A DNA stretch of 64,000 bases from contig BEHT01000012.1 in NCBI GenBank assembly GCA_002898575.1, positions 1 to 64,000 of the forward strand. The letters run 5' to 3'. The notes below the pieces were generated by a model. The model ran no database searches. It was not told the DNA's origin and saw nothing but the letters and a program-made list of their open reading frames with translations. This DNA comes from a bacterium HR17. Its GTDB lineage: Bacteria > Armatimonadota > Fervidibacteria > Fervidibacterales > Fervidibacteraceae. The translations under genes were made by a program, and so were the position numbers. How positions within the stretch are numbered: the stretch's first letter is position 1; each line of letters begins with the position of its first letter. Positions 1-64,000 of the stretch are shown one piece after another.

Positions 1-120
1 GAAAGAGTCAAGGACTTGAAAGAAGCGGAGAAGGTAGCGGAAGAGTTATCTAATTGGTGGGCAAGAAACAGGGGGAAACTGAACATCTATTGGCACAGGA
101 CATGGGTGAATCTGAGATAA
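1..120 (+). CDS. C-terminal end of an unidentified protein (cut by window edge)
   Basis: Frame 1 is open from the first base to a TAA at 118-120 and gives 39 residues that are rich in Lys and Glu, then Trp and Arg (ends ...YWHRTWVNLR). The tail reads like real coding sequence, but no domain can be recognised from so short a piece. It is on the opposite strand to the next gene, so the two would be convergent. The 137 bases after it hold no gene that I can support. Confidence 0.4.
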   Translation, partial: ERVKDLKEAEKVAEELSNWWARNRGKLNIYWHRTWVNLR

Positions 121-257
121 GGTAAACGCGGAACAATCATGCAAACTTACATAAAGACCATCAAGTCAAACCGGCGTTGGAGATGAACGCTGATGGGATT
201 GGCAAGCTGTCAGAATGAGAAGAGGGGGCAAAGGAAAAGATTCTCTTTTTGTTTGGT

Positions 258-2171
258 TCACTGAAAAAGGATGCGCAGCGGATAGCCCCATCGCCCCTTG
301 ACAATCGGGTAAACGATGCCAGCCCAAACTGCGCCCGTCATCACGAAATGTCCCAACGCAAGTCCGAGGAAAAACGGGACAAACTTACGATGCCCCCTCA
401 AACCGCCATAGCGCAAAATGATGCCTTTGACTGCCCAAATACAAAGGGTCGGGAACCAATAGGGACAATGCTGACCGAAAGCGCTGCCTAAAATGAAGCC
501 TAACGGGTGGAGCGGGAAGTTTGGCATCACTTTGCGCATCAAGGCGATCAGCCAAACTGCTATCGCCCCGTAAATTGCAAAGCCGATGTGCCATTTGTTC
601 GCTGGCTGCATGCTATCCAAAAGCCAACCGAGCACGCGGTAATCTTGCGCGGCTTCGTAGGTGCGGTAATCTCCTGTCCCCGGTGCTCCTTCCAAGTAGT
701 TAGCGCCCCAACGATAATAGGCACAAAGGTGACTGGCAAAAGCACAGCAAAGCCCAATCAAACATCCCGTCAAACTTGTGAGCCACACCCTGCCTACCGA
801 TAGCGTCATTGCTTGCGCCAACTTCACAGCGTCCACACCGTAAGCGCCAACCTGAAACAAAAAGAACAGACGGATCAGCCAAAACAACCCGACCAATGTA
901 ACCAATCCTCGTTTGCCGCCTAATCGCAACATCGTTGACATCCCGAATAAACTCCAGAACTCTCGTTGAGCACCGTAAGGGTGAACATTCGTGTAAGGCA
1001 TCCCCAACTCCGCTCGCACCCGCGTGTAAGTCGTGGTGACACCCAAAAGCACGCTAGCGTAAAGCCCAGCCAACATCAATCCCATCCCTGATGCCAACAT
1101 CCACACAACTATCACCAAGAGCCCCCCTGCCAGCACTAACGATGCCCACTGATTTTGCAACAAAACCACCTTACCTGTTCGCAAAAGCAACAGCGCTGCC
1201 ATTGCCAAGTAGCCGCCAAAACTTTGCGCCGATGGGAACGGGAAATCAGGCACATCCCAACCCAACAACCCTACGCCGATGAAGTTGAGGGCTTTAAGGG
1301 TTGCGTAGCCAAACCAAACGGAAAACAGTGCGTCCTGTGAAACAAAGTAACCGAACCCGATACCTTCCACGAGCGGGTAGATGAGCAAAGGGCGCAAAGC
1401 GCTGAAAGGACGGTCAGTCAGATGAGCCCCCAAATCCCAAAACCGCTCAACGGGGCGAAAGAAGGAACAAGCCGCCATCACTGTAGTCGGCACCGCTCCA
1501 ATTGCCACACCCCACCATGTCAACCGCGAGGCAAAAAAGGGGCGCCCTTCAAACCCCTCTGCCATATGCAGCGGCAACCGGGCAAGGGGAAAGTTCAACC
1601 GCTCCGCGCTGAGCCACCGGGGCGCCAGAGTCCAAGCGAGACCCCATCCGACTGCCCACAAGGCGGCGAAAAACAAACCCCACCGCAGTAAAAAGGGAAA
1701 CCATGCCGCCCAAGGGACGCGTCCGCCAGCACCCTCAAAGAATTCTTGGATGACAAGAGCATCGCGTGGAACCCACCAATCGGGGAGTAACTGCCAAAAC
1801 TCCTTCAACCGATTTTCGGGTGCAGCGTAATAGAAAGGTGTCGTCAGGCACGGGAAAAACGCCCGAACGCCGCCGAGGGTCGTCGGAAGGAAAGCGAAAA
1901 CGGCGAAGATGTAAAAGGTGACAAGTTCTGCATCGGTCAAAGGCAAACGGCGGCGAAGCAAAAGAAGAAAAACCAAAGCCAGCAAAACAGGAACGGGCGG
2001 GTTGCCCCCAGCGATGTTTGCGCCACCACTTGATAACTCTGCCCAAAACACCCAAAGGTTCAGCAACAGCGTGAAGACAACCCCTAAAGCGACAACGAGC
2101 CAATAGCGGACAGCACTTTCCGCACCTGACAAGGTAACGCCCGCTGCCGAAGGCGTTAGTCGCCCATCCAT
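258..2171 (-). CDS. Polytopic membrane protein, DUF6785/DUF6784-like
   Basis: A 637-residue protein with many hydrophobic segments spread along its length, the first at about residues 23-45. Its N-terminal half (WVFWAELSSGG, LPTTLGGVRAFFP) and C-terminal half (HIGFAIYGAIAVWLI, HPLGFILGSAFG) resemble the paired DUF6785/DUF6784 families, which are common in Armatimonadota and Planctomycetes and have no established function; an oligopeptide-transporter-like fold is only my guess. The ATG at 2171 is preceded by AAGGTG at good spacing. It lies 12 bp after the transglutaminase-like gene, so the two are probably co-transcribed. Confidence 0.7.
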   Translation of the reverse strand: MDGRLTPSAAGVTLSGAESAVRYWLVVALGVVFTLLLNLWVFWAELSSGGANIAGGNPPVPVLLALVFLLLLRRRLPLTDAELVTFYIFAVFAFLPTTLGGVRAFFPCLTTPFYYAAPENRLKEFWQLLPDWWVPRDALVIQEFFEGAGGRVPWAAWFPFLLRWGLFFAALWAVGWGLAWTLAPRWLSAERLNFPLARLPLHMAEGFEGRPFFASRLTWWGVAIGAVPTTVMAACSFFRPVERFWDLGAHLTDRPFSALRPLLIYPLVEGIGFGYFVSQDALFSVWFGYATLKALNFIGVGLLGWDVPDFPFPSAQSFGGYLAMAALLLLRTGKVVLLQNQWASLVLAGGLLVIVVWMLASGMGLMLAGLYASVLLGVTTTYTRVRAELGMPYTNVHPYGAQREFWSLFGMSTMLRLGGKRGLVTLVGLFWLIRLFFLFQVGAYGVDAVKLAQAMTLSVGRVWLTSLTGCLIGLCCAFASHLCAYYRWGANYLEGAPGTGDYRTYEAAQDYRVLGWLLDSMQPANKWHIGFAIYGAIAVWLIALMRKVMPNFPLHPLGFILGSAFGQHCPYWFPTLCIWAVKGIILRYGGLRGHRKFVPFFLGLALGHFVMTGAVWAGIVYPIVKGRWGYPLRILFQ

Positions 2172-2183
2172 TTTTGCCCACCT

Positions 2184-3296
2184 TCAAACGACCCGTTCAC
2201 CTGTAGCGATTTTGCGGTAATCATCGCGGGAGCACCGCTGCGAGTCAAAATGAACGACGATGCGTGTGGGCATCCCCCACCGCCCAAACTTGTTAACTGC
2301 CATCACCTCCAAAGCGTTGTCACCCGGTTGAAGTTGCCAGCGAAATTGATGGTCAGCCCGACGCCACTCACCTTCATTGAATCGCCCCAGAAAGTGGCTG
2401 AAGTTGGGCGTGAAAGTGTAGAGGGTCACCTGCAAAACACCCAGATCGTCAGTGTAGTCCAACGCCACCTGCGTGAAGTTGACAGGGAAGTTAAATACAT
2501 GCTCCTGCGAAATGTTAAAGCAGCCTAAACGCGGCGGGGTGTGTTCGTCCGTCCACCAAACGGCTTCACGGAAAATGTGACGGGGCGAGTTGGGGTCGTA
2601 GTAGTCTGGCGAGTAAGGCTCCGAAAACCAATTATTACGGCGCAAGAAAGCGACGCGGCGAAACAAATCGGGGTAATCGGGCATGCCCTCGATGCGGGCA
2701 TCTTCAGGATGCACTTCCAGTTCGCTCCAACGCCCCTCATAGTAGAAGCGGCGAACTTCCAGCGCCGACAAAGGGACGCCGTTGTGGGTGAAGTAGATAG
2801 CGCCCCGTCCCGCACCCTTTGCGATGCTGCCTTTGGGGTCAATAAAAACCCACTTGCCCCACTCGTTAGACCAAAACTCTGCTGTGTGGTGGGTCAAGGT
2901 GAAGCGAGCGATGAACCCCAAACTGGTCGCCGCCTGAACGAAGATGATGGATGCATGAGTGCAATGGAGCCGATAATGTGGCGCCAACGAAAGGCAATAG
3001 AAGGCGTCAAAGGGCGGCGGCTTCGGTTCGTGCGGCGCTGGCGGTCTGCCTGCAGTGCTTCGGATAATGTCAGCGACCCAATTGCCCAAAGCGACGATTT
3101 GTTCAAATTCACTTCTTGTCCCCGCAATCACTTCGTCCAGCCGAAACTGCTCCCGCAACTGCCACAACTTTGGCTCCTCGTAGCGCTCAGCGACAAAACG
3201 CGCCGGCTCTGAAGCAGCGTCAACGAGTGGACACCGCGTTTCCGCTTCTTTCAACACTGCTGTCGTATCAAACTGCTGCTTTCGCGTCGCCTCCAA
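2184..3296 (-). CDS. Transglutaminase-like domain protein
   Basis: A 370-residue protein. The middle holds a transglutaminase-like Cys-His-Asp arrangement: Cys in HYRLHCTHASI, His in THHTAEFWS and Asp in KWVFIDP, in the usual order and spacing of this cysteine-protease-like fold. The C-terminal part looks like a beta-rich accessory domain. There is no clear signal peptide from this start, which is a TTG preceded by GAGGGGTG. The substrate is unknown; members can be proteases, cross-linkers or structural. The first ~25 codons are duplicated in the pseudogene just upstream (3343-3646). Confidence 0.7.
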   Translation of the reverse strand: MEATRKQQFDTTAVLKEAETRCPLVDAASEPARFVAERYEEPKLWQLREQFRLDEVIAGTRSEFEQIVALGNWVADIIRSTAGRPPAPHEPKPPPFDAFYCLSLAPHYRLHCTHASIIFVQAATSLGFIARFTLTHHTAEFWSNEWGKWVFIDPKGSIAKGAGRGAIYFTHNGVPLSALEVRRFYYEGRWSELEVHPEDARIEGMPDYPDLFRRVAFLRRNNWFSEPYSPDYYDPNSPRHIFREAVWWTDEHTPPRLGCFNISQEHVFNFPVNFTQVALDYTDDLGVLQVTLYTFTPNFSHFLGRFNEGEWRRADHQFRWQLQPGDNALEVMAVNKFGRWGMPTRIVVHFDSQRCSRDDYRKIATGERVV

Positions 3297-3342
3297 TTTC
3301 GCAAATCACCCCTCTTAAAAGCGCCAACCCTTCATCGCGACA

Positions 3343-3646
3343 TCAAGGCAATCGCTTGACCTTTTTGATGGACAACACCCCCAACGCTTCGGCGACTTGC
3401 CTCAGCGGAACAATTAACTCTCCCTTGTCAGGAAAAACTGGTCTCTCCAACTTGACTTTCCCCCTGTCCGTCTCCATCTCCCAAGAAAACGCCCCCATCT
3501 TCACCCATCGTCCGTCGCGCTTCAGCGTCACAACCCATTCCTTGAACGCCATAAACTGCTGGACACTGCCCGTGTGCATCTTTCAACACCTCTGTCGCAT
3601 CAAACTGCCGCTCACCTTGCACCACAATTCCCATCAATTCCATCAC
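3343..3646 (-). pseudogene. Mosaic gene fragment: start of the transglutaminase gene joined to the end of a stalk-domain gene
   Basis: Read on the minus strand, 3646 to about 3562 encodes QFDATEVLKDAHGQCP, matching the start of the transglutaminase-like gene (QFDTTAVLKEAETRCP). About 3560 to 3343 encodes a copy of the last ~75 residues of the 331-residue protein at 4790-5785 (shared EWVV, FSWEMET, VKLERPVFPDKGELIVPLRQ). The two parts are in different frames, so no full protein can be made. DNA similarity to the parent at 4808-5010 is high by eye (almost nine bases in ten), so the duplication is recent. The remaining bases of 3297-3695 hold nothing else I can support. Confidence 0.7.
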
Positions 3647-3695
3647 CTACTGCAGCGACATGATCAATTCTCTCTGTAAAGAAAGGTTTCCCATT

Positions 3696-4634
3696 TCAGC
3701 GCTGAGCCAACACCAACTGCCCCTTCTCCCATCGCATCGCTAACCCTAAACCCTTAACCATCCCTGCTGCATCTACCCATGCTTCCCCACTGTCCAACAA
3801 AACAGGCAAAGAGAGCCGAACCTTTTCTTTCCCCACCAACATCACCCTCGCCCCGATGGGCAAGGTAACCTTTTTCCCTCTCCAAAAAACCTCAATGACC
3901 CCTAACTTCCTCTCCGCCTTCCCTCCAAGTTCTTTCAACAGGGCTTGAACGGGAACAAACACAGCACCTTCTTTTGTCTTCTTGGCTTCAAGATTTCTCC
4001 CGTTGGCGACCAACCGAACTGTTGGAAGTTCTCTCCAACCCAAAAGGAGAAGGTTGGCTTTAGCAAGGATGAGCCTCGCCGCCAATTCGCCTAACTCTAA
4101 GTCTTCTCGCTCTATCGGAAAGAACACCAAATTCTTCGCTTTCAGGTCAAGGGGTGGATACTTCACTATTACCCTGAGGGCTAAGCGATCATCCCATACA
4201 ACCAAGTTGGAGGTAAAAGAAACCCCTCCACTCTTTGGCGCTGTCGCCCAAGACTTTTCGCCGACCGGTAAGCCAGTCCATGAACCTTCAGGCATTCCTG
4301 CTCCATCAAGATAGATTCTTTGAGATACGGTCTCCGAGAGGGCTACTTGATAAGCAATTTCTCGGTTAGGAAGAAAGTGCAGACGAAAGACAATCTCTGT
4401 CGGATCTTTTCCAGGTATCCCTGTCCCTGTTCGCCATAAGCTTTGAGCCAAAGTCAAATGTTTTTCGGTGCCGAAGGTGACCCCACCTTTTGTGCTAAAT
4501 CCGGGAATTTCGCCAGATTTCAGCGCAATGAGGCTCTTCAACAGCCCTTCGTCCATCTGCTGTCCCTCCAACAAGTTAATCCCAACTAGGACCACCCCAA
4601 AGAGAGTCATAACCAGCGTAGTTGTCCTGCACAT
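3696..4634 (-). CDS. Secreted protein with C-terminal copper-amine-oxidase-like stalk domain
   Basis: A 312-residue protein with an N-terminal hydrophobic stretch (about residues 7-22) that looks like a signal peptide or anchor. The middle is unassigned. The last ~100 residues (VFVPVQALLKELGGK, EVFWRGKKVTLPIG, AWVDAAGMVKGLGL) have the pattern of copper-amine-oxidase N-terminal-like 'stalk' domains found on many secreted Firmicute and Armatimonadota proteins. The start ATG follows AAGGAGGT. It is a paralogue in layout of the next gene (IPGF motif near the N-terminus, GSWTGLPVGEKSWAT versus GSFSGLPLGDNCWRN). Function unknown. Confidence 0.6.
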   Translation of the reverse strand: MCRTTTLVMTLFGVVLVGINLLEGQQMDEGLLKSLIALKSGEIPGFSTKGGVTFGTEKHLTLAQSLWRTGTGIPGKDPTEIVFRLHFLPNREIAYQVALSETVSQRIYLDGAGMPEGSWTGLPVGEKSWATAPKSGGVSFTSNLVVWDDRLALRVIVKYPPLDLKAKNLVFFPIEREDLELGELAARLILAKANLLLLGWRELPTVRLVANGRNLEAKKTKEGAVFVPVQALLKELGGKAERKLGVIEVFWRGKKVTLPIGARVMLVGKEKVRLSLPVLLDSGEAWVDAAGMVKGLGLAMRWEKGQLVLAQR

Positions 4635-4789
4635 CTTAGTTTACCTCCTTTGCAAATTTATGGTGGCGGTTGCCAAGGGTCAGCACTCACTCCACATTTC
4701 CATGCACTCAAGCCGTGAAGTTGTAGGTCAATTGCCCTCCATGTCGGTTGCTCTCCTAATGACTACTCGCTGGACGCTTTGTGTAATGG

Positions 4790-5785
4790 CTACTTTGGCA
4801 ACAAAGCAATCGTTTGCCCTTTCTGATGGACAGCAATTCCCAACGCCTCGGCAACTTGTCTCAGCGGAACAATTAACTCTCCCTTGTCAGGAAAAACTGG
4901 TCTCTCCAACTTGACTTTCCCTCTGCCCGTCTCCATCTCCCAAGAAAACGCCTTGACTTTAACCCATCGCCCATTGCGGGTTGCTGTGACCACCCATTCT
5001 TTACTCGTTCGGTTTGTTTTGAGGGTAACTCGTGCAGGTTCAAGAGCGGAAATTGGAACAACGGTCACCCCTGACAGAGAAATCGCTTTACCCTGCGCAA
5101 CAGGTTGATTTGCAACTAAAACAGTTATGGGTTTAGAAGTCTCCACTAAGCGCTTTGGATGCAAGCGGATTAAATATTCAATCCCAACGCCCAACGCTTC
5201 AGCAAACAAACCATTTGCCTCAGATGGACCGAAAATTTGGACAATCACACCTACCCGCCCTACAGTGAAAAAGAGGGTGTTGAAAGGTGGGTTCCTCCAG
5301 CAATTATCACCGAGGGGCAACCCGCTGAAACTTCCTTGACGGAAGTTTATTGCCCCTGAAGAGGCTATCGGGTCAAGAATCATTTTCAGCCAGCTGTCTG
5401 CTGCTTGCTCGGATGGAGTAACAGTGCACTCCGCATATATCTTCACTCGACGATTATCAATTCCCGTCCACCATCTGGCTATTTTACTATACATGCCCTT
5501 GTTACCACTCCCAGGTTTATCACCGCCAACATCTAGCCTAATTACGGTGTGACTTCCTGAATAAGGATGAGGCACACATTCAAAGCCAGGTATATCTTCC
5601 TTGCCGTAGATTAAAGCCAACATATCCTCTTCAGTTAATCCCAAAGAACGGATTGTGCCGCATCGTTCCACGTCAACACCGTCTCGTAATTCCCTACTAA
5701 CTTGAACCATGCACTTCCCTCCTTGCCAAATCAGAATGGCAAATAGAAAAATTGATATCCCACAGAAACTGTGCCGCACTTTCAT
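4790..5785 (-). CDS. Secreted protein with stalk domain, paralogue of the preceding gene
   Basis: A 331-residue protein with a signal-like segment at about residues 9-24 and a C-terminal stalk-type domain (VTVVPISALEP, ELIVPLRQVAEALGI). It shares IPGFECVPHP / IPGFSTKGG and the GLPxG..W pattern with the 312-residue protein downstream. The ATG is preceded by GGAGGTG. The 3' end has been copied into the pseudogene at 3343-3646. Role unknown; I infer an envelope or extracellular function from the signal peptide and neighbours. Confidence 0.6.
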   Translation of the reverse strand: MKVRHSFCGISIFLFAILIWQGGKCMVQVSRELRDGVDVERCGTIRSLGLTEEDMLALIYGKEDIPGFECVPHPYSGSHTVIRLDVGGDKPGSGNKGMYSKIARWWTGIDNRRVKIYAECTVTPSEQAADSWLKMILDPIASSGAINFRQGSFSGLPLGDNCWRNPPFNTLFFTVGRVGVIVQIFGPSEANGLFAEALGVGIEYLIRLHPKRLVETSKPITVLVANQPVAQGKAISLSGVTVVPISALEPARVTLKTNRTSKEWVVTATRNGRWVKVKAFSWEMETGRGKVKLERPVFPDKGELIVPLRQVAEALGIAVHQKGQTIALLPK

Positions 5786-5809
5786 AACTACTCACCTCCA
5801 TAATAAAGT

Positions 5810-6991
5810 TTACGATGACGGACAATTAGGACCATAACCTTTCCCTCCACATGGAGCGTTAGGGTTTGAGGAACTACACCATTGCGGGAGAGACGAGGCA
5901 TAAACGCCTGGGATAAAACCACCAGGTGGTGATGGTTGCCATTGACCGAAGAGGTAGTAGGCAACTAAGCCATCGTAGTAAACTGTGTCACGAGCAAGTT
6001 TTTTAGGCACTCCTTGCGGTGAACCAGAAACAAAAGAAAGACATCCATCCCAAACATCAGTGCCATAGATACAAAATTGATGATACTGCCAATTTACATC
6101 TTGAGATGGCCTTGAACCAGCGGGGTCAATGACCTCAGTGTGAAATGCTCCTGAGCCTAAAGGATGAGTTCGTTGGACTGCTGCTTGGAATGCACCAACA
6201 GAAGTAATCAGGCAAACGAGGAAATCAGCAAAGTCGTTACATTGTCCTACAAACCTATTCGCAATAAATTCCCTCAGATAAAAATACTCGGTAGCATTAG
6301 GAGAGATATTACCAGAACCGTCACAGACATAACGGGTGAAAGCCGTATAGCCACCATTATACTCTCCATTCTCCCACAATTTCTGTGCAAGCATATTTGC
6401 CGCACCATCATTTGTGCTTTCTCCTCTTGCCCACTCACAACTTATCCTCAAAACACTCACCCACGCAGGGTCCATCGGTGCCTTTGGAGCGTCCAAAACG
6501 ATGAATATCTCATCCACAAAGCCGTGATAACCCTCTTCTGCCCAGCCGCTCTCGTAAACGACATAAACTGCCATCTCCAGTTGGGCATACTCTATCCATT
6601 CAACAAGAGGTCCAAAGTCGTAAGGTTGGTCGGCGGGGAGGAAATAGGCGTCAGGGTAGGTTCGCAAAACTTGTCCCGTAATCCGCGAGTAAAGGGTCAA
6701 GTAGCCAACGCCCCATCCCACAACCCGACCGTGAATCGGGTCAGGAGCGTCTTGCTTTAGAGACAGCCGAACTGTAGCGCCAACCTTAAAACAACAAGGG
6801 TCACCGTTAATTAGCCATCGGGGCGGCAACGGCACTTTATCGGCGTCGGGAGGTTCCTTTTGACCCCAGCGCAAGGAAAAAGGACCGTCCGCAGGGTTCG
6901 GTGAACTCAATTCTATCCACCAAGCCCCATATGAGCAGTTTACGAGGATAAGCAGGCAAGCACAGATGACCACAAACGCTTTCCGTCCCAT
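5810..6991 (-). CDS. Secreted transglutaminase-like protein
   Basis: A 393-residue protein starting with a hydrophobic export signal (about residues 4-22). The C-terminal half has a transglutaminase-like triad: Cys in FVGQCNDFADFL, His in GAFHTEVID and Asp in TDVWDGCLSF. The N-terminal half is beta-rich and unassigned, and the tail is Cys/Gly/Pro-rich. It appears to head a leftward run with the two stalk-domain genes (24 bp to the next). The region 3.7-7 kb looks poorer in G+C than its surroundings, which may mean transfer. Confidence 0.6.
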   Translation of the reverse strand: MGRKAFVVICACLLILVNCSYGAWWIELSSPNPADGPFSLRWGQKEPPDADKVPLPPRWLINGDPCCFKVGATVRLSLKQDAPDPIHGRVVGWGVGYLTLYSRITGQVLRTYPDAYFLPADQPYDFGPLVEWIEYAQLEMAVYVVYESGWAEEGYHGFVDEIFIVLDAPKAPMDPAWVSVLRISCEWARGESTNDGAANMLAQKLWENGEYNGGYTAFTRYVCDGSGNISPNATEYFYLREFIANRFVGQCNDFADFLVCLITSVGAFQAAVQRTHPLGSGAFHTEVIDPAGSRPSQDVNWQYHQFCIYGTDVWDGCLSFVSGSPQGVPKKLARDTVYYDGLVAYYLFGQWQPSPPGGFIPGVYASSLPQWCSSSNPNAPCGGKGYGPNCPSS

Positions 6992-7094
6992 TGCTCTTCA
7001 CCGCCTTTGGATGGCGGTTTACTTAGCCCATGGCTTCTGCGAACTCACCGTTGAGTGAGAGAAACTGAGGCAAAATCCCTGCGAATTGCTTGAG

Positions 7095-7907
7095 TCAGTC
7101 ATAACAAATCGTTGCCGTCTCGGGTTCATGGCAGTCGGCAAATCTCGTCCACCAGCAGCGTTTAGATTGTTTTGCCCACTTAGCGTGTCCGTCCACAAAG
7201 GTGATGTTGTAGCCGTCCAAGTGGCGCAAATGGATGAAGCACCTTCCCGGACCGCAGCACCATTCGCGCCCGCGAACAGGTAGGCACCAATCAGTCGCAG
7301 CGATAGCCGGCTCCCAAAGGGTGCGGACGATAGTCCATGTGTCGCAAGTTGCATTGACTGTCCTCCACCGTCCGCTGTCAAAAATCCAAATGGTCGTCGC
7401 CGGCTCTTCAAAGGCGCTTTCGTGGCAACCGCCGTCAGGGCACAAGACGCCGCAACTGCCATACCAACCGGGGCTTCCTCGCTCCCGCAGCGGGTTGCGC
7501 CAGCATTCGTTGACCCCGTAACCGCCCCACTGCACCGTCGTGTCCGGGCGCACCGCCGTTTGTGGGAAATGCTGCCCCAAAGTCGGGCACACGAAAGTTT
7601 CCGGTCCGCCCAGTTTGATGTAAGGCACCAAGTTCATGTGCCACCAAATGACGCCGGAACCGTCAGGCAGCCAATATTGGGTCGGCACCCACCGCCCGTC
7701 GTAATCTTGGGCATACATCAACGCCGCAGTGCCCATCTGTCGCATGTTGGACAAGCACGCTGCTTGGCGTGCTTTCTCCCGCGCGTGGCTAAGCACGGGA
7801 AGCAAAATCGCCGCCAGAATGGCGATTATCGCGATAACCACCAGCAACTCAATGAGCGTGAAGCCGGTGGCTCGCGACCGCCATACCGCCATTGGACGCT
7901 GCCGCAT
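7095..7907 (-). CDS. Type II secretion / pilin-like pseudopilin with DUF1559-type tail
   Basis: A 270-residue protein with a textbook prepilin N-terminus: basic leader, then cleavage at [21 protein letters not shown], the Glu+5 and the long hydrophobic helix. The C-terminal part ends with [10 protein letters not shown], typical of the large pseudopilin family with a DUF1559/'H-X9-DG' type ending in Planctomycetes and Armatimonadota. Several Cys residues lie between. It should be cleaved by prepilin peptidase and assembled or displayed at the envelope. The ATG follows GGAGGTG. No other secretion genes are nearby. Confidence 0.8.
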
Positions 7908-8011
7908 CTTGGCAACACCTCCGTGAAGCGTGCGTTCTTCACCGCAAAAGTTGCTGGAGCGCCGTCAAGAGGGCAATGGCGGGGATTGCGAAAAGGTGTC
8001 GGATTTTGTCG

Positions 8012-8995
8012 CTACCTAGGTGGCTTGAAGATGCGGTGGGACAGTGCATCTTTGTGGGACCGCACGGCGCTGGGCGGCACGCCAAAATGCCGCACGAACA
8101 ACCGATGGAAGTGCCGCCAGTCCTGATAACCGACCAAGACCGCCACATCGCCGATGCTCAACCCAACTTGCTCCAACAACTGACGGGCAATCGTCAACCG
8201 CAACCGCACTAAATACTCCAGCGGCGTCGTCTGCAGATGCTGTCGGAAAAGATGGCAGAGGTAATAAGGGCTGACAAAGCAGCGTTGCGCTAACGCCGTC
8301 AGGCGAAAGGCTTGATTAAAGCCGCTATGCAGTGCCAAAAGAGCTTTTTGCAGCGGGGGTGGCAAGGTCGCAAAGTCATTCGGCAGCGCCTCCATCGGGT
8401 TCACCGGAACGGGCGTGGCTTCCGCCAACAGGCACAAAAAGGCGCACAACAGGCTTTTATCGCGAAGGTCGTTCGCCGACGGCGTCTGAACACCTCGCGC
8501 CCACGCGTTGAACAGGGCGCTTAAAGTCGTGTCGGGAATAAAGTAGCGGATGCTCTTTTCATGGGCGGTCGGCACCAACCGGCAACGGTGCACGATGACG
8601 CCAAAGGGGTAGACCAAAATCCGCAACCAGTCGGACATTTGGATGCGGTCGCCGCGCATCGCATGGGGGGCTTGGGGCACACCGGCGGGCACGAACACCC
8701 CCAGCCCTGCCGGCACTGAAAGCCACTGGTCGCCCAAAATCATCTCGCCGTGCCCGGCGATGACATACGCCAACTGCGGGAAGCGTTCAGGATAAGGGCG
8801 GGCACGAACCCAGACATCGTGGAACGAGACCATGTGCCCGTCTTTGGGCAGGGGTAACGGGCGCGGACAAAACACCACCACACCTTTCCGGTCCACTTGC
8901 GGGATCAGGCGCGTAGAAATCACATCGCGCAACACTTCCCACGCGCCGTGACGGTTGTCCATCAGCACCGTCGGCAACGGGCGTAAAGACGGCAT
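8012..8995 (-). CDS. AraC-family transcriptional regulator
   Basis: A 327-residue protein. The N-terminal part is cupin-like (YVIAGHGEMILGDQWLSVPAG, HAMRG). The C-terminal ~100 residues carry the double helix-turn-helix of AraC/XylS proteins (FRLTALAQRCFVSPYYLCHLF, then IGDVAVLVGYQDWRHFHRLF.RHFGVPPS). I chose the ATG at 8995 because it follows GGGAGG; the frame stays open further upstream, but that would overlap the divergent gene. Divergence from the sugar-isomerase operon (78 bp gap) suggests it regulates that operon, with the cupin part as the likely sensor for a small sugar or related ligand. Confidence 0.85.
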   Translation of the reverse strand: MPSLRPLPTVLMDNRHGAWEVLRDVISTRLIPQVDRKGVVVFCPRPLPLPKDGHMVSFHDVWVRARPYPERFPQLAYVIAGHGEMILGDQWLSVPAGLGVFVPAGVPQAPHAMRGDRIQMSDWLRILVYPFGVIVHRCRLVPTAHEKSIRYFIPDTTLSALFNAWARGVQTPSANDLRDKSLLCAFLCLLAEATPVPVNPMEALPNDFATLPPPLQKALLALHSGFNQAFRLTALAQRCFVSPYYLCHLFRQHLQTTPLEYLVRLRLTIARQLLEQVGLSIGDVAVLVGYQDWRHFHRLFVRHFGVPPSAVRSHKDALSHRIFKPPR

Positions 8996-9073
8996 CTCAC
9001 GATGCCTCCCTACCCCAACAACTATGGCACACTTTTGCCGGCGTAAGTCACTTAGCAAGGGGTGACGCAAAAA

Positions 9074-9892
9074 ATGCGGTTGGCGTTCATGACTTGGGCG
9101 TGCCCGCAGTGGACAGTAGATGAAATTGTCGCCGCTGCGCGCCGTTACGGTTACGACGGCGTGGAGTTTCGGCTGTCGGTAGGGCACCGTCACGGCGTAG
9201 AAGTGGACATGAGCGAAGAGCGCAAGTTGGCGGTGCGACGATTGTTCAAAACAGAAGGGTTGACGATTTGCTGCCTTGCCAGTGGTGCCCGCCTTTTCGC
9301 CTCTGACCCCGCTGAGCGCCGGCGGACAGTAGAGCAGGTTAAAGCCGAAATTGAGTTGGCAGCCGATTTGGATTGCCCTTGTGTGCGGGTGTTTGGCGGC
9401 ACCTTTCCTGCGACCGTCGCCCGTGAAGACGCCCATCGCAGTGTCGCTGACAGCCTGCGCCAGTTGGGCGAGTTCGCCGCCCCGCATCGGGTCGTCGTCG
9501 GCTTGGAGACGCACGATGCGTTCAGTCGTGCCGCTGATGCCGCTGAGACGGTGCGGGCAGCCGACCACCCACAGGTCGGCATCGTTTGGGACATCCGCCA
9601 TCCGTTAGCGCAGGGTGAAACGATGGCGGACGCCTTTGAGCAAGTCAAACCTTTCGTGCGGCACTGCCACTTCGGTGACCGCAAGCGCGTCAACGGTCAA
9701 TGGCAGTTCGCCCACATCGGTGAGGGCGAAGTGCCTGTCGCCGAAGCGGTGGCGTTGCTGCGTTCCATCGGCTACAGCGGCTTTTTGTCCTTTGAGGCGG
9801 AAAGTTTCGGCGATTTGGACGCCGACACACTGCTGCGTGAGTATGCCGACCGCCTGCGGGCGATTCTGGCGGCGGAAGCCAAACTTGCCTGA
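9074..9892 (+). CDS. Sugar phosphate isomerase/epimerase (xylose-isomerase-like TIM barrel)
   Basis: A 272-residue protein with the pattern of the AP-endonuclease-2/xylose-isomerase TIM barrels: start MRLAFMTWACPQWTVDE, GYDGVEFR, RVFGGTFP, GLETHDAF, VGIVWDIRHP, HCHFGDRKR and GFLSFEAES. The Glu, Asp, His and Glu residues at the strand ends are the expected metal ligands. Members isomerise or epimerise sugars, inositol derivatives or hydroxypyruvate; the substrate cannot be read here. ATG 9074 follows AAGGGGTG; a GTG at 9062 is possible. It heads a rightward operon with an old-yellow-enzyme homologue and an M20 peptidase. Confidence 0.8.
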   Translation: MRLAFMTWACPQWTVDEIVAAARRYGYDGVEFRLSVGHRHGVEVDMSEERKLAVRRLFKTEGLTICCLASGARLFASDPAERRRTVEQVKAEIELAADLDCPCVRVFGGTFPATVAREDAHRSVADSLRQLGEFAAPHRVVVGLETHDAFSRAADAAETVRAADHPQVGIVWDIRHPLAQGETMADAFEQVKPFVRHCHFGDRKRVNGQWQFAHIGEGEVPVAEAVALLRSIGYSGFLSFEAESFGDLDADTLLREYADRLRAILAAEAKLA

Positions 9893-9962
9893 TGGCAGAT
9901 AGCACATCAACCTTTCTCTTTGGTGAGTTCGGACAAAAACCGCTGCATGCTGTTTTGTGACG

Positions 9963-9978
9963 GGGCAGGAACCTGCCC
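9963..9978. terminator. Small hairpin between operon genes
   Basis: GGGCAGG and CCTGCCC are separated by two bases. It sits in the 120 bp between the isomerase and the flavin oxidoreductase genes. No T-run follows, so it is a weak terminator or a processing hairpin. A similar GGCAGG...CCTGCC hairpin lies at 41221-41235. Confidence 0.3.
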
Positions 9979-10012
9979 TCCAAAAGGCGTCGCGTAAAGG
10001 GGTGAGGACACA

Positions 10013-11410
10013 TTGCCCTTTTTCCGCTATCGGCGTCTGGACGACCTTGTGGCGGAAGTGGGACGATTAGGGTTGAGCGACTGCATTCAATTCGCCGACC
10101 GCGTGCAAGTGTTGCTGCAACCCGTGCGGGTTGGCGACCGTGTGGTGTGGAACGCGTTGGGTTATCACCCGATGGAGGGGTGCGACGGGACGACGGATGG
10201 ACGCCCCAGCGCCCTGACATGGCGACGCTACGAGCGCTTCGCGGCAGGTGGCGGGGCGTTGATATGGTTTGAGGCGACTGCCGTCCTGCCCGAAGGGCGC
10301 GCCAACCCGCGCCAACTGTGCCTGATCGACGCGACCGCACGAGACTTTGAGGCGCTGCTGCGCATGGTCCGACGAGTGCACAAAGAGGTCTTCGGCGAAG
10401 AGCGCATCCTTTGCGGACTACAGTTGACCCATTCAGGGCGATATTGCTTTGACCGTCCCGTTATCGCTTACCGTGACCCCGCGTTGGACCGCAAGCGGGG
10501 GCTCCCACCTGACTACCCTGTCATTAGCGATGCGGAACTGGATGCGCTACAAGACGCCTTCGTGCGGACGGCAAAGTTAGCGTGGCAAGTCGGTTTTGAC
10601 TTCGTGGACATTAAACAATGTCACCGCTACCTGCTCAGCGAACTGCTTGCAGCCAAGACTCGCGATGGCAAATACGGCGGCAGTTTGGACAACCGCACGC
10701 GGTTTGTCCGGGAGGTTATCACCCGCATCCGCACGGAAGTCAGCGACCGGTTGCTGCTGGCGACGCGGCTCAATGTTTACGACGGTCCCGCCTTTGACGC
10801 GACGGGCAGACCGATGGATTACCCGCGCCCTTTTGTTTACGGCTTCGGGTGTGCGGAGGATGACCCGTTACAGATGGATTTGCGGGAACCAGTTCAATGG
10901 GCGCAAACGCTGGCGCAACTGGGCGTGCGGATCATCAATGTCAGCATGGGCAACCCGTATGCCAACCCGCATATCGGGCGCCCTTTTGACAAGCCGCCCG
11001 TTGACGGCTACGAGTCGCCTGAGCACCCGTTGGTCGGTGTCGCCCGCCATTTTACGGCGACCGCTGCCATCAAACGCGCTGTCGGCGACCGCGCTGCTGT
11101 CGTCGGGACGGGCTATAGTTTTTTGCGCCAGTTTTTGGCGTTGGCAGGGGAGGCGAACAGGCGCGCCGGGCGCGTGGACATCGTGGCGGTCGGGCGAGGT
11201 GCCATCGCCTACCCGGATTATGCCCGCGATTTGCTGGAACGGGGCGAGATGGCGGTCAACAAGGTGTGCTTGGCGGTCAGTTTCTGCACGACTTTGATGC
11301 GCACCAAAGATCACCCGCTCAAACAAGCGCCGACGGGGTGCGTGCCCCGCGATCCCGTTTACGCCGCACTGTTTCGGCAATTTGTGCGGGAAAGGAGGGA
11401 CACCTGTTGA
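10013..11410 (+). CDS. NADH:flavin oxidoreductase (old yellow enzyme family)
   Basis: A 465-residue FMN TIM barrel. Recognisable OYE elements are NALGYHPMEG near the N-terminus, GGALIWFEATAV, LQLTHSGRY (active-site His), DFVDIKQCHRYLLSELL with the following YGGSLDNRTRF, and IINVSMG. The family reduces activated C=C bonds or demethylates small molecules using NAD(P)H. It is longer than yeast-type OYE but lacks the C-terminal FAD/NAD domain of the 2,4-dienoyl-CoA reductases. The start is an unusual TTG preceded by AAAGGGGTGAGG. Its stop overlaps the start of the next gene. Confidence 0.8.
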   Translation: MPFFRYRRLDDLVAEVGRLGLSDCIQFADRVQVLLQPVRVGDRVVWNALGYHPMEGCDGTTDGRPSALTWRRYERFAAGGGALIWFEATAVLPEGRANPRQLCLIDATARDFEALLRMVRRVHKEVFGEERILCGLQLTHSGRYCFDRPVIAYRDPALDRKRGLPPDYPVISDAELDALQDAFVRTAKLAWQVGFDFVDIKQCHRYLLSELLAAKTRDGKYGGSLDNRTRFVREVITRIRTEVSDRLLLATRLNVYDGPAFDATGRPMDYPRPFVYGFGCAEDDPLQMDLREPVQWAQTLAQLGVRIINVSMGNPYANPHIGRPFDKPPVDGYESPEHPLVGVARHFTATAAIKRAVGDRAAVVGTGYSFLRQFLALAGEANRRAGRVDIVAVGRGAIAYPDYARDLLERGEMAVNKVCLAVSFCTTLMRTKDHPLKQAPTGCVPRDPVYAALFRQFVRERRDTC

Positions 11411-12513
11411 CCGTTGAGCAGCGCCTGCGCGAACTCTTGCGGGTGTTGGTGGAGACACCGACGCCCACCGGCAGCGAGATGGCGCTGGTGCCTTTGCTGA
11501 CCGATTGGCTGCGCGAACGCGGCTTTGAGGTCACCATACAGCCTGTCAGGGAACGCCACCCGCTGACGCCGCCGGGCGAATACGCTAACTTGTTGGCGCG
11601 GCGGGGCGACAGCCGGCTGCTCATCGCTGCCCATTTGGACACCTTCCCCGCCTACTCACACCCGCAGCCTTACACGCTGCGGGAAGACGGCGACCGGTTC
11701 ATCGGACGGGGCGTCGTGGATGTGAAGGGACAGATCGCCGCCTTGCTGCTGGCCATTGAGCAAACGGACGCACCCTGCCAACTCGCCTTCGTCTGCGATG
11801 AAGAGCGAGGCGGCACAGGGTCGCGGTCGTTGCAATGCGACGCGGACGCAGCGGTCGTGCTGGAGCCGACAGAATTGCGCCCGGTCATCGCCCACGCGGG
11901 GGCCGTGGAAGCGACGGTGACCTTTTTCGGCAAGGCAGCGCACGGCTCAGTGCCCCACGCCGGTGACAGTGCGCTGGAGAAAGCCATCGCCTTTTTAGAC
12001 GCCCTAAAAGCCCATCCGCTGATCGCCGACCAGCGTCATCCATTATTTGAGCGCGCTCCATTGGTGACTGTCGGACGACTGGAAGCGGGCACCGAGGCGA
12101 TGGTCGTTCCTAATCGGGCAGTCGTCAACCTTGACATTCGGGTGCTGCCAGGCTACTCGGCGGCAGCAGTCGCTGACCTACTGCGCGATTTCGCAGCGCG
12201 GTTCAAGGCGGAAGCGCGCATTGACGATGTGGCGGAGCCCGTCACGATGGACGCAGACGCTCCGATCGTTCGGACGGTGCAAAAGGCGGTCGCCGATGTG
12301 ACGGGGACGGAGCCATCGCCCATCGGCTATTTCAGTTGGACGGACGCTGTCAACTTTCTGGAGCGCGGCATCCCCGCTGTCGTTATCGGGGCAGGGTCGC
12401 TGGGCGTCGCCCATTCCGACGAGGAGTGGGTGCGAGAGCAAGATTTGTTGACCCTCAGATCCGTTCTCGCCCGGTTCATGGAGCGCTGGCACGCGACGCC
12501 GTCCGTGGGCTAA
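11407..12513 (+). CDS. M20-family metallopeptidase / deacylase (ArgE/DapE-like)
   Basis: A 368-residue protein with the M20 zinc-site residues in order: AAHLDTFP, RGVVDVKGQ, CDEERGGTGS, LEPTELRP and, near the end, VAHSDEEW. The dimerisation domain lies between (HGSVPHAGDSALEKA). Relatives remove acyl groups from amino acids (acetylornithine, succinyl-diaminopimelate) or cut dipeptides; the exact substrate is not clear. The start is TTG at 11407 with AAAGGAGG eight bases ahead, overlapping the previous stop (TTGA), so translation is coupled. It ends 4 bp inside the convergent mazG. Confidence 0.85.
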   Translation: MTVEQRLRELLRVLVETPTPTGSEMALVPLLTDWLRERGFEVTIQPVRERHPLTPPGEYANLLARRGDSRLLIAAHLDTFPAYSHPQPYTLREDGDRFIGRGVVDVKGQIAALLLAIEQTDAPCQLAFVCDEERGGTGSRSLQCDADAAVVLEPTELRPVIAHAGAVEATVTFFGKAAHGSVPHAGDSALEKAIAFLDALKAHPLIADQRHPLFERAPLVTVGRLEAGTEAMVVPNRAVVNLDIRVLPGYSAAAVADLLRDFAARFKAEARIDDVAEPVTMDADAPIVRTVQKAVADVTGTEPSPIGYFSWTDAVNFLERGIPAVVIGAGSLGVAHSDEEWVREQDLLTLRSVLARFMERWHATPSVG

Positions 12514-13319
12514 CCCGCTTCTTCGTCCCGCTTGACCTGTTCCCAGAGGGCGTCCATCTCGGCGAGGGACATGTCGGCAAGATTTTTGCCCCGTTGGCGG
12601 GCAAGGATTTCCATCGCCTGAAAGCGTTGGACGAACTTGCGGACCGCCGCCCGCAACGCATCTTCAGCGTGCACGCCGGCTAAGCGGGCGACATTAACGG
12701 CAGCGAAGAGCAAATCCCCGAGTTCATCGGCGAGGCGTTCGGGCGATGCGGGGGTGTTGAGAAGCGCCTCCACTTCGGCGACTTCTTCCTTGAGTTTTTG
12801 CAGGGCGGGCAGCGGGTCGGACCAGTCAAAGCCAACTTGGGCGGCGCGTTTTTGGGCGTGGTGCGCCAGCATCAGCGCCGGCAACGCCCACGCTAGCCCG
12901 TCCATCAGCGACCCGTCCCGTTGTCGCTCCTGCGCCTTAATGTGCTCCCATTGGAGAAGGGCTTGCTCAGGCGTCTCCACGCGTTTGTCGCCGAAGACAT
13001 GGGGATGGCGTTCAATGAGTTTGGTCACGAGGTGGCGGACGATGGCGGTGAGGTCAAACGCACCCCGTTCGTCAGCCATCTGGGCGTGGAAAACGACCTG
13101 CAACAACAGGTCGCCTAACTCCTCCCGCAACTTTTCGTCGTCGCCGTCCTCAATGGCGCTGACGACCTCGTAGGCTTCTTCAAGGGTGTTGCGTTTGATG
13201 CTTTGATGGGTTTGGGCGCGGTCCCATGGGCAGCCGTGCGGACCACGCAAGGTCGCCATGACCTCGGCGAGGCGCTCCACCCACGCGCCCAACCGATCAT
13301 CGGGCAAGTTAGCGGACAT
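12510..13319 (-). CDS. mazG: Nucleoside triphosphate pyrophosphohydrolase MazG
   Basis: A 269-residue protein with two MazG modules. The first has GCPWDRAQTHQS followed by TLEEAYEVVSAI and KLREELGDLLLQVVFHAQ, the EExxE...ExxD metal-binding pattern. The second is weaker (LKEEVAEVEALL, LADELGDLLFAAVN). It hydrolyses NTPs to NMP and pyrophosphate, cleaning the nucleotide pool and affecting stress signalling. Length matches E. coli MazG. Its start overlaps the end of the SurA-like gene by 11 bp, so the two are one operon. Confidence 0.92.
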   Translation of the reverse strand: MSANLPDDRLGAWVERLAEVMATLRGPHGCPWDRAQTHQSIKRNTLEEAYEVVSAIEDGDDEKLREELGDLLLQVVFHAQMADERGAFDLTAIVRHLVTKLIERHPHVFGDKRVETPEQALLQWEHIKAQERQRDGSLMDGLAWALPALMLAHHAQKRAAQVGFDWSDPLPALQKLKEEVAEVEALLNTPASPERLADELGDLLFAAVNVARLAGVHAEDALRAAVRKFVQRFQAMEILARQRGKNLADMSLAEMDALWEQVKRDEEAG

Positions 13320-14307
13320 GCCGCTCCAACCCTCCTCCCTCGCGGCTGGGCGGGCGGGTCAACTCTGGCGTTTCGGTCGGTGGTTGAAAGGCGCTGGGGC
13401 TTTCCACCATCGTCTGCGTGCGGATTTCGTCTTCCAAAAACTTGAAGCGAGGGTCTTGGACGGCGACAGGGAACTTTTGCGCCAATGAGCGGAAGATGGC
13501 TTCCGGCGGCGGACCAAATTGCTGAACGAACGCGGCACGCACCATCGGCTTGATGTCTTCGTAACGCGGCACCAACGGGGGTGTGCGGTCCACGACCTTC
13601 ACCAGCACCCAGAAGCGCCCTTCAGGCACCAGTTGCGGTCCGACTAACTGATGGGGCGGGGCTTGCGCCAGCAAACGCGCCAGCGACGGCGGCACATGAG
13701 GGTCGTTCAACGCCACCTCCACTAACCCGCGCCGGCTCCGCATCACGGCGTTGTCCTTGTAGAACTCATACGCCCGTTGAGCGATGTCTTCGCCTTTGGC
13801 GATCAGTTGTTTTTCCCGCAGCAGCGGCTGTTGCGTCGGGGCTTGCAGGATGTAGGCGCGGACAAGGGGCGGCTGGGCGAACGCCAGTCGGTTGCGCTCG
13901 TAAAACTCCCGCAGTTGCTTTTCCGTCGGCTTAACAGCGGCTTCACGCAGCCGCTGCAAGATGAGGTTAAACTCCAGATCCGCCAAGAAGGCTTCCTTGT
14001 CTAAGCCTTGGCGCGCCAAAAAGGCGAGAAACTGCGACTCGTCTTGAAAGCCCATCTGACGGATGGCGTTTTTGTATTCGCGCTCCACATCTTTGGGGCT
14101 GATCAGTTTTTGTTGCTCGTTGGCACGGCGCAGCAATTCCCGCTGGATGAGCCAGCGCAATGCAGACCGACCGTAGAACCGCTCCAGCGTCTGCTGGTAA
14201 GTGGCGCGGTCAATGACTTGCCCGCCGACGGTCGCGACCGGTTGACGGTTAGCGCAACCGTAAAGCAGCGCCACACAACTGACTGCCACTAAAAGCCATC
14301 GGTGCAT
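13309..14307 (-). CDS. SurA/PrsA-like lipoprotein foldase
   Basis: A 332-residue protein with a lipoprotein signal (hydrophobic segment then LLYGC). A SurA-N-type helical domain follows (VGGQVIDRATYQQTLERFY ... KEAFLADLEFNLILQRLRE), then a degenerate parvulin-like domain (AYILQAPTQQ ... GEDIAQRAYEFYKDNA ... VGPQLVPEGRFWVLVKV). The role is probably chaperone or peptidyl-prolyl isomerase for exported proteins; isomerase activity is doubtful because the parvulin core is weak. ATG 14307 has GAGGTG at good spacing. It is in one leftward run with the YebC gene and mazG. Confidence 0.75.
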   Translation of the reverse strand: MHRWLLVAVSCVALLYGCANRQPVATVGGQVIDRATYQQTLERFYGRSALRWLIQRELLRRANEQQKLISPKDVEREYKNAIRQMGFQDESQFLAFLARQGLDKEAFLADLEFNLILQRLREAAVKPTEKQLREFYERNRLAFAQPPLVRAYILQAPTQQPLLREKQLIAKGEDIAQRAYEFYKDNAVMRSRRGLVEVALNDPHVPPSLARLLAQAPPHQLVGPQLVPEGRFWVLVKVVDRTPPLVPRYEDIKPMVRAAFVQQFGPPPEAIFRSLAQKFPVAVQDPRFKFLEDEIRTQTMVESPSAFQPPTETPELTRPPSREGGGLERHVR

Positions 14308-14346
14308 GCAGGGTGTCACCTCGTTGAAGGGCGCTTGACGCGCCGG

Positions 14347-15102
14347 TCAAGCGGCTTCACCTATCTCTTCCAACAACGCATCGGGGATGTCAAAGTTGGC
14401 GCTGACATTTTGCACATCGTCGTGGTCTTCCAAGTCGCGCAACAGCGCCAGCAATTTGCGAGCGTCGTCGCCTTCTACGGGCACCGTCGTTTTGGGGATG
14501 TTGGCAATTGTCGCCATTTGGTAAGGGATGCCGTGTCGTTCCAGCGCAGTGCGGATAGCGTGCAATTGACGCGGCTCTGCGAGAATTTCGTAGGTGCTGT
14601 CTTTGCGCTGGACATCTTCTGCGCCGGCGTCTAACACGCACGCCAGCAGCGTGTCTTCGTCCACTGCGTTCGCATCCACGACGGCGAGGGCTTTTTTCTC
14701 AAACACCCAAGCGACGCTGCCGGCTTCGCCCAAACTGCCGCCGTGCTTTTGGAAGATGCGGCGCAGCTCGGAAGTCGTGCGGTTGCGGTTATCCGTCAGC
14801 GCTTCCACCAAGATGGCGACACCGCCAGGACCATAGCCTTCGTAGATGACCTCTTCAAACTGCTCGCCTTCCAGTTCGCCGGCGCCCTTTTTGATGGCGC
14901 GCTCAATGTTTTCCATCGGCATGCCGTGTTCTTTGGCACGGTCAATGGCGGCGCGCAAGCGCGGGTTGGTCTCGGGGTCAGGTCCGCCCAACCGTGCGGC
15001 GACTTGGATTTCGCGAGTCAACTTGGCGAACAACCGCCCCCGCACGAGGTCTTGGCGCATCTTGCGGACGCGAATGTTGTGCCATTTAGAATGCCCTGCC
15101 AT
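14347..15102 (-). CDS. yebC: YebC/PmpR-family transcriptional or translational regulator
   Basis: A 251-residue protein of the usual YebC length that begins MAGHSKWHNIRVRK, the family's hallmark. Other family blocks are KLTREIQVAARLGG, GMPMENIERAIKKG, YEGYGPGGVAILVE, LTDNRNRT and GSLGEAGSVAWVFE. Members bind DNA as regulators or act on ribosomes stalled at proline runs. It lies between the uracil-DNA glycosylase gene and the SurA-like gene. The ATG is preceded by GAGGTGG at close spacing. Confidence 0.93.
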   Translation of the reverse strand: MAGHSKWHNIRVRKMRQDLVRGRLFAKLTREIQVAARLGGPDPETNPRLRAAIDRAKEHGMPMENIERAIKKGAGELEGEQFEEVIYEGYGPGGVAILVEALTDNRNRTTSELRRIFQKHGGSLGEAGSVAWVFEKKALAVVDANAVDEDTLLACVLDAGAEDVQRKDSTYEILAEPRQLHAIRTALERHGIPYQMATIANIPKTTVPVEGDDARKLLALLRDLEDHDDVQNVSANFDIPDALLEEIGEAA

Positions 15103-15153
15103 TGAAAACCACCTCCGTCAAAGGCTTCTCCCGCATCGCGCAGGGTAAGCGCG

Positions 15154-15738
15154 TCATCGCCCTTTGAGTTCAGCCAGCAACGCTTTGAGTTTGAGCATGT
15201 CTTGGCGCAACACATCCTTCCACTTCGGTTGATGCAACGCTGCTGCGGGATGCAAAAGCGGCACGAACACGATCCCGCTTTTCACGAAGGGTTGTCCGTG
15301 CACCTGCGTGACCGTCGCTTTCAGTTCTGGGAGCATCGCTTTTAACGCAGCGCTCCCCAACAAACACACGACTGACGGGCGAATCAGCGCGATTTGCGCT
15401 TCCAAATAAGGGTGGCACGCCAGGATTTCATCGTTGGTCGGCGTGCGGTTGTTCGGTGGGCGACACTTGACGACATTGGTGATGAACACCTCGTCGCGGC
15501 TCAAGCCCGCCAGCGCTAACAGTTCGTTCAAAAACCGCCCTGCCGGACCGACAAAAGGGCGCCCTTGAGCGTCTTCCTGCTCACCGGGTGCTTCGCCGAT
15601 GAACATCACTTTGGCGTTGGGGTTCCCTTCGCCTGGAACGGCATGGGTGCGCCCTTTGTGCAAGGGGCACTGGGTGCAAACCAGAATCTGCTGGTGCAGC
15701 GCCTCCAGTGCCGCAAGGGCTTCGTTTTTCGCGTGCAT
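15154..15738 (-). CDS. Type 4 uracil-DNA glycosylase
   Basis: A 194-residue protein of family 4 UDG. It has the iron-sulphur cysteines (VCTQCPL plus Cys in NVVKCRPP and CHPYL), motif A GEAPGEQEDAQGRPFVGPAG, and motif B LLHPAAAL. It removes uracil from DNA at the start of base-excision repair; this Fe-S class is typical of thermophiles. ATG 15738 follows AAGGAGG; an upstream in-frame start is poorer. Confidence 0.92.
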   Translation of the reverse strand: MHAKNEALAALEALHQQILVCTQCPLHKGRTHAVPGEGNPNAKVMFIGEAPGEQEDAQGRPFVGPAGRFLNELLALAGLSRDEVFITNVVKCRPPNNRTPTNDEILACHPYLEAQIALIRPSVVCLLGSAALKAMLPELKATVTQVHGQPFVKSGIVFVPLLHPAAALHQPKWKDVLRQDMLKLKALLAELKGR

Positions 15739-15822
15739 CAAGGCAAGCCTCCTTGCGGGTGCTGTGCCCACGCTTGATTATGGCACGACCCCACTGCACA
15801 GCGCCCCAATGCCGCCAATTTT

Positions 15823-16884
15823 TCAACTGAGGGCGACGGTCAACGCGTTGGAGAGCAATTGGGCGAACCCTTCCACGATGGGAATCACTTCGGCGTAGCG
15901 CATCCGTTTGGGACCGAGCACGCCAATTAACCCGATCGGCACCGTTTCCCCAAAGCACGGCGCCGCGACCAGACTGCAATCGGCGAGTTCCGCGAACGGG
16001 ATTTCCGCACCGATGTAGACCCGCGCTCGGGGCGACGGGGGTGTGGCGCGGTCTATGTGTTCTTCCAACCACGCCGCCAGTTTCTGGGGCGATTCCCAAA
16101 GCGCGATGAGCCGTTGTGCCCGCTCCAGATGCTGAAACTCCGGCTCGCGCAGCACCCGCGACAACCCTTCCAGCCAAATTTCTGCTTGCCACGCTTCTGC
16201 CGTCACTTCTTTCACCAGGTTGAGCGCCGTGAGCAGGAACGGGTGTCGGCGCAGGGCGTCGCTACCCCAATGGTGCGCTGACAACCGCACGAGTTGCTGC
16301 AAAGTCAGCCCGCGCAAGTGCACCGTTAACCAATTGGCTGCCCACTGCCACTGGTCAGGCTCCGTTTGTTCGGGCACATAAACGGCTTTGTGCAAAAGCC
16401 GATACCCCAAAACCATCACGACCACACGCTTGTCGGGCAGAACACTGAAGTGCACGCCCTTCACCCGCTCGGTATCGCGGCGGGGCAACAACGCCCACGC
16501 CGCATAGTCGGTGCTGTGGCTGAGAAACTGGCACACCGTTCCGAATAGGTCACGCACTTCACCGTAGCGTTGGGCGAACCGCTGTTCCCACGACCGCAGC
16601 CGGTGCAAGGACACGGGGCGAGTCGTCAAGATTTCGTCCACGAACACCCGATAGCCCATGTCTGAGGGCACCCGCCCCGATGAGGTGTGGGGCTGAAAGA
16701 TCAACCCCATGCGCTCCAACGCGGCGAACTCCAACCGCACCGTCGCTGGGCTGATGTTCAGCCGATACTCCATCACCAACGGCTTTGACCCGACCGGTTG
16801 GGCGGTGCGGACATGCATATCCACGACTGCCCCTAAAATGCGCTTACGCCGTTCAGTCAACATCGCGTCGTCTCGGACAGGCAT
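15823..16884 (-). CDS. hrcA: Heat-inducible transcription repressor HrcA
   Basis: A 353-residue protein with the HrcA order: N-terminal winged helix (MLTERRKRILGAVVDMHV, QPVGSKPL, ISPATVRLEFAALERMGL), then SSGRVPSDMGYRVFVD, and a GAF-like C-terminal domain ending in GVLGPKRMRYAEVIPIVE. HrcA represses groE and dnaK operons at CIRCE operators. No grpE, dnaK or dnaJ lies next to it and I see no CIRCE in the window, so its targets are elsewhere. ATG 16884 follows GAGGTG. Confidence 0.92.
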   Translation of the reverse strand: MPVRDDAMLTERRKRILGAVVDMHVRTAQPVGSKPLVMEYRLNISPATVRLEFAALERMGLIFQPHTSSGRVPSDMGYRVFVDEILTTRPVSLHRLRSWEQRFAQRYGEVRDLFGTVCQFLSHSTDYAAWALLPRRDTERVKGVHFSVLPDKRVVVMVLGYRLLHKAVYVPEQTEPDQWQWAANWLTVHLRGLTLQQLVRLSAHHWGSDALRRHPFLLTALNLVKEVTAEAWQAEIWLEGLSRVLREPEFQHLERAQRLIALWESPQKLAAWLEEHIDRATPPSPRARVYIGAEIPFAELADCSLVAAPCFGETVPIGLIGVLGPKRMRYAEVIPIVEGFAQLLSNALTVALS

Positions 16885-16942
16885 GGACTTCACCTCGCTT
16901 GGAGGCGCGCCGTCCGCCGTTGCGGTGCAACTCAGGCGCGCG

Positions 16943-18082
16943 TCACGGTGCCTGGTTGGTCGTCGCCACAATCGTGCCGCCTCCCAGCACCTCTTCACCT
17001 GTCACAGCATCGTAAAAGACGGCGATTTGACCGGGTGTGACCGCCCACTGCGGCTCATCCCAAACGACCCGCACTCGCTGTTGATGGAGGGGCTCCACCC
17101 ACGCCAACGCGTCCGGCGCGCGATAGCGGTGGCGGACATGAGCGCGCATCGGTGCGGCTGGCGGTTCACCACCCACCCAATTCACCGCGTCCACCACTGC
17201 TGCCCGCACCTGCAACGACGCCCGTTTCCCGACGACCAGCGTGTTAGTGGCAGCGTCAATGCGCACGACATACCATGGCTCACCGTCGCGGCTGGTGACG
17301 CCCAGCCCACGCCGTTGCCCGACCGTGTAGAAAGCGACGCCGATATGGGTGCCGACGATTTCACCGTCCTCGGTAACGATCGGTCCGGGTCTAACCAAGT
17401 CGGGGCGCTGCCGGCGCAAGAACTCGCGATAGTCGTCGCCATCCACGAAACAAATTTCTTGGCTGTCCGGCTTCGCCGCAACGGGCAAACCCCACTGTCG
17501 CGCCAGCGCCCGTGTCTCCACTTTGCGGTAATCGCCCAACGGCAACAGCGTCCGCGCCAGCACGGGCTGGGTCAGCATGTAAAGCACATAACTTTGGTCC
17601 TTCTGCGCGTCCAGTGCCTTGAGCAAACGGTAACGCCCGTTCTTGACGATGCGGGCGTAGTGCCCTGTCGCGATGTAGTCAGCGTCCAACTCCAACGCCT
17701 TGCGCAAGAAGAGCCGATACTTGATGAACTCGTTACACCGCACGCATGGGTTGGGCGTCCGTCCCGACGCATACTCGTTAATGAAGTCGGCGACAACCGT
17801 GCGGGCAAAGGCGTCCGTCAGGTTCAAGACATAGTGGGGGATGCCCAAAAGTTGGGCGACGCGGCGGGCGTCTTCCACGGAGTCAATCCCACAGCAGGCT
17901 TTGGCGTGTTCCTGCCCTTCGTTGCCCGCCCACAAACGAAAAGTCACCCCAATGACCTCATAGCCTTGCCGCTTGAGCAAGGCAGCGGTCACCGAACTGT
18001 CCACGCCGCCGCTCATCGCCACTAAAACCCGCTTTGTCTTTTTGGGCGTCAAGAGTGTCGGTAACTGCAGCGGACATTCCAT
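16943..18082 (-). CDS. mnmA: tRNA-specific 2-thiouridylase MnmA
   Basis: A 379-residue protein, normal for the family. The P-loop AMSGGVDSS lies near residue 23, NPCVRCNEFIKY holds the first catalytic Cys, DADYIATGHYAR follows, and KPDSQEICFV holds the second. It thiolates U34 of Lys/Glu/Gln tRNAs using sulphur passed on from a desulfurase; a sufU gene is about 0.7 kb upstream. The stop is 58 bp before hrcA on the same strand. Confidence 0.95.
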   Translation of the reverse strand: MECPLQLPTLLTPKKTKRVLVAMSGGVDSSVTAALLKRQGYEVIGVTFRLWAGNEGQEHAKACCGIDSVEDARRVAQLLGIPHYVLNLTDAFARTVVADFINEYASGRTPNPCVRCNEFIKYRLFLRKALELDADYIATGHYARIVKNGRYRLLKALDAQKDQSYVLYMLTQPVLARTLLPLGDYRKVETRALARQWGLPVAAKPDSQEICFVDGDDYREFLRRQRPDLVRPGPIVTEDGEIVGTHIGVAFYTVGQRRGLGVTSRDGEPWYVVRIDAATNTLVVGKRASLQVRAAVVDAVNWVGGEPPAAPMRAHVRHRYRAPDALAWVEPLHQQRVRVVWDEPQWAVTPGQIAVFYDAVTGEEVLGGGTIVATTNQAP

Positions 18083-18212
18083 CGCAGTTCAACGCGCTCC
18101 TTTTGAGCCTTTCGGCAACGGCAGCAACGCCGTTAAAATTTTTGCGCACTTTGTCAACCCTGTCGGGATTTGCCATGCGAGACACTCCAACCCAGCAGGA
18201 GGTGACCGAACA

Positions 18213-18458
18213 GTGCCCGTTTACGACTACCGCTGCGACGCCTGCGATTACACCTTTGAAGTCGTTCATGGGGTCAACGAACGCCCTGAGGTGCGGTGCG
18301 AAAAGTGTGGGCAACCCGCCCGCAAATTGTTTCGCCCAGTCCCCATCATTTTCAAAGGCAGCGGTTGGCATGTCACCGACTACGGCAAAGGAAGTAGCAG
18401 CAACGACAACACAACACCCAAAGCGTCTTCTGTGGAAAGCGAAAAACAAGACGAGTGA
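18213..18458 (+). CDS. FmdB-family zinc-ribbon protein
   Basis: An 81-residue protein starting VPVYDYRCDACDYTFE, followed by VRCEKCGQPARKLFRP: two CxxC knuckles in the FmdB_N arrangement, then a low-complexity Ser/Asn/Glu tail. The GTG start has AGGAGG ten bases ahead. The family is linked to regulation or metal handling in some methanogens; no precise role can be given. It is divergent from mnmA and convergent with the 86-residue gene. Confidence 0.8.
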   Translation: MPVYDYRCDACDYTFEVVHGVNERPEVRCEKCGQPARKLFRPVPIIFKGSGWHVTDYGKGSSSNDNTTPKASSVESEKQDE

Positions 18459-18485
18459 AACATTGACGAGCGCCGTGTTGAAGTC

Positions 18486-18517
18486 GGCGCCGGGGGCGCG
18501 GCTTTCACCCCGGCGCC
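18486..18517. terminator. Strong hairpin between convergent genes
   Basis: GGCGCCGGGG (18486-18495) pairs perfectly with CCCCGGCGCC (18508-18517) around a 12-base loop. It lies between the stops of the FmdB gene and the leftward gene at 18528, a position fit for a bidirectional terminator. There is no T-run on either side. Confidence 0.55.
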
Positions 18518-18527
18518 TAACGGCGTT

Positions 18528-18788
18528 CTAAGACGCAGAGGGGCGTTGGCGGCGCGCTTGAACGGTGCGCCACCACGCCAAATAGTTGCGCGCTGTTTGC
18601 AGCAAGTCTTTGCCGGCGGCGCGCCATTCCCGCTTGAAACGCCGCTTCTCTTTGGTGCTGTCGTAAAACATCGTCAACACCCGTACCGACCGCTGCTCAC
18701 CAGCGACATCCAACAACTGTTCAAACACGGTCGCCATGTTGCCGGCGAAGCGGTGCCGTTCTCCGTTGACCTGCACATACAGCCGCAC
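18528..18788 (-). CDS. Small basic protein, unidentified
   Basis: An 86-residue protein rich in Arg, Lys and Trp (KEKRRFKREWRAAGKD, NYLAWWRTVQARR). No domain is recognised. It starts 6 bp after the sufU stop on the same strand, so it is probably co-transcribed with sufU. The N-terminus (MRLYVQVNGERHRF) looks like beta strands. Position next to sufU hints at sulphur or Fe-S work, but nothing in the sequence proves it. Confidence 0.55.
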   Translation of the reverse strand: MRLYVQVNGERHRFAGNMATVFEQLLDVAGEQRSVRVLTMFYDSTKEKRRFKREWRAAGKDLLQTARNYLAWWRTVQARRQRPSAS

Positions 18789-18794
18789 AAACGA

Positions 18795-19262
18795 TCAACC
18801 CTCCTTCGCCTCCAAGAGTTGCGCCAAGGACCGCTGTAACAGGTCCCACGCCAAAGTGGCGCATTTGATGCGGACGGGAAACTCTCGCACGCCCCGCAGT
18901 GCGTCTAAGTCTTCCAGTGCGCCTTCGGGCGGGAAAGGCTTCTCGCCCCGCATCATTTGGCGAAACTCTTCGGCAAACCGCAAGGCGTCCTCTAAGTCCA
19001 TCCCCTTGACGCGTTCGGTCATCATGGACGCCGACGCTTGACTGATAGCGCACCCGCGCCCAGAAAAGCGGATGTCAGCGATACGAGTGCCGTCAGCCTT
19101 CAAATGCAGCAGGATGCGGTCACCGCAAAACGGGTTTTCCTCTTCCACTGCGACATCCGGCGCCTCCAAAGTCCCAAAATTGCGCGGGCGCTTGTAGTGG
19201 TCCAAGATGATTTCCTGATACAGCCAATCCAATGCCGCGAACTCGCGGTCGGGCTCGCTCAT
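18795..19262 (-). CDS. sufU: Fe-S cluster scaffold SufU (NifU/IscU-like)
   Basis: A 155-residue protein with LYQEIILDHYKRPRNFG, then three conserved cysteines in NPFCGDRI, GRGCAISQAS and RIKCATLAW. The long spacer between the second and third Cys is typical of SufU rather than IscU. It accepts sulphur from SufS and serves Fe-S assembly. ATG 19262 has AAGGAG nine bases ahead; longer versions of the frame have no good site. No sufS or sufBCD is in the window. Confidence 0.9.
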   Translation of the reverse strand: MSEPDREFAALDWLYQEIILDHYKRPRNFGTLEAPDVAVEEENPFCGDRILLHLKADGTRIADIRFSGRGCAISQASASMMTERVKGMDLEDALRFAEEFRQMMRGEKPFPPEGALEDLDALRGVREFPVRIKCATLAWDLLQRSLAQLLEAKEG

Positions 19263-19470
19263 CGTTGGGTCACTCCTTGCTTGGCTGCCCCCCATCATGC
19301 GATGCTGTCGTTTCGCAGCAGAGGGGTCACCCTGCCCTTTGACGCTGTCGGAGCGGGCGTGCCTTTTGGTCCGCAAACGCCCCGCAGGCACAGAACCCTG
19401 AAAGCGTCTCAAAATTGTGTCACGCTATCGCTCAGACGCCCAGTGTCGGGAAAGGACGGGGAAGTGCGCG

Positions 19471-20088
19471 ATGCGCGTTATTGTCGCCGTCACCGGTGCC
19501 AGCGGTGCGCTATATGCCCAACGGCTGCTGCACATTTTGGCGCAACACGAAAAAGTCGCTGAAATCGCCTTTGTGATGTCAGAGCAAGGGCGCATGTTGT
19601 TCGCTCACGAACTGGGTGTCAACCTCAGCCATCACAATCCCGATTTGGCGGCGCTAGGCATAGACCCAGCGAAAGTGCGCCCGTTCCATCCCAAAGACTT
19701 GACGGCGCCGCCCGCCAGCGGCTCAGCACGCTACGACGGGATGGTCATCGTCCCTTGCAGCACCCATACCCTTGCCAAAGTTGCAGGGGGGTTTGCCGAC
19801 GATTTGATCGGGCGTGCTGCCCAAGTCATGCTGAAGGAACGACGCAAGTTGGTTTTGGTCACCCGAGAAACGCCGCTGAGCCTCATCACCTTGCGCAACA
19901 TGGTCACCGTCACTGAGGCGGGCGCCGTCATCGTGGACGCCAACCCAGGCTTTTACACCCTCCCCAGAACGGTGCAAGACCTCGTCGACTTTGTCGTGCA
20001 GCGCGTCTGTGACCAGTTAGGTTTGGAAGTCAGCCTATTGCCTCGGTGGGAACTGCCGCAGAAAGACGATTTATGGCGTCGCGCTTAA
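19471..20088 (+). CDS. ubiX: UbiX-family flavin prenyltransferase
   Basis: A 205-residue protein with the family's FMN-site pattern: VAVTGASGALYAQRLL at the N-terminus, PASGSARYDGMVIVPCST, GRAAQVMLKERRKLVLVTRETPLS and NPGFYTLP. It makes prenylated FMN for UbiD-type decarboxylases; the partner decarboxylase is not in the window. ATG 19471 is preceded by a GGGGA-type site. It overlaps the convergent accA stop by 4 bp. Confidence 0.92.
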   Translation: MRVIVAVTGASGALYAQRLLHILAQHEKVAEIAFVMSEQGRMLFAHELGVNLSHHNPDLAALGIDPAKVRPFHPKDLTAPPASGSARYDGMVIVPCSTHTLAKVAGGFADDLIGRAAQVMLKERRKLVLVTRETPLSLITLRNMVTVTEAGAVIVDANPGFYTLPRTVQDLVDFVVQRVCDQLGLEVSLLPRWELPQKDDLWRRA

Positions 20089-21059
20089 GCGTCGCTCTCA
20101 GCAGAAAGGGGCGTCGGGTCGGTTTCCAGCCATTTTCCCATCGCCCGAAACTTGCGGTAGCGCTGCTCCCGAAGGGCTTCTGGCGTCAGTTGTTTCAACT
20201 CCGCCAACGCTCGCACGATGGCTTCTTTTAGCAACCGCGCCGCTTGGGCGTAATCGCGCTGGGCGCCGCCGGGCGGTTCAGGCACGATTTCGTCAATGAC
20301 CCCCAACCGCAACGCGTCCCGTGCGGTCAACTGTAGCGCCTCGGCGGCTTTTGGACCGAGTTTCTCGTCGCGCCAGATGATGGCAGCACAACTTTCGGGC
20401 TGAATGACCGAATAAGTGGCGTTTTCCTGCATCAGGACCTTGTTGGCGACGGCTAAGGCGATCGCCCCGCCGCTGCCACCCTCCCCGATGATAGCAGCGA
20501 TATTGGGCACGGTCATCCCAGCCATGAACATCTGGCAATGGGCAATTGCACCGCAGATGTTGCGGCGCTCATCGTCGTCCAAACACGACGCACCGGGCGT
20601 GTCCACAAAAGTGATCAACGGTTTGCGCCACTGTTCCGCCAGTTGCATCAACCGCAACGCTTTACGGTAGCCTTCGGGATGGGGCATGCCGAAATTGCGT
20701 CGGATTCGTTCCTGTGCGTCGCGCCCTTTCTGTTGCCCAACGACGACGACGGGTTGACCGTCCAACCATGCCAACCCGCCGACGATGGCGGGGTCGTCGC
20801 CATACAAACGGTCGCCGTGCAGCTCCACGAAGTCATCAAAGACGGCGTTGATGTAGTCCAACGCGTAAGGGCGCAGCGGATGACGCGCCAACATGACCCG
20901 TTCGTAAGGCGACAGGTGTTCGGCAATTTCACGCAACCGCCGCTGCAATTCGGCTTCTAAATCGCGCGCTCTTTCCTCTTCCCCTTGACTGCGCAAGTGG
21001 GTGATACGCTCTTCCAACTCGGCGATTTCCTGCTCAAAGGGCAAAAAGGTCTGGTGCAT
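20085..21059 (-). CDS. accA: Acetyl-CoA carboxylase carboxyltransferase alpha subunit
   Basis: A 324-residue protein of normal AccA length. The N-terminal coiled coil (LPFEQEIAELEERI), RHPLRPYALDYI, ELHGDRLYGDDPAIVGG, KGRD.QERI.RNFGMPHPEGYRKA, IGEGGSGGAIALAVAN and YSVIQPESCAAI are all present. It transfers carboxyl from biotin to acetyl-CoA with AccD, making malonyl-CoA for the fab genes at 52-57 kb. One odd point: after FVDTPGA the usual YPGxxAEERGQ is replaced by SCLDDDERRNIC. Confidence 0.93.
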   Translation of the reverse strand: MHQTFLPFEQEIAELEERITHLRSQGEEERARDLEAELQRRLREIAEHLSPYERVMLARHPLRPYALDYINAVFDDFVELHGDRLYGDDPAIVGGLAWLDGQPVVVVGQQKGRDAQERIRRNFGMPHPEGYRKALRLMQLAEQWRKPLITFVDTPGASCLDDDERRNICGAIAHCQMFMAGMTVPNIAAIIGEGGSGGAIALAVANKVLMQENATYSVIQPESCAAIIWRDEKLGPKAAEALQLTARDALRLGVIDEIVPEPPGGAQRDYAQAARLLKEAIVRALAELKQLTPEALREQRYRKFRAMGKWLETDPTPLSAESDA

Positions 21060-21274
21060 GCGGACTTCCCTCCTTGCCGCTGCCCAATGCCGTCAAATAG
21101 GTTGCCATCCTTTGCGACGAAGTGCAAAGTCCGTTACCCTTGCTGCACTGCAGGGGCTTATGGGGTGCAGGCAACACGCGATTGCCCATGGCAGTGCTGC
21201 GCTATCCTGCAGGCACTACCAAGTCCAAAACGCGCCTCAACGGGTGCCCCCGCCTTGAGCCGGTGCGGTGCCGG

Positions 21275-21676
21275 TCACAGCGGCGTCAACTCAGTGTCCA
21301 CCCGCGACTGGACAATCGTCGCCAGCGCCCGCTTGGCGCCTTGGTGGTTGGGGTCCAACTGCAGGGTCGCCTCAAAGCAGTCTACCGCCTCGCCCACCCG
21401 CTGCAAGCGCCAGTAGACAACACCCAAGTTGAACCACACCGTCGGGGCGTGGGGATTGAGGTCACGGGCACGCTCCAACTGTTGAGCGGCATCGTCCCAC
21501 CGTTCCAGCAAGGCGTAAGCCGCTCCCAACCAAAAGCGCGCCTCAAAGGAATCAGGGCGCAGTTGCACCGCTTGCTCCAACAGGGGGACAGCGACATCGA
21601 GGCGGCGCTGTTGGACGGCGTGGCTACCTTTTTGCAGCATCTCGGTAAAAGCATCGCCCGCTTGTGCGCCCTCCAT
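21275..21676 (-). CDS. Small TPR-repeat protein
   Basis: A 133-residue protein with about three tetratricopeptide repeats: AVPLLEQAVQLRPDSFEARF, ERWDDAAQQLERARDLNP and RVGEAVDCFEATLQLDPNH. It is probably a cytoplasmic protein-binding module, as no export signal is seen. ATG 21676 follows AGGGGGTG. The 215 bp between this gene and accA hold no gene that I can support. Confidence 0.7.
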   Translation of the reverse strand: MEGAQAGDAFTEMLQKGSHAVQQRRLDVAVPLLEQAVQLRPDSFEARFWLGAAYALLERWDDAAQQLERARDLNPHAPTVWFNLGVVYWRLQRVGEAVDCFEATLQLDPNHQGAKRALATIVQSRVDTELTPL

Positions 21677-21765
21677 TGTCTTCACCCCCTGACGGGGTGT
21701 GCTCCGCCGCCGCTCGCGCCGGCGTAATTGTCGCCCTTTGCAGCACCTTTGTCAAGGGCGTTGCC

Positions 21766-22410
21766 TCACGGTCCTTTGCGCGCCAGCTGGCGCAACCGCA
21801 CCGCTTCGTCGGCGGGCAGTGGACGGGCACCGCCCAGCGCCCGCGCCAGCCAGAGCACCTTCGCCGTCCATTCCAACGCTTCCATCAGCCCGCAGGCGTC
21901 TTCCAAGGTCGCGGCGACCGTGATGGCGCCGTGATTTTGCAACAAGGCGGCTGAATGTCCCTGCAACGCCTCAGCGACCCGTTCGGCTAACTCCTCTGTG
22001 CCTGGCGGGGCGTAAGGCACCAACGGCACGGTGCCAAAACGCACAACCATTTCAGGGAACGCCGGCTCCGTCAGCGCTAATCCGGCAGCGGCGAAGGCTG
22101 TCGCATAAGGCGGGTGTGCATGAACGATCGCCCGCACCTGCGGGTAGCGCCGGTAAATCGCCAAGTGCATGGGCGTTTCTACCGACGGCTTACCGACACC
22201 ATCCCAATGCCCGTCGGCGAGGGCGACGCGTAATAGTTGGTGCGGATGTAGCGTCCCCTTGTTGGCACCGGAGGGCGTGATGAGCACCCAATCGGCGTCC
22301 AAACGGACGGACACATTGCCATCTGTGTGGGCGACAAACCCCTGCCGCCACAGTCGTTGCCCCGCTGCGACCAAAGCGCGCCGCAGGGCGCGCTCTTCAC
22401 GCCAGTTCAT
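21766..22410 (-). CDS. Class II aldolase/adducin-family protein (fuculose/ribulose-phosphate type)
   Basis: A 214-residue protein of the family's usual size. GNVSVRL, TPSGANKG, the zinc site HAHPPYA and QNHGAITV, and AFPEMVVRFGTVP are the expected blocks. Relatives cleave L-fuculose-1-phosphate, epimerise L-ribulose-5-phosphate, or act in methionine salvage; the sequence does not decide between them. It is in a leftward run with the 104-residue membrane protein upstream (31 bp gap). Confidence 0.85.
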   Translation of the reverse strand: MNWREERALRRALVAAGQRLWRQGFVAHTDGNVSVRLDADWVLITPSGANKGTLHPHQLLRVALADGHWDGVGKPSVETPMHLAIYRRYPQVRAIVHAHPPYATAFAAAGLALTEPAFPEMVVRFGTVPLVPYAPPGTEELAERVAEALQGHSAALLQNHGAITVAATLEDACGLMEALEWTAKVLWLARALGGARPLPADEAVRLRQLARKGP

Positions 22411-22441
22411 GGGGTTAACGCCTCCACTGACAACGACCCCG

Positions 22442-22756
22442 TTACGACGATGCCGGCTCGCTGACCGTTTCCTCGCTGGCAGGTTCCGCCTCGGTCTGCG
22501 CCCCCGCAGGGCGTTGCGGTTGCGGTGTGTTGGTAGCCACGGCAGGGCGTTGCCCCGCAGGGCGGGGGTTTGCGTGCCCTTTTGCTGCGGGTTGCTCCAC
22601 AGCGTTGTTGATCATACCGACGCAGCACAACAGCGCCAAGATAATGAGCGGACCGACCGCCCAACGCGGTCCTTCCGACACACCGACGACGACCGCTAGC
22701 AAAAAGCAAACAGCAGCTCCCGCAAGCCACGCGGTGAACTTTTGTTCCGCCGTCAT
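22442..22756 (-). CDS. Small membrane protein with Pro/Ala-rich tail, unidentified
   Basis: A 104-residue protein with two hydrophobic helices (about residues 8-26 and 31-49) followed by a tail rich in Pro, Ala, Gln and Glu. No family is recognised. It is divergent from the small membrane-anchored gene at 22971 and lies 31 bp ahead of the class II aldolase gene. Confidence 0.55.
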   Translation of the reverse strand: MTAEQKFTAWLAGAAVCFLLAVVVGVSEGPRWAVGPLIILALLCCVGMINNAVEQPAAKGHANPRPAGQRPAVATNTPQPQRPAGAQTEAEPASEETVSEPASS

Positions 22757-22970
22757 CGTCGTTCATCCGCCTCCTTTACATCGGTTTGGGTCTGTGCACG
22801 CGTGCATTTTGAGAGAGTGACGCTTTCCACTTCAACACAACTGCGGAGGACATAGCAAGGCGTCTTTTGCCACCGTCGGCACAGTCGGAAGCATGCCCTC
22901 CGAAACGACTTTGCGGTGCGCTGGCTCCATGCCACGCCGATGTTAAATTTTGCGACCGAGGTGATTGCCC

Positions 22971-23210
22971 ATGACAGATTGGCGAATAAGCGTTTGGCTT
23001 TTCTTCCTCGGCGTTGCGTTGGGCTTTGGGCTGGGTCGCGCCCTGAACACTTCTTTGCCCCACGCTGTCGCCCAGAGCGACGAATCAACGCGCCTGCTGC
23101 GCTCCATTGAACAGCACCTGCGGCACATCAGCCGCAGCGTGGAAAACATAGACCGCAACTTTGACCGCGTGCGGGATTGGGACGCCGTGCGGGTCCGTGT
23201 TCGCCAGTGA
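22971..23210 (+). CDS. Small single-span membrane protein with coiled coil, unidentified
   Basis: A 79-residue protein: one N-terminal membrane helix (about residues 7-25), then a charged helical stretch (LLRSIEQHLRHISRSVENID) likely to be a coiled coil. The ATG is preceded by GAGGTG eight bases ahead. It is the only rightward gene between two leftward blocks and has no recognised family. Confidence 0.55.
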   Translation: MTDWRISVWLFFLGVALGFGLGRALNTSLPHAVAQSDESTRLLRSIEQHLRHISRSVENIDRNFDRVRDWDAVRVRVRQ

Positions 23211-23219
23211 CCGCCGGCG

Positions 23220-24305
23220 CTAACGCCCGTAAACTGCTTCGGCAATGAAGTTGGCGACTGCCTTGCGCAACGCCGCGATGTTGCGGGTATCGTCGGGATG
23301 GACGCGGTTGGTCAGCAGGACGAAAAAGATGCCCGCAACGGGGTCAACCGCCAGTGATGTGCCGGTGTAGCCGGTGTGCCCGAAAACGCTGACAGGCAGT
23401 TTATCGCCCTTCATCTGGGGCGAATAGGGCGAATGGATATCAAAGCCTAAACCGCGCTGCACGCCGTTAACAGGGCAATGGTCGGTGCGCATCGCCCGGA
23501 CCACTTCGGGTTCAAACACTCGCACCCCGTCCAATTCGCCCTCCCGCAAGAGCATTTGACAGTAGCGGGCTAAGTCGGTGGCGACGGAAAACAGCCCGGC
23601 GTGTCCGGCGACGCCGCCCAACGCGTAAGCGTTGGGGTCGTGGACGACACCCTGCAGCATCACGCCGTCCCGCCAAGTCGTTGCGGCACAGCGGGCGTGC
23701 CAACTTTTGGGCGGGTTGAAGCGTGTCTGACGCATCCCTAAGGGCGCAAATAAATGGTGCCGGCAAAACGCGTTCAAATCCCTCCCGCTCACCCGCCGCA
23801 CGATTTCGCCCAGCAAAATGAAGCCCAAATCGCTGTAGCAAAACTGCGTCCCCGGCAACGCTTGTAGGCGGGTGCGGCAAATGTCAGCAAGGATGGTGTC
23901 ACCCCGCATCCCCATCTGCAGATAGTTTTTGAAAGCCGGTAGCCCCGATGTGTGGGTGAGCAAATGCAACACCGTCACGCGGTTTTTGTGCCCGCCCGAA
24001 AATTCGGGCACATAGCGGCGGACGGGCGCGTGCAGGTCCACTTGTCCCTGTTGCCAGAGCCAGCAGATGGCAGGCGCCGTCGCCACGACTTTCGTCAGCG
24101 ACGCGAGGTCAAAAATCGTGTCGGGGCGCATCAGTTGCTTGGTCGGCACTTCCCGCCGATAGCCGCAGGCGTAGAGCCAAAGGACCTTCTCCGCCGTCCC
24201 GATGCAGAGAACGGCGCCGGGCGTTTGCCCTTCGGCGACAGCGCGCTGCAAAGTCTCCTTTAAGGGGCGCTGCAACCGCGTCGTCCAACGCCTCAGAGAG
24301 TGCAT
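23220..24305 (-). CDS. Serine hydrolase of the class C beta-lactamase / PBP4* family
   Basis: A 361-residue protein with the SxxK motif in FDLASLTKVVATA, the YxN-like YSDLGFILLGE, THTSGLPAF, and HTGYTGTS as the third motif. No signal peptide is evident, unlike true beta-lactamases, so it is more likely a peptidase, esterase or cell-wall hydrolase of this fold. It is last in a leftward four-gene operon (DUF4446, TPR/membrane, membrane, hydrolase) with gaps or overlaps under 12 bp. Confidence 0.85.
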   Translation of the reverse strand: MHSLRRWTTRLQRPLKETLQRAVAEGQTPGAVLCIGTAEKVLWLYACGYRREVPTKQLMRPDTIFDLASLTKVVATAPAICWLWQQGQVDLHAPVRRYVPEFSGGHKNRVTVLHLLTHTSGLPAFKNYLQMGMRGDTILADICRTRLQALPGTQFCYSDLGFILLGEIVRRVSGRDLNAFCRHHLFAPLGMRQTRFNPPKSWHARCAATTWRDGVMLQGVVHDPNAYALGGVAGHAGLFSVATDLARYCQMLLREGELDGVRVFEPEVVRAMRTDHCPVNGVQRGLGFDIHSPYSPQMKGDKLPVSVFGHTGYTGTSLAVDPVAGIFFVLLTNRVHPDDTRNIAALRKAVANFIAEAVYGR

Positions 24306-24311
24306 CGCAAA

Positions 24312-25040
24312 TCACCACGCCCGCATCGCTAACGCGTAAGCGCCTTGCGCTAAAAGAACCGTCAGCATCGTCCCTGACACCGCTTTGGCAAGGCGACACT
24401 GCCACTTTTTCCGCAGCACCACAAACAGGCAGAGGACATGGGCAACGGGCGCCAGCAGCCATAGAGAGCCGCGCAGCAAAACCGCCGCCGTTTTCGCAAA
24501 CGATGGCGGAGCACCCAAGGCGATGTCCACGAGGGCGTTGATCAAATCCGGTCGCCCCGCAGGCAACCAGAGCCACGCCGAGACAGCGATGGCTTGCACC
24601 AACCGCCAAAGCGCCAAAACGGCTATCCATGCGCCCAACTGCCACCATGCCGCCAAAGACAAAGGGCAACGCAGCAAAAGCCCCACCAACCCTGCAGCGA
24701 ACCAAAGGCATAACCACCCCAAAACGCTTTGCATCACCCCCCACCCGTAACGCGGCGGCAGACGCATCACGGAAACGAAGTAAGCCAATCGTTGCTCCTG
24801 CGCCAACCGCCAAAGACGCAACAGTCCATCTTCAACCGGTTGACCCGTCTGGACATCGTAAAATTGCACCGATACTGCCTCCAGGCGCGTTGACAAGAGA
24901 GACGGAAAACTCACGCGCCCGTGCGCGGCGATCACACCGGTAGCGATAACGATGGCTACACCCAGCGCTATCGCCCACTTGCTGCCTGAGGCGGGGGAAC
25001 CTGCGGGGAGCGATGCGGCTGACGGGTTGGGTGGTGTCAT
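24312..25040 (-). CDS. Polytopic membrane protein, unidentified (possibly Yip1-like)
   Basis: A 242-residue protein with about five hydrophobic helices after a short polar N-terminus (first near residues 24-41). It carries the pattern seen in Yip1-like bacterial proteins (helices preceded by a soluble FYDVQTGQPVEDGLLRLWRL segment), but I cannot confirm the family. ATG 25040 overlaps the stop of the preceding gene by 4 bp, giving translational coupling. Confidence 0.55.
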   Translation of the reverse strand: MTPPNPSAASLPAGSPASGSKWAIALGVAIVIATGVIAAHGRVSFPSLLSTRLEAVSVQFYDVQTGQPVEDGLLRLWRLAQEQRLAYFVSVMRLPPRYGWGVMQSVLGWLCLWFAAGLVGLLLRCPLSLAAWWQLGAWIAVLALWRLVQAIAVSAWLWLPAGRPDLINALVDIALGAPPSFAKTAAVLLRGSLWLLAPVAHVLCLFVVLRKKWQCRLAKAVSGTMLTVLLAQGAYALAMRAW

Positions 25041-25696
25041 TGAGGTGCCCTGCCTCCCTTTACGCTCGGTGGGGAAGATGGGGCAGTGTGCTGAAAACGC
25101 TTGGCTGTTTGATAAGCGTCCCAAATCCCCCACACCCACATGCCTAGTGTGACCACGCCCAGCAGCAGGGTCGTGAAGGCGAGCGTTGATGTCAGCGGCG
25201 CCTGCGGCGCTTGCACGAGGGTGCTCGCCAACGCCTTGTAGAGTTGCAGGAAACCGCCTGCGGGCACCAGAGTGCCGACGCAAAACAAAATGGCTTTGAG
25301 CCATTGCTCATTGTAAACCTGCCCCATGCCCGGCAACGCGATGGCAAGGGTTAGAGCGACAGCCGGGTTCTTGGGGAACGCCGGCGCCGTGTCATCTGGC
25401 ACTTCAAAGGTTTGCGTTGCCAGTAACGCGGCAGCGAGCTTTTCCTCAGCGGAGAGGCGTGACGGTTCCAATTGCAGGGCGCGACGGTAGCACGCCAACG
25501 CCCTTTCATTGTCGCCCATGTGTTGTAAGATGTCGCCCAACAATTCGTGTAGGTCGGCGCGGTTCGGCGCCTGCGCCAACGCTTGTTCCGCTAAAGTCTG
25601 CGCCGCAGCCCAATTGCCTCGCACCCGTTCAACGGTGATTTGGCGCAGCAACTGCTCCACGCGATCGTCCCACTGTGCGGCTGGGTCAGTGGGCAT
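25037..25696 (-). CDS. TPR protein with C-terminal membrane helices
   Basis: A 219-residue protein. The N-terminal half holds two to three TPR-type repeats (AAQTLAEQALAQAPNRADLH, NERALACYRRALQLEPSRLS). The C-terminal half has membrane segments around LPGMGQVYNEQWLKAILF, similar to TM2/DUF5683-type proteins. ATG 25696 lies 11 bp inside the end of the DUF4446 gene. It looks like a membrane-anchored scaffold; partner unknown. Confidence 0.65.
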   Translation of the reverse strand: MPTDPAAQWDDRVEQLLRQITVERVRGNWAAAQTLAEQALAQAPNRADLHELLGDILQHMGDNERALACYRRALQLEPSRLSAEEKLAAALLATQTFEVPDDTAPAFPKNPAVALTLAIALPGMGQVYNEQWLKAILFCVGTLVPAGGFLQLYKALASTLVQAPQAPLTSTLAFTTLLLGVVTLGMWVWGIWDAYQTAKRFQHTAPSSPPSVKGGRAPQ

Positions 25697-26219
25697 GGCG
25701 CACCGATGCCTCCTGGTGCCCGATAGGCTGTTCCATCGCTTGGCGGATCGCCGCCCGTTCTTCGTCGGAGAGGGGGTAACTGGAGTTGCCGCCCGCGATG
25801 GGCTTGGCGTAGCAGCGCGATTCCGACCGACCAAACAGGGAAGTGATGACGACGCCGTTGCCACGGTTGTCCAGCAAGGCAAGGGCAAAACTTTGCTGCC
25901 CTGCCGTGTCGTGAAAAGCGTCAAAGCGCACCAACCCTGCCCGCTGGAAACACCCCTGCAAAAGCAACTGCAATCGGTCTACGCGCCCTTCCAATGCCGC
26001 CAGATAGGTGCGGTTTTCCTCTTGTTTGATCAACAAGCGCTCCAATAATTGGTCTAACGGTTGCTCGGCGCCGCGTGGCGCTAACTGCTGCAGCAGCCGG
26101 TGCAAGCGTTGCAGCCGCACCGAAAGCCAAAGGACCCACGCAAACAGGACGACACAACCGCCAACCGCTCCGGCAGCGATGGCGGGCAGCCACGCAGACC
26201 ATAGCATCTGCCCCGGCAT
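25686..26219 (-). CDS. DUF4446-family membrane-anchored protein
   Basis: A 177-residue protein: one N-terminal membrane helix (about residues 10-33), a coiled-coil linker, then the DUF4446 signature GLVRFDAFHDTAGQQSFALA, LLDNRGNGVVITSLFGR and YAKPI. The family is common in Firmicutes and neighbours and has no proven function. The ATG follows AGGAGGTC. It heads the leftward operon and is divergent from the Wzz/BY-kinase gene. Confidence 0.8.
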   Translation of the reverse strand: MPGQMLWSAWLPAIAAGAVGGCVVLFAWVLWLSVRLQRLHRLLQQLAPRGAEQPLDQLLERLLIKQEENRTYLAALEGRVDRLQLLLQGCFQRAGLVRFDAFHDTAGQQSFALALLDNRGNGVVITSLFGRSESRCYAKPIAGGNSSYPLSDEERAAIRQAMEQPIGHQEASVRHAH

Positions 26220-26273
26220 GAAGCGTGACCTCCTCCGTCAAGCGGCACCTTTAAGCGTGCACATCCTAAATTT

Positions 26274-26295
26274 TTTGGCACAGTGATGTGCCAAA
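26274..26295. promoter_or_regulatory. Inverted repeat between divergent genes, possible operator
   Basis: TTTGGCAC (26274-26281) and GTGCCAAA (26288-26295) form a perfect 8-bp dyad with a 6-base spacer. It lies between the divergent DUF4446 and BY-kinase genes and just upstream of a candidate promoter. No T-run follows on either strand, which favours a protein-binding site over a terminator. Confidence 0.4.
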
Positions 26296-26317
26296 GCAAG
26301 ATACACCTCTGTCGCCC

Positions 26318-26346
26318 TTGAACGCCCAAAGCGGTTAGGACAAAAT
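26318..26346 (+). promoter_or_regulatory. Candidate sigma-70-type promoter for the BY-kinase gene
   Basis: TTGAAC (26318-26323) and CAAAAT (26341-26346) are 17 bases apart and 38 bases before the start codon. The -10 box matches the consensus at four of six positions, so this is a moderate call. Confidence 0.35.
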
Positions 26347-26384
26347 CTAAACTGACGGCACCGCACGAAAGGAGCGAACTGCTG

Positions 26385-28454
26385 ATGGCGGACTCGCCAA
26401 CCATGGACGAACACCGCGACGAGCCTGAAGCGTTTTCTTTGGAACGGTTGTTGTGGGTATTGCGGCAGCGGTGGCAATGGGTGGTCGTGGCACCTATCGT
26501 GTGCGTCGCTGCCACCCTTGTCACCTTACCTTTTCTCCCGCGCCTTTACGAAGCGACCAGTTTAGTGCGGGTCCGTCAGCCAGCAGCCCAATCGGGGCTG
26601 TCGTCCATGCTGTCCAATTGGGGCATCAACCCTTCGTCACCGCCCTCAAACACCCTGAGCCTGAAAACGGTGGAACGCTTGGTGCGCACCCGCTCGTGTG
26701 CCCGACAGGCGTTGGCGTTGCTGCGCCGCCGTAACCTGCCTGCCCTGCCCCGTCCGTTAGACGAAAGCGCCGCTTTGAAAACATTGCGGACGAAAACGAC
26801 GGAACCGGACATCTTGGAGATCACCGTGCGGTTCCCTGACCCGCGTTGGGCATCTGCCCTCGCCAACGCCTTTGCGCTGGCGCTCTCCCAGCGTCTGGCG
26901 CAGGACGCAACTTCTGATATCACTCAACAACGCCGCTATTTGGAGCGCCATGTTCAAGCGTTAGAGCGTCAACTGCAAGATTTGGACGCTCAAATCGCCG
27001 CTACGAAACGGCGCTTAGGCTTCACGGACATCGTCAAGGAAACGGAGGCAATTGTCAAGGCTCTTTACGAAGCGGAGGCGGAACGCAGCACTTTGCAAGC
27101 GCAACTGGCGACAGCGGACCAAACTGCCGAACGGTTGCGCCGCGAGTTGGAACGCCAACAGCCGTTAATCTCTGCGACTGTCGTTCGGCAAGACCCCATC
27201 GTGCAACAACTACGCCAACAGTTGGCGCAGCTGGAAGTTCAACGCGCTGACTACCTCGTCCGCTACACCCCAGAACACATCGCCCTGCGCCAACTTGACG
27301 CCACCATCCGCACATTACAACGAGAAATCGCTCAGCGCGCCCGACAACTGGTGCGCGAACCAGAAGTTGCTCCTAACCCCGCCTATCAATTGCTCTGGCA
27401 AAGTTGGGTGGAAGCAGAAACAAACCGTTTCGCAATGGCGGCACGCTTGCAAGGGCTTTCGCGCTTAACGATGTTGCTCAGGGAGCGGTTGGCGTCTTTG
27501 CCGGAAAGTCAGCGCCGGTTCGCCGCTTTATTGCGCCAACAGCAAGCGTTAGAGCAAGTCTACGCCAACTTGTTAGTGCAACTGGAAACGAACCGTTTGC
27601 AAGAGGCGACACAAACTCGCCAGGTCGTCGTCGTTGACTTGTCCACACCCCCCAAAGCCCCTGTATCGCCACGACCTTTGCTGAGCCTCGTCATGGCGGT
27701 GACATTGGGCACAATAATGGGTTTTGCCTTCGCCTTGATCTGGTCTACCTATACCGACACAGTGCAAACGCCCGACGAATTGCGCCGCGCGTTAGATGCG
27801 CCCCTCGTTTGCAGTTTCCCGCAAGTCAAGACCGCTGCATCGTTTCTTGCGTGGATGCAATCCTCCGACAGCGCGGCTGAGACCGTTCGCCTCCTGCGAG
27901 CGAATTTGAAGTTTCTCGGCGACGGACACCAATTTTTGCGTTGCCTTTTGGTGACCAGTCCCCATGGCGGGGAAGGTAAGACTTTTATCGCTACCGCACT
28001 GGCAACTGCATGGGCCCAAGCCGGTTATCAAACCGTTCTCGTGGATTGGAGGCATACGGAGGCACCGCACCCTCTGCTCAATGTCACCAGCCGCCATGCG
28101 CTCCCCATTTCCGCCGATGACCCCTCTGCCATCGCTGAGGGGATGGTGCCGACCTCTCTGCCCAACCTGTGGCTCATCAGCGCGCGACAATCCGCTGAGG
28201 TCAGCAGTGACACGGAGCGGTTAGCCCCTATCTTTGCCCACCTGCGGGAACGCGCCGACATCGTGGTCGTAGACGCTCCGCCCATCCTCACGAACGCCGA
28301 CGCCCTGCTTTTAGTTCCCCTCAGCGACGGCGTCGTTGTCGTCGCCGAAGCGTCCCGAACGACACGCAACGACCTACAAAAAGTGCGGGAACAAGTTCGT
28401 TTGGCGCGCGGGCGCATCGTCGCCGCTGTGCTTAACAAGGCGTCGTCCACTTAG
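26385..28454 (+). CDS. Polysaccharide chain-length determinant fused to BY-kinase ATPase (Wzz/Wzc-like)
   Basis: A 689-residue protein. The N-terminal Wzz domain has a membrane helix near residues 33-52 and YEATSLVRVRQ. A long coiled-coil region (residues ~170-350) follows, then a second membrane helix (PLLSLVMAVTLGTIMGFAFA). The cytoplasmic BY-kinase-like domain starts at about residue 520, with Walker A SPHGGEGKT, a Walker A' strand (TVLVDWRH) and VVVDAPP. It should control polymerisation or export of a surface polysaccharide. The tail ends AAVLNKASST and lacks the usual tyrosine cluster, so autophosphorylation on a Tyr tail is unlikely. No glycosyltransferases are adjacent. Confidence 0.85.
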   Translation: MADSPTMDEHRDEPEAFSLERLLWVLRQRWQWVVVAPIVCVAATLVTLPFLPRLYEATSLVRVRQPAAQSGLSSMLSNWGINPSSPPSNTLSLKTVERLVRTRSCARQALALLRRRNLPALPRPLDESAALKTLRTKTTEPDILEITVRFPDPRWASALANAFALALSQRLAQDATSDITQQRRYLERHVQALERQLQDLDAQIAATKRRLGFTDIVKETEAIVKALYEAEAERSTLQAQLATADQTAERLRRELERQQPLISATVVRQDPIVQQLRQQLAQLEVQRADYLVRYTPEHIALRQLDATIRTLQREIAQRARQLVREPEVAPNPAYQLLWQSWVEAETNRFAMAARLQGLSRLTMLLRERLASLPESQRRFAALLRQQQALEQVYANLLVQLETNRLQEATQTRQVVVVDLSTPPKAPVSPRPLLSLVMAVTLGTIMGFAFALIWSTYTDTVQTPDELRRALDAPLVCSFPQVKTAASFLAWMQSSDSAAETVRLLRANLKFLGDGHQFLRCLLVTSPHGGEGKTFIATALATAWAQAGYQTVLVDWRHTEAPHPLLNVTSRHALPISADDPSAIAEGMVPTSLPNLWLISARQSAEVSSDTERLAPIFAHLRERADIVVVDAPPILTNADALLLVPLSDGVVVVAEASRTTRNDLQKVREQVRLARGRIVAAVLNKASST

Positions 28455-29173
28455 TTCGCCACCACGCGCGCCGCTTTGCCCACAAACGCTGCGACGCGGG
28501 GCACCGCTGTGACGATGTCGGTCTGAGCGCACCACCGCACATCGCTGTCCAACCCCAGCGCCAACAACTCACGCCCGTGTAAACTCGCACCAAAAACGGC
28601 TATCAAATCGCCTTCGGGGCGGTCTGGCGCTTGCCCGACGGGTAGCCCGATGCGGTCTGTGATGTGCCATGCCGCTGCGATGTCTTCCGTCGCCCACTCC
28701 ACTCCACGCCCGACGACGCCCGCTGCAACGATGACGATGGGTGCCGTGAACCTCTCCGCCAAGACGCGGGCAACCTGCGCAACCGCCGTCGCGTTCACCG
28801 TCGTGCCGACCAACACTGCCTGCGCTTGCCGACATGCCAAAAGGCGCTTGGCACCTGTCGTGGAAGTGAACACGACGCGCCGACCGCGCAGGCGCTCTGC
28901 TGCCGCCGCGATTTCCGTCGGGCTGTTGCTGAAGTCAAACCCATCCACCTTTACGCTGCCGCGTTCGCCGACCAACAATGCATCAGCCATTTGCCGTTTC
29001 AACTGCCACGCGTCGTCCACTTCGGCGACGACCCAGACTTCACCGACGCCGCACCCCAACAGCGTTGCGATGGTGGCGCTCGCCCGCAGTGCGTCCACGA
29101 CGATGGCGATTGCCCGCAGCCTGTTGGCAGTTTGACACCCTTCGTCGCCGACAGTGATGTGCACCTGAGGCAT
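28451..29173 (-). CDS. comB: 2-phosphosulfolactate phosphatase ComB
   Basis: A 240-residue protein with the ComB blocks IVVDALRASATIATLL, LLVGERGSVKVDGFDFSNSP, RVVFTSTTGAKRLL and VIVAAGVVGRGVEWATEDIA. In methanogens it acts in coenzyme M synthesis; in bacteria it is widespread and may serve sulfolactate metabolism or a related phosphatase role. ATG 29173 overlaps the stop of the enolase-superfamily gene (TGATG), so translation is coupled. It ends 4 bp inside the convergent BY-kinase gene. Confidence 0.85.
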   Translation of the reverse strand: MPQVHITVGDEGCQTANRLRAIAIVVDALRASATIATLLGCGVGEVWVVAEVDDAWQLKRQMADALLVGERGSVKVDGFDFSNSPTEIAAAAERLRGRRVVFTSTTGAKRLLACRQAQAVLVGTTVNATAVAQVARVLAERFTAPIVIVAAGVVGRGVEWATEDIAAAWHITDRIGLPVGQAPDRPEGDLIAVFGASLHGRELLALGLDSDVRWCAQTDIVTAVPRVAAFVGKAARVVAN

Positions 29174-30279
29174 CACCAATCGCCCACCGCCCCGTCCTCG
29201 TAGTGCACCAGCGGCGGCTCGCGGTAACTGTGAGGCAACGCCGCGATTTGTGCCTCATCGGGCTCCGCGCACAACCCGACGCCTTCAGGCACGGGTACAT
29301 AACCGTTGACTTGCTCAAAGGGTTGCCGCAAATAACCCTCGCCCAAAGTGATGTGCTCTTGGATAACGAAGTTGGGGATGCACGCCGCCAGTTGCAGCGC
29401 CGCCGCCGTGTTGATGGGACCGTAGGGGTTATGCGGGGCGACGCCGACATAGTAGGCTTCTGCCATCGCTGCAATCTTGCGCAACTCGAAGATGCCCCCG
29501 CACACGCACGGGTCAGGTTGCAGCACCGCCGCCGCTCGTTTTTCCAACACTTCCCGAAATTGCCAACGGGTGCACAGCCGCTCTCCCGTCGCGACGGGCA
29601 CGGGCGACTTTTGCGCCACTTCCGCTAGCGCTTCCACATTCAGCGGTTGACACGGCTCTTCAATCCACATCGGCTTGTAAGGCGCCACCTCTTCCGCCAA
29701 CAGCAGCGCAACTGCCGGTGTCGTCCGCCCATGTAGATCCAGCAAAACATCGTTGTCCCAACCGACGATGTCCCGCACCGCCTTCACGCGTTCTGCCGCT
29801 TTGCGAATGAGCGCTGGACCTTCCAACGGACGGGTGGGGTCAACGGGGCAAAACTTGACAGCGGTGAACCCTTGCTGCAATCGGCGTTCCGCGCTGCGCT
29901 TTAACTCGTCCAGCGTCGCACCGCCGATGTGGGCGTAAAGACGGATACGCTCGCGCACCTTACCGCCCAGCAACTCATAAACAGGCACACCCAACACTTT
30001 GCCCTTGATGTCCCACAGCGCCATCTCAATGGCGCTGACCGCCGAGCAATGGATGGGACCGCCTTTCCAGAAAAACCCCCGAAAGAGCGTTTGCCACAAG
30101 TGCTCCACCTGCAGCGGGTCTTGCCCGATGAGAAAACGACGGCTCTCGTCAATGACAGCGGCAACCGACCGAAAGTGGTCGGGCAACCCTTCGCCCCACC
30201 CGGCGACGCCTTCGTCCGTCGCCACTTTGACGAGCAAATAAATGCCCGCTTGCACGACCTCGACACCCGTGATTTTCAC
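29173..30279 (-). CDS. Enolase-superfamily dehydratase (D-galactonate dehydratase-like)
   Basis: A 368-residue mandelate racemase/muconate lactonising enzyme fold. The metal ligands are Asp in LLDLHGRTTP, Glu in WIEEPCQP and Glu in VATGERLC. The His in VAPHNPYGPI matches the general acid/base of D-galactonate dehydratases, as does the LHGR block. This suggests dehydration of a sugar acid, but several sugar-acid dehydratases look alike. Coupled to comB downstream; 22 bp after the aldo/keto reductase gene. Confidence 0.82.
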   Translation of the reverse strand: MKITGVEVVQAGIYLLVKVATDEGVAGWGEGLPDHFRSVAAVIDESRRFLIGQDPLQVEHLWQTLFRGFFWKGGPIHCSAVSAIEMALWDIKGKVLGVPVYELLGGKVRERIRLYAHIGGATLDELKRSAERRLQQGFTAVKFCPVDPTRPLEGPALIRKAAERVKAVRDIVGWDNDVLLDLHGRTTPAVALLLAEEVAPYKPMWIEEPCQPLNVEALAEVAQKSPVPVATGERLCTRWQFREVLEKRAAAVLQPDPCVCGGIFELRKIAAMAEAYYVGVAPHNPYGPINTAAALQLAACIPNFVIQEHITLGEGYLRQPFEQVNGYVPVPEGVGLCAEPDEAQIAALPHSYREPPLVHYEDGAVGDW

Positions 30280-30301
30280 GCCCGCTCACCGCCTCCGTCG
30301 C

Positions 30302-31162
30302 TTACGCTTGGTCGCGCGGAAACAGTCGCCGCACGATGGCGACATTCTGGCGGATTTCCGCCTCGCTCACCATGCCGATGGTGACCGCTGCGACGACGCC
30401 CGTGCCAAAAGTGTAGCGGATAGCCTTTTCGGGGTCGCGGGTCAACTCCCCTTGCCCGACGACTTTCATGCCGTAAATCCCTTTGCCGTTACGGACTGCG
30501 TTGCGCAATAACGGCAGCACCTCATCGGGTTTGCCGTCCATGTGCACACCAGCGTAATTCAACCGCGCCAAGATGACCTCTACCCAAGGGTGTTCCGTCG
30601 CGACCTTCAACGCCCGGATGTCATGACAGGAAACACCGACGGCACGGATGTAGCCCTTCTCCTTCGCCTCCGTCAGCGCTTCCATCACGGGGCGCATCGT
30701 CACCGTCCAGTTGGGGTCGACGAGGCAGTGCATCAGCACGATGTCAATGTAGTCGGTGCCCAGTTCTCTCAGAAAGCGCTGGATGTCTTTGCGGGCTTGT
30801 TCGCCCGTGCGGGCGACCGTCTTGGTCGTGATAACGACCCGTTCGCGGTCAAGGCTTTTGAGCGCCTCCCGCACATGGGGATGGGAACCGTATTGATCGG
30901 CGCTGTCAAACCAAGTTACGCCGTAATCGTAAGCGGTACGCAACAACCCCACGCAGGCTTGAAAGCCCAACCGCGTTTGCGCCGACGAACCGCCCCAACC
31001 GAAAGTGCCCGTCCCAATGGACAGGCGCGGCACCCGAATGCCCGTCTTGCCCAACTCCGTCCACCACGATTGCGTTTGTGCGGCTTGCTCGTGGGTCAAA
31101 GTCGTCGCCGTCGCCATCATCGCTGCACCTCCGAGCGCGCGCAACAATAAGCGTCGTCGCAT
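30302..31162 (-). CDS. Aldo/keto reductase with twin-arginine-like signal
   Basis: A 286-residue protein. The N-terminus MRRRLLLRALGGAAMM looks like a Tat-type export signal. The AKR barrel follows with catalytic residues Asp in TWFDSADQYGSH, Tyr in the same stretch, Lys in VITTKT and His in IVLMHC. The C-terminal part TIGMVSEAEIRQN is usual for this AKR group in Planctomycetes and Armatimonadota. It probably reduces or oxidises a sugar in the envelope. It is first in a leftward run with the dehydratase and comB. Confidence 0.82.
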   Translation of the reverse strand: MRRRLLLRALGGAAMMATATTLTHEQAAQTQSWWTELGKTGIRVPRLSIGTGTFGWGGSSAQTRLGFQACVGLLRTAYDYGVTWFDSADQYGSHPHVREALKSLDRERVVITTKTVARTGEQARKDIQRFLRELGTDYIDIVLMHCLVDPNWTVTMRPVMEALTEAKEKGYIRAVGVSCHDIRALKVATEHPWVEVILARLNYAGVHMDGKPDEVLPLLRNAVRNGKGIYGMKVVGQGELTRDPEKAIRYTFGTGVVAAVTIGMVSEAEIRQNVAIVRRLFPRDQA

Positions 31163-31263
31163 CGTTTAACACCTCGCAAACAGAGACAGCCAACTCCAAA
31201 TTTTGTCGGCATCTACACCCCAACGCATCCACGGCGCTGTCCGCAAAATTGTCGGTGCGATGC

Positions 31264-31663
31264 CGTGCTGAACAGTTGGGTTCGGTCGGAGGGCGGCTCT
31301 CCCAAGCCGCCAAACAACGGCACGAAAACCGCAGCGGCGCGTCGGGAGACGCGCCCTCCGAGGTGTTGAGGGTTTATTCGGAGGGCGGCTCTCCCAAGCC
31401 GCCAAACAACGGCACGAAAACCGCAGCGGCGCGTCGGGAGACGCGCCCTCCGAGGTGTTGAGGGTTTATTCGGAGGGCGGCTCTCCCAAGCCGCCAAACA
31501 ACGGCACGAAAACCGCAGCGGCGCGTCGGGAGACGCGCCCTCCGAGGTGTTGAGGGTTTATTCGGAGGGCGGCTCTCCCAAGCCGCCAAACAACGGCACG
31601 AAAACCGCAGCGGCGCGTCGGGAGACGCGCCCTCCGAGGCAATGTCACAAGGGAAATTCAACC
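31264..31663 (+). mobile_element. Palindromic-unit mobile element, copy A (four tandem units, 12-bp flanking repeat)
   Basis: A 400-bp insert bounded by perfect direct repeats TCGGTGCGATGC at 31252-31263 and 31664-31675. Inside are four tandem units beginning at 31287, 31379, 31471 and 31563 (period 92 bp, nearly identical; the last unit stops at its closing stem). Each unit has outer stem CGGAGGGC/GCCCTCCG and two inner hairpins, GGCGGCT/AGCCGCC and GGCGCGTC/GACGCGCC. The right end (GGGAAATTCAACC) resembles the right end of copy B, and the left end (GTGCTGAACAG) is a variant of its left end. No open frame here is credible as a protein. It fills most of the 585 bp between the divergent aldo/keto reductase and hisB genes. 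Confidence 0.8.
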
Positions 31664-31747
31664 TCGGTGCGATGCAACTGTCACCTTTTGGGCTATAGAG
31701 CCCAGCCGCAACCGGTGACGGCGCATAATTGGAGCGGGTGAATTGAC

Positions 31748-32335
31748 ATGGCACGAACGGCGGAAGTGCAAAGGCAAACAGCGGAGACGCAAGTGCGTGT
31801 CTGGCTCAACTTGGACGGCGCAGGCACCGTGCAAGTCCAAACGGGTATCGGCTTTTTTGACCACATGCTCACCGCCTTGCTCAAACACGCGTGGTTTGAT
31901 GCGACCGTAGAGGCGCAAGGCGACACGCACATTGACGACCACCACACCGTTGAAGATGTCGGCATCGTGTTGGGGCAAGCGATGGACAAGGCGTTAGGTG
32001 ACCGCAAAGGTATCCACCGCTTCGGCAACGCTTTCGTCCCGATGGACGAAGCATTGGTGCTGTGCGCCCTTGACCTCAGCGGGCGCGGCAACGCCTTCGT
32101 TCAACTGCCGACGAGCGGCAAAGTCGGCACTTTTGATGTGGAACTGGCGACGGAATTTTTCCGCGCCTTCGCTTTACACGGGCGCTTTACCTTGCACCTG
32201 AAGATGCTGGCGGGCGAAAACAAGCACCACATCTTGGAAGCCGCTTTCAAAGCCTGCGCCGTCGCCTTGCGCCACGCTGTCGCCCTCGCCGACCGCATCG
32301 CCCACGAAATCCCATCCACAAAGGGAAGGCTGTGA
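31748..32335 (+). CDS. hisB: Imidazoleglycerol-phosphate dehydratase
   Basis: A 195-residue monofunctional HisB. The metal-binding blocks FFDHMLTALLKHA, HIDDHHTVEDVG, RFGNAFVPMDEA and ENKHHILEAAFKA are intact. It catalyses the sixth step of histidine synthesis. It stands alone without other his genes. The ATG follows GGAGCGGGTG. Its stop overlaps a GTG (32332) that could open the next frame, but the glycosidase probably starts at 32578. Confidence 0.95.
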   Translation: MARTAEVQRQTAETQVRVWLNLDGAGTVQVQTGIGFFDHMLTALLKHAWFDATVEAQGDTHIDDHHTVEDVGIVLGQAMDKALGDRKGIHRFGNAFVPMDEALVLCALDLSGRGNAFVQLPTSGKVGTFDVELATEFFRAFALHGRFTLHLKMLAGENKHHILEAAFKACAVALRHAVALADRIAHEIPSTKGRL

Positions 32336-32577
32336 CGGCTTTTGTGCGGGAACCGCTGAACATTGGGTGCAGTCGTTGGGACAAGGCGCAGGGGACTGTC
32401 CCCCACCCCTTCCTCGCGGATGCAGGCTGCGGCGCTGTCACGCGTTCCGTCCTCAACGACACAGCGTCAGGCGATGACCGCCTTGACTGTCCGCAGAATT
32501 GGACACTCCCCGCGAAAGCGACAGAATTTAGTGACCATCAGGTTGCAGCAATGCCCGGCGTGGGAGGCGATGATAGC

Positions 32578-35500
32578 ATGGAGTTTGCGGGTGAGCGTTT
32601 GCGGGTGTTTGCATTTCCGTTAGGTGGGATCGGGAGTGGCAATGTGAGTTTTGCGGGCACGGGGCAACTCGTGGCGTGGCAAATCGTCAACAACTTCCAT
32701 TCAGGCGCTCACGGCACTTTGGGCGCACTCGTCCCGATCACTTTCTTTGCCGCTTGGGCAAAGCAAGGACGCACCGCAAAGGCGACCTTATTGCAAACGG
32801 TGCCTGTCGCTGAGTTGCAGGCGCCTGACCGTCTGTCCTTGCGCATCGTCAACCGCTTCCCCATCTTGCAAGTCCGCTACGAGGTGGATTTGCCCGTGCG
32901 CATGGAATTGGAGGCGTGGTCGCCTTTCATCCCGCTGAACGCTCAAGAGAGCGCCATGCCTATCGCTGTCTTCACCTTCACACTGCACAACCCGACAAAG
33001 CAGCCCGTCGAGGCTGCCGTGATGATGAACCTGCAAAATATCGTCGGTTGGGAAGGCTATCGCCCGCTGGGAGAGCCCGAAAAGGCGCTGTGCCATGAAG
33101 AGTTCATCGGCAACTTCAACACGCTTGAGCACATGGACGGTTGGACAACGCTTGTTTGCCAAACGCGTGAAGGGAACGGCGACGCGTTTGATGTGCCCGT
33201 GCAACTTTTTACGCCCGACGGTGAAGTGGCGTGGCTGCTGCGGTTGAGCGAAAACGCAACGGTGCACTTTTGGGATTGGCGACAAAGCGTTCAAATCCCG
33301 CTGCCGAGCGAAACGACAAACAGCGTGGTGTGGCTCAGCGACCTACCCGAAGCGTTTACAGAGGAGCATTTCGCCCAATTGTTGGACGCCGTTGAGCGCG
33401 GCGCCCGCTTGGTTTTGTGCGGGACGGAGCGACACCCGTTGGCGGTTTTGGAGGCGTGGGCGAAAGCACCCAGCGACGCGGAAGTGTTTGCCGATTTTGA
33501 GACGGGCACTTACGAAGGTTGGACGATTGAGGGCAACTGCTTTGGCGACCGACCTGCGACGGGCAAAATCAATTGGCAACAACCCGTTTCAGGGTGGCGG
33601 GGCAAGTTTTTCGTCAACACTTTCCACCCCGATGATACAGGGACGGGACGGGCGCTTTCACGCCCGTTCACTATCACCAAGCGCTTCGTCCACTTTCTCA
33701 TCGGCGGCGGTCACCATCCCAACCGTTGCTGCCTAAACTTGCTCGTTGACGGCAAAGTGGTGCGGACAGCGACGGGACGCAACAGTGAACAACTGTTGCC
33801 CGAACGCTGGGATGTCAGCGAGTTCATCGGCAAAATGGCGCAGTTGGAGATCGTGGATAGGGAGACGGGCAGTTGGGGACACATTCTCGTTGACCACATC
33901 GTTTTCAGCGATTCGCCCATTCCCTCTTTCGCCGACCCCGAAGCGGCGAAAAAGTTGCTGCAACGGTTGCCGTTGCGATGGCAGGAATTGCGCTGGCGTG
34001 AGGGCGAACCGATGACGGCAATCATGAACGGTTCACGACGGGCGCTGACGGTCAAACGATTTTGGCAAATCGTCGGGATGCACAGCGATGAGCCCGTGCA
34101 AGTTCTGGCGCAAACGCCTGACGGTGCGCCGCTGATCGTGCGTTGCCAACTCGGCAAAGGCAATTTGCTCATCGCATTCGGTTCGCCACACGAGTGGGGA
34201 CAAGTTGGGCAACGCAAGGCACTCGTCGGGACCCTCATCGCAGAAACGGGTGGCGTCCGCTATTTGCCAATGACAGGTTGGCGCAAAACAGCGCCTGCGT
34301 TCGGGACGATGGCGTTAGCGGTGAAAGGCGATAAACGGGGTTGGCAAATAACGGCTTTGCCGCAACACGACGATGTGGCAGCGATGTGGCAAGATTTCGC
34401 CGAGGACGGCGCGTTTGCGGTAACCCGCCCGTCCGCCATGCCCACAGAGGCAGGCAAAACTTGCTGTGGGGCGGTGAGCGCCAAAATTGCGTTGCAACCG
34501 CATGAGCGCCGGTCGGTCACTTTCGCGATAGCGTGGCATTTCCCCAATCGCTACCGCACGGGGCGTTACGGTTGGGCGCTGCCTTACGAGTATCGCTACC
34601 GTCTGGGCAACCGCTACAATGCATGGTTTGCAGATGCCCGGTCTGTCATCCGCACTTTCATCGCCCATCACGAGCGCCTTTACCGCGAGACGAAAACTTT
34701 TGCCGACGCGCTGTGGGACAACGCGCTACCCGACGCCATCAAAGACGCCATCGCGTCCAACTTGGCGATTTTGCGCAGCGGCGTCGTGATGTGGCTTGAG
34801 GACGGCAACTTTTACGGGTTTGAAGGTGCAGATGCCTGTTGCCCGCTGAATTGCACCCATGTTTACAACTACGCCCAAAGCATCGCTTTCGTGTTCCCCG
34901 AACTGGAGCGGACAATGCGGTTTGTGGAGTGGAAAGTGCAGCAGCATCCTGAAAAGGGCTACATCCCGCACCGCGTCATCGTCCCGCTGGGGCTGCCGAG
35001 GTTGTGGGAGCGGGGCATCGGTGGTCCCTACAACCCTGCCCTTGATGGCATGCTCGGTGCAGTGCTCAAAACTTACCGCGAATTTTTGCTGAGCGGCGAT
35101 GTGCGATGGCTGGCGGACATGTTCCCGCATGTCGCCAAGTTGATACGGCACATCTTTGAGCAGTTTGACCCCGACGGTGACGGCGTGATTGACGGCGAAC
35201 AGCCCAACACTTACGATATCCACACCTTCGGCAGCAACACTTTCATCGGCACGCTGTATCTGGCAGCGCTGAAGGCAGTGGAGAGGATGGCAGAAGCGTT
35301 GGGAGCGTTCAACGAAGGGCGCAGGCGGCATGAATATGCGGCGCTGCGTGCGGAGTGCCGACAACGGTTTGAGCGCGGACGGGCAGGCTACATTCAGCGT
35401 TGCTGGAACGGTGAATTTTTCATCAACGCTTACGATGCACCCGGCGCATCCCCCGACGTTTACGAGCAAAACAACTGTTGGGGGCGCGGATGCCACAGCG

Positions 35501-36270
35501 ACCAACTGTTGGGGCAATGGTGGGCATGCGTGTTGGGCTTAGGCGACCTGTTGCCAGAAGAGACGGTCAAGACGGCGCTGTGGAGCATTTTCCGCTACAA
35601 CTGGCGGAAAAGTTTGCGCGGGTTCCAGCACAGCCAGCGGGTTTTTGCTGAAGGCGACGAAAGCGGGTTGCTCATTTGCACATGGCCCAACGGGGGCAGA
35701 CCACAGCGCCCCATCCTTTACTGCGACGAAGTGTGGACAGGGATTGAATACGAGGTCGCTGCTTTGCTGTTGTGGAATGGGATGACGGATGAAGCGTTGC
35801 GCCTCGTTGAAGGCGCTCGCAACCGCTACACGGGGGCAAAACGCAACCCCTTTGCCGAGGAGGAATGCGGACACTACTACATCCGCGCCCTGTCCAGTTG
35901 GAGTTTGCTTTTGGCAGCGATGGGGTTCGGTTGCGACGGGCACGCAGGAACGCTCCAGTTTGCGCCTGCCCTTTCGCCCTCCGCTTTTCGCGCCCCTTTC
36001 GCTGCTGGCACTTGCTGGGGCGTGTTCGCGCAAACGGTTACACGCCAACGCGCCGTTGCGACTTGGCACATTTTGGGTGGCACATTTGCACTGAAAACTT
36101 TGCGCTGGCGCATCGGCGACTTTCGCGGAATAAAAGTTACCGTCACGCACGACGGCAAAACGCGCAAAGCGCAAACGCACCGGGACGGGGATTGGCTCAC
36201 TTTGCAGTTTCCGTCCCCTGTCGCACTGGTAGCGGGAACGCAGTTGAAAGTTAAGGTTGAAGTGCCTTGA
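32578..36270 (+). CDS. GH116-like glycosidase (GBA2/DUF608 family) with jelly-roll insert
   Basis: A protein of about 1230 residues. The N-terminal beta domain opens with RVFAFPLGGIGSGNVSFAGTG and holds NNFHSGAHG, the hallmark of GBA2-N/GH116 proteins. The C-terminal (alpha/alpha)6 barrel has CPLNCTHVYNYAQSIAFVFP, GGPYNPALDGML, DGEQPNTYDIHTFG, NCWGRGCHSDQLLGQWWA and DEVWTGIEYEVAALL. Between them is an added jelly-roll-like module (DFETGTYEGWTIEGNCFGD ... ILVDHIVFSD). It probably hydrolyses beta-glucosides or beta-xylosides. No signal peptide. ATG 32578 follows GGGAGG; the frame is open back to a GTG at 32332, but that 82-residue extension is unlike the family. Bases 32336-32577 hold no other gene. 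Confidence 0.82.
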   Translation: MEFAGERLRVFAFPLGGIGSGNVSFAGTGQLVAWQIVNNFHSGAHGTLGALVPITFFAAWAKQGRTAKATLLQTVPVAELQAPDRLSLRIVNRFPILQVRYEVDLPVRMELEAWSPFIPLNAQESAMPIAVFTFTLHNPTKQPVEAAVMMNLQNIVGWEGYRPLGEPEKALCHEEFIGNFNTLEHMDGWTTLVCQTREGNGDAFDVPVQLFTPDGEVAWLLRLSENATVHFWDWRQSVQIPLPSETTNSVVWLSDLPEAFTEEHFAQLLDAVERGARLVLCGTERHPLAVLEAWAKAPSDAEVFADFETGTYEGWTIEGNCFGDRPATGKINWQQPVSGWRGKFFVNTFHPDDTGTGRALSRPFTITKRFVHFLIGGGHHPNRCCLNLLVDGKVVRTATGRNSEQLLPERWDVSEFIGKMAQLEIVDRETGSWGHILVDHIVFSDSPIPSFADPEAAKKLLQRLPLRWQELRWREGEPMTAIMNGSRRALTVKRFWQIVGMHSDEPVQVLAQTPDGAPLIVRCQLGKGNLLIAFGSPHEWGQVGQRKALVGTLIAETGGVRYLPMTGWRKTAPAFGTMALAVKGDKRGWQITALPQHDDVAAMWQDFAEDGAFAVTRPSAMPTEAGKTCCGAVSAKIALQPHERRSVTFAIAWHFPNRYRTGRYGWALPYEYRYRLGNRYNAWFADARSVIRTFIAHHERLYRETKTFADALWDNALPDAIKDAIASNLAILRSGVVMWLEDGNFYGFEGADACCPLNCTHVYNYAQSIAFVFPELERTMRFVEWKVQQHPEKGYIPHRVIVPLGLPRLWERGIGGPYNPALDGMLGAVLKTYREFLLSGDVRWLADMFPHVAKLIRHIFEQFDPDGDGVIDGEQPNTYDIHTFGSNTFIGTLYLAALKAVERMAEALGAFNEGRRRHEYAALRAECRQRFERGRAGYIQRCWNGEFFINAYDAPGASPDVYEQNNCWGRGCHSDQLLGQWWACVLGLGDLLPEETVKTALWSIFRYNWRKSLRGFQHSQRVFAEGDESGLLICTWPNGGRPQRPILYCDEVWTGIEYEVAALLLWNGMTDEALRLVEGARNRYTGAKRNPFAEEECGHYYIRALSSWSLLLAAMGFGCDGHAGTLQFAPALSPSAFRAPFAAGTCWGVFAQTVTRQRAVATWHILGGTFALKTLRWRIGDFRGIKVTVTHDGKTRKAQTHRDGDWLTLQFPSPVALVAGTQLKVKVEVP

Positions 36271-36286
36271 AGCAGTCCCCTAAAGG

Positions 36287-37810
36287 TTACGGGTTGAGGA
36301 ACTCCACGGGGGCATAGTCGTCGGTCAAGAGGGGGACATCGTTGGTCAAGACCGGCTTGCGGTAAAGGTCGGCGGCGTAGTCGGGCAAGCGGGCAATTTT
36401 GACGGTGCCGTCCTGCACCAGTTTGAGGGCACGGGCGACGATCGTGGTCACTGACCACCGCAAGGGGCGGACGGGTGCGATGACGATCAAATTGCGCCGG
36501 TCATACAGCCACGCCGCTTGCCGATACTCCACCGGAAACAGGTAAAGCTCGGGGAACACCGCCCGCAGCGTTTTGAGGATGGCGCGGGTCACCCGTGACT
36601 GCGGTCCTTCCAAGCGCCCGACGAGGTTGAACACCAAGAGCCCGTCGTCGTTCAGCCGGCTCTTCACCACCTCAAAAAACTCCCGCGTGACGAGGTGGAA
36701 AGGCAGCGTTACTTCGTAACGGCTACCAAAGTAGGCGTCCAACACGATCAAATCGTAACGCTCTTTGGTCTTGCGCAAGTAAACGCGCCCGTCATCCAAA
36801 AAGACCTTCATGCGGTCGTCCTCACGGAAGCCAAAAAAGCGTTCGGCGACCTCTTTGACCGCTGGGTCAATTTCCGCGATGTGGATGGTCATGTGCGGGT
36901 AGTCCTTACGGAACTTTTTGGGCGCCGTCGCCCCGCCCAAACCGATGAACAGCACTTTCCGCGCGTCGGGCTTGAACACGACGCCCAAATGCAAGTAGTC
37001 TGTATAGGCGAACACCGCCCGGTCAGGGTCGCGCAAGTCCATTGCGCTCTGGTAACTGGCATCAAATTTCAAGTAACGGACGGTGCCGACTTCTTCCACG
37101 ACGATGCGGTGATAGAGGCTGTCGCGTTGGTAGATGACCCGTGCCGTCGCGAAGGAGACGGTCAGTAGGGGCAACAGCACCATTGCCCCTACCGCTACCT
37201 GCGAACGGCGCGCCATCAGCCAGCATAGCAGCGCCAGCGCCACTGTCGCGACAGCCAACTGCAGCAGCACGGTTCGCACCCCCCAATGGGGCAGCAAAGC
37301 GAAGGCGCAGCCTAAAGTGCCCGCAATGCTGCCGAGCGTGGAGACGGCATACAGGGTGCCCGCCGTTTTGCCTGTCGTCGCCACGCTTTTGGACGCAAGG
37401 CGCACGAGGTAGGGGGAGGTCGTCGCCAACAGCATGGAAGGCACCCAGAACAACACCCCCGCCGCCAACAGGACGGCGTAGCGCCCGGCGACCTGCTCCA
37501 GGAAGTTCGCCATCTCGGTAGGCTGCTCGGTGGCAGAGGGGAGCAACCATCGCTCCCACAGGGGCACGAGGGCGATCCCGCCTGCCGCCAGCGTCAGCAA
37601 AACCCCCAGCCCCGCCAGCGTGGGGAAGCGGTCAGCGATGACGCCGCCCAAGTAGTAACCGCAACTCATCGCCGCCAAGAAGATGGCGATGACGCTCGCC
37701 CAAGTCAAGACACCACTGCCAAAGTAAGGTTGCAACAACCGTGCCCCGACAATTTCCAGCGCCATCACGACCGCGCCGCTGGCGAAGGCGATCAAGCAAT
37801 ACAACGCCAT
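36287..37810 (-). CDS. Membrane-anchored spermidine-synthase-like protein
   Basis: About 507 residues. The N-terminal ~210 residues form several membrane helices of the MFS-like type found in fused spermidine synthases (ASGAVVMALEIVGARLLQPYFG; TSPYLVRLASK; GTLYAVSTLGSIAGTL). The C-terminal part is a Rossmann-type spermidine synthase domain: VLFIGLGGATAPKKF, HIAEIDPAVKEVAERFF, FLDDGRVYLRKT and DLIVLDAYFGS. Aminopropyl transfer is possible but not proven for this membrane class. ATG 37810 follows GGAAAGG; an ATG at 37852 adds 14 residues with no good ribosome site. It follows glyA on the same strand. Confidence 0.8.
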   Translation of the reverse strand: MALYCLIAFASGAVVMALEIVGARLLQPYFGSGVLTWASVIAIFLAAMSCGYYLGGVIADRFPTLAGLGVLLTLAAGGIALVPLWERWLLPSATEQPTEMANFLEQVAGRYAVLLAAGVLFWVPSMLLATTSPYLVRLASKSVATTGKTAGTLYAVSTLGSIAGTLGCAFALLPHWGVRTVLLQLAVATVALALLCWLMARRSQVAVGAMVLLPLLTVSFATARVIYQRDSLYHRIVVEEVGTVRYLKFDASYQSAMDLRDPDRAVFAYTDYLHLGVVFKPDARKVLFIGLGGATAPKKFRKDYPHMTIHIAEIDPAVKEVAERFFGFREDDRMKVFLDDGRVYLRKTKERYDLIVLDAYFGSRYEVTLPFHLVTREFFEVVKSRLNDDGLLVFNLVGRLEGPQSRVTRAILKTLRAVFPELYLFPVEYRQAAWLYDRRNLIVIAPVRPLRWSVTTIVARALKLVQDGTVKIARLPDYAADLYRKPVLTNDVPLLTDDYAPVEFLNP

Positions 37811-37856
37811 CCAACACCCAACCTTTCCTGCGGTGCATCGCTGATGCCGCATTCGC

Positions 37857-39158
37857 TCAGACAGGCTCGCCCACCTGCAGGCTGATGCTTTTCATCACAT
37901 CCCACAACTCAGCGTAAACGGGGAACTGTTGGCACAACTCCATGACTTCGCCCCGAACCCGCTCAATCGTTTCGTCTGTCGGGTCACGCAAGACTTGAGC
38001 GATCCACCGTCCAATTTGACGCATTTCATCGGCGCGCATCCCGCGCGTCGTGCAGGCAGGCGTGCCGATGCGGATACCCGAGGCTTTCATCGGGGGGCGC
38101 TCGTCAAAGGGGATGGCGTTTTTGTTGACGATGATGTGCGCCCGCTGCAGCAACCGTTCGGCGTCAGCACCCGTTAAGTCCGGGTTGAAGGGGCGTAAGT
38201 CCACAAGCATGAGGTGGTTGTCGGTGCCGCCGGCGACGATTCGGAACCCTTGCCGCTGCAGTTCGTCGGCGAGGGCTTTAGCGTTGGCGACCGTTTGGAA
38301 TTGGTCGCGCCGAAACGCCTCGGTCATCGCTTCCTTAAAGCAAACGGCTTTGGCAGCGATGACATGCATAAACGGTCCGCCTTGGCTGCCGGGAAACACC
38401 GCCTTGTCAATCGCTTGCGCCCACTCAGACTTGCACAAAATCAGGGCGCCGCGCGGACCCCGCAGCGTCTTGTGGGTCGTCGTCGTGACAAAGTCGGCGT
38501 AAGGCACCGGAGACGGGTGCGCTCCGGCGGCGACCAAGCCGGCGATGTGAGCGATGTCCGCCATCAGCAACGCCCCGACCTCGTCGGCGACCTCGCGGAA
38601 CTTGTCAAACTCCACGGTGCGGGAGTAGGCGGAATAGCCGCAGATGATGAGTTTGGGCTTGTGCTCTGCGGCGAGTTGGCGCACTTGGTCAAAGTCAATC
38701 GTTTCTGTGTCCCTGCGCACGCCGTAATGGACGACCCGATACAACTTGCCGACAGCGGTGACAGGCGCACCGTGCGACAGGTGCCCGCCGTGCGCCAACG
38801 CGGGTGACAAGATGACATCGCCCGGCTGCAAGCAGGCGAAGTAGACCGCCATGTTGGCTTGAACGCCCGCATGGGGTTGCACATTGGCGTGGTCGGCACG
38901 GAAGAGTTGCTTGGCGCGTTCCGTCGCCAACCGCTCCACGATGTCCACGAAGTCGCAGCCGCCGTAGTAGCGGCGTCCAGGGTAGCCTTCCGCATACTTG
39001 TTCTGCATCGGGTTCGCCAGTGCCGCCAAGACGGCGGGGCTGGTGTAGTTCTCGCTGGCGATCAGATTGACGAACAAGTTCTGCCGCTCAATGTCGGCGA
39101 GAATGGCGTCAAAGATGTCTGGGTCAGTTGCCCGCAGCGTTTCCCACGGCACGGTCAT
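37857..39158 (-). CDS. glyA: Serine hydroxymethyltransferase
   Basis: A 433-residue PLP enzyme of normal length. [58 protein letters not shown], the PLP lysine in [18 protein letters not shown], and [14 protein letters not shown] are all present. It interconverts serine and glycine and supplies C1-tetrahydrofolate. The ATG is preceded by AAGGAGG. It is divergent from the propeller gene at 39272. Confidence 0.96.
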
Positions 39159-39271
39159 GCAGGTCGCCTCCTTGACACGGCTTAACGGCTCAAAGACGGC
39201 GGCAGCAAAATCTTAGCACGCCGAAAGGGCACCCCCCTTCGGCGACCCTGCATCGCGGGGAGGGAGCGACG

Positions 39272-40216
39272 ATGAGCGCTGGGCGATGGTGGCTCGTTAG
39301 CGCCGTGAGCGTCGCAAGCGTCGTCGGCGTCGCACTGCTATCGGCGGGCTGGCTGCGAGGTGAGGCGGTAGAGTTCCTGACGGACAGGGCAGACACGATT
39401 GACATGCAGCCGACGGTGGCACCTGACGGCAAGACAGTGGCGTTCGTGCGGTTTCGCGCTTTGATGCTGTTGGACATTGCCTCCCGCACCCTTACTCCCC
39501 TGCGGGTGCCCGGCTTAGTCGGCATCGCTCACCCGGCGTGGTCGCCGGACGGCAAGCGGTTAGCCTTTAGCGCCGTTCACACCCAACCTGCTCACCCGAC
39601 GGTTGGCGGCGTGCACCTGATCGTCATGGAAGTGGCGTCGCGACGGTGGCAGTGTTTGACCCCGACCAGCGACTTCAACACCCGCCCGACATGGTCGCCG
39701 GACGGACGCAAAGTAGTGTTCACCAAATCGGCGCGTGGCACCGCCTTTCTCTGCGTTTACGATTTAACGCGTCGGCAATTGAAGCGCTTGGGCGACCGTT
39801 GGGGGCGCTCGCCCGCTTGGTCGCCGGACGGCAAAACCATCGCTTTCATCAGCGGCGACCGGCACAGCCCCGATGTGTGGCTGATGAACGCCGACGGCAC
39901 AAACGCCCGCCCGTTGTTTACCGATGAACGCACCGACGAAGACATGCCCTGCTGGACGCCTGACAGCCAATTCGTCGTGTTCACCCGCCAAATGGCGTTG
40001 GCGACGCACCCGAACCGTCGGGACCTGTGGGCGGTGCGCGTCAGCGACGGCAAAGCCTTCGCGCTCACGCAATGTTCACCTGACCGGTGGGCGATGGCGC
40101 CGTGTGTGACTCGCGATGGTGCTGCGGTCGTTTTCGCTTTACGGCGGCACGACCACTCGGTTTTGTGCCGCCTCACCGTTAATTGGCGCGCTCCCCAAGC
40201 CGTCTCTATCCCCTAA
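39272..40216 (+). CDS. Exported TolB-like beta-propeller protein
   Basis: A 314-residue protein with an N-terminal hydrophobic segment (about residues 6-26) and repeated WD40-like/PD40 units: PTVAPDGKTVAFVR, PAWSPDGKRLAFSA, PTWSPDGRKVVFTK, PAWSPDGKTIAFIS and PCWTPDSQFVVFTR. It is probably an extracytoplasmic binding or scaffold protein; no Tol-Pal genes are nearby. The ATG follows GGGAGGG. Confidence 0.8.
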   Translation: MSAGRWWLVSAVSVASVVGVALLSAGWLRGEAVEFLTDRADTIDMQPTVAPDGKTVAFVRFRALMLLDIASRTLTPLRVPGLVGIAHPAWSPDGKRLAFSAVHTQPAHPTVGGVHLIVMEVASRRWQCLTPTSDFNTRPTWSPDGRKVVFTKSARGTAFLCVYDLTRRQLKRLGDRWGRSPAWSPDGKTIAFISGDRHSPDVWLMNADGTNARPLFTDERTDEDMPCWTPDSQFVVFTRQMALATHPNRRDLWAVRVSDGKAFALTQCSPDRWAMAPCVTRDGAAVVFALRRHDHSVLCRLTVNWRAPQAVSIP

Positions 40217-40222
40217 ACCGCA

Positions 40223-40251
40223 TTGACGATAACTGAGCGATCGGCTATAAT
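40223..40251 (+). promoter_or_regulatory. Near-consensus sigma-70-type promoter for the DUF177-rpmF-plsX operon
   Basis: TTGACG (40223-40228) and a perfect TATAAT (40246-40251) are 17 bases apart. The start codon of the DUF177 gene is 94 bases beyond the -10 box, leaving an untranslated leader of about 85 bases. This is the best promoter I see in the window and it drives the ribosomal-protein and lipid-synthesis genes. Confidence 0.75.
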
Positions 40252-40344
40252 CACTTGGCGTGCTATGTTCGGTGAGACCATCACATCCCTGCAAGGGGGC
40301 TGGTCACGGGGTCAGGACGCAGGGATAAGCGAGGCGACTGACCA

Positions 40345-40905
40345 ATGCCGACACGCCCGACAACGCATCCGACACCGCACTATGTGCGTTTGGATTTGCG
40401 CAAAGTCATCAACCATCCTGGCTACAGTATCCGTGCGACATTTGAGACCGATGTGCGAATGACCGACGGCGACGACTGGGTGCATGTGCGGGGTGAAGCG
40501 GTCGGCGTCAATGTGGACGGGCGCTATGTGTTGGTCACCGGCAAAGTCACCGGCTCAGTCCCGATGGAGTGCAGCCGGTGCTTGACGGTGTTTGTGCAGG
40601 AATTGAAGGCGCCCTTTGAAGCCCAATGCAGCATCCGCACCTTCCACTTGCTGGCGGAAGGGCTTCCAGTGGAAGAGGGCGAAGAGATCACGGCAATTTT
40701 TGACGCCAACAGCGCCGACTTGTGGGAACTGGCACGGCAGGCGCTAGTCGTGCATTTACCCATGCGCCCGTTGTGCCATCCCGATTGCAAAGGGTTGTGC
40801 CCTTACTGCGGGACGAACCTGAACGAAACGCAATGCAACTGCCAGCCGCCCGAAGACCCGCGCTGGGCGACATTGGATCTGCTGATACAGCGCTTGAAAG
40901 CCTAA
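40345..40905 (+). CDS. DUF177 (YceD-like) protein
   Basis: A 186-residue protein with the DUF177 features: GSVPMECSRCLTVF, LARQALVVHLPMRPLCHPDCKGLCPYCG, and a closing CxCx11W stretch (QCNCQPPEDPRWATL). The cysteines suggest a zinc site. The family almost always precedes rpmF and is linked to 23S rRNA or ribosome maturation. It opens the operon DUF177-rpmF-plsX. Confidence 0.92.
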   Translation: MPTRPTTHPTPHYVRLDLRKVINHPGYSIRATFETDVRMTDGDDWVHVRGEAVGVNVDGRYVLVTGKVTGSVPMECSRCLTVFVQELKAPFEAQCSIRTFHLLAEGLPVEEGEEITAIFDANSADLWELARQALVVHLPMRPLCHPDCKGLCPYCGTNLNETQCNCQPPEDPRWATLDLLIQRLKA

Positions 40906-40935
40906 AGCCCTTGAGGACGAAGGAGGCTTATCCCG

Positions 40936-41151
40936 ATGGGACTGCCAAAGCGCAAGATTTCCAAGACCCGCCGTGACAAGCGGCGCGCCCATTGGAAACT
41001 TACGCCCATCGCCTTCCACCTTTGCCCACAGTGCAAAAAGCCGGTCCGACCGCACCACGCGTGCACCTTCTGCGGTTACTATGAAGGTGTAGGCATGAAA
41101 GTCGCATGGGTCAAAGAGCGCCGCAGCAGCCAACAAGAGGACACCCCATAG
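40936..41151 (+). CDS. rpmF: 50S ribosomal protein L32
   Basis: A 71-residue protein that starts MGLPKRKISKTRRDKRRAHW and has the zinc-type CPQCKKPVRPHHACTFCGYY ribbon, so this is the Cys-containing (zinc) form of L32. The ATG follows AAGGAGG. It lies 30 bp after DUF177. A 193-bp gap then leads to plsX; it holds a GGCAGG/CCTGCC hairpin at 41221-41235. Confidence 0.95.
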   Translation: MGLPKRKISKTRRDKRRAHWKLTPIAFHLCPQCKKPVRPHHACTFCGYYEGVGMKVAWVKERRSSQQEDTP

Positions 41152-41220
41152 TTTCGTTATAGTTCGTTGCGTTTGTGGCATCCCTGCCTGCCCGACCGTC
41201 ATCGGACAGCGTCTTCAAAA

Positions 41221-41235
41221 GGCAGGGCACCTGCC
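41221..41235. terminator. Small hairpin between rpmF and plsX
   Basis: GGCAGG and CCTGCC pair around a 3-base loop. There is no T-run, so termination would be partial at most. It resembles the hairpin at 9963-9978 and may belong to a small repeat type. Confidence 0.3.
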
Positions 41236-41344
41236 CCGCTGTGTCAAGTGGCACACTAAAGCCTAGCCTTCGTGTCCCCAAAATGGCGTGCGGCGCCTTT
41301 TCGGTGCAATGTAGCATAACGGGTTTTGGGTTGGGGACTGCACG

Positions 41345-42364
41345 ATGATGGCGAACGTGCGTGTCGCTGTGGACATCATGGGCGCCGACCATCCGCCGTC
41401 AGTGTTGGCAGCAGGCGTGTTGACGGCGGTGCAAGAGCACCCTGACATCAGCGTCACCATCGTAGCCGATCTTGAAGCACAACAAAGCCTGACCATTCCT
41501 TCCCCTCTCTGCGAGCGTGTTCGGTTTGCCTTAGCCTCTCAAGTCATCGGCATGGATGAACCGCCCTTAGTGGCGGTGCGGCGCAAACCGGACGCCAGTT
41601 TGGTCGTCGGGATGAAACTGCTGGGCAGCGGTGAAGTGGACGCGTTCGTCACGCCCGGCAACACAGGTGCAGCGGTGACGGCGGCGACTTTACATGTCCG
41701 CTGTTTGCCCCCTATCACACGCCCTGCCATCGCCCTCGTTTTACCCCACCATCAAGGGCGCTTTTTGCTGCTGGATGTCGGCGCCAATGTGGATTGTAAA
41801 CCTGAGCACTTTTTGCAGTTTGCCCTTATGGGCGCTGCTTACGCCGAAGCCGTCATGGGCATTTCAACCCCTCGCGTGGCATTGCTGAACATCGGTGAAG
41901 AAGCCATCAAGGGCACGAGCACGGCAAAGGAAGCCTTTGTGCTGCTTCAATCGGCGCCGCTGAATTTTGTCGGCAATGTGGAAGGGCGCGATTTGCTGGA
42001 AGGCGCTGCCGATGTGGTCGTCACCGACGGGTTTGTCGGCAACATTTTGCTGAAAGCCGCTGAAGGGATTGGGTTGTTCATCTGGCGTGAGATCAAGGAT
42101 TTGATGTTGACAAACTGGCGGACGAAACTTGCAGGTTTACTTTTGCGCCCATATCTGCGGGCATTAGGCAAACGGTTGGATTGGCGCGAGTATGGCGGCG
42201 CGCCACTCTTGGGCATCAAGGGTGTCTGTATTATCGCCCATGGCGCTTCCGATGCCAAAGCCATCGCTAAAGCCATAGCCGTCGCAAAGGACAATGTCAC
42301 CGCCAATGCCGTCGAAAAAGTGGCACAAAAACTTCAAACTGTCGCCTCTGTAGTGACAAAGTGA
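41345..42364 (+). CDS. plsX: Phosphate acyltransferase PlsX
   Basis: A 339-residue protein with VAVDIMGADHPPSVLAAG, TPGNTGAAVTAA, RPAIALVLP, LLDVGANVDCKPEHFLQFA, LLNIGEE..KGT, NFVGNVEGRDLLEG and VVTDGFVGNILLKAAEG. It makes acyl-phosphate from acyl-ACP for phospholipid synthesis. In the usual gene order fabH follows directly; here it is 9.9 kb away because of the accessory block. Two ATGs (41345, 41348) are possible. Confidence 0.95.
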   Translation: MMANVRVAVDIMGADHPPSVLAAGVLTAVQEHPDISVTIVADLEAQQSLTIPSPLCERVRFALASQVIGMDEPPLVAVRRKPDASLVVGMKLLGSGEVDAFVTPGNTGAAVTAATLHVRCLPPITRPAIALVLPHHQGRFLLLDVGANVDCKPEHFLQFALMGAAYAEAVMGISTPRVALLNIGEEAIKGTSTAKEAFVLLQSAPLNFVGNVEGRDLLEGAADVVVTDGFVGNILLKAAEGIGLFIWREIKDLMLTNWRTKLAGLLLRPYLRALGKRLDWREYGGAPLLGIKGVCIIAHGASDAKAIAKAIAVAKDNVTANAVEKVAQKLQTVASVVTK

Positions 42365-42392
42365 GGACACTTATCGGGAAGGGGAGCAAGAG

Positions 42393-42596
42393 ATGCAGAA
42401 GAGGCGCGGTTTGGACAAACCCCTCCAAGAGTGTGTGGAGAAATCGCTGGCGCGCGCAAAGATTACCCTCACGCAGACCCAGCGCAACCGAACACGGCAA
42501 CGCCACGCAATTACCCCCACCACTGGTGTTGCCCTCAACGGGCGGTGCATCGCCCCCTTTCGCTACCGCGATGGAGACGGTATCGTCTCAGTCTGA
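42393..42596 (+). pseudogene. Decayed 5' fragment of a DNA methyltransferase gene
   Basis: The 67-codon frame begins MQKRRGLDKPLQECVEKSL, close to the start of the intact methyltransferase gene (MRKRRDLDELIREYAGKLL). It then jumps to a piece matching residues about 107-142 of it (RQRHAIT..TGVALNGR....RYRDGDG versus RQRQEIT..AGVAFDGR....RYRSGGF). About 80 codons between and everything downstream are missing. The leader is also alike (AGGGGAGCAA versus AGGGGTGCAA). It lies 28 bp after plsX and marks the left edge of the accessory block. Bases 42365-42607 hold nothing else. Confidence 0.65.
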
Positions 42597-42607
42597 CTGG
42601 AAAGGAG

Positions 42608-44287
42608 ATGCCTGCGTCCTTGGTGAGGGTCCCCCAACAACTGAACCGGTATGACTTCTTGGCTTTGGCGCTAACGCTGGTTCTTTTGGCTCTATTCCTC
42701 AAGGCTTCCCAAAAAGCCGCGGGTCCTTTTCAACCTACAGCCATCTCCTTACACCCTCTTCGCCTGCCAGAGTACGCCTTGCGCACTGTCTTCCGTATGG
42801 GGCTTGCCCTTGTTCTCTCCATCATTTTCACCTTGGTCTACGCCCCCTTGGCAGCCAAGACTCGGCTTGAGCCCTTCTTGGTGGCTCTTCTGGACATCCT
42901 GCAGTCGGTGCCCATCCTGGGCTTTTTGGCGGCTACCGTTAGCGCCTTTGCTGCCCTCTTCCCCGGCAAGGCCTTGGGCTACGAAATGGCTGCCATCTTC
43001 GCCGTATTCACTTCCCAAGCGTGGAACATGGCTTTCAGCTTTTACCAGTCCTTGAAAACTGTGCCTCGGGAGCTAGACGAAGCCGCACGACTCTTCCGGC
43101 TCACCCCTTGGCAGCGCTTCCTGCGCTTAGAGTTGCCCTTTGCCGTTCCGGGTCTCGTCTGGAACACCATGATGTCCATGTCGGGCGGGTGGTTCTTCGT
43201 CGTAGCCTCTGAGGCTATCACTGTGGGCAAGACTCAGGTGGAGCTCCCCGGCATCGGATCCTACATGGCGACGGCGATCGCGCGGCAGGACCTCCGAGCC
43301 CTTCTCCTCGCCACCTTGACCATGCTCTTGGTGATCCTCATTTACGACCAGCTGCTCTTTCGCCCCTTGGTGGCTTGGAGCCAACGCTTCAACTACGAGG
43401 AACGCCCTGGAGTGGAGCCACAGAAAAGTTGGGTTCTGGACCTTCTGCGGCGCACCAAAGCCATAAGAAGGTTGACAGAGGTCGCCTCTTTGTGGTTTCT
43501 TGAGACCCTCTGGAAACTGGAGCGTCAAATCCCGCGGTGGGAATGGGCTCTTCCCTCATGGGTCTTGGTGACCCCTTTGGTCGCGGGCTCCCTTTGGGGC
43601 AGTTGGGTTCTCTGGACGCAGATTAACCCCTTGGGGCTGAAGGAAGCGATCAAGGTCTTCTACTTAGGGCTTCTCACCCTCGTGCGGGTGCTGGGGATAC
43701 TGGCTTTAGCCTCCTTGGTCTGGGTTCCGGTGGGGATCCTGTTGGGCTTAAGACCGAAATTCGCCCAAAAGATCCAGGCTCTTCTACAGTTCGTAGCCGC
43801 CTTTCCAGCCAACCTCCTTTACCCGCTTTGCGCCTTCCTCCTTCTGCGCTTCCGCCTCTCCTTGGAGATTTTTTCCGCTTTCCTCATGGTCTTGGGCACC
43901 CAGTGGTATATCCTCTTTAACGCGATAGCAGGGAGCATGGCTTTACCCGCAGACCTCAAAGAGGCAGCCCAATGCTTCGGCTTAAGGGGGGTGACCCTCT
44001 GGAAAAGGTTCCTTCTCCCTGGCACCTTTCCTTACTTGGTCACCGGCCTCATCACCGCCAGCGGAGGCACATGGAACGCCTCCATTGTGGCTGAAATGGT
44101 GCAATGGGGCTCCACCACCCTTGAAGCCACCGGGCTCGGAGCCTACATCGCTCGGTGGACCTTGAAGGAGGGTCAAGGACCACACCTTCTCTTGGGCATC
44201 GCCGTCATGAGCCTTTATGTGGTGGTCCTAAACCGCCTCCTCTGGCGACGACTTTACCGCTTAGCCGAGGAGCGGTTCCGCCTTTAG
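42608..44287 (+). CDS. Fused two-domain ABC transporter permease (NitT/TauT type)
   Basis: About 559 residues with two permease halves joined in one chain. Each has membrane helices and an EAA loop: ELDEAARLFRLTPWQRFLRL in the first, DLKEAAQCFGLRGVTLWKRF in the second. Such fused BPD_transp_1 pairs occur in nitrate/sulfonate/bicarbonate-type importers. The start lies between 42608 (ATG directly after AAAGGAG) and 42623 (GTG, better spacing). Codon use, rich in CTC/CTT Leu, differs from the neighbouring housekeeping genes and suggests transfer. No substrate-binding protein is nearby. Confidence 0.82.
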   Translation: MPASLVRVPQQLNRYDFLALALTLVLLALFLKASQKAAGPFQPTAISLHPLRLPEYALRTVFRMGLALVLSIIFTLVYAPLAAKTRLEPFLVALLDILQSVPILGFLAATVSAFAALFPGKALGYEMAAIFAVFTSQAWNMAFSFYQSLKTVPRELDEAARLFRLTPWQRFLRLELPFAVPGLVWNTMMSMSGGWFFVVASEAITVGKTQVELPGIGSYMATAIARQDLRALLLATLTMLLVILIYDQLLFRPLVAWSQRFNYEERPGVEPQKSWVLDLLRRTKAIRRLTEVASLWFLETLWKLERQIPRWEWALPSWVLVTPLVAGSLWGSWVLWTQINPLGLKEAIKVFYLGLLTLVRVLGILALASLVWVPVGILLGLRPKFAQKIQALLQFVAAFPANLLYPLCAFLLLRFRLSLEIFSAFLMVLGTQWYILFNAIAGSMALPADLKEAAQCFGLRGVTLWKRFLLPGTFPYLVTGLITASGGTWNASIVAEMVQWGSTTLEATGLGAYIARWTLKEGQGPHLLLGIAVMSLYVVVLNRLLWRRLYRLAEERFRL

Positions 44288-44304
44288 GATAGGAGGAAAA
44301 AACC

Positions 44305-45582
44305 ATGCTGCTGGTAGCCAAGAATGTGGCTAAGGTCTATCGGGAAGGGGAAACGACCTACCCTGTCCTGCACGGGGTGAACATGGAGTTGAGGGAAGGG
44401 GAGATCGTGGCACTCTTAGGTCGCTCAGGAGGCGGCAAGAGCACTCTCCTGCGTATCTTAGCAGGGCTCATTCCCCCGGACGCAGGAGAGGTGCTCTTCA
44501 AAGGTAAGCGGGTGGAGGCGCCAGTGGAGGGCGTGGCTATGGTCTTCCAGTCTTTCGCCCTCTTCCCTTGGCTCACAGTGTTGGAGAATGTGGCTTTGGG
44601 TCTTGAGGCGCGCGGCGTGCCTTTAAAGGAGCGCACCCAAAGGGCTTTGGAGGCTATCGCCCTCATCGGCTTACGCGGCTTTGAGAAAGCTTTGCCCAAA
44701 GAACTCTCCGGAGGGATGAAGCAGCGGGTCGGGTTTGCCCGCGCCTTGGTGGTGGAACCAGAGGTCTTGCTCATGGACGAGCCCTTCTCCGCCTTGGACC
44801 CCCTTACCGCCGAGGGGCTCAGGGGCGACTTTCTGGACCTTTGGCAAACGGGCAGGCTGTCCATTAAAGCGGTCCTCTTAGTGACCCACAACATTGAGGA
44901 GGCGGTTGCCTTAGCCGATCGGGCTTTGATCTTGCAGGGAATCCCCGCTAGGGTCGGTCAGGAAATCCCCATCTCTCTGCCCCACCCCAGAGACCCCGCT
45001 GACCCCTCCTTCCGCGCCTTGGTGGACCGGATCTACGAGGCTTTGACCCTCAGGGAAGAAGCAGAGAGGCATCTGGAAAAAGATCTCGTCCGCCTGCCTG
45101 AGACCCATGAGGCTCATGTGGGCGCCCTTACGAGCCTGGCAGAGGCTATCGCCCGACTCGGCGGACGCGCCGATCTGCCTCTCCTGGCAGAAGAGGAAGG
45201 ATTAGAAGTGGACGACCTCTTCCCGCTCTTGGAGGCTTTAGAGCTTCTGGGCTTTGCCCGAGTAGAACGGGGCGATGTGGAACTCACCCCCGCCGGCTTA
45301 GCATGGGCAGAATCCGACGCCGAAAAGCGCAAGACCATGTTCGCCGAACATCTCCTAAGACAAGTGCCCTTCCTCAACCGGCTACACCGAGCACTCCTTC
45401 AGCAAACAAGGATTCCCGAAGAACAGGTTCTCGCTTGGCTTCGGGACTACCTGCCAGAACCAGAAGCCAGAAAGGTGCTTTCCGTGATCTTGGAGTGGGG
45501 TCGCTACGCAGAAATTCTAGGCTACGACGAGCGAGGGCGCATCCTCTTCCTGCCCGAACGAGCCGGAGGCAGGCAAGGGTAA
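44305..45582 (+). CDS. ABC transporter ATPase with C-terminal AAA-associated domain (NitT/TauT type)
   Basis: A 425-residue protein. The first ~240 residues are a complete ABC ATPase: Walker A LLGRSGGGKSTLL, Q-loop VFQSFALFPW, signature LSGGMKQRVGFARAL, Walker B VLLMDEPFSALD and switch His in VTHNIEEA. The last ~180 residues form the helical/winged-helix 'AAA-associated' domain known from nitrate/sulfonate-type ATPases, possibly regulatory. It follows the permease by 17 bp with a strong AGGAGG site. The two genes form one importer; substrate unknown. Confidence 0.88.
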   Translation: MLLVAKNVAKVYREGETTYPVLHGVNMELREGEIVALLGRSGGGKSTLLRILAGLIPPDAGEVLFKGKRVEAPVEGVAMVFQSFALFPWLTVLENVALGLEARGVPLKERTQRALEAIALIGLRGFEKALPKELSGGMKQRVGFARALVVEPEVLLMDEPFSALDPLTAEGLRGDFLDLWQTGRLSIKAVLLVTHNIEEAVALADRALILQGIPARVGQEIPISLPHPRDPADPSFRALVDRIYEALTLREEAERHLEKDLVRLPETHEAHVGALTSLAEAIARLGGRADLPLLAEEEGLEVDDLFPLLEALELLGFARVERGDVELTPAGLAWAESDAEKRKTMFAEHLLRQVPFLNRLHRALLQQTRIPEEQVLAWLRDYLPEPEARKVLSVILEWGRYAEILGYDERGRILFLPERAGGRQG

Positions 45583-45626
45583 CCAAATTCTGCACTTAGC
45601 CTAATACTCTTTAGGGGTGCAAAACG

Positions 45627-48600
45627 ATGCGAAAGAGGCGCGATTTGGACGAACTTATCCGAGAGTATGCAGGCAAATTGCTACAGCGCATCGGTGAACT
45701 GCTCCCACGCAACCCCAACGAAGCCGAATTCCGCCAGCCTGTAGACCAACTGCTTAGCGAATTTTGTGAGCGCGCCGGCTTGAACCCTCTGGCTCATGCC
45801 GAATACACACTTGCCACAGGACGCACCGATGCCGTGTTTAACCGCCTCGTCATTGAGTATGAGCGACCGAGAACACTCTCCAACAGCCTCTCTCACAGGG
45901 CGACACGGCACGCTGTAGAGCAAGTCAAGCGTTACATTGAAGGCTTGACAAAACGGCAACGCCAAGAGATTACCCGCGTTGCTGGTGTTGCTTTTGACGG
46001 ACGATACCTCGTCTTCGTCCGTTACCGCAGTGGAGGCTTTGCCGTTGAGCATCCAGTTCCTGTCACAAAGGATTCCCTTGAACGCTTTCTGACTTGGCTT
46101 GCAAGTCTTTCATCGGGCATTGCACTGACGGCGGAAAACCTCAATCGCGATTTCAGCATTGAGCAGTTGCGCACGCAGAACATTCTACGCGCCTTGACAC
46201 AAGGTCTTGACACTTCCCTTGCTCAACGAAACCGCATGGTTGTCAACTTGTTTAATCAGTGGCGGGTCTTTTTCAGCGAGTCCATTGACTACACTGAAGC
46301 CTTTGGTGGGCGGAAATTAGAGTCGCTCCAAAAATGGGCTGCTGTGTTGAATAATGGGGTTCAGTCGGAGGGCGGCTCTCCTGAGCCGCCAAAAATCGGC
46401 GCGTCAAAAGACGCGCCCTCCGAGTCGCTGAAGGTTTATTCGGAGGGCGGCTCTCCTGAGCCGCCGAAAAGCGGCGCGTCAAAAGACGCGCCCTCCGAGT
46501 CGCCGAAGGTTCAGTCGGAGGGCGGCTCTCTTGAGCCGCCAAAAAGCGGCGCGTCAAAAGACGCGCCCTCCGAGTCGCCGAAGGTTCAGTCGGAGGGCGG
46601 CTCTCCTGAGCCGCCAAAAATCGGCGCGTCAAAAGACGCGCCCTCCGAGTTGCCGAAGGTTTATTCGGAGGGCGGCTCTCCTGAGCCGCCGAAAAGCGGC
46701 GCGTCAAAAGACGCGCCCTCCGAGTTGCCGAAGGTTTATTCGGAGGGCGGCTCTCTTGAGCCGCCGAAAATTGGCATGAAGGAAAATTCAACAAAGCAAA
46801 AATGGGCGCGCAAGGCAGGGCTAACGGTCATAGAAGCCGAACGCACCTTTTTCTGTCTCCACACCTACTTTGCCCTGCTGGTCAAATTTATCGCATGGCT
46901 GGCACTCTCTCGTCATCTGGCGGTCAAATTGGGCGTCCCGTCTTTCAGCGAATTGGTGACCGCTGACGGCGAAACTTTGCGCCGTCGCCTTGCGGAGATG
47001 GAATCGGGCGGCATCTTCCGCGCCTTTGGCATAACAAATTTGCTGGAAGGCGACTTTTTCGCTTGGTATCTCTACGCTTGGAACGACCGCATTGAGGCTG
47101 CCATCCGCGAGTTGCTTAGGCGCTTGGACGAATACGACCCCGCAACCCTTTCCGTTGTGCCCGAGGAGAGTCGTGACCTTTTCAAGATGCTTTACCACTA
47201 CCTTTTGCCCCGTGAAATCCGCCACAACCTCGGCGAATACTACACGCCCGACTGGCTGGCAATGAGGGTGCTAAATCAAGTTGACAACGAGTTTTTCACT
47301 GCCGACCCGCGCCGTTATGAACGCCGACTGCGTGAGAAGTTGTTGAAGTTGCGTTGGCTTGACCCTGCCTGCGGTTCAGGCACTTTCCTTGTCCTCATCA
47401 TCACCAGAATGCGTGAGTTGGGACGAGAGTTGATGGTCAACGAAACCGAACTCCTCAATGCCATCCTGAACAATGTCGTCGGCTTTGACCTGAACCCATT
47501 GGCAGTCACTGTGTCAAGAGTCAACTATTTGCTGGCAATTGCCGATTTGCTTCCTTACCGCAGAGGCGACATCACCGTCCCTGTTTACCTCGCCGATTCC
47601 GTCCGCACACCTGCAATGGGTGAAGATTTGTTCACGAAAGGCACTTACGAGTTTCCGACCTTTATCGGCAAATTCCTTGTGCCTGCTGTTTTGTGCACGA
47701 AAGAACGCTTTGACCGCTTTTGCGATTTGCTGGAAGAGAGCGTCCGCAAAGAACTTGAGCCTGAAAGTTTCCTGAAGCGCATTGAAGCGAGCCTTCGCCT
47801 TACGCCAGATGAGTGGACGGACGAAGAAGCGGAAGTGGTGCGGGCACTTTACGAACGATTGCTGAACTTGCACAAGAGTGGCATGGATGGGCTTTGGGCT
47901 CGGCTGCTCAAAAACAACTTCGCCCCACTCACCGTCGGACAGTTTGACTATGTCGTCGGAAATCCGCCGTGGGTCAATTGGGAACATTTGCCCGATGGGT
48001 ATCGGCAGTCAATCGCCACGATTTGGCTCAAGTATGGTTTGTTTGAGCAGAAGGGGATGAGAGCGGCGTTCACTAAAGACGACATTTCAGTCTTAATGAC
48101 CTACACAGTTGCCGATGGGTTGCTGAAAGTGGGCGGCAAGTTAGGTTTTATCATAACGCAGTCGGTCTTTAAAACCGAACTCGGAGGGAAAGGCTTCCGT
48201 CGGTTTCTCATTACACGGAACGAAGACAATGCCATACCCTTGTCCGTAATCCATGTAGACGACATGGTCTCGCTTCAGCCTTTTGAGGGCGCTTCCAACC
48301 GCACGGCAGTGATGATTTTGGAGAAAGGCAAGCCGACAAAGTATCCCGTGCCTTACACCGTTTGGCGAAAAAAGAAAGGTGCTCGCTTCACCTACGACAG
48401 CACCTTAGAGGAAGTAGAGGCTGCTACACGACGGCTCAATTTTGTCGCCGAACCAGTAGACGCCGACGACTTTACCTCTCCTTGGCTTACTGCTCGCCCT
48501 AAAGCACTTCGTGCCGTGCGCAAAGTTCTTGGGCAATCCGACTACAAGGCTCACGAGGGTGTCAACACCGGCGGCGCCAATGCCGTCTACTGGGTAGAGA

Positions 48601-49433
48601 TAGTGCTCAAGCGTCCCGATGGGCTGGTGGTGGTGCGCAACATCACCGAGGGCGCTAAGGTCAAGGTGGACGAGGTGACTGAAGCCATTGAACCCGACTT
48701 GCTTTATCCGCTTTTGCGGGGACGAGATGTGCGACGCTGGCAGGCGGAACCGTCAGCATGGATCATCGTGCCCCATACCCCTGAAACTCGGATGCGCCCA
48801 ATCCCGATGAAGACTATGCAACAGAAACATCCACGCACTTTTGGATACCTCTCACGATTCAGAGAAGTCCTTGACCGAAGGCGTGGCTTCACAGGGTGGG
48901 AAAGGCAGTTTCAGCAGGAGGCTTTCTACGCCATTCAGCGAATCGGCGACTACACCTTCGCTTCGTGGAAGGTGGTGTGGACAAGGTTTGCGCAAATTGA
49001 GGCAGCAGTGATTGGCTTGCATCAAGGGAAACCTGTAGTGCCACAGGAAACTGTCACTTTGGTTGAATGTAGCAACAAAGAGGAGGCGCACTACATTGCA
49101 GCATTAGTCAACGCGTCACCATTTCAATTTGCTGCCGTCTCCTACAGCCAAGAGGGAGGTAAAAGCATGGGTTCTATGCATGTCCTTGAGCACATCCGCA
49201 TCCCTCGCTACGACCCGTCCAATCCTGTTCATCGTCGGCTTTCGGAGTTATCGGAGCAGGCGCACGAAGCGGCGAAGGCGGGGGATGACAAACGCTTGAG
49301 AGAGATTGAGGCAAAGATTGACATTCAAGCGGCGAAACTTTGGGGCTTGACCGATGAAGAGTTGTGGGACATTCAGCAGAGTTTGGCTGAATTGGGAGGC
49401 GAGGGAGATGAGGGAGATTCGCCAGATTCGTGA
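45627..49433 (+). CDS. Large N6-adenine DNA methyltransferase with an in-frame palindromic-element insert
   Basis: A 1268-residue protein. Residues 1-240 have a nuclease-like look (ATGRTDAVFNRLVIEYERP resembles a PD-(D/E)XK core, but the expected Lys is Glu, so cleavage is doubtful). Residues ~238-394 are the low-complexity insert encoded by the mobile element. The helical domain (RTFFCLHTYFALLVKFIAW) follows, then the methylase: EIRHNLGEYYTPDWLA, motif I LDPACGSGTF (Asp ~579), and motif IV GNPPWVNW (Asn ~779). The rest is probably target recognition (GRDVRRW). The family resembles Eco57I/type IIG-like or BREX/DISARM-type methylases. It overlaps the NurA-like gene by 26 bp. Without the insert it would be 1112 residues. 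Confidence 0.85.
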   Translation: MRKRRDLDELIREYAGKLLQRIGELLPRNPNEAEFRQPVDQLLSEFCERAGLNPLAHAEYTLATGRTDAVFNRLVIEYERPRTLSNSLSHRATRHAVEQVKRYIEGLTKRQRQEITRVAGVAFDGRYLVFVRYRSGGFAVEHPVPVTKDSLERFLTWLASLSSGIALTAENLNRDFSIEQLRTQNILRALTQGLDTSLAQRNRMVVNLFNQWRVFFSESIDYTEAFGGRKLESLQKWAAVLNNGVQSEGGSPEPPKIGASKDAPSESLKVYSEGGSPEPPKSGASKDAPSESPKVQSEGGSLEPPKSGASKDAPSESPKVQSEGGSPEPPKIGASKDAPSELPKVYSEGGSPEPPKSGASKDAPSELPKVYSEGGSLEPPKIGMKENSTKQKWARKAGLTVIEAERTFFCLHTYFALLVKFIAWLALSRHLAVKLGVPSFSELVTADGETLRRRLAEMESGGIFRAFGITNLLEGDFFAWYLYAWNDRIEAAIRELLRRLDEYDPATLSVVPEESRDLFKMLYHYLLPREIRHNLGEYYTPDWLAMRVLNQVDNEFFTADPRRYERRLREKLLKLRWLDPACGSGTFLVLIITRMRELGRELMVNETELLNAILNNVVGFDLNPLAVTVSRVNYLLAIADLLPYRRGDITVPVYLADSVRTPAMGEDLFTKGTYEFPTFIGKFLVPAVLCTKERFDRFCDLLEESVRKELEPESFLKRIEASLRLTPDEWTDEEAEVVRALYERLLNLHKSGMDGLWARLLKNNFAPLTVGQFDYVVGNPPWVNWEHLPDGYRQSIATIWLKYGLFEQKGMRAAFTKDDISVLMTYTVADGLLKVGGKLGFIITQSVFKTELGGKGFRRFLITRNEDNAIPLSVIHVDDMVSLQPFEGASNRTAVMILEKGKPTKYPVPYTVWRKKKGARFTYDSTLEEVEAATRRLNFVAEPVDADDFTSPWLTARPKALRAVRKVLGQSDYKAHEGVNTGGANAVYWVEIVLKRPDGLVVVRNITEGAKVKVDEVTEAIEPDLLYPLLRGRDVRRWQAEPSAWIIVPHTPETRMRPIPMKTMQQKHPRTFGYLSRFREVLDRRRGFTGWERQFQQEAFYAIQRIGDYTFASWKVVWTRFAQIEAAVIGLHQGKPVVPQETVTLVECSNKEEAHYIAALVNASPFQFAAVSYSQEGGKSMGSMHVLEHIRIPRYDPSNPVHRRLSELSEQAHEAAKAGDDKRLREIEAKIDIQAAKLWGLTDEELWDIQQSLAELGGEGDEGDSPDS
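46340..46807 (+). mobile_element. Palindromic-unit mobile element, copy B, inserted in frame inside the methyltransferase gene
   Basis: CAAAAATGGGC occurs at 46329-46339 and again at 46797-46807, a perfect 11-bp direct repeat on both sides. The added DNA is 468 bp, exactly 156 codons. Five full 75-bp units start at 46365, 46440, 46515, 46590 and 46665, and a partial one at 46740. A unit reads stem TCGGAG, hairpin GGCGGCTC-TCCT-GAGCCGCC, hairpin GGCGCGTC-AAAA-GACGCGCC, stem CTCCGA, then a 16-base linker. The ends CTGTGTTGAAT and (reversed) CTTTGTTGAAT differ at one of 11 positions. The encoded peptide repeats SEGGSPEPPK...GASKDAPSE. Confidence 0.8.
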
Positions 49434-50547
49434 TGCCTTGAGGGAATGGAGCAAAAATGTGGAAGTGCTCCCTGCAGCGGGTGGGGCGCTGGAAGATTTG
49501 CTCCATCCCGACGCCGAAGAGCAAGAGGAGCGTGCCTACTCCGACGAAGCCATCTTTGACACAATCTTTGAGCGCTCTGACGGAGGTGAATGGTGGCGGG
49601 AAAGCCTTTATCGTCCGACACCGCCTGTCACTCGCAACCAACAACATTTGTTCCGCTACTTTCTGGACGGTTCGCTCCGCTCTTATTTTCTCGGCACTGT
49701 CTTGGAAGGTGACCGCAGTTCACCCGTCCATTACGCTCAAATTGGCGCTTGTTGCCTTTTGCGGCGCGATGCCGGGACAGTGCAAAGGGAGCAGGTAGAG
49801 ACCCGCCATCTGATCCTCGTCAATCGCAGAAGCCTTTCAGATACAGCATGGCAATACTTTGAGAACCTCCTTACGAATGCATCTGCCGTTTTGGAAGACT
49901 TAGCAGCGCCCGACATATTCAGTCGCTCTTACGGCGATGTTGATTTGCGGGTGCGAGCGGGAGGCAAAACCCGCTACAAGATGCGGGAACTGGAAGCGGA
50001 AGTGATGGAGCAAATCCTTTCCAACTTGAACGAGAGAACTTGGCTCGTCATGGACGGCTCATTGATGTTCCAACCGATTTTGCAGAGGCTGCAGCAACAT
50101 TACGGCGAGCAAATTCCGCCTGTTTTGGGTGTCTCCAAAAACTTTCGCAAAGACCCGCAATTCGTCTTCGGGCGCGGACCGAGGGCACAGCGTTTCTCCA
50201 TTTACAGCCTGTTAGCACATTTGAAGCACGAGCATCGGACGGTCGCCTTCAGCGCTTACGACGGGCAAATTGTCTTTTGGTATGTTCGGCTACGCCCACA
50301 AGGACAAGTGGATTACCCGCTCATGGGTGTTGTCAAATGCGAATTGGTCACCGCCGATCGGCAACCCGTTCCGACAGAACTTTTGGATTTGCTTTCGCAG
50401 GCGTTGGTGGCGGAAAGAAATGTCACACCGCACGGGCGTGACCGTCGCTGGCACGCTCACCTTTACCCCATCTTTTTGGCAGAACAAGCCATCCGCAACG
50501 CTTTTTATTCGCGGGAGGTTGTGCAACAACTGATGCGATGGAGGTGA
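49408..50547 (+). CDS. NurA-like nuclease
   Basis: About 379 residues. Two DGS motifs, in FRYFLDGSLRSYFLG (Asp ~87) and TWLVMDGSLMF (Asp ~216), fit the metal-binding aspartates of the NurA nuclease fold. The later parts (LGVSKNFRKDPQFVFG, KHEHRTVAFSAYDGQIVFWYVRL, YPLMGVVKCEL) fit its core strands. NurA resects DNA ends together with the HerA ATPase. ATG 49408 follows GGGAGGCGAGG; a longer frame from 49354 is less likely. It overlaps the methyltransferase end and stops 5 bp before the HerA-like start, so the three are one operon. Confidence 0.75.
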   Translation: MREIRQIRDALREWSKNVEVLPAAGGALEDLLHPDAEEQEERAYSDEAIFDTIFERSDGGEWWRESLYRPTPPVTRNQQHLFRYFLDGSLRSYFLGTVLEGDRSSPVHYAQIGACCLLRRDAGTVQREQVETRHLILVNRRSLSDTAWQYFENLLTNASAVLEDLAAPDIFSRSYGDVDLRVRAGGKTRYKMRELEAEVMEQILSNLNERTWLVMDGSLMFQPILQRLQQHYGEQIPPVLGVSKNFRKDPQFVFGRGPRAQRFSIYSLLAHLKHEHRTVAFSAYDGQIVFWYVRLRPQGQVDYPLMGVVKCELVTADRQPVPTELLDLLSQALVAERNVTPHGRDRRWHAHLYPIFLAEQAIRNAFYSREVVQQLMRWR

Positions 50548-50552
50548 GCGCG

Positions 50553-52244
50553 ATGAACGAAGAGCGCCCCATCATTGGTTTAGTATCGGCGACATCAACT
50601 GAACCCACCAGTTCTGACAACTTCGCTTTTTGGCTTTCGCCAGATGTCATCGTTAACCCCTTTGACATCGTGGAAGCCGAACAAGTCGCCCACGATGGGA
50701 CAAGTCGCACCTTTGGCATTGTCACCACACTGGAACACACGACCGATGCACCGACGCACCTTTCCAACTTCATCTCAAACGATTTCGGGCAAGTGGGTGT
50801 TGAACCAAACACCGTTCGTCAAGGGACGACCGTCGCTAAAGTGGCAGTGCTTTCCAACGACAAAGACATTTACATGCCCGTCCAATGTGACCGCCCCGTT
50901 CGCTTCGCCGATGAAGCAGGCATCCATGTGGCGTTGGGTGTGGACAAAATTCCAGAGCGCTATCGCGTGCCTGCCGGACTCATCCGCATGTCCAACGGAA
51001 CACAAGCGGTCGTTTACTTGGATTTGCGCTATGTGCTTGGACCTGAAGGGGCACATGTGAACATTACGGGCATTTCGGGCTTAGCGACGAAGACCAGTTA
51101 CGCCATGTTCCTGTTGCAATCCATACTGCAAACTGCCGAGCAAGTGGGATTACGCAACAAAATCGGGGTCATCATCCTAAATGTCAAGCACGGTGACTTG
51201 CTCAGTATTGATCAGCCACCTAAAGGCGGTTTGGAGCCTGAGCAGCACGAACTATGGGAGCGGTTGGGCTTGATGCCCAAGCCTTTTGACAGTGTTCGCT
51301 ACTTGCTGCCTCACGGAAAAGAGACGCCCAGAACAGGCTACCCCAACAGTTTCCGCCTACCCGAACGCAACTGGTCAATTTACGCTTACTCGCTTCAGGA
51401 TACTTACAACAAACTTGACTTGCTGCTTTCTAACATTCCCGATCCGTGGGATACGATTGGTGCTCTCATCGGTGAAATCATGCAGGGACTCTCCGACCCC
51501 AACACGGGACAATGGGGTCCGCAGAGGAACTGGGCACAGGCAACTACTTGGAGATCACTTCTCAACGGACCACCTCTTTTTGACCCAAACACGGGACAGG
51601 CAAGACAAGTGGGTGAAGTGAGGGCTGTTTCTGTCGGTCGCTTTCGGCGCATTCTGCGGCGCATTGTGGAGACCCGCCAAAGCGGCGTTTTCGTCAGCCA
51701 AAGGGCAAGGAACATCAGAAACTTGAGCGAGGAGATTGCGAAAATGCGTGGCGGTGAAGTCATTGTCGTTGACATCGCTCGCCTAACAGACGACGAGCAA
51801 ACTTTGGTTTTTGGTGACATCCTGAGGACAGTTTACGCGCTCTACGCTGAAGAGGGAAGCGAGCGGGAAGATTTGCCAGAAAAGGTCGTCATCTTTGTGG
51901 ACGAGTTGAACAAGTATGCACCTGCCCGTGAAAAGGAGTCGCCCATCATTGAGCAAGTGTTGGACATCGCCGAACGAGGTCGGTCATTGGGTGTAGTGCT
52001 TTTTGGCGCTGAACAATTCATGAGCGCTGTTCACGAACGCGTAGCGGGCAACTGCTCCACTATTGTCGTTGGGCGTAGCGGCTCGGCAGAATTATCTGCC
52101 GTGCACTATCGCTTCCTTGAACAGTCGGTGAAAGCCAACATCACTCGGCTGGAGAAAGGCGAACTGGTGCTGAGCCACGCCATTTATCGCCAGCCGATAA
52201 AAATCATCTTCCCGAAGCCCGCATATTTGCAAGAGGGGACATGA
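50553..52244 (+). CDS. HerA-like DNA-pumping ATPase
   Basis: A 563-residue protein. A HAS-barrel-like N-terminus (VIVNPFDIVEAEQ) precedes the ATPase. The P-loop region NITGISGLATKTSYAM (~170-185) is a variant of GxxxxGKT. Walker B VVIFVDELNKYAP has Asp ~450 and Glu ~451. The sensor/arginine-finger part RGRSLGVVLFGAEQFMSAVHERVAGNCSTIVVGRSG follows. HerA hexamers move on duplex DNA and feed NurA. The start at 50553 has GGAGGTGA just ahead. Position directly after the NurA-like gene supports a working pair. Confidence 0.82.
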   Translation: MNEERPIIGLVSATSTEPTSSDNFAFWLSPDVIVNPFDIVEAEQVAHDGTSRTFGIVTTLEHTTDAPTHLSNFISNDFGQVGVEPNTVRQGTTVAKVAVLSNDKDIYMPVQCDRPVRFADEAGIHVALGVDKIPERYRVPAGLIRMSNGTQAVVYLDLRYVLGPEGAHVNITGISGLATKTSYAMFLLQSILQTAEQVGLRNKIGVIILNVKHGDLLSIDQPPKGGLEPEQHELWERLGLMPKPFDSVRYLLPHGKETPRTGYPNSFRLPERNWSIYAYSLQDTYNKLDLLLSNIPDPWDTIGALIGEIMQGLSDPNTGQWGPQRNWAQATTWRSLLNGPPLFDPNTGQARQVGEVRAVSVGRFRRILRRIVETRQSGVFVSQRARNIRNLSEEIAKMRGGEVIVVDIARLTDDEQTLVFGDILRTVYALYAEEGSEREDLPEKVVIFVDELNKYAPAREKESPIIEQVLDIAERGRSLGVVLFGAEQFMSAVHERVAGNCSTIVVGRSGSAELSAVHYRFLEQSVKANITRLEKGELVLSHAIYRQPIKIIFPKPAYLQEGT

Positions 52245-52302
52245 AGATTTGCGTCAATGTTGTGGCAACAATGTGTCAAAATGAGCAAATGAGGTGACGG
52301 CA

Positions 52303-53283
52303 ATGAAGGCTGCGGGAATTGTCGGGCTCGGTTCGTATGTGCCTGAGAAGGTGTTGACAAATTTTGACCTTGAGAAACTTGTGGACACGAACGACGAGTG
52401 GATCACGACGAGGACAGGCATAAAAGAACGGCGGGTTGCTGCCGCCCACGAGACAACGACGACGATGGCAATTGAAGCGGCGAAAGCAGCCCTCGCCGAC
52501 GCCAACATTGCCGCCGACGATGTGGATTTGATTATCGTTGCAACAGTCACGCCCGATTACTTTTTCCCTGCGACGGCGTGTCAAGTCCAACACGCCCTCG
52601 GCGCCCCGAAGGCGGCGGCGTTTGACTTGCTCGTCGGTTGCACCGGTTTCGTTTACGGCGTCGTCACAGCATGTCAGTTCGTCCAAACCGGCGCTGCCCA
52701 TTGCGCTTTGGTCATCGGCTCAGAAACGCTGAGCCGCGTCGTGGATTGGACTGACCGCAAAACTTGCGTCCTGTTCGGCGACGGCGCTGGCGCGGCGGTG
52801 ATTGCCCCCGTCCCTGATGGGCGAGGGCTGCTCGGGTTCGATTTGGGCAGCGATGGCAGCGGTGGTTCGTTGTTGAAAGTGGAAGCGCTGCAAAGTTGTT
52901 GCACGACACCGTCCTCAATCGGGTTAAACGGGCGCCCAGCGATTTACATGAACGGCAACGAAGTGTTCAAGTTCGCCGTGCGGGTCATGGCGGAGAGCAC
53001 CCTCGCCGCCGTCCAAAGAGCGGGCTTGACCATTGACCAAGTGGATTTGATCGTCCCGCACCAAGCCAACATCCGCATCATTGACGCGGCGGCGCGACGG
53101 TTGGGCGTGCCGATGGATAAAATCTTCGTCAATGTTGACAAGTATGGCAACACTTCCGCCGCGTCCATCCCCATTGCGATGGATGAGGCGAAACGAAACG
53201 GCTTGATCAAAGACGGCAGTATCGTCGTCGCCGTCAGTTTCGGAGCCGGTTTATCGTGGGCGAGTTTTGTACTTCGGATATGA
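52303..53283 (+). CDS. fabH: Beta-ketoacyl-ACP synthase III
   Basis: A 326-residue protein of normal length: AAGIVGLGSYVPEKVLTN, TNDEWITTRTGIKERR, catalytic Cys in LLVGCTGFVYG, His in IVPHQANIRI and Asn in VDKYGNTSAAS. It starts fatty acid synthesis by condensing acetyl-CoA with malonyl-ACP. ATG 52303 follows GAGGTG. It lies 58 bp after the HerA-like gene; this spacer may be what remains of the original plsX-fabH junction. Confidence 0.96.
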   Translation: MKAAGIVGLGSYVPEKVLTNFDLEKLVDTNDEWITTRTGIKERRVAAAHETTTTMAIEAAKAALADANIAADDVDLIIVATVTPDYFFPATACQVQHALGAPKAAAFDLLVGCTGFVYGVVTACQFVQTGAAHCALVIGSETLSRVVDWTDRKTCVLFGDGAGAAVIAPVPDGRGLLGFDLGSDGSGGSLLKVEALQSCCTTPSSIGLNGRPAIYMNGNEVFKFAVRVMAESTLAAVQRAGLTIDQVDLIVPHQANIRIIDAAARRLGVPMDKIFVNVDKYGNTSAASIPIAMDEAKRNGLIKDGSIVVAVSFGAGLSWASFVLRI

Positions 53284-53408
53284 GGCGTTGTCGTCGGGCG
53301 CGCCCCAACGCGCTGTCGGTAAGACACGGGTCAGCGCGCGCAACGGACACGCCCTGACAGGCGTGGCAACATTGATGGCGTGATGAGGAGCGACAAAGGG
53401 GGAGCGAC

Positions 53409-54335
53409 ATGGCGCTGGCGTTTGTGTTTCCGGGACAAGGAGTGCAACGGGTCGGGATGGGCAAAAGTTTGGTCAAAGCCTTTCCCGAACTGCGGGAATT
53501 TTACGCGATGGCAGACAGACTGACGGGGCGTCCTATCAGCAAACTGTGCTTTGACGGTCCAGACGATGAATTGACGCTCACCATTAACGCCCAACCCGCA
53601 ATTTTTACGACCTGTTTTGTTTGCTGGGTTTTGGTCGCCGAACGCGGTTTGCAGCCCAAGTTTGTGGCAGGGCACAGTTTGGGGGAATGGACGGCGGTCG
53701 CCGCCAGCGGTGCGTTAGAGTTTGAGGACGCGCTACGGCTGGTCGCAAAACGCGGTGAGTTGATGCACCAAGCCCCTGTAGGCAGCATGGCGGCGATTTT
53801 GGGCGCTTCGCTGGCGCAGGTGGAGAAGTTGTGCCAAGCCGCCGCTGAAAAGGGCGTCATCACCGTCGCCAACTACAACGCTCCTGATCAAATCGTCATC
53901 TCCGGCGAAGTAACCGCCGTTGAATACGCCGTTCAAATCGCCCGCCAGTTTGGTGCGGTCAAAGCCGTGCCGTTGAAAGTCAGCGGCGCTTTCCACTCAC
54001 CGCTGATGCATGCAGCCAAAGAGCAGTTCCGTTTTTATGTGGAACAAACGCCGTTCAAAGCCCCTGAGGTGCCCATCGTCGCCAATGTGACGGGGCAGCC
54101 GGTTACAGACGGCGACGCCTTGAAGCGACTGCTCGTGGAACAACTGACTTCACCTGTCCGTTGGGCAGACTGCGTGCGCACGATGTATGAGCAGGGTGTT
54201 CGGGTTTTCGTTGAACTGGGACCTGGGCGCGTGCTCGCCGGGTTGGTGCGGCGCACAGTGCCTGACGCCGTGACCTTCTGCGTGGAAGACCCCAAGTCGT
54301 TGGAAGAGACTTTAAACGCGTTGGACAGCATGTGA
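53409..54335 (+). CDS. fabD: Malonyl-CoA:ACP transacylase
   Basis: A 308-residue protein: MALAFVFPGQGVQRVGMG, active Ser in GHSLGEWTA, QAPVGSMAAILG, YNAPDQIVISGE, His in VSGAFHSPLM, and FVELGPGRVLAGL. It loads malonate onto ACP. The stop overlaps a GTG that could open fabG, though the ATG at 54365 is more likely used. Confidence 0.96.
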   Translation: MALAFVFPGQGVQRVGMGKSLVKAFPELREFYAMADRLTGRPISKLCFDGPDDELTLTINAQPAIFTTCFVCWVLVAERGLQPKFVAGHSLGEWTAVAASGALEFEDALRLVAKRGELMHQAPVGSMAAILGASLAQVEKLCQAAAEKGVITVANYNAPDQIVISGEVTAVEYAVQIARQFGAVKAVPLKVSGAFHSPLMHAAKEQFRFYVEQTPFKAPEVPIVANVTGQPVTDGDALKRLLVEQLTSPVRWADCVRTMYEQGVRVFVELGPGRVLAGLVRRTVPDAVTFCVEDPKSLEETLNALDSM

Positions 54336-54364
54336 ACGCGGCGTTTTTTTTTGGGGTGACTTGT

Positions 54365-55132
54365 ATGTCGGCTAACGCGTTCGGGGCGCTGGCGCTGGAC
54401 GGGAAGGTAGCGCTGGTCACAGGCGGCAGCCGAGGTATCGGGGCAGCCGTCGTGCGTTTGCTGGCACAGCGGGGCGCCCATGTGGCTTTTTGTTATCGGC
54501 AAAACGCCGAGCGCGCTGCAGCGTTGGCGCGAGAGGTGCAAGAGGCGACAGGACAGCAGGTCCTTGCAGTGCAAACCGATGTCGCGGATTCGCAACAAGT
54601 CGCGGCAATGGTGGACCAGGTGCGGGCAACTCTGGGTGAGGTTGACATTCTCGTCAACAACGCGGGCATCGCCCGCGATACCCTGCTGTTGCGCATGGAC
54701 GACGCCAAGTGGGACGAAGTGCTCAACACCAACCTGCGCGGTGCGTTTTTGTGCATTCGGGCTACCTTGCCGATGATGCTGGCAAAGCGCTGGGGGCGCA
54801 TCATCAATATCTCGTCCGTTGTCGGCATCATGGGCAACGCCGGTCAAGCCAACTACGCCGCCGCTAAGGCGGGGCTGATCGGGTTGACGAAAAGCCTCGC
54901 CAAAGAGTTGGGCGGGCGTAACATCACTGTCAACGCTGTCGCGCCAGGCTTTATCGTCACCGATATGACCGCAGCGCTGCCGGAAAGCACCCGCGACCGT
55001 TACTTGAATCAAATCGCCCTGCGCCGGTTCGGGCAACCGGAAGAGGTCGCCGAAGTCGTCGCCTTTCTGGCATCGGAGGCTGCTCGCTATGTGACGGGGC
55101 AAGTCGTGGTCGTAGACGGTGGGCTGGTGTGA
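54365..55132 (+). CDS. fabG: 3-oxoacyl-ACP reductase
   Basis: A 255-residue short-chain dehydrogenase: NADP site VTGGSRGIGAAV, VNNAGIARD, catalytic Ser in INISSVVG and Tyr/Lys in YAAAKAGLIG, then NAVAPGFIVTDMT and VTGQVVVVDGG. It reduces beta-ketoacyl-ACP. The upstream GTG at 54332 would add 11 residues. A gap of 183 bp, with nothing recognisable, leads to acpP. Confidence 0.95.
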   Translation: MSANAFGALALDGKVALVTGGSRGIGAAVVRLLAQRGAHVAFCYRQNAERAAALAREVQEATGQQVLAVQTDVADSQQVAAMVDQVRATLGEVDILVNNAGIARDTLLLRMDDAKWDEVLNTNLRGAFLCIRATLPMMLAKRWGRIINISSVVGIMGNAGQANYAAAKAGLIGLTKSLAKELGGRNITVNAVAPGFIVTDMTAALPESTRDRYLNQIALRRFGQPEEVAEVVAFLASEAARYVTGQVVVVDGGLV

Positions 55133-55315
55133 CGGAACCGTCGCTGGACTTTACAAGCCACCATGCGTCGGCTATTATTAGCACGCTGTTTCTGGGCGCA
55201 TCCCCGACGAGGGGCAAACGCAACCGGCACCGCAAACGGTGCCAAAGACCGTCGGGCTACCATCAGCCACAACGACCCAAAACGCAAACCGTTCGTGGAC
55301 GAAGGAGGGATTGAG

Positions 55316-55567
55316 ATGGCGGATGTCTTTGAAAAGGTGCGCGACATTATCGTGGAACGCTTAAAGGTGGACCCGTCAGAGGTCACACCCGACGCGGCGT
55401 TCGTGGAAGATTTGCGCGCCGATTCGTTGGACATTGTGGAAATGGTCATGAAGTTGGAAGAGACCTTTGACATCACCATCCCCGACGAGGATGTGGAAAA
55501 GTTGCGCACGGTCGGTGACGCCGTGACTTATGTGGAGCAGCGCTTGAAAGAAAAAGCGGGCGTCTAA
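55316..55567 (+). CDS. acpP: Acyl carrier protein
   Basis: An 83-residue acidic helical protein. The phosphopantetheine Ser is in [27 protein letters not shown] and [14 protein letters not shown] are the usual helices. It carries the growing acyl chain. The ATG follows GAAGGAGGG, a very strong site as expected for an abundant protein. Confidence 0.97.
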
Positions 55568-55637
55568 ACTGCACCGCCACCTCAGGAGACCGCACGGAAG
55601 TGGGGGACGCCCCATCGGACAACGAGGTGCTTGCGGA

Positions 55638-56903
55638 ATGGAGTTATGGCGGCAAACAGAGACGGTGGTCATCACGGGTATCGGGTTGATCACTGCGCTG
55701 GGCACGGGTGCCGAGAAAACTTGGGCTGGGTTGAAAGAAGGACGGTCAGGCATTCGCCGTATCACCCGTTTTGACCCCACGCCCTTTAGTTCCCAGATCG
55801 CTGGCGAAGTGCACGATTTTGACCCCGAAGCGTTTCTTGACCCCCGAGAAGTTCGCAAGATGGACCGCTATGTGCAATTGGCGGCAGCGGCGACGACGAT
55901 GGCACTGCAAGATGCCCAACTGACCGTCACACCGCACAACGCCGATCAAATCGGCGTCTGCATCGGCTCCGGTATCGGCGGGGCGTGGACATGGGAGGAA
56001 AACCACACGAACCTCCTGCAAAAAGGACCGCGCGGCGTCAGCCCGCGGTTTATCCCGATGATGATTGCCGATATCGCTGCAGGGCATGTCGCCATTTTGA
56101 CAGGCGCCAAAGGACCCAACTTTGCGACCATCACAGCGTGCGCCACTTCCGGGCATGCGATCGGGATGGCAGCCATGACCATTAAAATGGGCATGGCAGA
56201 TGTGATGATTGCAGGTGGGGCGGAAGCGGCGATTTCCCCCTTGTCGCTGGCGGGCTTTTGCAGCATGAAAGCGCTCTCCACCCGCAACGATGAGCCGGAA
56301 AAAGCCTCCCGTCCCTTTGACGCCCAGCGAGACGGGTTCGTCATGGCGGAAGGGGCGGGCATCGTGATCTTGGAGCGCCTTTCCCACGCCGTGCGACGCG
56401 GGGCGAAAATTTACGCCGAGGTCGCTGGCTTCGGCATGACTGGCGATGCCTACCACTTGACGGCGATGTGTGAAGACGGTGACGGACCCGCGCGCAGCAT
56501 GCTCATGGCGTTGCGGACGGCGGGCTTAACGCCCGCTGAACTGGACTACATCAACGCCCACGCGACCTCTACGCCGTTGGGCGATGCCGCCGAGGTGCGC
56601 GCCATTAAACGCGCGTTGGGCGAGCACGCCTACAAAATTCCGGTCAGTTCCACCAAGTCTATGCACGGACACACTTTAGGAGCGGCGGGAGCGGTGGAGT
56701 TAATCATCTGCTTGTTGGCGCTGCGCGACCAATTGCTGCCGCCCACCATTAACTACGAACACCCCGACCCTGAATGCGATTTGGATGTCGTGCCCAATCA
56801 TCCCCGCCCTGCCCGCGTGGACACTGCGCTGTCTAACTCTTTCGGTTTCGGCGGGCACAACGCCACCCTTATCGTGCGGAGATGGGAACACCCTGAAGTG
56901 TAA
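55638..56903 (+). CDS. fabF: Beta-ketoacyl-ACP synthase II
   Basis: A 421-residue KAS II: VVITGIGLITALGTG, catalytic Cys in ITACATSGHAIG, INAHATSTPLGD with the first His, SSTKSMHGHTLGAAGAVE with Lys and the second His, and NSFGFGGHNATLIV. It elongates acyl-ACP. It follows acpP by 70 bp and precedes rnc by 47 bp. Confidence 0.96.
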   Translation: MELWRQTETVVITGIGLITALGTGAEKTWAGLKEGRSGIRRITRFDPTPFSSQIAGEVHDFDPEAFLDPREVRKMDRYVQLAAAATTMALQDAQLTVTPHNADQIGVCIGSGIGGAWTWEENHTNLLQKGPRGVSPRFIPMMIADIAAGHVAILTGAKGPNFATITACATSGHAIGMAAMTIKMGMADVMIAGGAEAAISPLSLAGFCSMKALSTRNDEPEKASRPFDAQRDGFVMAEGAGIVILERLSHAVRRGAKIYAEVAGFGMTGDAYHLTAMCEDGDGPARSMLMALRTAGLTPAELDYINAHATSTPLGDAAEVRAIKRALGEHAYKIPVSSTKSMHGHTLGAAGAVELIICLLALRDQLLPPTINYEHPDPECDLDVVPNHPRPARVDTALSNSFGFGGHNATLIVRRWEHPEV

Positions 56904-56950
56904 ACAGGGCTGCGCAGCAACCTGTTGGGCGGGTGAACGGGAGAGAGACC

Positions 56951-57775
56951 ATGCGGCAGCGAGACCGCCGACGAGGGACAAAGTTACAACCGTTGGTGCG
57001 CCTCGTGCACCGACGCAATGGACTTGTTGTCCGTTTGTCAGCTGAGCGGCGAGAGGCATTGAACCTGTTTTGCGAACAACTGGGCGTTGTGTTTCGGCGC
57101 TTGGACTTGCTCAACACCGCCTTGACACATCCGTCCTTTTGCGCCGAATTCAATCAGGGTAACCTGCCGTCCAATCAACGCTTGGAGTTTTTGGGCGACG
57201 CTGTTTTGGGTTTGATCGTCAGCGATTACCTCTACCACGAATACCCTGAAATGGACGAGGGGCAACTGACCCGCATCAAAGCCGTTTCGGTCAGCGAACC
57301 CATCCTCTACAGCATCGCCAAAAAGTTGGGGCTGGGGCAATACTTGCTGTTGGGCAAGGGCGAAGAACGCATGGGAGGGCGTGACCGCCCGTCGGTTTTG
57401 GCGGACGCCTTTGAAGCGTTGGTCGGCGCAATGTATTTGGATCGCGGGCTGAAAACGACGGCGGGTTTCGTCCTCAAACACCTCAAGCGCCGCATCCGCC
57501 TCATTGAACGCGACCGCTTAATTTTGGACTTCAAAAGTCGCTTGCAAGAGTTGACGCAAAGCCGCTACCACACCGTCCCGACTTACCACCTCGTGCGCAC
57601 CGTCGGTCCAGAACACATGAAAACCTTCGTAACCGAAGTGCGCGTTCACGGCGTGCCGATCGGGCGCGGCAAAGGGCACAGCAAGAAGGAAGCCGAGCAA
57701 GAGGCTGCCCGCGCCGCGCTGCGGAAGTTGCTCAAAGGCACTGTCCGCATCGCAGAAGGACAAACCGCTCCGTAA
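56951..57775 (+). CDS. rnc: Ribonuclease III
   Basis: A 274-residue protein: TALTHPSFCAEF, the signature NQRLEFLGDAVLGLIVSDYL, ADAFEALVGAMYLDRG with the second metal site, and a C-terminal dsRNA-binding domain (DFKSRLQELTQSRYHTVPTY ... GHSKKEAEQEAARAAL). The N-terminal ~35 residues are basic and longer than usual. It cuts double-stranded RNA in rRNA processing. ATG 56951 is chosen; GTG 56933 is possible. The hairpin-rich element copy C begins a few bases after the stop. Confidence 0.95.
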   Translation: MRQRDRRRGTKLQPLVRLVHRRNGLVVRLSAERREALNLFCEQLGVVFRRLDLLNTALTHPSFCAEFNQGNLPSNQRLEFLGDAVLGLIVSDYLYHEYPEMDEGQLTRIKAVSVSEPILYSIAKKLGLGQYLLLGKGEERMGGRDRPSVLADAFEALVGAMYLDRGLKTTAGFVLKHLKRRIRLIERDRLILDFKSRLQELTQSRYHTVPTYHLVRTVGPEHMKTFVTEVRVHGVPIGRGKGHSKKEAEQEAARAALRKLLKGTVRIAEGQTAP

Positions 57776-57781
57776 GCGGGT

Positions 57782-57955
57782 GCCGCATTGAATAAGGGGT
57801 TTATTCGGAGGGCGGCTCTCTGAGCCGCCGAAAAGAGAGAAAGCAGCGCATCAGGAGATGCGCCCTCCGAATGCTCTCGGAGGGCGGCTCTCCCGAGCCG
57901 CCGAAAAGCAAGCGGCGCGTCAAAAGACGCGCCCTCCGAATGTAGAGGGTTTATG
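57782..57955 (+). mobile_element. Palindromic-unit element, copy C (two units, right end missing)
   Basis: The left end GCATTGAATAAGGGGTTTAT resembles copy B. Unit 1 (57805-57870) has the inner hairpins GGCGGCTC/GAGCCGCC and GCGCATC/GATGCGC. Unit 2 (57877-57939) has GGCGGCTC/GAGCCGCC and GGCGCGTC/GACGCGCC. The end after 57939 (ATGTAGAGGGTTTAT) is linker-like, and no ATTCAAC end or flanking repeat was found, so this copy may be truncated. It lies between the convergent rnc and metallohydrolase genes, where its hairpins could act as terminators. Confidence 0.65.
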
Positions 57956-57962
57956 GTGCTCT

Positions 57963-59933
57963 TTACCTGCGCACGAAAATTGGGTTCGTCATCGCCAGCG
58001 GCACGGGGTTGTCCTTCTCCATCGCTTGGGCTAACACCCAACGCCCTTTGACGGCAAGGCGCAACTCGCCTTCCCACTCCAAGCGTCCTCCGAGATCCAC
58101 TGTCCGAACGAGAGCGCCTTCGGAGATGAACTCTATGCGGTCAACCGGCACTGCGCTGAGCACTCGCACTTTCACTGCAATTTCACCGCTCGGTGGCGAC
58201 GCTATCGTGTCACCTGGCAATGCTCCGTCTGCTGCGAACAAAAGGAACGCGCCGCGACTGAGGAAACTACGCCCCTCGCGGAGCGCCCGCACGATATTTT
58301 CAGCGGTCAAGGGCGTATCGCCCAAGTAGATGTAAGTGCGCCGATGTCCCAACCGTGCAGTTTTGCGGTTATGCGTGTCGGTGCTCGTTTCCGCGAACAC
58401 GCGCATCCCTTTGTTTAACAACTCCCACCACAGCCGCATCGCCTCCGGTTCGCGACTGTTCCACAACTCTATCAACGGCAACCGCTCCAATCGGCGCGCT
58501 AAATCTGCCGCTTTCGCTGTCCCCTCCCAAGTGGGGTGATTGAGTTTAACCGTGATCGGTCGGTCAGGGCGATCCATTTTCAGCACGGCGTCAATCACCT
58601 GCTGCAAAGGCGCCGTCGGCAATTCCAGCACCGTTCCGTTGATGACATTGGCATGGTAGTTGGGTGTCGTGAACTCCTCGCCGGGTATGACGATGAACCG
58701 ACCGGGCTCCGATAGCGGTAGGGCTTCTTGATGGGCTATTAGCACCTGCTGGATGACAGGACCGACCCCATGGTCGGTCAGCGTCACCCAATCCAACCCT
58801 TCACCGCGCGCCGCTTCCACCATTTGTGCGGGCGTGTCGTTGCCGTCAGAGTAAACGGTGTGGACATGGTTGTCCCCACAATACCACCCAGCGGGGCGCA
58901 CCCAACGGCGCCGGAGCGGCACGCTGAACCCTTGCGCGTCGGTTACCATGACCCCTTGCGGTTCAAACTCAATCCCTCGGGAAGCGGTGACGCGGTAGGT
59001 AATGCCAGGGAGCAGAAACAGAACCCCCAGACCGATGCGATCGGTGTAGGCGACATAACTTTCCGTCGCCGTTTGGGGTGCGGTGACATCCAAGCGGGCA
59101 GGGACGAGGGTGTTTTCGCCAGCGACAAAAGTGCCGACGACTGCCCGATACGGCATCGGCATCAACGGGCGGTCGGTGCAAAACAGCCGCAACTCCTGTT
59201 CTATGCCCAACGCGTAAACGCCTTTCACATCGCGAACCGTCAGTCGCCACAGCCCCTGCAGGTTTGTCCCCGTCACTTCCAAGAATTCCAATGACCCACG
59301 CGGCAACCCACCCCACCGTTGTTGCGCCGCAACATCGCTCGGCGGCGTCAATTCCACTTGCACCGTTTGCCGGTCTTGAGGGCGGCGGAAGTTAAAGCGC
59401 ACCCGTTCAAGGGCAGGCACTTGGACGGTAAACTGATGGACAGGCGGTCCACCAAACTGGGGCTCGGCAAACCGCAAACCGCGCGCCAGCACAACCGGTT
59501 CAGGCTTGAAATACAAGTCCACCTCGCCGACGGTGCGGACGAGAAAAAAGTTACGGGCAGGTTGACGCGCGCCGGATGGGGCTTGCGGACCAGTAACCGT
59601 CAGTCGCCATATACCCCAATGCGGACCGACCGCAATGGCATATTCTGACCACGCTTTGCGCTGCGGCTTGTTGAGTTGCATGGCGACGCTGCCGTTCGGC
59701 GCGTGCAGGGTGAACACCGAGGGTTGCGCGACTTCGCTGTCATCAGCCTGATCAAAAACGGCAAGGGTAAACGATGGTGTGGATGGTGGGACATAAATGA
59801 ACATGTGCAGTGTCCGCGCAGAAGCGGTGCTATCTACGAAAAGGGCATCAGGGGATTGACAAACGCGTTGAGCGACCACGACCGCTTGCAACGCAAGGAT
59901 AACGCTGATTGCCGGCACACCGCGCCGCACCAT
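57963..59933 (-). CDS. CehA/McbA-family PHP-domain metallohydrolase, exported
   Basis: A 656-residue protein with a short hydrophobic export signal (about residues 7-20). The N-terminal ~330 residues are beta-rich. The PHP domain begins at CGDNHVHTVYSDGNDTPAQM and continues with WVTLTDHGVG, VIPGEEFTTPNYHANVIN, LIELWNSREPEA and FAETSTDTHN, the His/Asp/Glu metal ligands of the family. Named members hydrolyse carbaryl, but most are phosphoesterase-like with unknown substrate. The gene stands between element copies C and D, which are in opposite orientation. Confidence 0.8.
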   Translation of the reverse strand: MVRRGVPAISVILALQAVVVAQRVCQSPDALFVDSTASARTLHMFIYVPPSTPSFTLAVFDQADDSEVAQPSVFTLHAPNGSVAMQLNKPQRKAWSEYAIAVGPHWGIWRLTVTGPQAPSGARQPARNFFLVRTVGEVDLYFKPEPVVLARGLRFAEPQFGGPPVHQFTVQVPALERVRFNFRRPQDRQTVQVELTPPSDVAAQQRWGGLPRGSLEFLEVTGTNLQGLWRLTVRDVKGVYALGIEQELRLFCTDRPLMPMPYRAVVGTFVAGENTLVPARLDVTAPQTATESYVAYTDRIGLGVLFLLPGITYRVTASRGIEFEPQGVMVTDAQGFSVPLRRRWVRPAGWYCGDNHVHTVYSDGNDTPAQMVEAARGEGLDWVTLTDHGVGPVIQQVLIAHQEALPLSEPGRFIVIPGEEFTTPNYHANVINGTVLELPTAPLQQVIDAVLKMDRPDRPITVKLNHPTWEGTAKAADLARRLERLPLIELWNSREPEAMRLWWELLNKGMRVFAETSTDTHNRKTARLGHRRTYIYLGDTPLTAENIVRALREGRSFLSRGAFLLFAADGALPGDTIASPPSGEIAVKVRVLSAVPVDRIEFISEGALVRTVDLGGRLEWEGELRLAVKGRWVLAQAMEKDNPVPLAMTNPIFVRR

Positions 59934-60010
59934 TGCACCGTCTCCTTTCTCAACTCTGGGTCGTCGGCAACACCGCTAATTGTGCCACGCATATCTTGCC
60001 TTGTGCCGGG

Positions 60011-60272
60011 CTTTGTTGATTTTTTCCTTTCTGCACTACTTCGGAGGGCGCATCTCCTGATGCGCCGCTTTCTCTCTTTTCGGCGGCTCAGAGAGCCGCC
60101 CTCCGAGAGCATTCGGAGGGCGCATCTCCTGATGCGCCGCTTTCTCCCTTCGGCGGCTCAGAGAGCCGCCCTCCGAGAGCATTCGGAGGGCGCATCTCCT
60201 GATGCGCTGCTTTCTCTCTTTTCGGCGGCTCGGGAGAGCCGCCCTCCGACTGAACGCCATTATTCAACACAG
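60011..60272 (-). mobile_element. Palindromic-unit element, copy D (three units, reverse orientation)
   Basis: Reverse-oriented. Units start at 60041, 60113 and 60183, each closing with GCCCTCCGA. The element's left end, read on the minus strand, is CTGTGTTGAATAATGGCGTT, the same as copy B but for one base in this stretch. Its other end, CTTTGTTGATTTTTTCC, matches copy B's CTTTGTTGAATTTTCC closely. The 12 bases outside each end, CCTTGTGCCGGG (59999-60010) and CCTTGCGCTGCT (60273-60284), agree at 8 of 12 positions and may be a decayed target duplication. It lies between the divergent metallohydrolase and kinase genes; the rest of 59934-60310 holds no gene. Confidence 0.75.
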
Positions 60273-60310
60273 CCTTGCGCTGCTAAAATCAACGGCGGGG
60301 TGTGTTGGGG

Positions 60311-61744
60311 ATGAAAACTCGGGTTGCGCAAGGACAACTGTGCCCCAACCCCCGGTGCGGAGCGGACAACGCGTTGACGGCGGCGGTATGTGCCTGCTGT
60401 GGGACACCGCTGCGCCAATTGTTGGGGCGCGGTGCCGTCGTCAGGGCACGCTACCGCGTGGACGCCCTTTGCGGTAGCGGCGGTTTCGGTGCTGTCTACC
60501 GTGCGACAGATTTGGCAACGGGGCAAACGGTCGCATTGAAAGAAAACCTCGCCCACCGCACGGTCGCCCGCTTTGAGCGCGAAGCCCGCTTGTTAATGGC
60601 GTTAGACCACCCCCACCTGCCTAAGGTACACGCTGTGTTCACCGACGAGGATACAGGACGGGCGTATTTGGTGATGGATTTTGTGCCCGGCGAGTCGTTG
60701 GAATCGTGGGTGGCACACCGAGGATGCCTCACTTGGCAAGAAGCCCAAGCAGTGTTCGGGCAAATTGTGGCTGCCGTCGCCTACTTACACCAACAAGGTG
60801 TCATCCATCGGGATATTAAGCCCAGCAACATTTTGCTGCGCCGCTATTGGGCGCAAGCGAGCGTAGACGATTGGGAAGAGGTCATCTTGCCGCCACCGGG
60901 GTTGACCGAGACGGCGATCGCCAAGTTGACCGACCGCGCCCGCTTCCAACGGGGATGGGCTTATTGGCAGGACGGCTGGCGGCTGCAGAAATTGAAGCGG
61001 CACGGGTGGACTTTGGGCGGTGTCTGCCTCGGCGGCGATAGCCCCGGCGGTCCCGAGTATCAGGTCTGGGTGATCTTGGGCGACGGGGGCGTTGTCGCAC
61101 GCTTCTGCGACTGTCCTGACTTCCGTCGTGAGCGGTTTTGCAAACACTTGGTCGCCTTGCTGCTGGCGTGGGTCTATGAGCCGCACAAGTTTGAGGTGGT
61201 TGCGGAGAAAATGGGGCACCGGCTGGCACACCGCCTTTTGCCCCACTTGACACCGCAGTGGCACGCGATGTTGGTGGATTTCGGCGTGGCGAAAGCGCTG
61301 GAGCCGATCAACCCTGCCCGCCCCCATTCCAGTTCATTGGTCGCTTGGACGGACGGATTTTCCCCACCTGAACAGTACCAAAGCGGTGCCGCCGTAGATG
61401 CCCGGGCAGACCAATACGCGTTGGCGGCGACACTTTTGTTTGCCCTCACGGGACGCCTGCCCCCGGATGCCCTCACGCGCATGGCGCGCCGGCGCCAGGG
61501 CAAACCCGATTTGCCCGCCAAACCGTTGGGCGTCCCCGAACCTGTATGGCAGGCGCTGCGCGTCGCCCTTCACCTTGACCCTGCTCAGCGCTTTGACAAT
61601 GTTCTTGCGTTTTGGGATGCCGCGCAAGACGGTATCAGAGCCGCTTCCCCAGCCCATCAAAAAGCGGCGCAATGTTGGTTGACAGAATGGGCTAACAAAT
61701 TACGGCGTTGGGCACACGCATTGGGCTTCAACCTTCATCGTTGA
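60311..61744 (+). CDS. Ser/Thr protein kinase with a SWIM zinc finger inserted in the kinase domain
   Basis: A 477-residue protein. A zinc ribbon (C11, C16, C27, C30) is followed by the kinase N-lobe: CGSGGFGAVYRA at 54-65 and ALKEN with Lys77. The catalytic loop HRDIKPSN is at 166-173. Then come about 140 extra residues containing a SWIM motif, FCDCPDFRRERFCKHL (C266, C268, C277, H279), before LVDFGVAK (DFG 323-325) and GFSPPEQY. The last ~40 residues are helical. All key kinase residues are present, so activity is plausible. It is tandem with a second zinc-ribbon kinase 97 bp downstream. Start ATG 60311; a GTG at 60302 is possible. Confidence 0.85.
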   Translation: MKTRVAQGQLCPNPRCGADNALTAAVCACCGTPLRQLLGRGAVVRARYRVDALCGSGGFGAVYRATDLATGQTVALKENLAHRTVARFEREARLLMALDHPHLPKVHAVFTDEDTGRAYLVMDFVPGESLESWVAHRGCLTWQEAQAVFGQIVAAVAYLHQQGVIHRDIKPSNILLRRYWAQASVDDWEEVILPPPGLTETAIAKLTDRARFQRGWAYWQDGWRLQKLKRHGWTLGGVCLGGDSPGGPEYQVWVILGDGGVVARFCDCPDFRRERFCKHLVALLLAWVYEPHKFEVVAEKMGHRLAHRLLPHLTPQWHAMLVDFGVAKALEPINPARPHSSSLVAWTDGFSPPEQYQSGAAVDARADQYALAATLLFALTGRLPPDALTRMARRRQGKPDLPAKPLGVPEPVWQALRVALHLDPAQRFDNVLAFWDAAQDGIRAASPAHQKAAQCWLTEWANKLRRWAHALGFNLHR

Positions 61745-61841
61745 GGCTTGGAGAGATGCGTGCTTGACCGAGCATGTTCTGCGCGCACTCTGGTTGCGAC
61801 CGTTTTGTGACGGCGGCGAAACGGTTCGGGGTGGTTAACGA

Positions 61842-63752
61842 ATGACGATACCGACCCAGTTTTGCCCAGAATGTGGTGCGGACTGTGCGACGACGGTGCA
61901 CCACTGCCCGCACTGCGGTGAACCTTTGCCGGCACCGTTTCAACGGTTGTTAGGGCGGGGCACGGTGTTGGCGAACCGCTATCGCATTGAACGCTTGTTA
62001 GGCTGTGGCGGGTTCGGTGCGGTCTATTTGGCAACAGACACGCGGTTTCAACAGCGCCAGGTGGCGATCAAAGAGAACCACGACCCCGCCGTTTTGAACG
62101 CTTTTTTGAAGGAAGCAGAACTGTTAGCCACACTGCAACACCCGCATTTGCCTCGCGTCAGCGACTTTTTCACCGAGCAGCCGCTGGCTATCCCACAGCC
62201 CCGCGCCTATATGGTCATGGACTACATCGCCGGCGAAGAACTGTGGGAACGTATCCAACGGCAAGGGCGGCTGAGTTTCAGTGAATTGTTGCCTTTGTTG
62301 GTGGGCGTTTTTGACGCATTGGATTACTTGCACAGCCATTCCCCACCCATCGTGCACCGGGACATCAAACCGCAGAACATCCGCATCGCGCCGGACGGAC
62401 GGGCATTTTTGGTGGACTTCGGCGTTGCTAAACTGGGAACAGGTATGACGACGACGGGTGCCCGCGCAGTCACACCGGGCTTTGCCCCCCCTGAACAGTA
62501 TCGGATGGCAGGGGAAACGGACGAACGCAGCGACCAATACGCCTTGGCGGCGACCATCTACTGCGCACTGACCGGACAAATCCCGCCGGAAGCGACGGTG
62601 CGCGAACACGCACTCGTTAGCGGTCGTCCCGACCCGTTGACGCCGCCTGAGCAGTTTGTTCCGAATCTGCCCCGCTTTGCCAGCAGAGCGCTCCTTAAAG
62701 CCCTCAGCGTGGACAAACACGAACGGTTTGCCTCCATCCGTGCATTTCGCCAGGCTCTTTTCCCCCCTCCTTTGACACCCTTGACACGGCGTCAACTGTT
62801 GGGTGCGGTTGCCGCGACCAGCCTTGGACTCGGTGTTAGCGCCCTAAGCGGTTACAAGATTTGGCAATGGACGCGCCCACTGTGGCTCGCCGCCGAATTA
62901 CACGGTCATCGGGCAGGCGTGACCAGCGTGGTGTTTTCGCGCGACGGTGGCAAGTTGTTCTCTGCCAGCCACGATCACACGGTGCGTGTTTGGCGTTGGC
63001 AACGAGGCAAGAGCGAGCGCCTTTTAACGGGGCACACGGATTCCGTGCGTGGGTTGGCGCTGTGGGGGCAATACCAAATCCTTTCCGCCAGTTGGGACGG
63101 CACGGTGCGGGCATGGAACTGGCGCAACGGCGCCCTTGTCGCCCTTTGGCGCCCCCATCTGGGGCGACTGTCCGCTGTCACCACCGACCCCAACGAGCAA
63201 TGGGCGGTCGCCGGTGGTGAAGGTGGTCTTTGGGCGTTGCACGCGGAAGGACAACAAGGGCGCCGCTACGCCTTTCCGCCCATCCGCGCCTTGTCGTTCC
63301 ATCCCAACGGGGCTCTGCTTGCTGTCGGGGACGAGGAGGGAACGGTGTGGTTGTGGGATATTGCCCGTCACCGCACCATCGCCCGATGGCGCGCTCACAC
63401 CGGTGCCGTCACCGCTTTAGCCTTTCACCCGTCAGGGCAATGGGTGCTATCTGGCGGTGAAGACGCCACATTGGTCGTCTGGGATCTTGTGACCCGCGCA
63501 GTCATCCGTCGCCTTGCCGGATGGCATCAGCGTGAAATCCGGGCTGTCACATTTCGCCCCGACGGTCTCGTCGCTGTCTCTTGCAGCATGGACGACCGCT
63601 TGCGGGTGTGGCGACTTCCGGATTGGCGCGTCGCGGTGGTGCAAGACGGCGGGCGCAATTGGGCGTTGGCGCTGGCATTTGACCCCAGCGGCACTTGGTT
63701 AGCCGCCGCCAGCAAAGACGAACGGGTGAAAGTATGGCGGCTGCGCCTTTGA
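61842..63752 (+). CDS. Membrane Ser/Thr protein kinase with zinc ribbon and WD40 repeats
   Basis: A 636-residue protein. Zinc ribbon C8, C11, C22, C25 (CPECGAD...CPHCGEPL); kinase domain ~47-308 with CGGFGAVYLA, Lys77 in VAIKEN, HRDIKPQN at 172-179, VDFGVAK and PPEQYRM. A hydrophobic segment at about 317-338 is likely a membrane helix. Residues 352-636 hold about six WD40 repeats (HRAGVTSVVFSRDGGKLFSA, HTDSVRGLAL, HTGAVTALAFHPSGQWVLSG, HQREIRAVTFRPDG). The propeller would sit across the membrane or act as a substrate scaffold. Close relative of the preceding kinase without the SWIM insert. Confidence 0.88.
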   Translation: MTIPTQFCPECGADCATTVHHCPHCGEPLPAPFQRLLGRGTVLANRYRIERLLGCGGFGAVYLATDTRFQQRQVAIKENHDPAVLNAFLKEAELLATLQHPHLPRVSDFFTEQPLAIPQPRAYMVMDYIAGEELWERIQRQGRLSFSELLPLLVGVFDALDYLHSHSPPIVHRDIKPQNIRIAPDGRAFLVDFGVAKLGTGMTTTGARAVTPGFAPPEQYRMAGETDERSDQYALAATIYCALTGQIPPEATVREHALVSGRPDPLTPPEQFVPNLPRFASRALLKALSVDKHERFASIRAFRQALFPPPLTPLTRRQLLGAVAATSLGLGVSALSGYKIWQWTRPLWLAAELHGHRAGVTSVVFSRDGGKLFSASHDHTVRVWRWQRGKSERLLTGHTDSVRGLALWGQYQILSASWDGTVRAWNWRNGALVALWRPHLGRLSAVTTDPNEQWAVAGGEGGLWALHAEGQQGRRYAFPPIRALSFHPNGALLAVGDEEGTVWLWDIARHRTIARWRAHTGAVTALAFHPSGQWVLSGGEDATLVVWDLVTRAVIRRLAGWHQREIRAVTFRPDGLVAVSCSMDDRLRVWRLPDWRVAVVQDGGRNWALALAFDPSGTWLAAASKDERVKVWRLRL

Positions 63753-63757
63753 CGCCA

Positions 63758-64000
63758 TCAAATCTGCCCTTCTAATCGCCCCCGCAAAAAGGCGCGTGTA
63801 AGTGCCTGTTGAATGTGTTTGGCAAGGTCGTCCAGCGATCGTCGGTTGAGGCGGGCGTCGTCGTCCGACAACTCCCACAGCACTTGGCGGTTTACGGCAA
63901 CGGTCAATCGTTGTTTGGCGACGGTCAAACGAAACGCAAAGGGTTGTGCCCCGTCATCCAACGCAGCGTCAAGGCGCCGCGCCGCTTCTTGCGCCCGTGC
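63758..64000 (-). CDS. N-terminally cut unidentified protein (runs off right edge)
   Basis: The frame is open from the window's right edge to a stop at 63758 and gives about 80 residues of alternating strand and helix (PFAFRLTVAKQRLTVAV, then LDDLAKHIQQALTRAFLRG). There is no good internal start, and the sequence reads as continuous coding from the edge. No family is recognised. It is convergent with the WD40 kinase, the stops lying 5 bp apart. Confidence 0.6.
   Translation of the reverse strand, partial: ARAQEAARRLDAALDDGAQPFAFRLTVAKQRLTVAVNRQVLWELSDDDARLNRRSLDDLAKHIQQALTRAFLRGRLEGQI

What the first reader, a model, noticed from the sequence alone, without database searches (positions are those of the whole stretch)
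46329..46807. Mobile element inserted in frame inside a DNA methyltransferase gene, adding exactly 156 codons
Seen: CAAAAATGGGC flanks the insert on both sides; the added DNA is 468 bp, a multiple of three; five full 75-bp units and a partial one are read through without a stop, giving a Ser/Gly/Pro/Lys-rich repeat. Joining across the direct repeat restores LQKWARKAGLTVIEAERTF, which reads as a natural domain. The unit here is 75 bp (divisible by three), while the intergenic copy A has 92 bp units. Known: Rickettsia palindromic elements also insert in frame into protein genes. Inferred: the unit has been selected, or trimmed, to be tolerated as a linker, so unit number can vary without a frameshift.
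Basis: partly seen in the sequence, partly recalled or inferred. Interest (0 to 1): 0.9.

Follow-up and report, generated by a model that had tools for sequence, protein, structure and literature searches.

The report
Mobile repeat inserted in-frame in restriction enzyme
A small mobile DNA element, which carries a row of repeated hairpin-forming units and has spread through this bacterium's genome, landed inside a restriction-modification enzyme gene and is read straight through, adding 156 amino acids; parasitic DNA turning into a protein linker is known from Rickettsia, but this element family, with its expandable core, appears to be undescribed.

Summary
A 459-bp element (46340-46798) lies inside an intact 1268-codon type IIG restriction-modification gene. 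It has 12-bp terminal inverted repeats (TGCTGTGTTGAA / TTCAACAAAGCA) and a perfect 9-bp target duplication, AAAATGGGC. 459 + 9 = 468 bp = 156 codons. The nearest homologue (HRbin10) and two others are empty exactly there, and a profile of the enzyme family is continuous across the site. The core is a tandem array of 75-bp units, each able to fold into a two-hairpin cruciform. More than 100 arrays of the family occur in this genome. Among 33 elements with both ends recognised, 16 have 8-9 bp flanking duplications (0.6 expected). The exact core is private to this genome among 291 of its phylum. In 82% of the genome this is the only array found inside a gene. Its units are closer to each other than to any other unit found, and carry 14 substitutions but no indel (elsewhere 203 indels per 600 substitutions), which suggests expansion in place with the frame kept. 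Unit length 75 is one of many in the genome, so survivorship explains it without 'trimming'. It works like a Rickettsia palindromic element built like a pneumococcal BOX element.

The parts
45627..49433 (+). Type IIG restriction enzyme-methyltransferase gene, 1268 aa, with the element inside
   Evidence: ORF; profiles (PADLOC REase_II PDLC03580, 1669.6 bits; Pfam Eco57I, MmeI_Mtase)
46331..46339 (+). Left target-site duplication AAAATGGGC
46340..46798 (+). Inserted element, 459 bp (153 codons), MITE-like with modular core
   Evidence: absent from homologues
46340..46351 (+). Left terminal inverted repeat TGCTGTGTTGAA (start of conserved left end TGCTGTGTTGAATAATGGGGTT)
46365..46739 (+). Five tandem 75-bp units, each with a two-hairpin cruciform, translated SEGGSPEPPK(I/S)GASKDAPSE(S/L)PKV(Y/Q)
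46740..46770 (+). Partial sixth unit (first hairpin only)
46787..46798 (+). Right terminal inverted repeat TTCAACAAAGCA
46799..46807 (+). Right target-site duplication AAAATGGGC
31261..31663 (+). Intergenic copy of the same family, four 92-bp units, flanked by direct repeat TCGGTGCGA (31252-31260 and 31664-31672)
60009..60274 (-). Another copy, both ends present, three units of about 70 bp
57781..57939 (+). Another copy, two units, left end present

Best explanation
A non-autonomous, MITE-like element transposed into the region between the N-terminal nuclease domain and the methyltransferase part of a type IIG restriction-modification enzyme, duplicating 9 bp of target. Its terminal repeats were presumably recognised in trans by a transposase not identified here. 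By chance the element's length plus duplication was a multiple of three and it landed in the element's single open frame on that strand, so the gene is read through and the protein gains a Ser/Pro/Gly/Lys-rich, probably disordered linker. The cruciform core probably expanded in place by 75-bp steps, through slippage or unequal recombination between units; only changes that kept the frame survived. Shown: insertion, duplication, empty sites, family in the genome, open frame, private unit lineage. Inferred: transposase in trans, expansion after insertion, retained enzyme activity, absence of any benefit.
For: Empty site in three homologues at exactly this point; the family profile is continuous from position 230 to 235 across the insert. 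Perfect 9-bp duplication and matching inverted ends. Of 33 elements with both ends, 16 have a duplication of at least 7/8, against 0.6 expected. 803 half-sites in the genome against 13 control. The consensus element has one open frame per strand, and the one used here is the open one. Units within the array differ at 2-5 positions from each other but at 10 or more from every unit found elsewhere. 14 substitutions and no indel, against 203 indels per 600 substitutions elsewhere, P about 0.02-0.03. Five of the six variable codons change the amino acid, so only the frame looks constrained. Insert predicted without secondary structure, pLDDT about 22-25 (low-confidence model overall). Downstream NurA-like and HerA-like genes intact, in the same order as in two homologous loci.
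Against: No transposase with matching ends was found in 2.59 of 3.15 Mb. The indel test pools arrays of different ages and reaches only P about 0.02-0.03. No transcript, peptide or activity data. The source is a draft assembly whose contigs often end in these arrays, so the exact unit number may be wrong.
Confidence: 0.85

Rival explanations
1. The enzyme is already inactivated: the insert abolishes function and the gene is a young pseudogene that has not yet gathered stops or frameshifts.
For: The target duplication is still perfect, so the insertion may be recent. If the flanks had drifted neutrally at the array's rate, only about 2.2 stops would be expected, and seeing none has probability 0.11.
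Against: No stop or frameshift in about 1110 flanking codons; methylase motifs (LDPACGSG, GNPPW) intact; no indels in the array; partner genes intact.
Confidence: 0.25
2. The array is an assembly artefact: repeat copies from elsewhere were wrongly joined into the gene.
For: Draft assembly; many contigs end inside such arrays.
Against: Both unique flanks lie in one contig with a target duplication and inverted ends as in other copies. The units form a private lineage not found elsewhere in the fetched genome. The joined flanks match homologues exactly.
Confidence: 0.05
3. The repeat is a functional linker under positive selection, for example tuning the distance between nuclease and methylase in 25-residue steps.
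For: Frame kept through unit changes; position between domains.
Against: Mostly amino-acid-changing differences between units; no homologue has a linker there; simple tolerance explains everything seen.
Confidence: 0.08
4. The repeat is an old, native repeat domain of this enzyme family.
For: It is open and regular.
Against: Absent from the family profile and from all homologues examined; the same DNA family lies in more than 100 places, nearly all outside genes.
Confidence: 0.01

Closest known systems
Rickettsia palindromic elements (RPE; reviewed in PMC2229807 and PMC10969869)
   Same: Short palindromic non-autonomous repeats with an open frame, found inserted in frame in conserved protein genes; one carrier protein (guanylate kinase) is translated and active.
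   Different: RPEs are about 105-150 bp and nearly half sit in genes; target duplication is uncertain for them. Here the element is 459 bp with a tandem core, makes 8-9 bp duplications, and only one array was found in a gene.
Pneumococcal BOX elements (PMC3049150)
   Same: Fixed left and right modules around a variable number of tandem structured core modules; non-autonomous; size varies; can form open frames.
   Different: The core unit here is a two-hairpin cruciform; BOX gene insertions described in that paper disrupt the genes rather than extend them. Sequences were not compared.
Enterobacterial ERIC and Yersinia YPAL elements (PMC2229807)
   Same: Mobile palindromes with open frames fused in frame to other genes.
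   Different: No tandem expandable core is described for them in that review; sequences were not compared.
REP/REPIN elements with Y1 (RAYT) transposases
   Same: High-copy palindromic repeats, private to a lineage, mostly between genes.
   Different: Here there are terminal inverted repeats and target duplications; the genome's single Y1 transposase has no copy of the element beside it.

Membership tests
MITE (miniature inverted-repeat transposable element) | Terminal inverted repeats | tested here: met
   TGCTGTGTTGAA / TTCAACAAAGCA, same ends in 33 bounded copies
MITE (miniature inverted-repeat transposable element) | Target-site duplication of fixed size | tested here: met
   8-9 bp; 16 of 33 at least 7/8 identical, 0.6 expected
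MITE (miniature inverted-repeat transposable element) | No transposase of its own; mobilised by an IS with matching ends | tested here: inconclusive
   No coding capacity beyond the read-through frame; no IS with these ends in the 82% examined
Rickettsia palindromic elements | In-frame insertion in protein genes with an element-borne open frame | tested here: met
   One case; consensus has one open frame per strand
Rickettsia palindromic elements | Sequence relationship to RPE families in Rickettsia | not tested
   No RPE sequence was compared; not claimed as a member, only as working alike
BOX elements | Two end modules flanking a variable number of tandem core modules | tested here: met
   Left end, 1 to about 15 units, right end
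BOX elements | Sequence homology to boxA/boxB/boxC of streptococci | not tested
   No BOX sequence was compared; not claimed as a member
REP/REPIN with RAYT | Associated Y1 transposase flanked by the repeats | tested here: not met
   Single Y1_Tnp gene at C41:29343 without repeats within about 1.3 kb on either side

The most novel reading that the evidence does not exclude
The in-frame array is a length-variable linker that changes in 25-residue steps, so that a mobile element has made a contingency-type locus: strains of one population would carry restriction enzymes with different linker lengths and different balances of cutting and methylation.
Probability: 0.08. Interest if true: 0.8.

Novelty: new variant of a known kind. 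Interest (0 to 1): 0.52.

Why it matters
It gives a clean case outside Rickettsia, with empty homologous sites, a target duplication and a multi-copy source family, of selfish DNA becoming protein sequence. Because the inserted element has an expandable tandem core, it also makes testable how such inserts keep their frame while they grow, and whether a large multidomain enzyme tolerates a 156-residue linker of parasitic origin.

Tried and rejected
Autonomous partner element: searched for paired ends 0.6-3.5 kb apart; only chance pairs or arrays. Y1 transposase as mobiliser: one gene, no repeats near it. Other in-gene arrays: all other open frames spanning arrays were upstream extensions of genes (purA and others) or antisense-looking frames. 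Viral contigs and plasmids: no match. Structure prediction: too few homologues, mean pLDDT 47-48, so only the lack of structure in the insert and the better N-terminal domain are used. Solved structures: only a marginal MmeI match, which does not cover the insertion site. Neutral-drift test of flanking codons: not significant, P 0.11. The Ogata 2002 paper on RPEs was not held.

Full report
Observation. The 11-bp repeat CAAAAATGGGC is at 46329-46339 and 46797-46807, 468 bp apart. Tandem Repeats Finder gives 5.5 copies of a 75-bp unit with 94% matches and no indels. The whole lies in one open frame, 45627-49433, 1268 aa.

Host gene. Pfam finds Eco57I and MmeI methylase domains. PADLOC matches the complete protein to a type II/IIG restriction enzyme profile with 1670 bits in two stretches. 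The left flank covers profile positions 6-230 and the right flank 235-1104. The insert therefore sits between neighbouring profile positions, after the N-terminal, presumably nuclease, domain.

Empty sites. HRbin10 (71% identity by tblastn), a Bipolaricaulota MAG and a Bacteroidia MAG encode full or partial homologues. All three continue directly through KW(A/V)xKAxL with no insert. A homologue in another genome of the same phylum also lacks it (L015).

The element. Comparing copies across the genome defines a left end TGCTGTGTTGAATAATGGGGTT, a core of one to about fifteen units, and a right end GGAAAATTCAACAAAGCA. Over 33 elements with both ends recognised, flanks agree at 74% over 8-9 bp against 45% (sd 2.4) for shuffled pairs, and 16 have at least 7/8 identity against 0.6 expected. 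The intergenic copy at 31261-31663 is flanked by TCGGTGCGA on both sides.

The core unit. One strand folds into an outer stem with two hairpins (DNA, -26 kcal/mol, z -7.5). Diverged relatives in a genome of the same order and in one of the same genus keep the structure: 96.7% of cells pair, 15 cells changed on both sides, and slid controls pair only 37-49%. The exact core occurs 378 times here and at most once in each of the other 290 genomes of the phylum. The two same-genus genomes are only 61-63% complete, so absence there is weaker evidence.

Where copies lie. In 2.59 of 3.15 Mb, 102 arrays were examined. The only one found inside a gene is this one; other open frames that cross arrays are gene starts lying downstream or antisense-looking frames. 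No gene caller was available, so this is by inspection of open frames. Contig ends often fall in arrays (9 of 14 tested 3' ends), which is why unit counts from this assembly need care.

Frame. The consensus element has one stop-free frame on each strand, and the gene uses the open one. The 115-bp consensus plus 9 bp would shift the frame; this copy, 459 + 9, does not. Element lengths across the genome fall in all three classes modulo 3, and unit lengths range from about 59 to 96. The simplest reading is survivorship. After insertion the frame seems to have been kept: neighbouring units here show 14 substitutions and no indel, whereas other arrays show 600 and 203 (173 not multiples of three), P about 0.02 for any indel and 0.03 for frame-breaking ones (arrays pooled, so indicative only). 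Five of the six variable codons change the amino acid, so the peptide itself looks unconstrained. Units in the array are closer to each other (2-5 differences) than to any unit elsewhere in the fetched sequence (10 or more), which favours expansion in place.

Is the protein made and active? Unknown. The flanks are intact for about 1110 codons; the downstream NurA-like (name given from motifs, no Pfam match) and HerA-like genes are intact and in the same order in HRbin10 and the Bipolaricaulota MAG. A neutral-drift test is not decisive (P 0.11).

Known context. In-frame palindromic repeats in proteins were described in Rickettsia, where one carrier enzyme is translated and active (PMC2229807, PMC10969869). 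Variable tandem cores between fixed ends are the hallmark of pneumococcal BOX elements (PMC3049150). This element combines both behaviours. No paper describing this family was found in the searches made, which cover only an open-access library.

Noticed in passing
window 49354-52244 and L009 9324-12142, L010 9243-12164: The IIG enzyme is followed by a NurA-like nuclease (named from motifs) and a HerA-like ATPase; the same three-gene order occurs in HRbin10 and a Bipolaricaulota MAG, suggesting a horizontally spread defence module.
   Followed up: partly
G000 contigs C1, C2, C5, C6, C9, C12, C24, C46, C59 (3' ends) and ten contig starts: Assembly contigs of this genome often end inside arrays of this element.
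   Followed up: partly
G000:C12:66457-67564 (just beyond the window): An array of at least 14 units of 74 bp with both ends and an exact 8-bp duplication CTGAACTC; element length 1164 bp.
   Followed up: partly
G004 contigs C80, C83, C85, C128, C132 and G002:C70 (L145-L150): Diverged single copies of the cruciform core (TGGAGGGTGGCTCTCCTGAGCCACC...GGTGCATCAGGAGATGCACCCTCCA) with compensated stems in relatives.
   Followed up: partly
window 31286-31639: Four 92-bp units 100% identical, so probably a recent expansion, in contrast to the 94% identical array in the gene.
   Followed up: no
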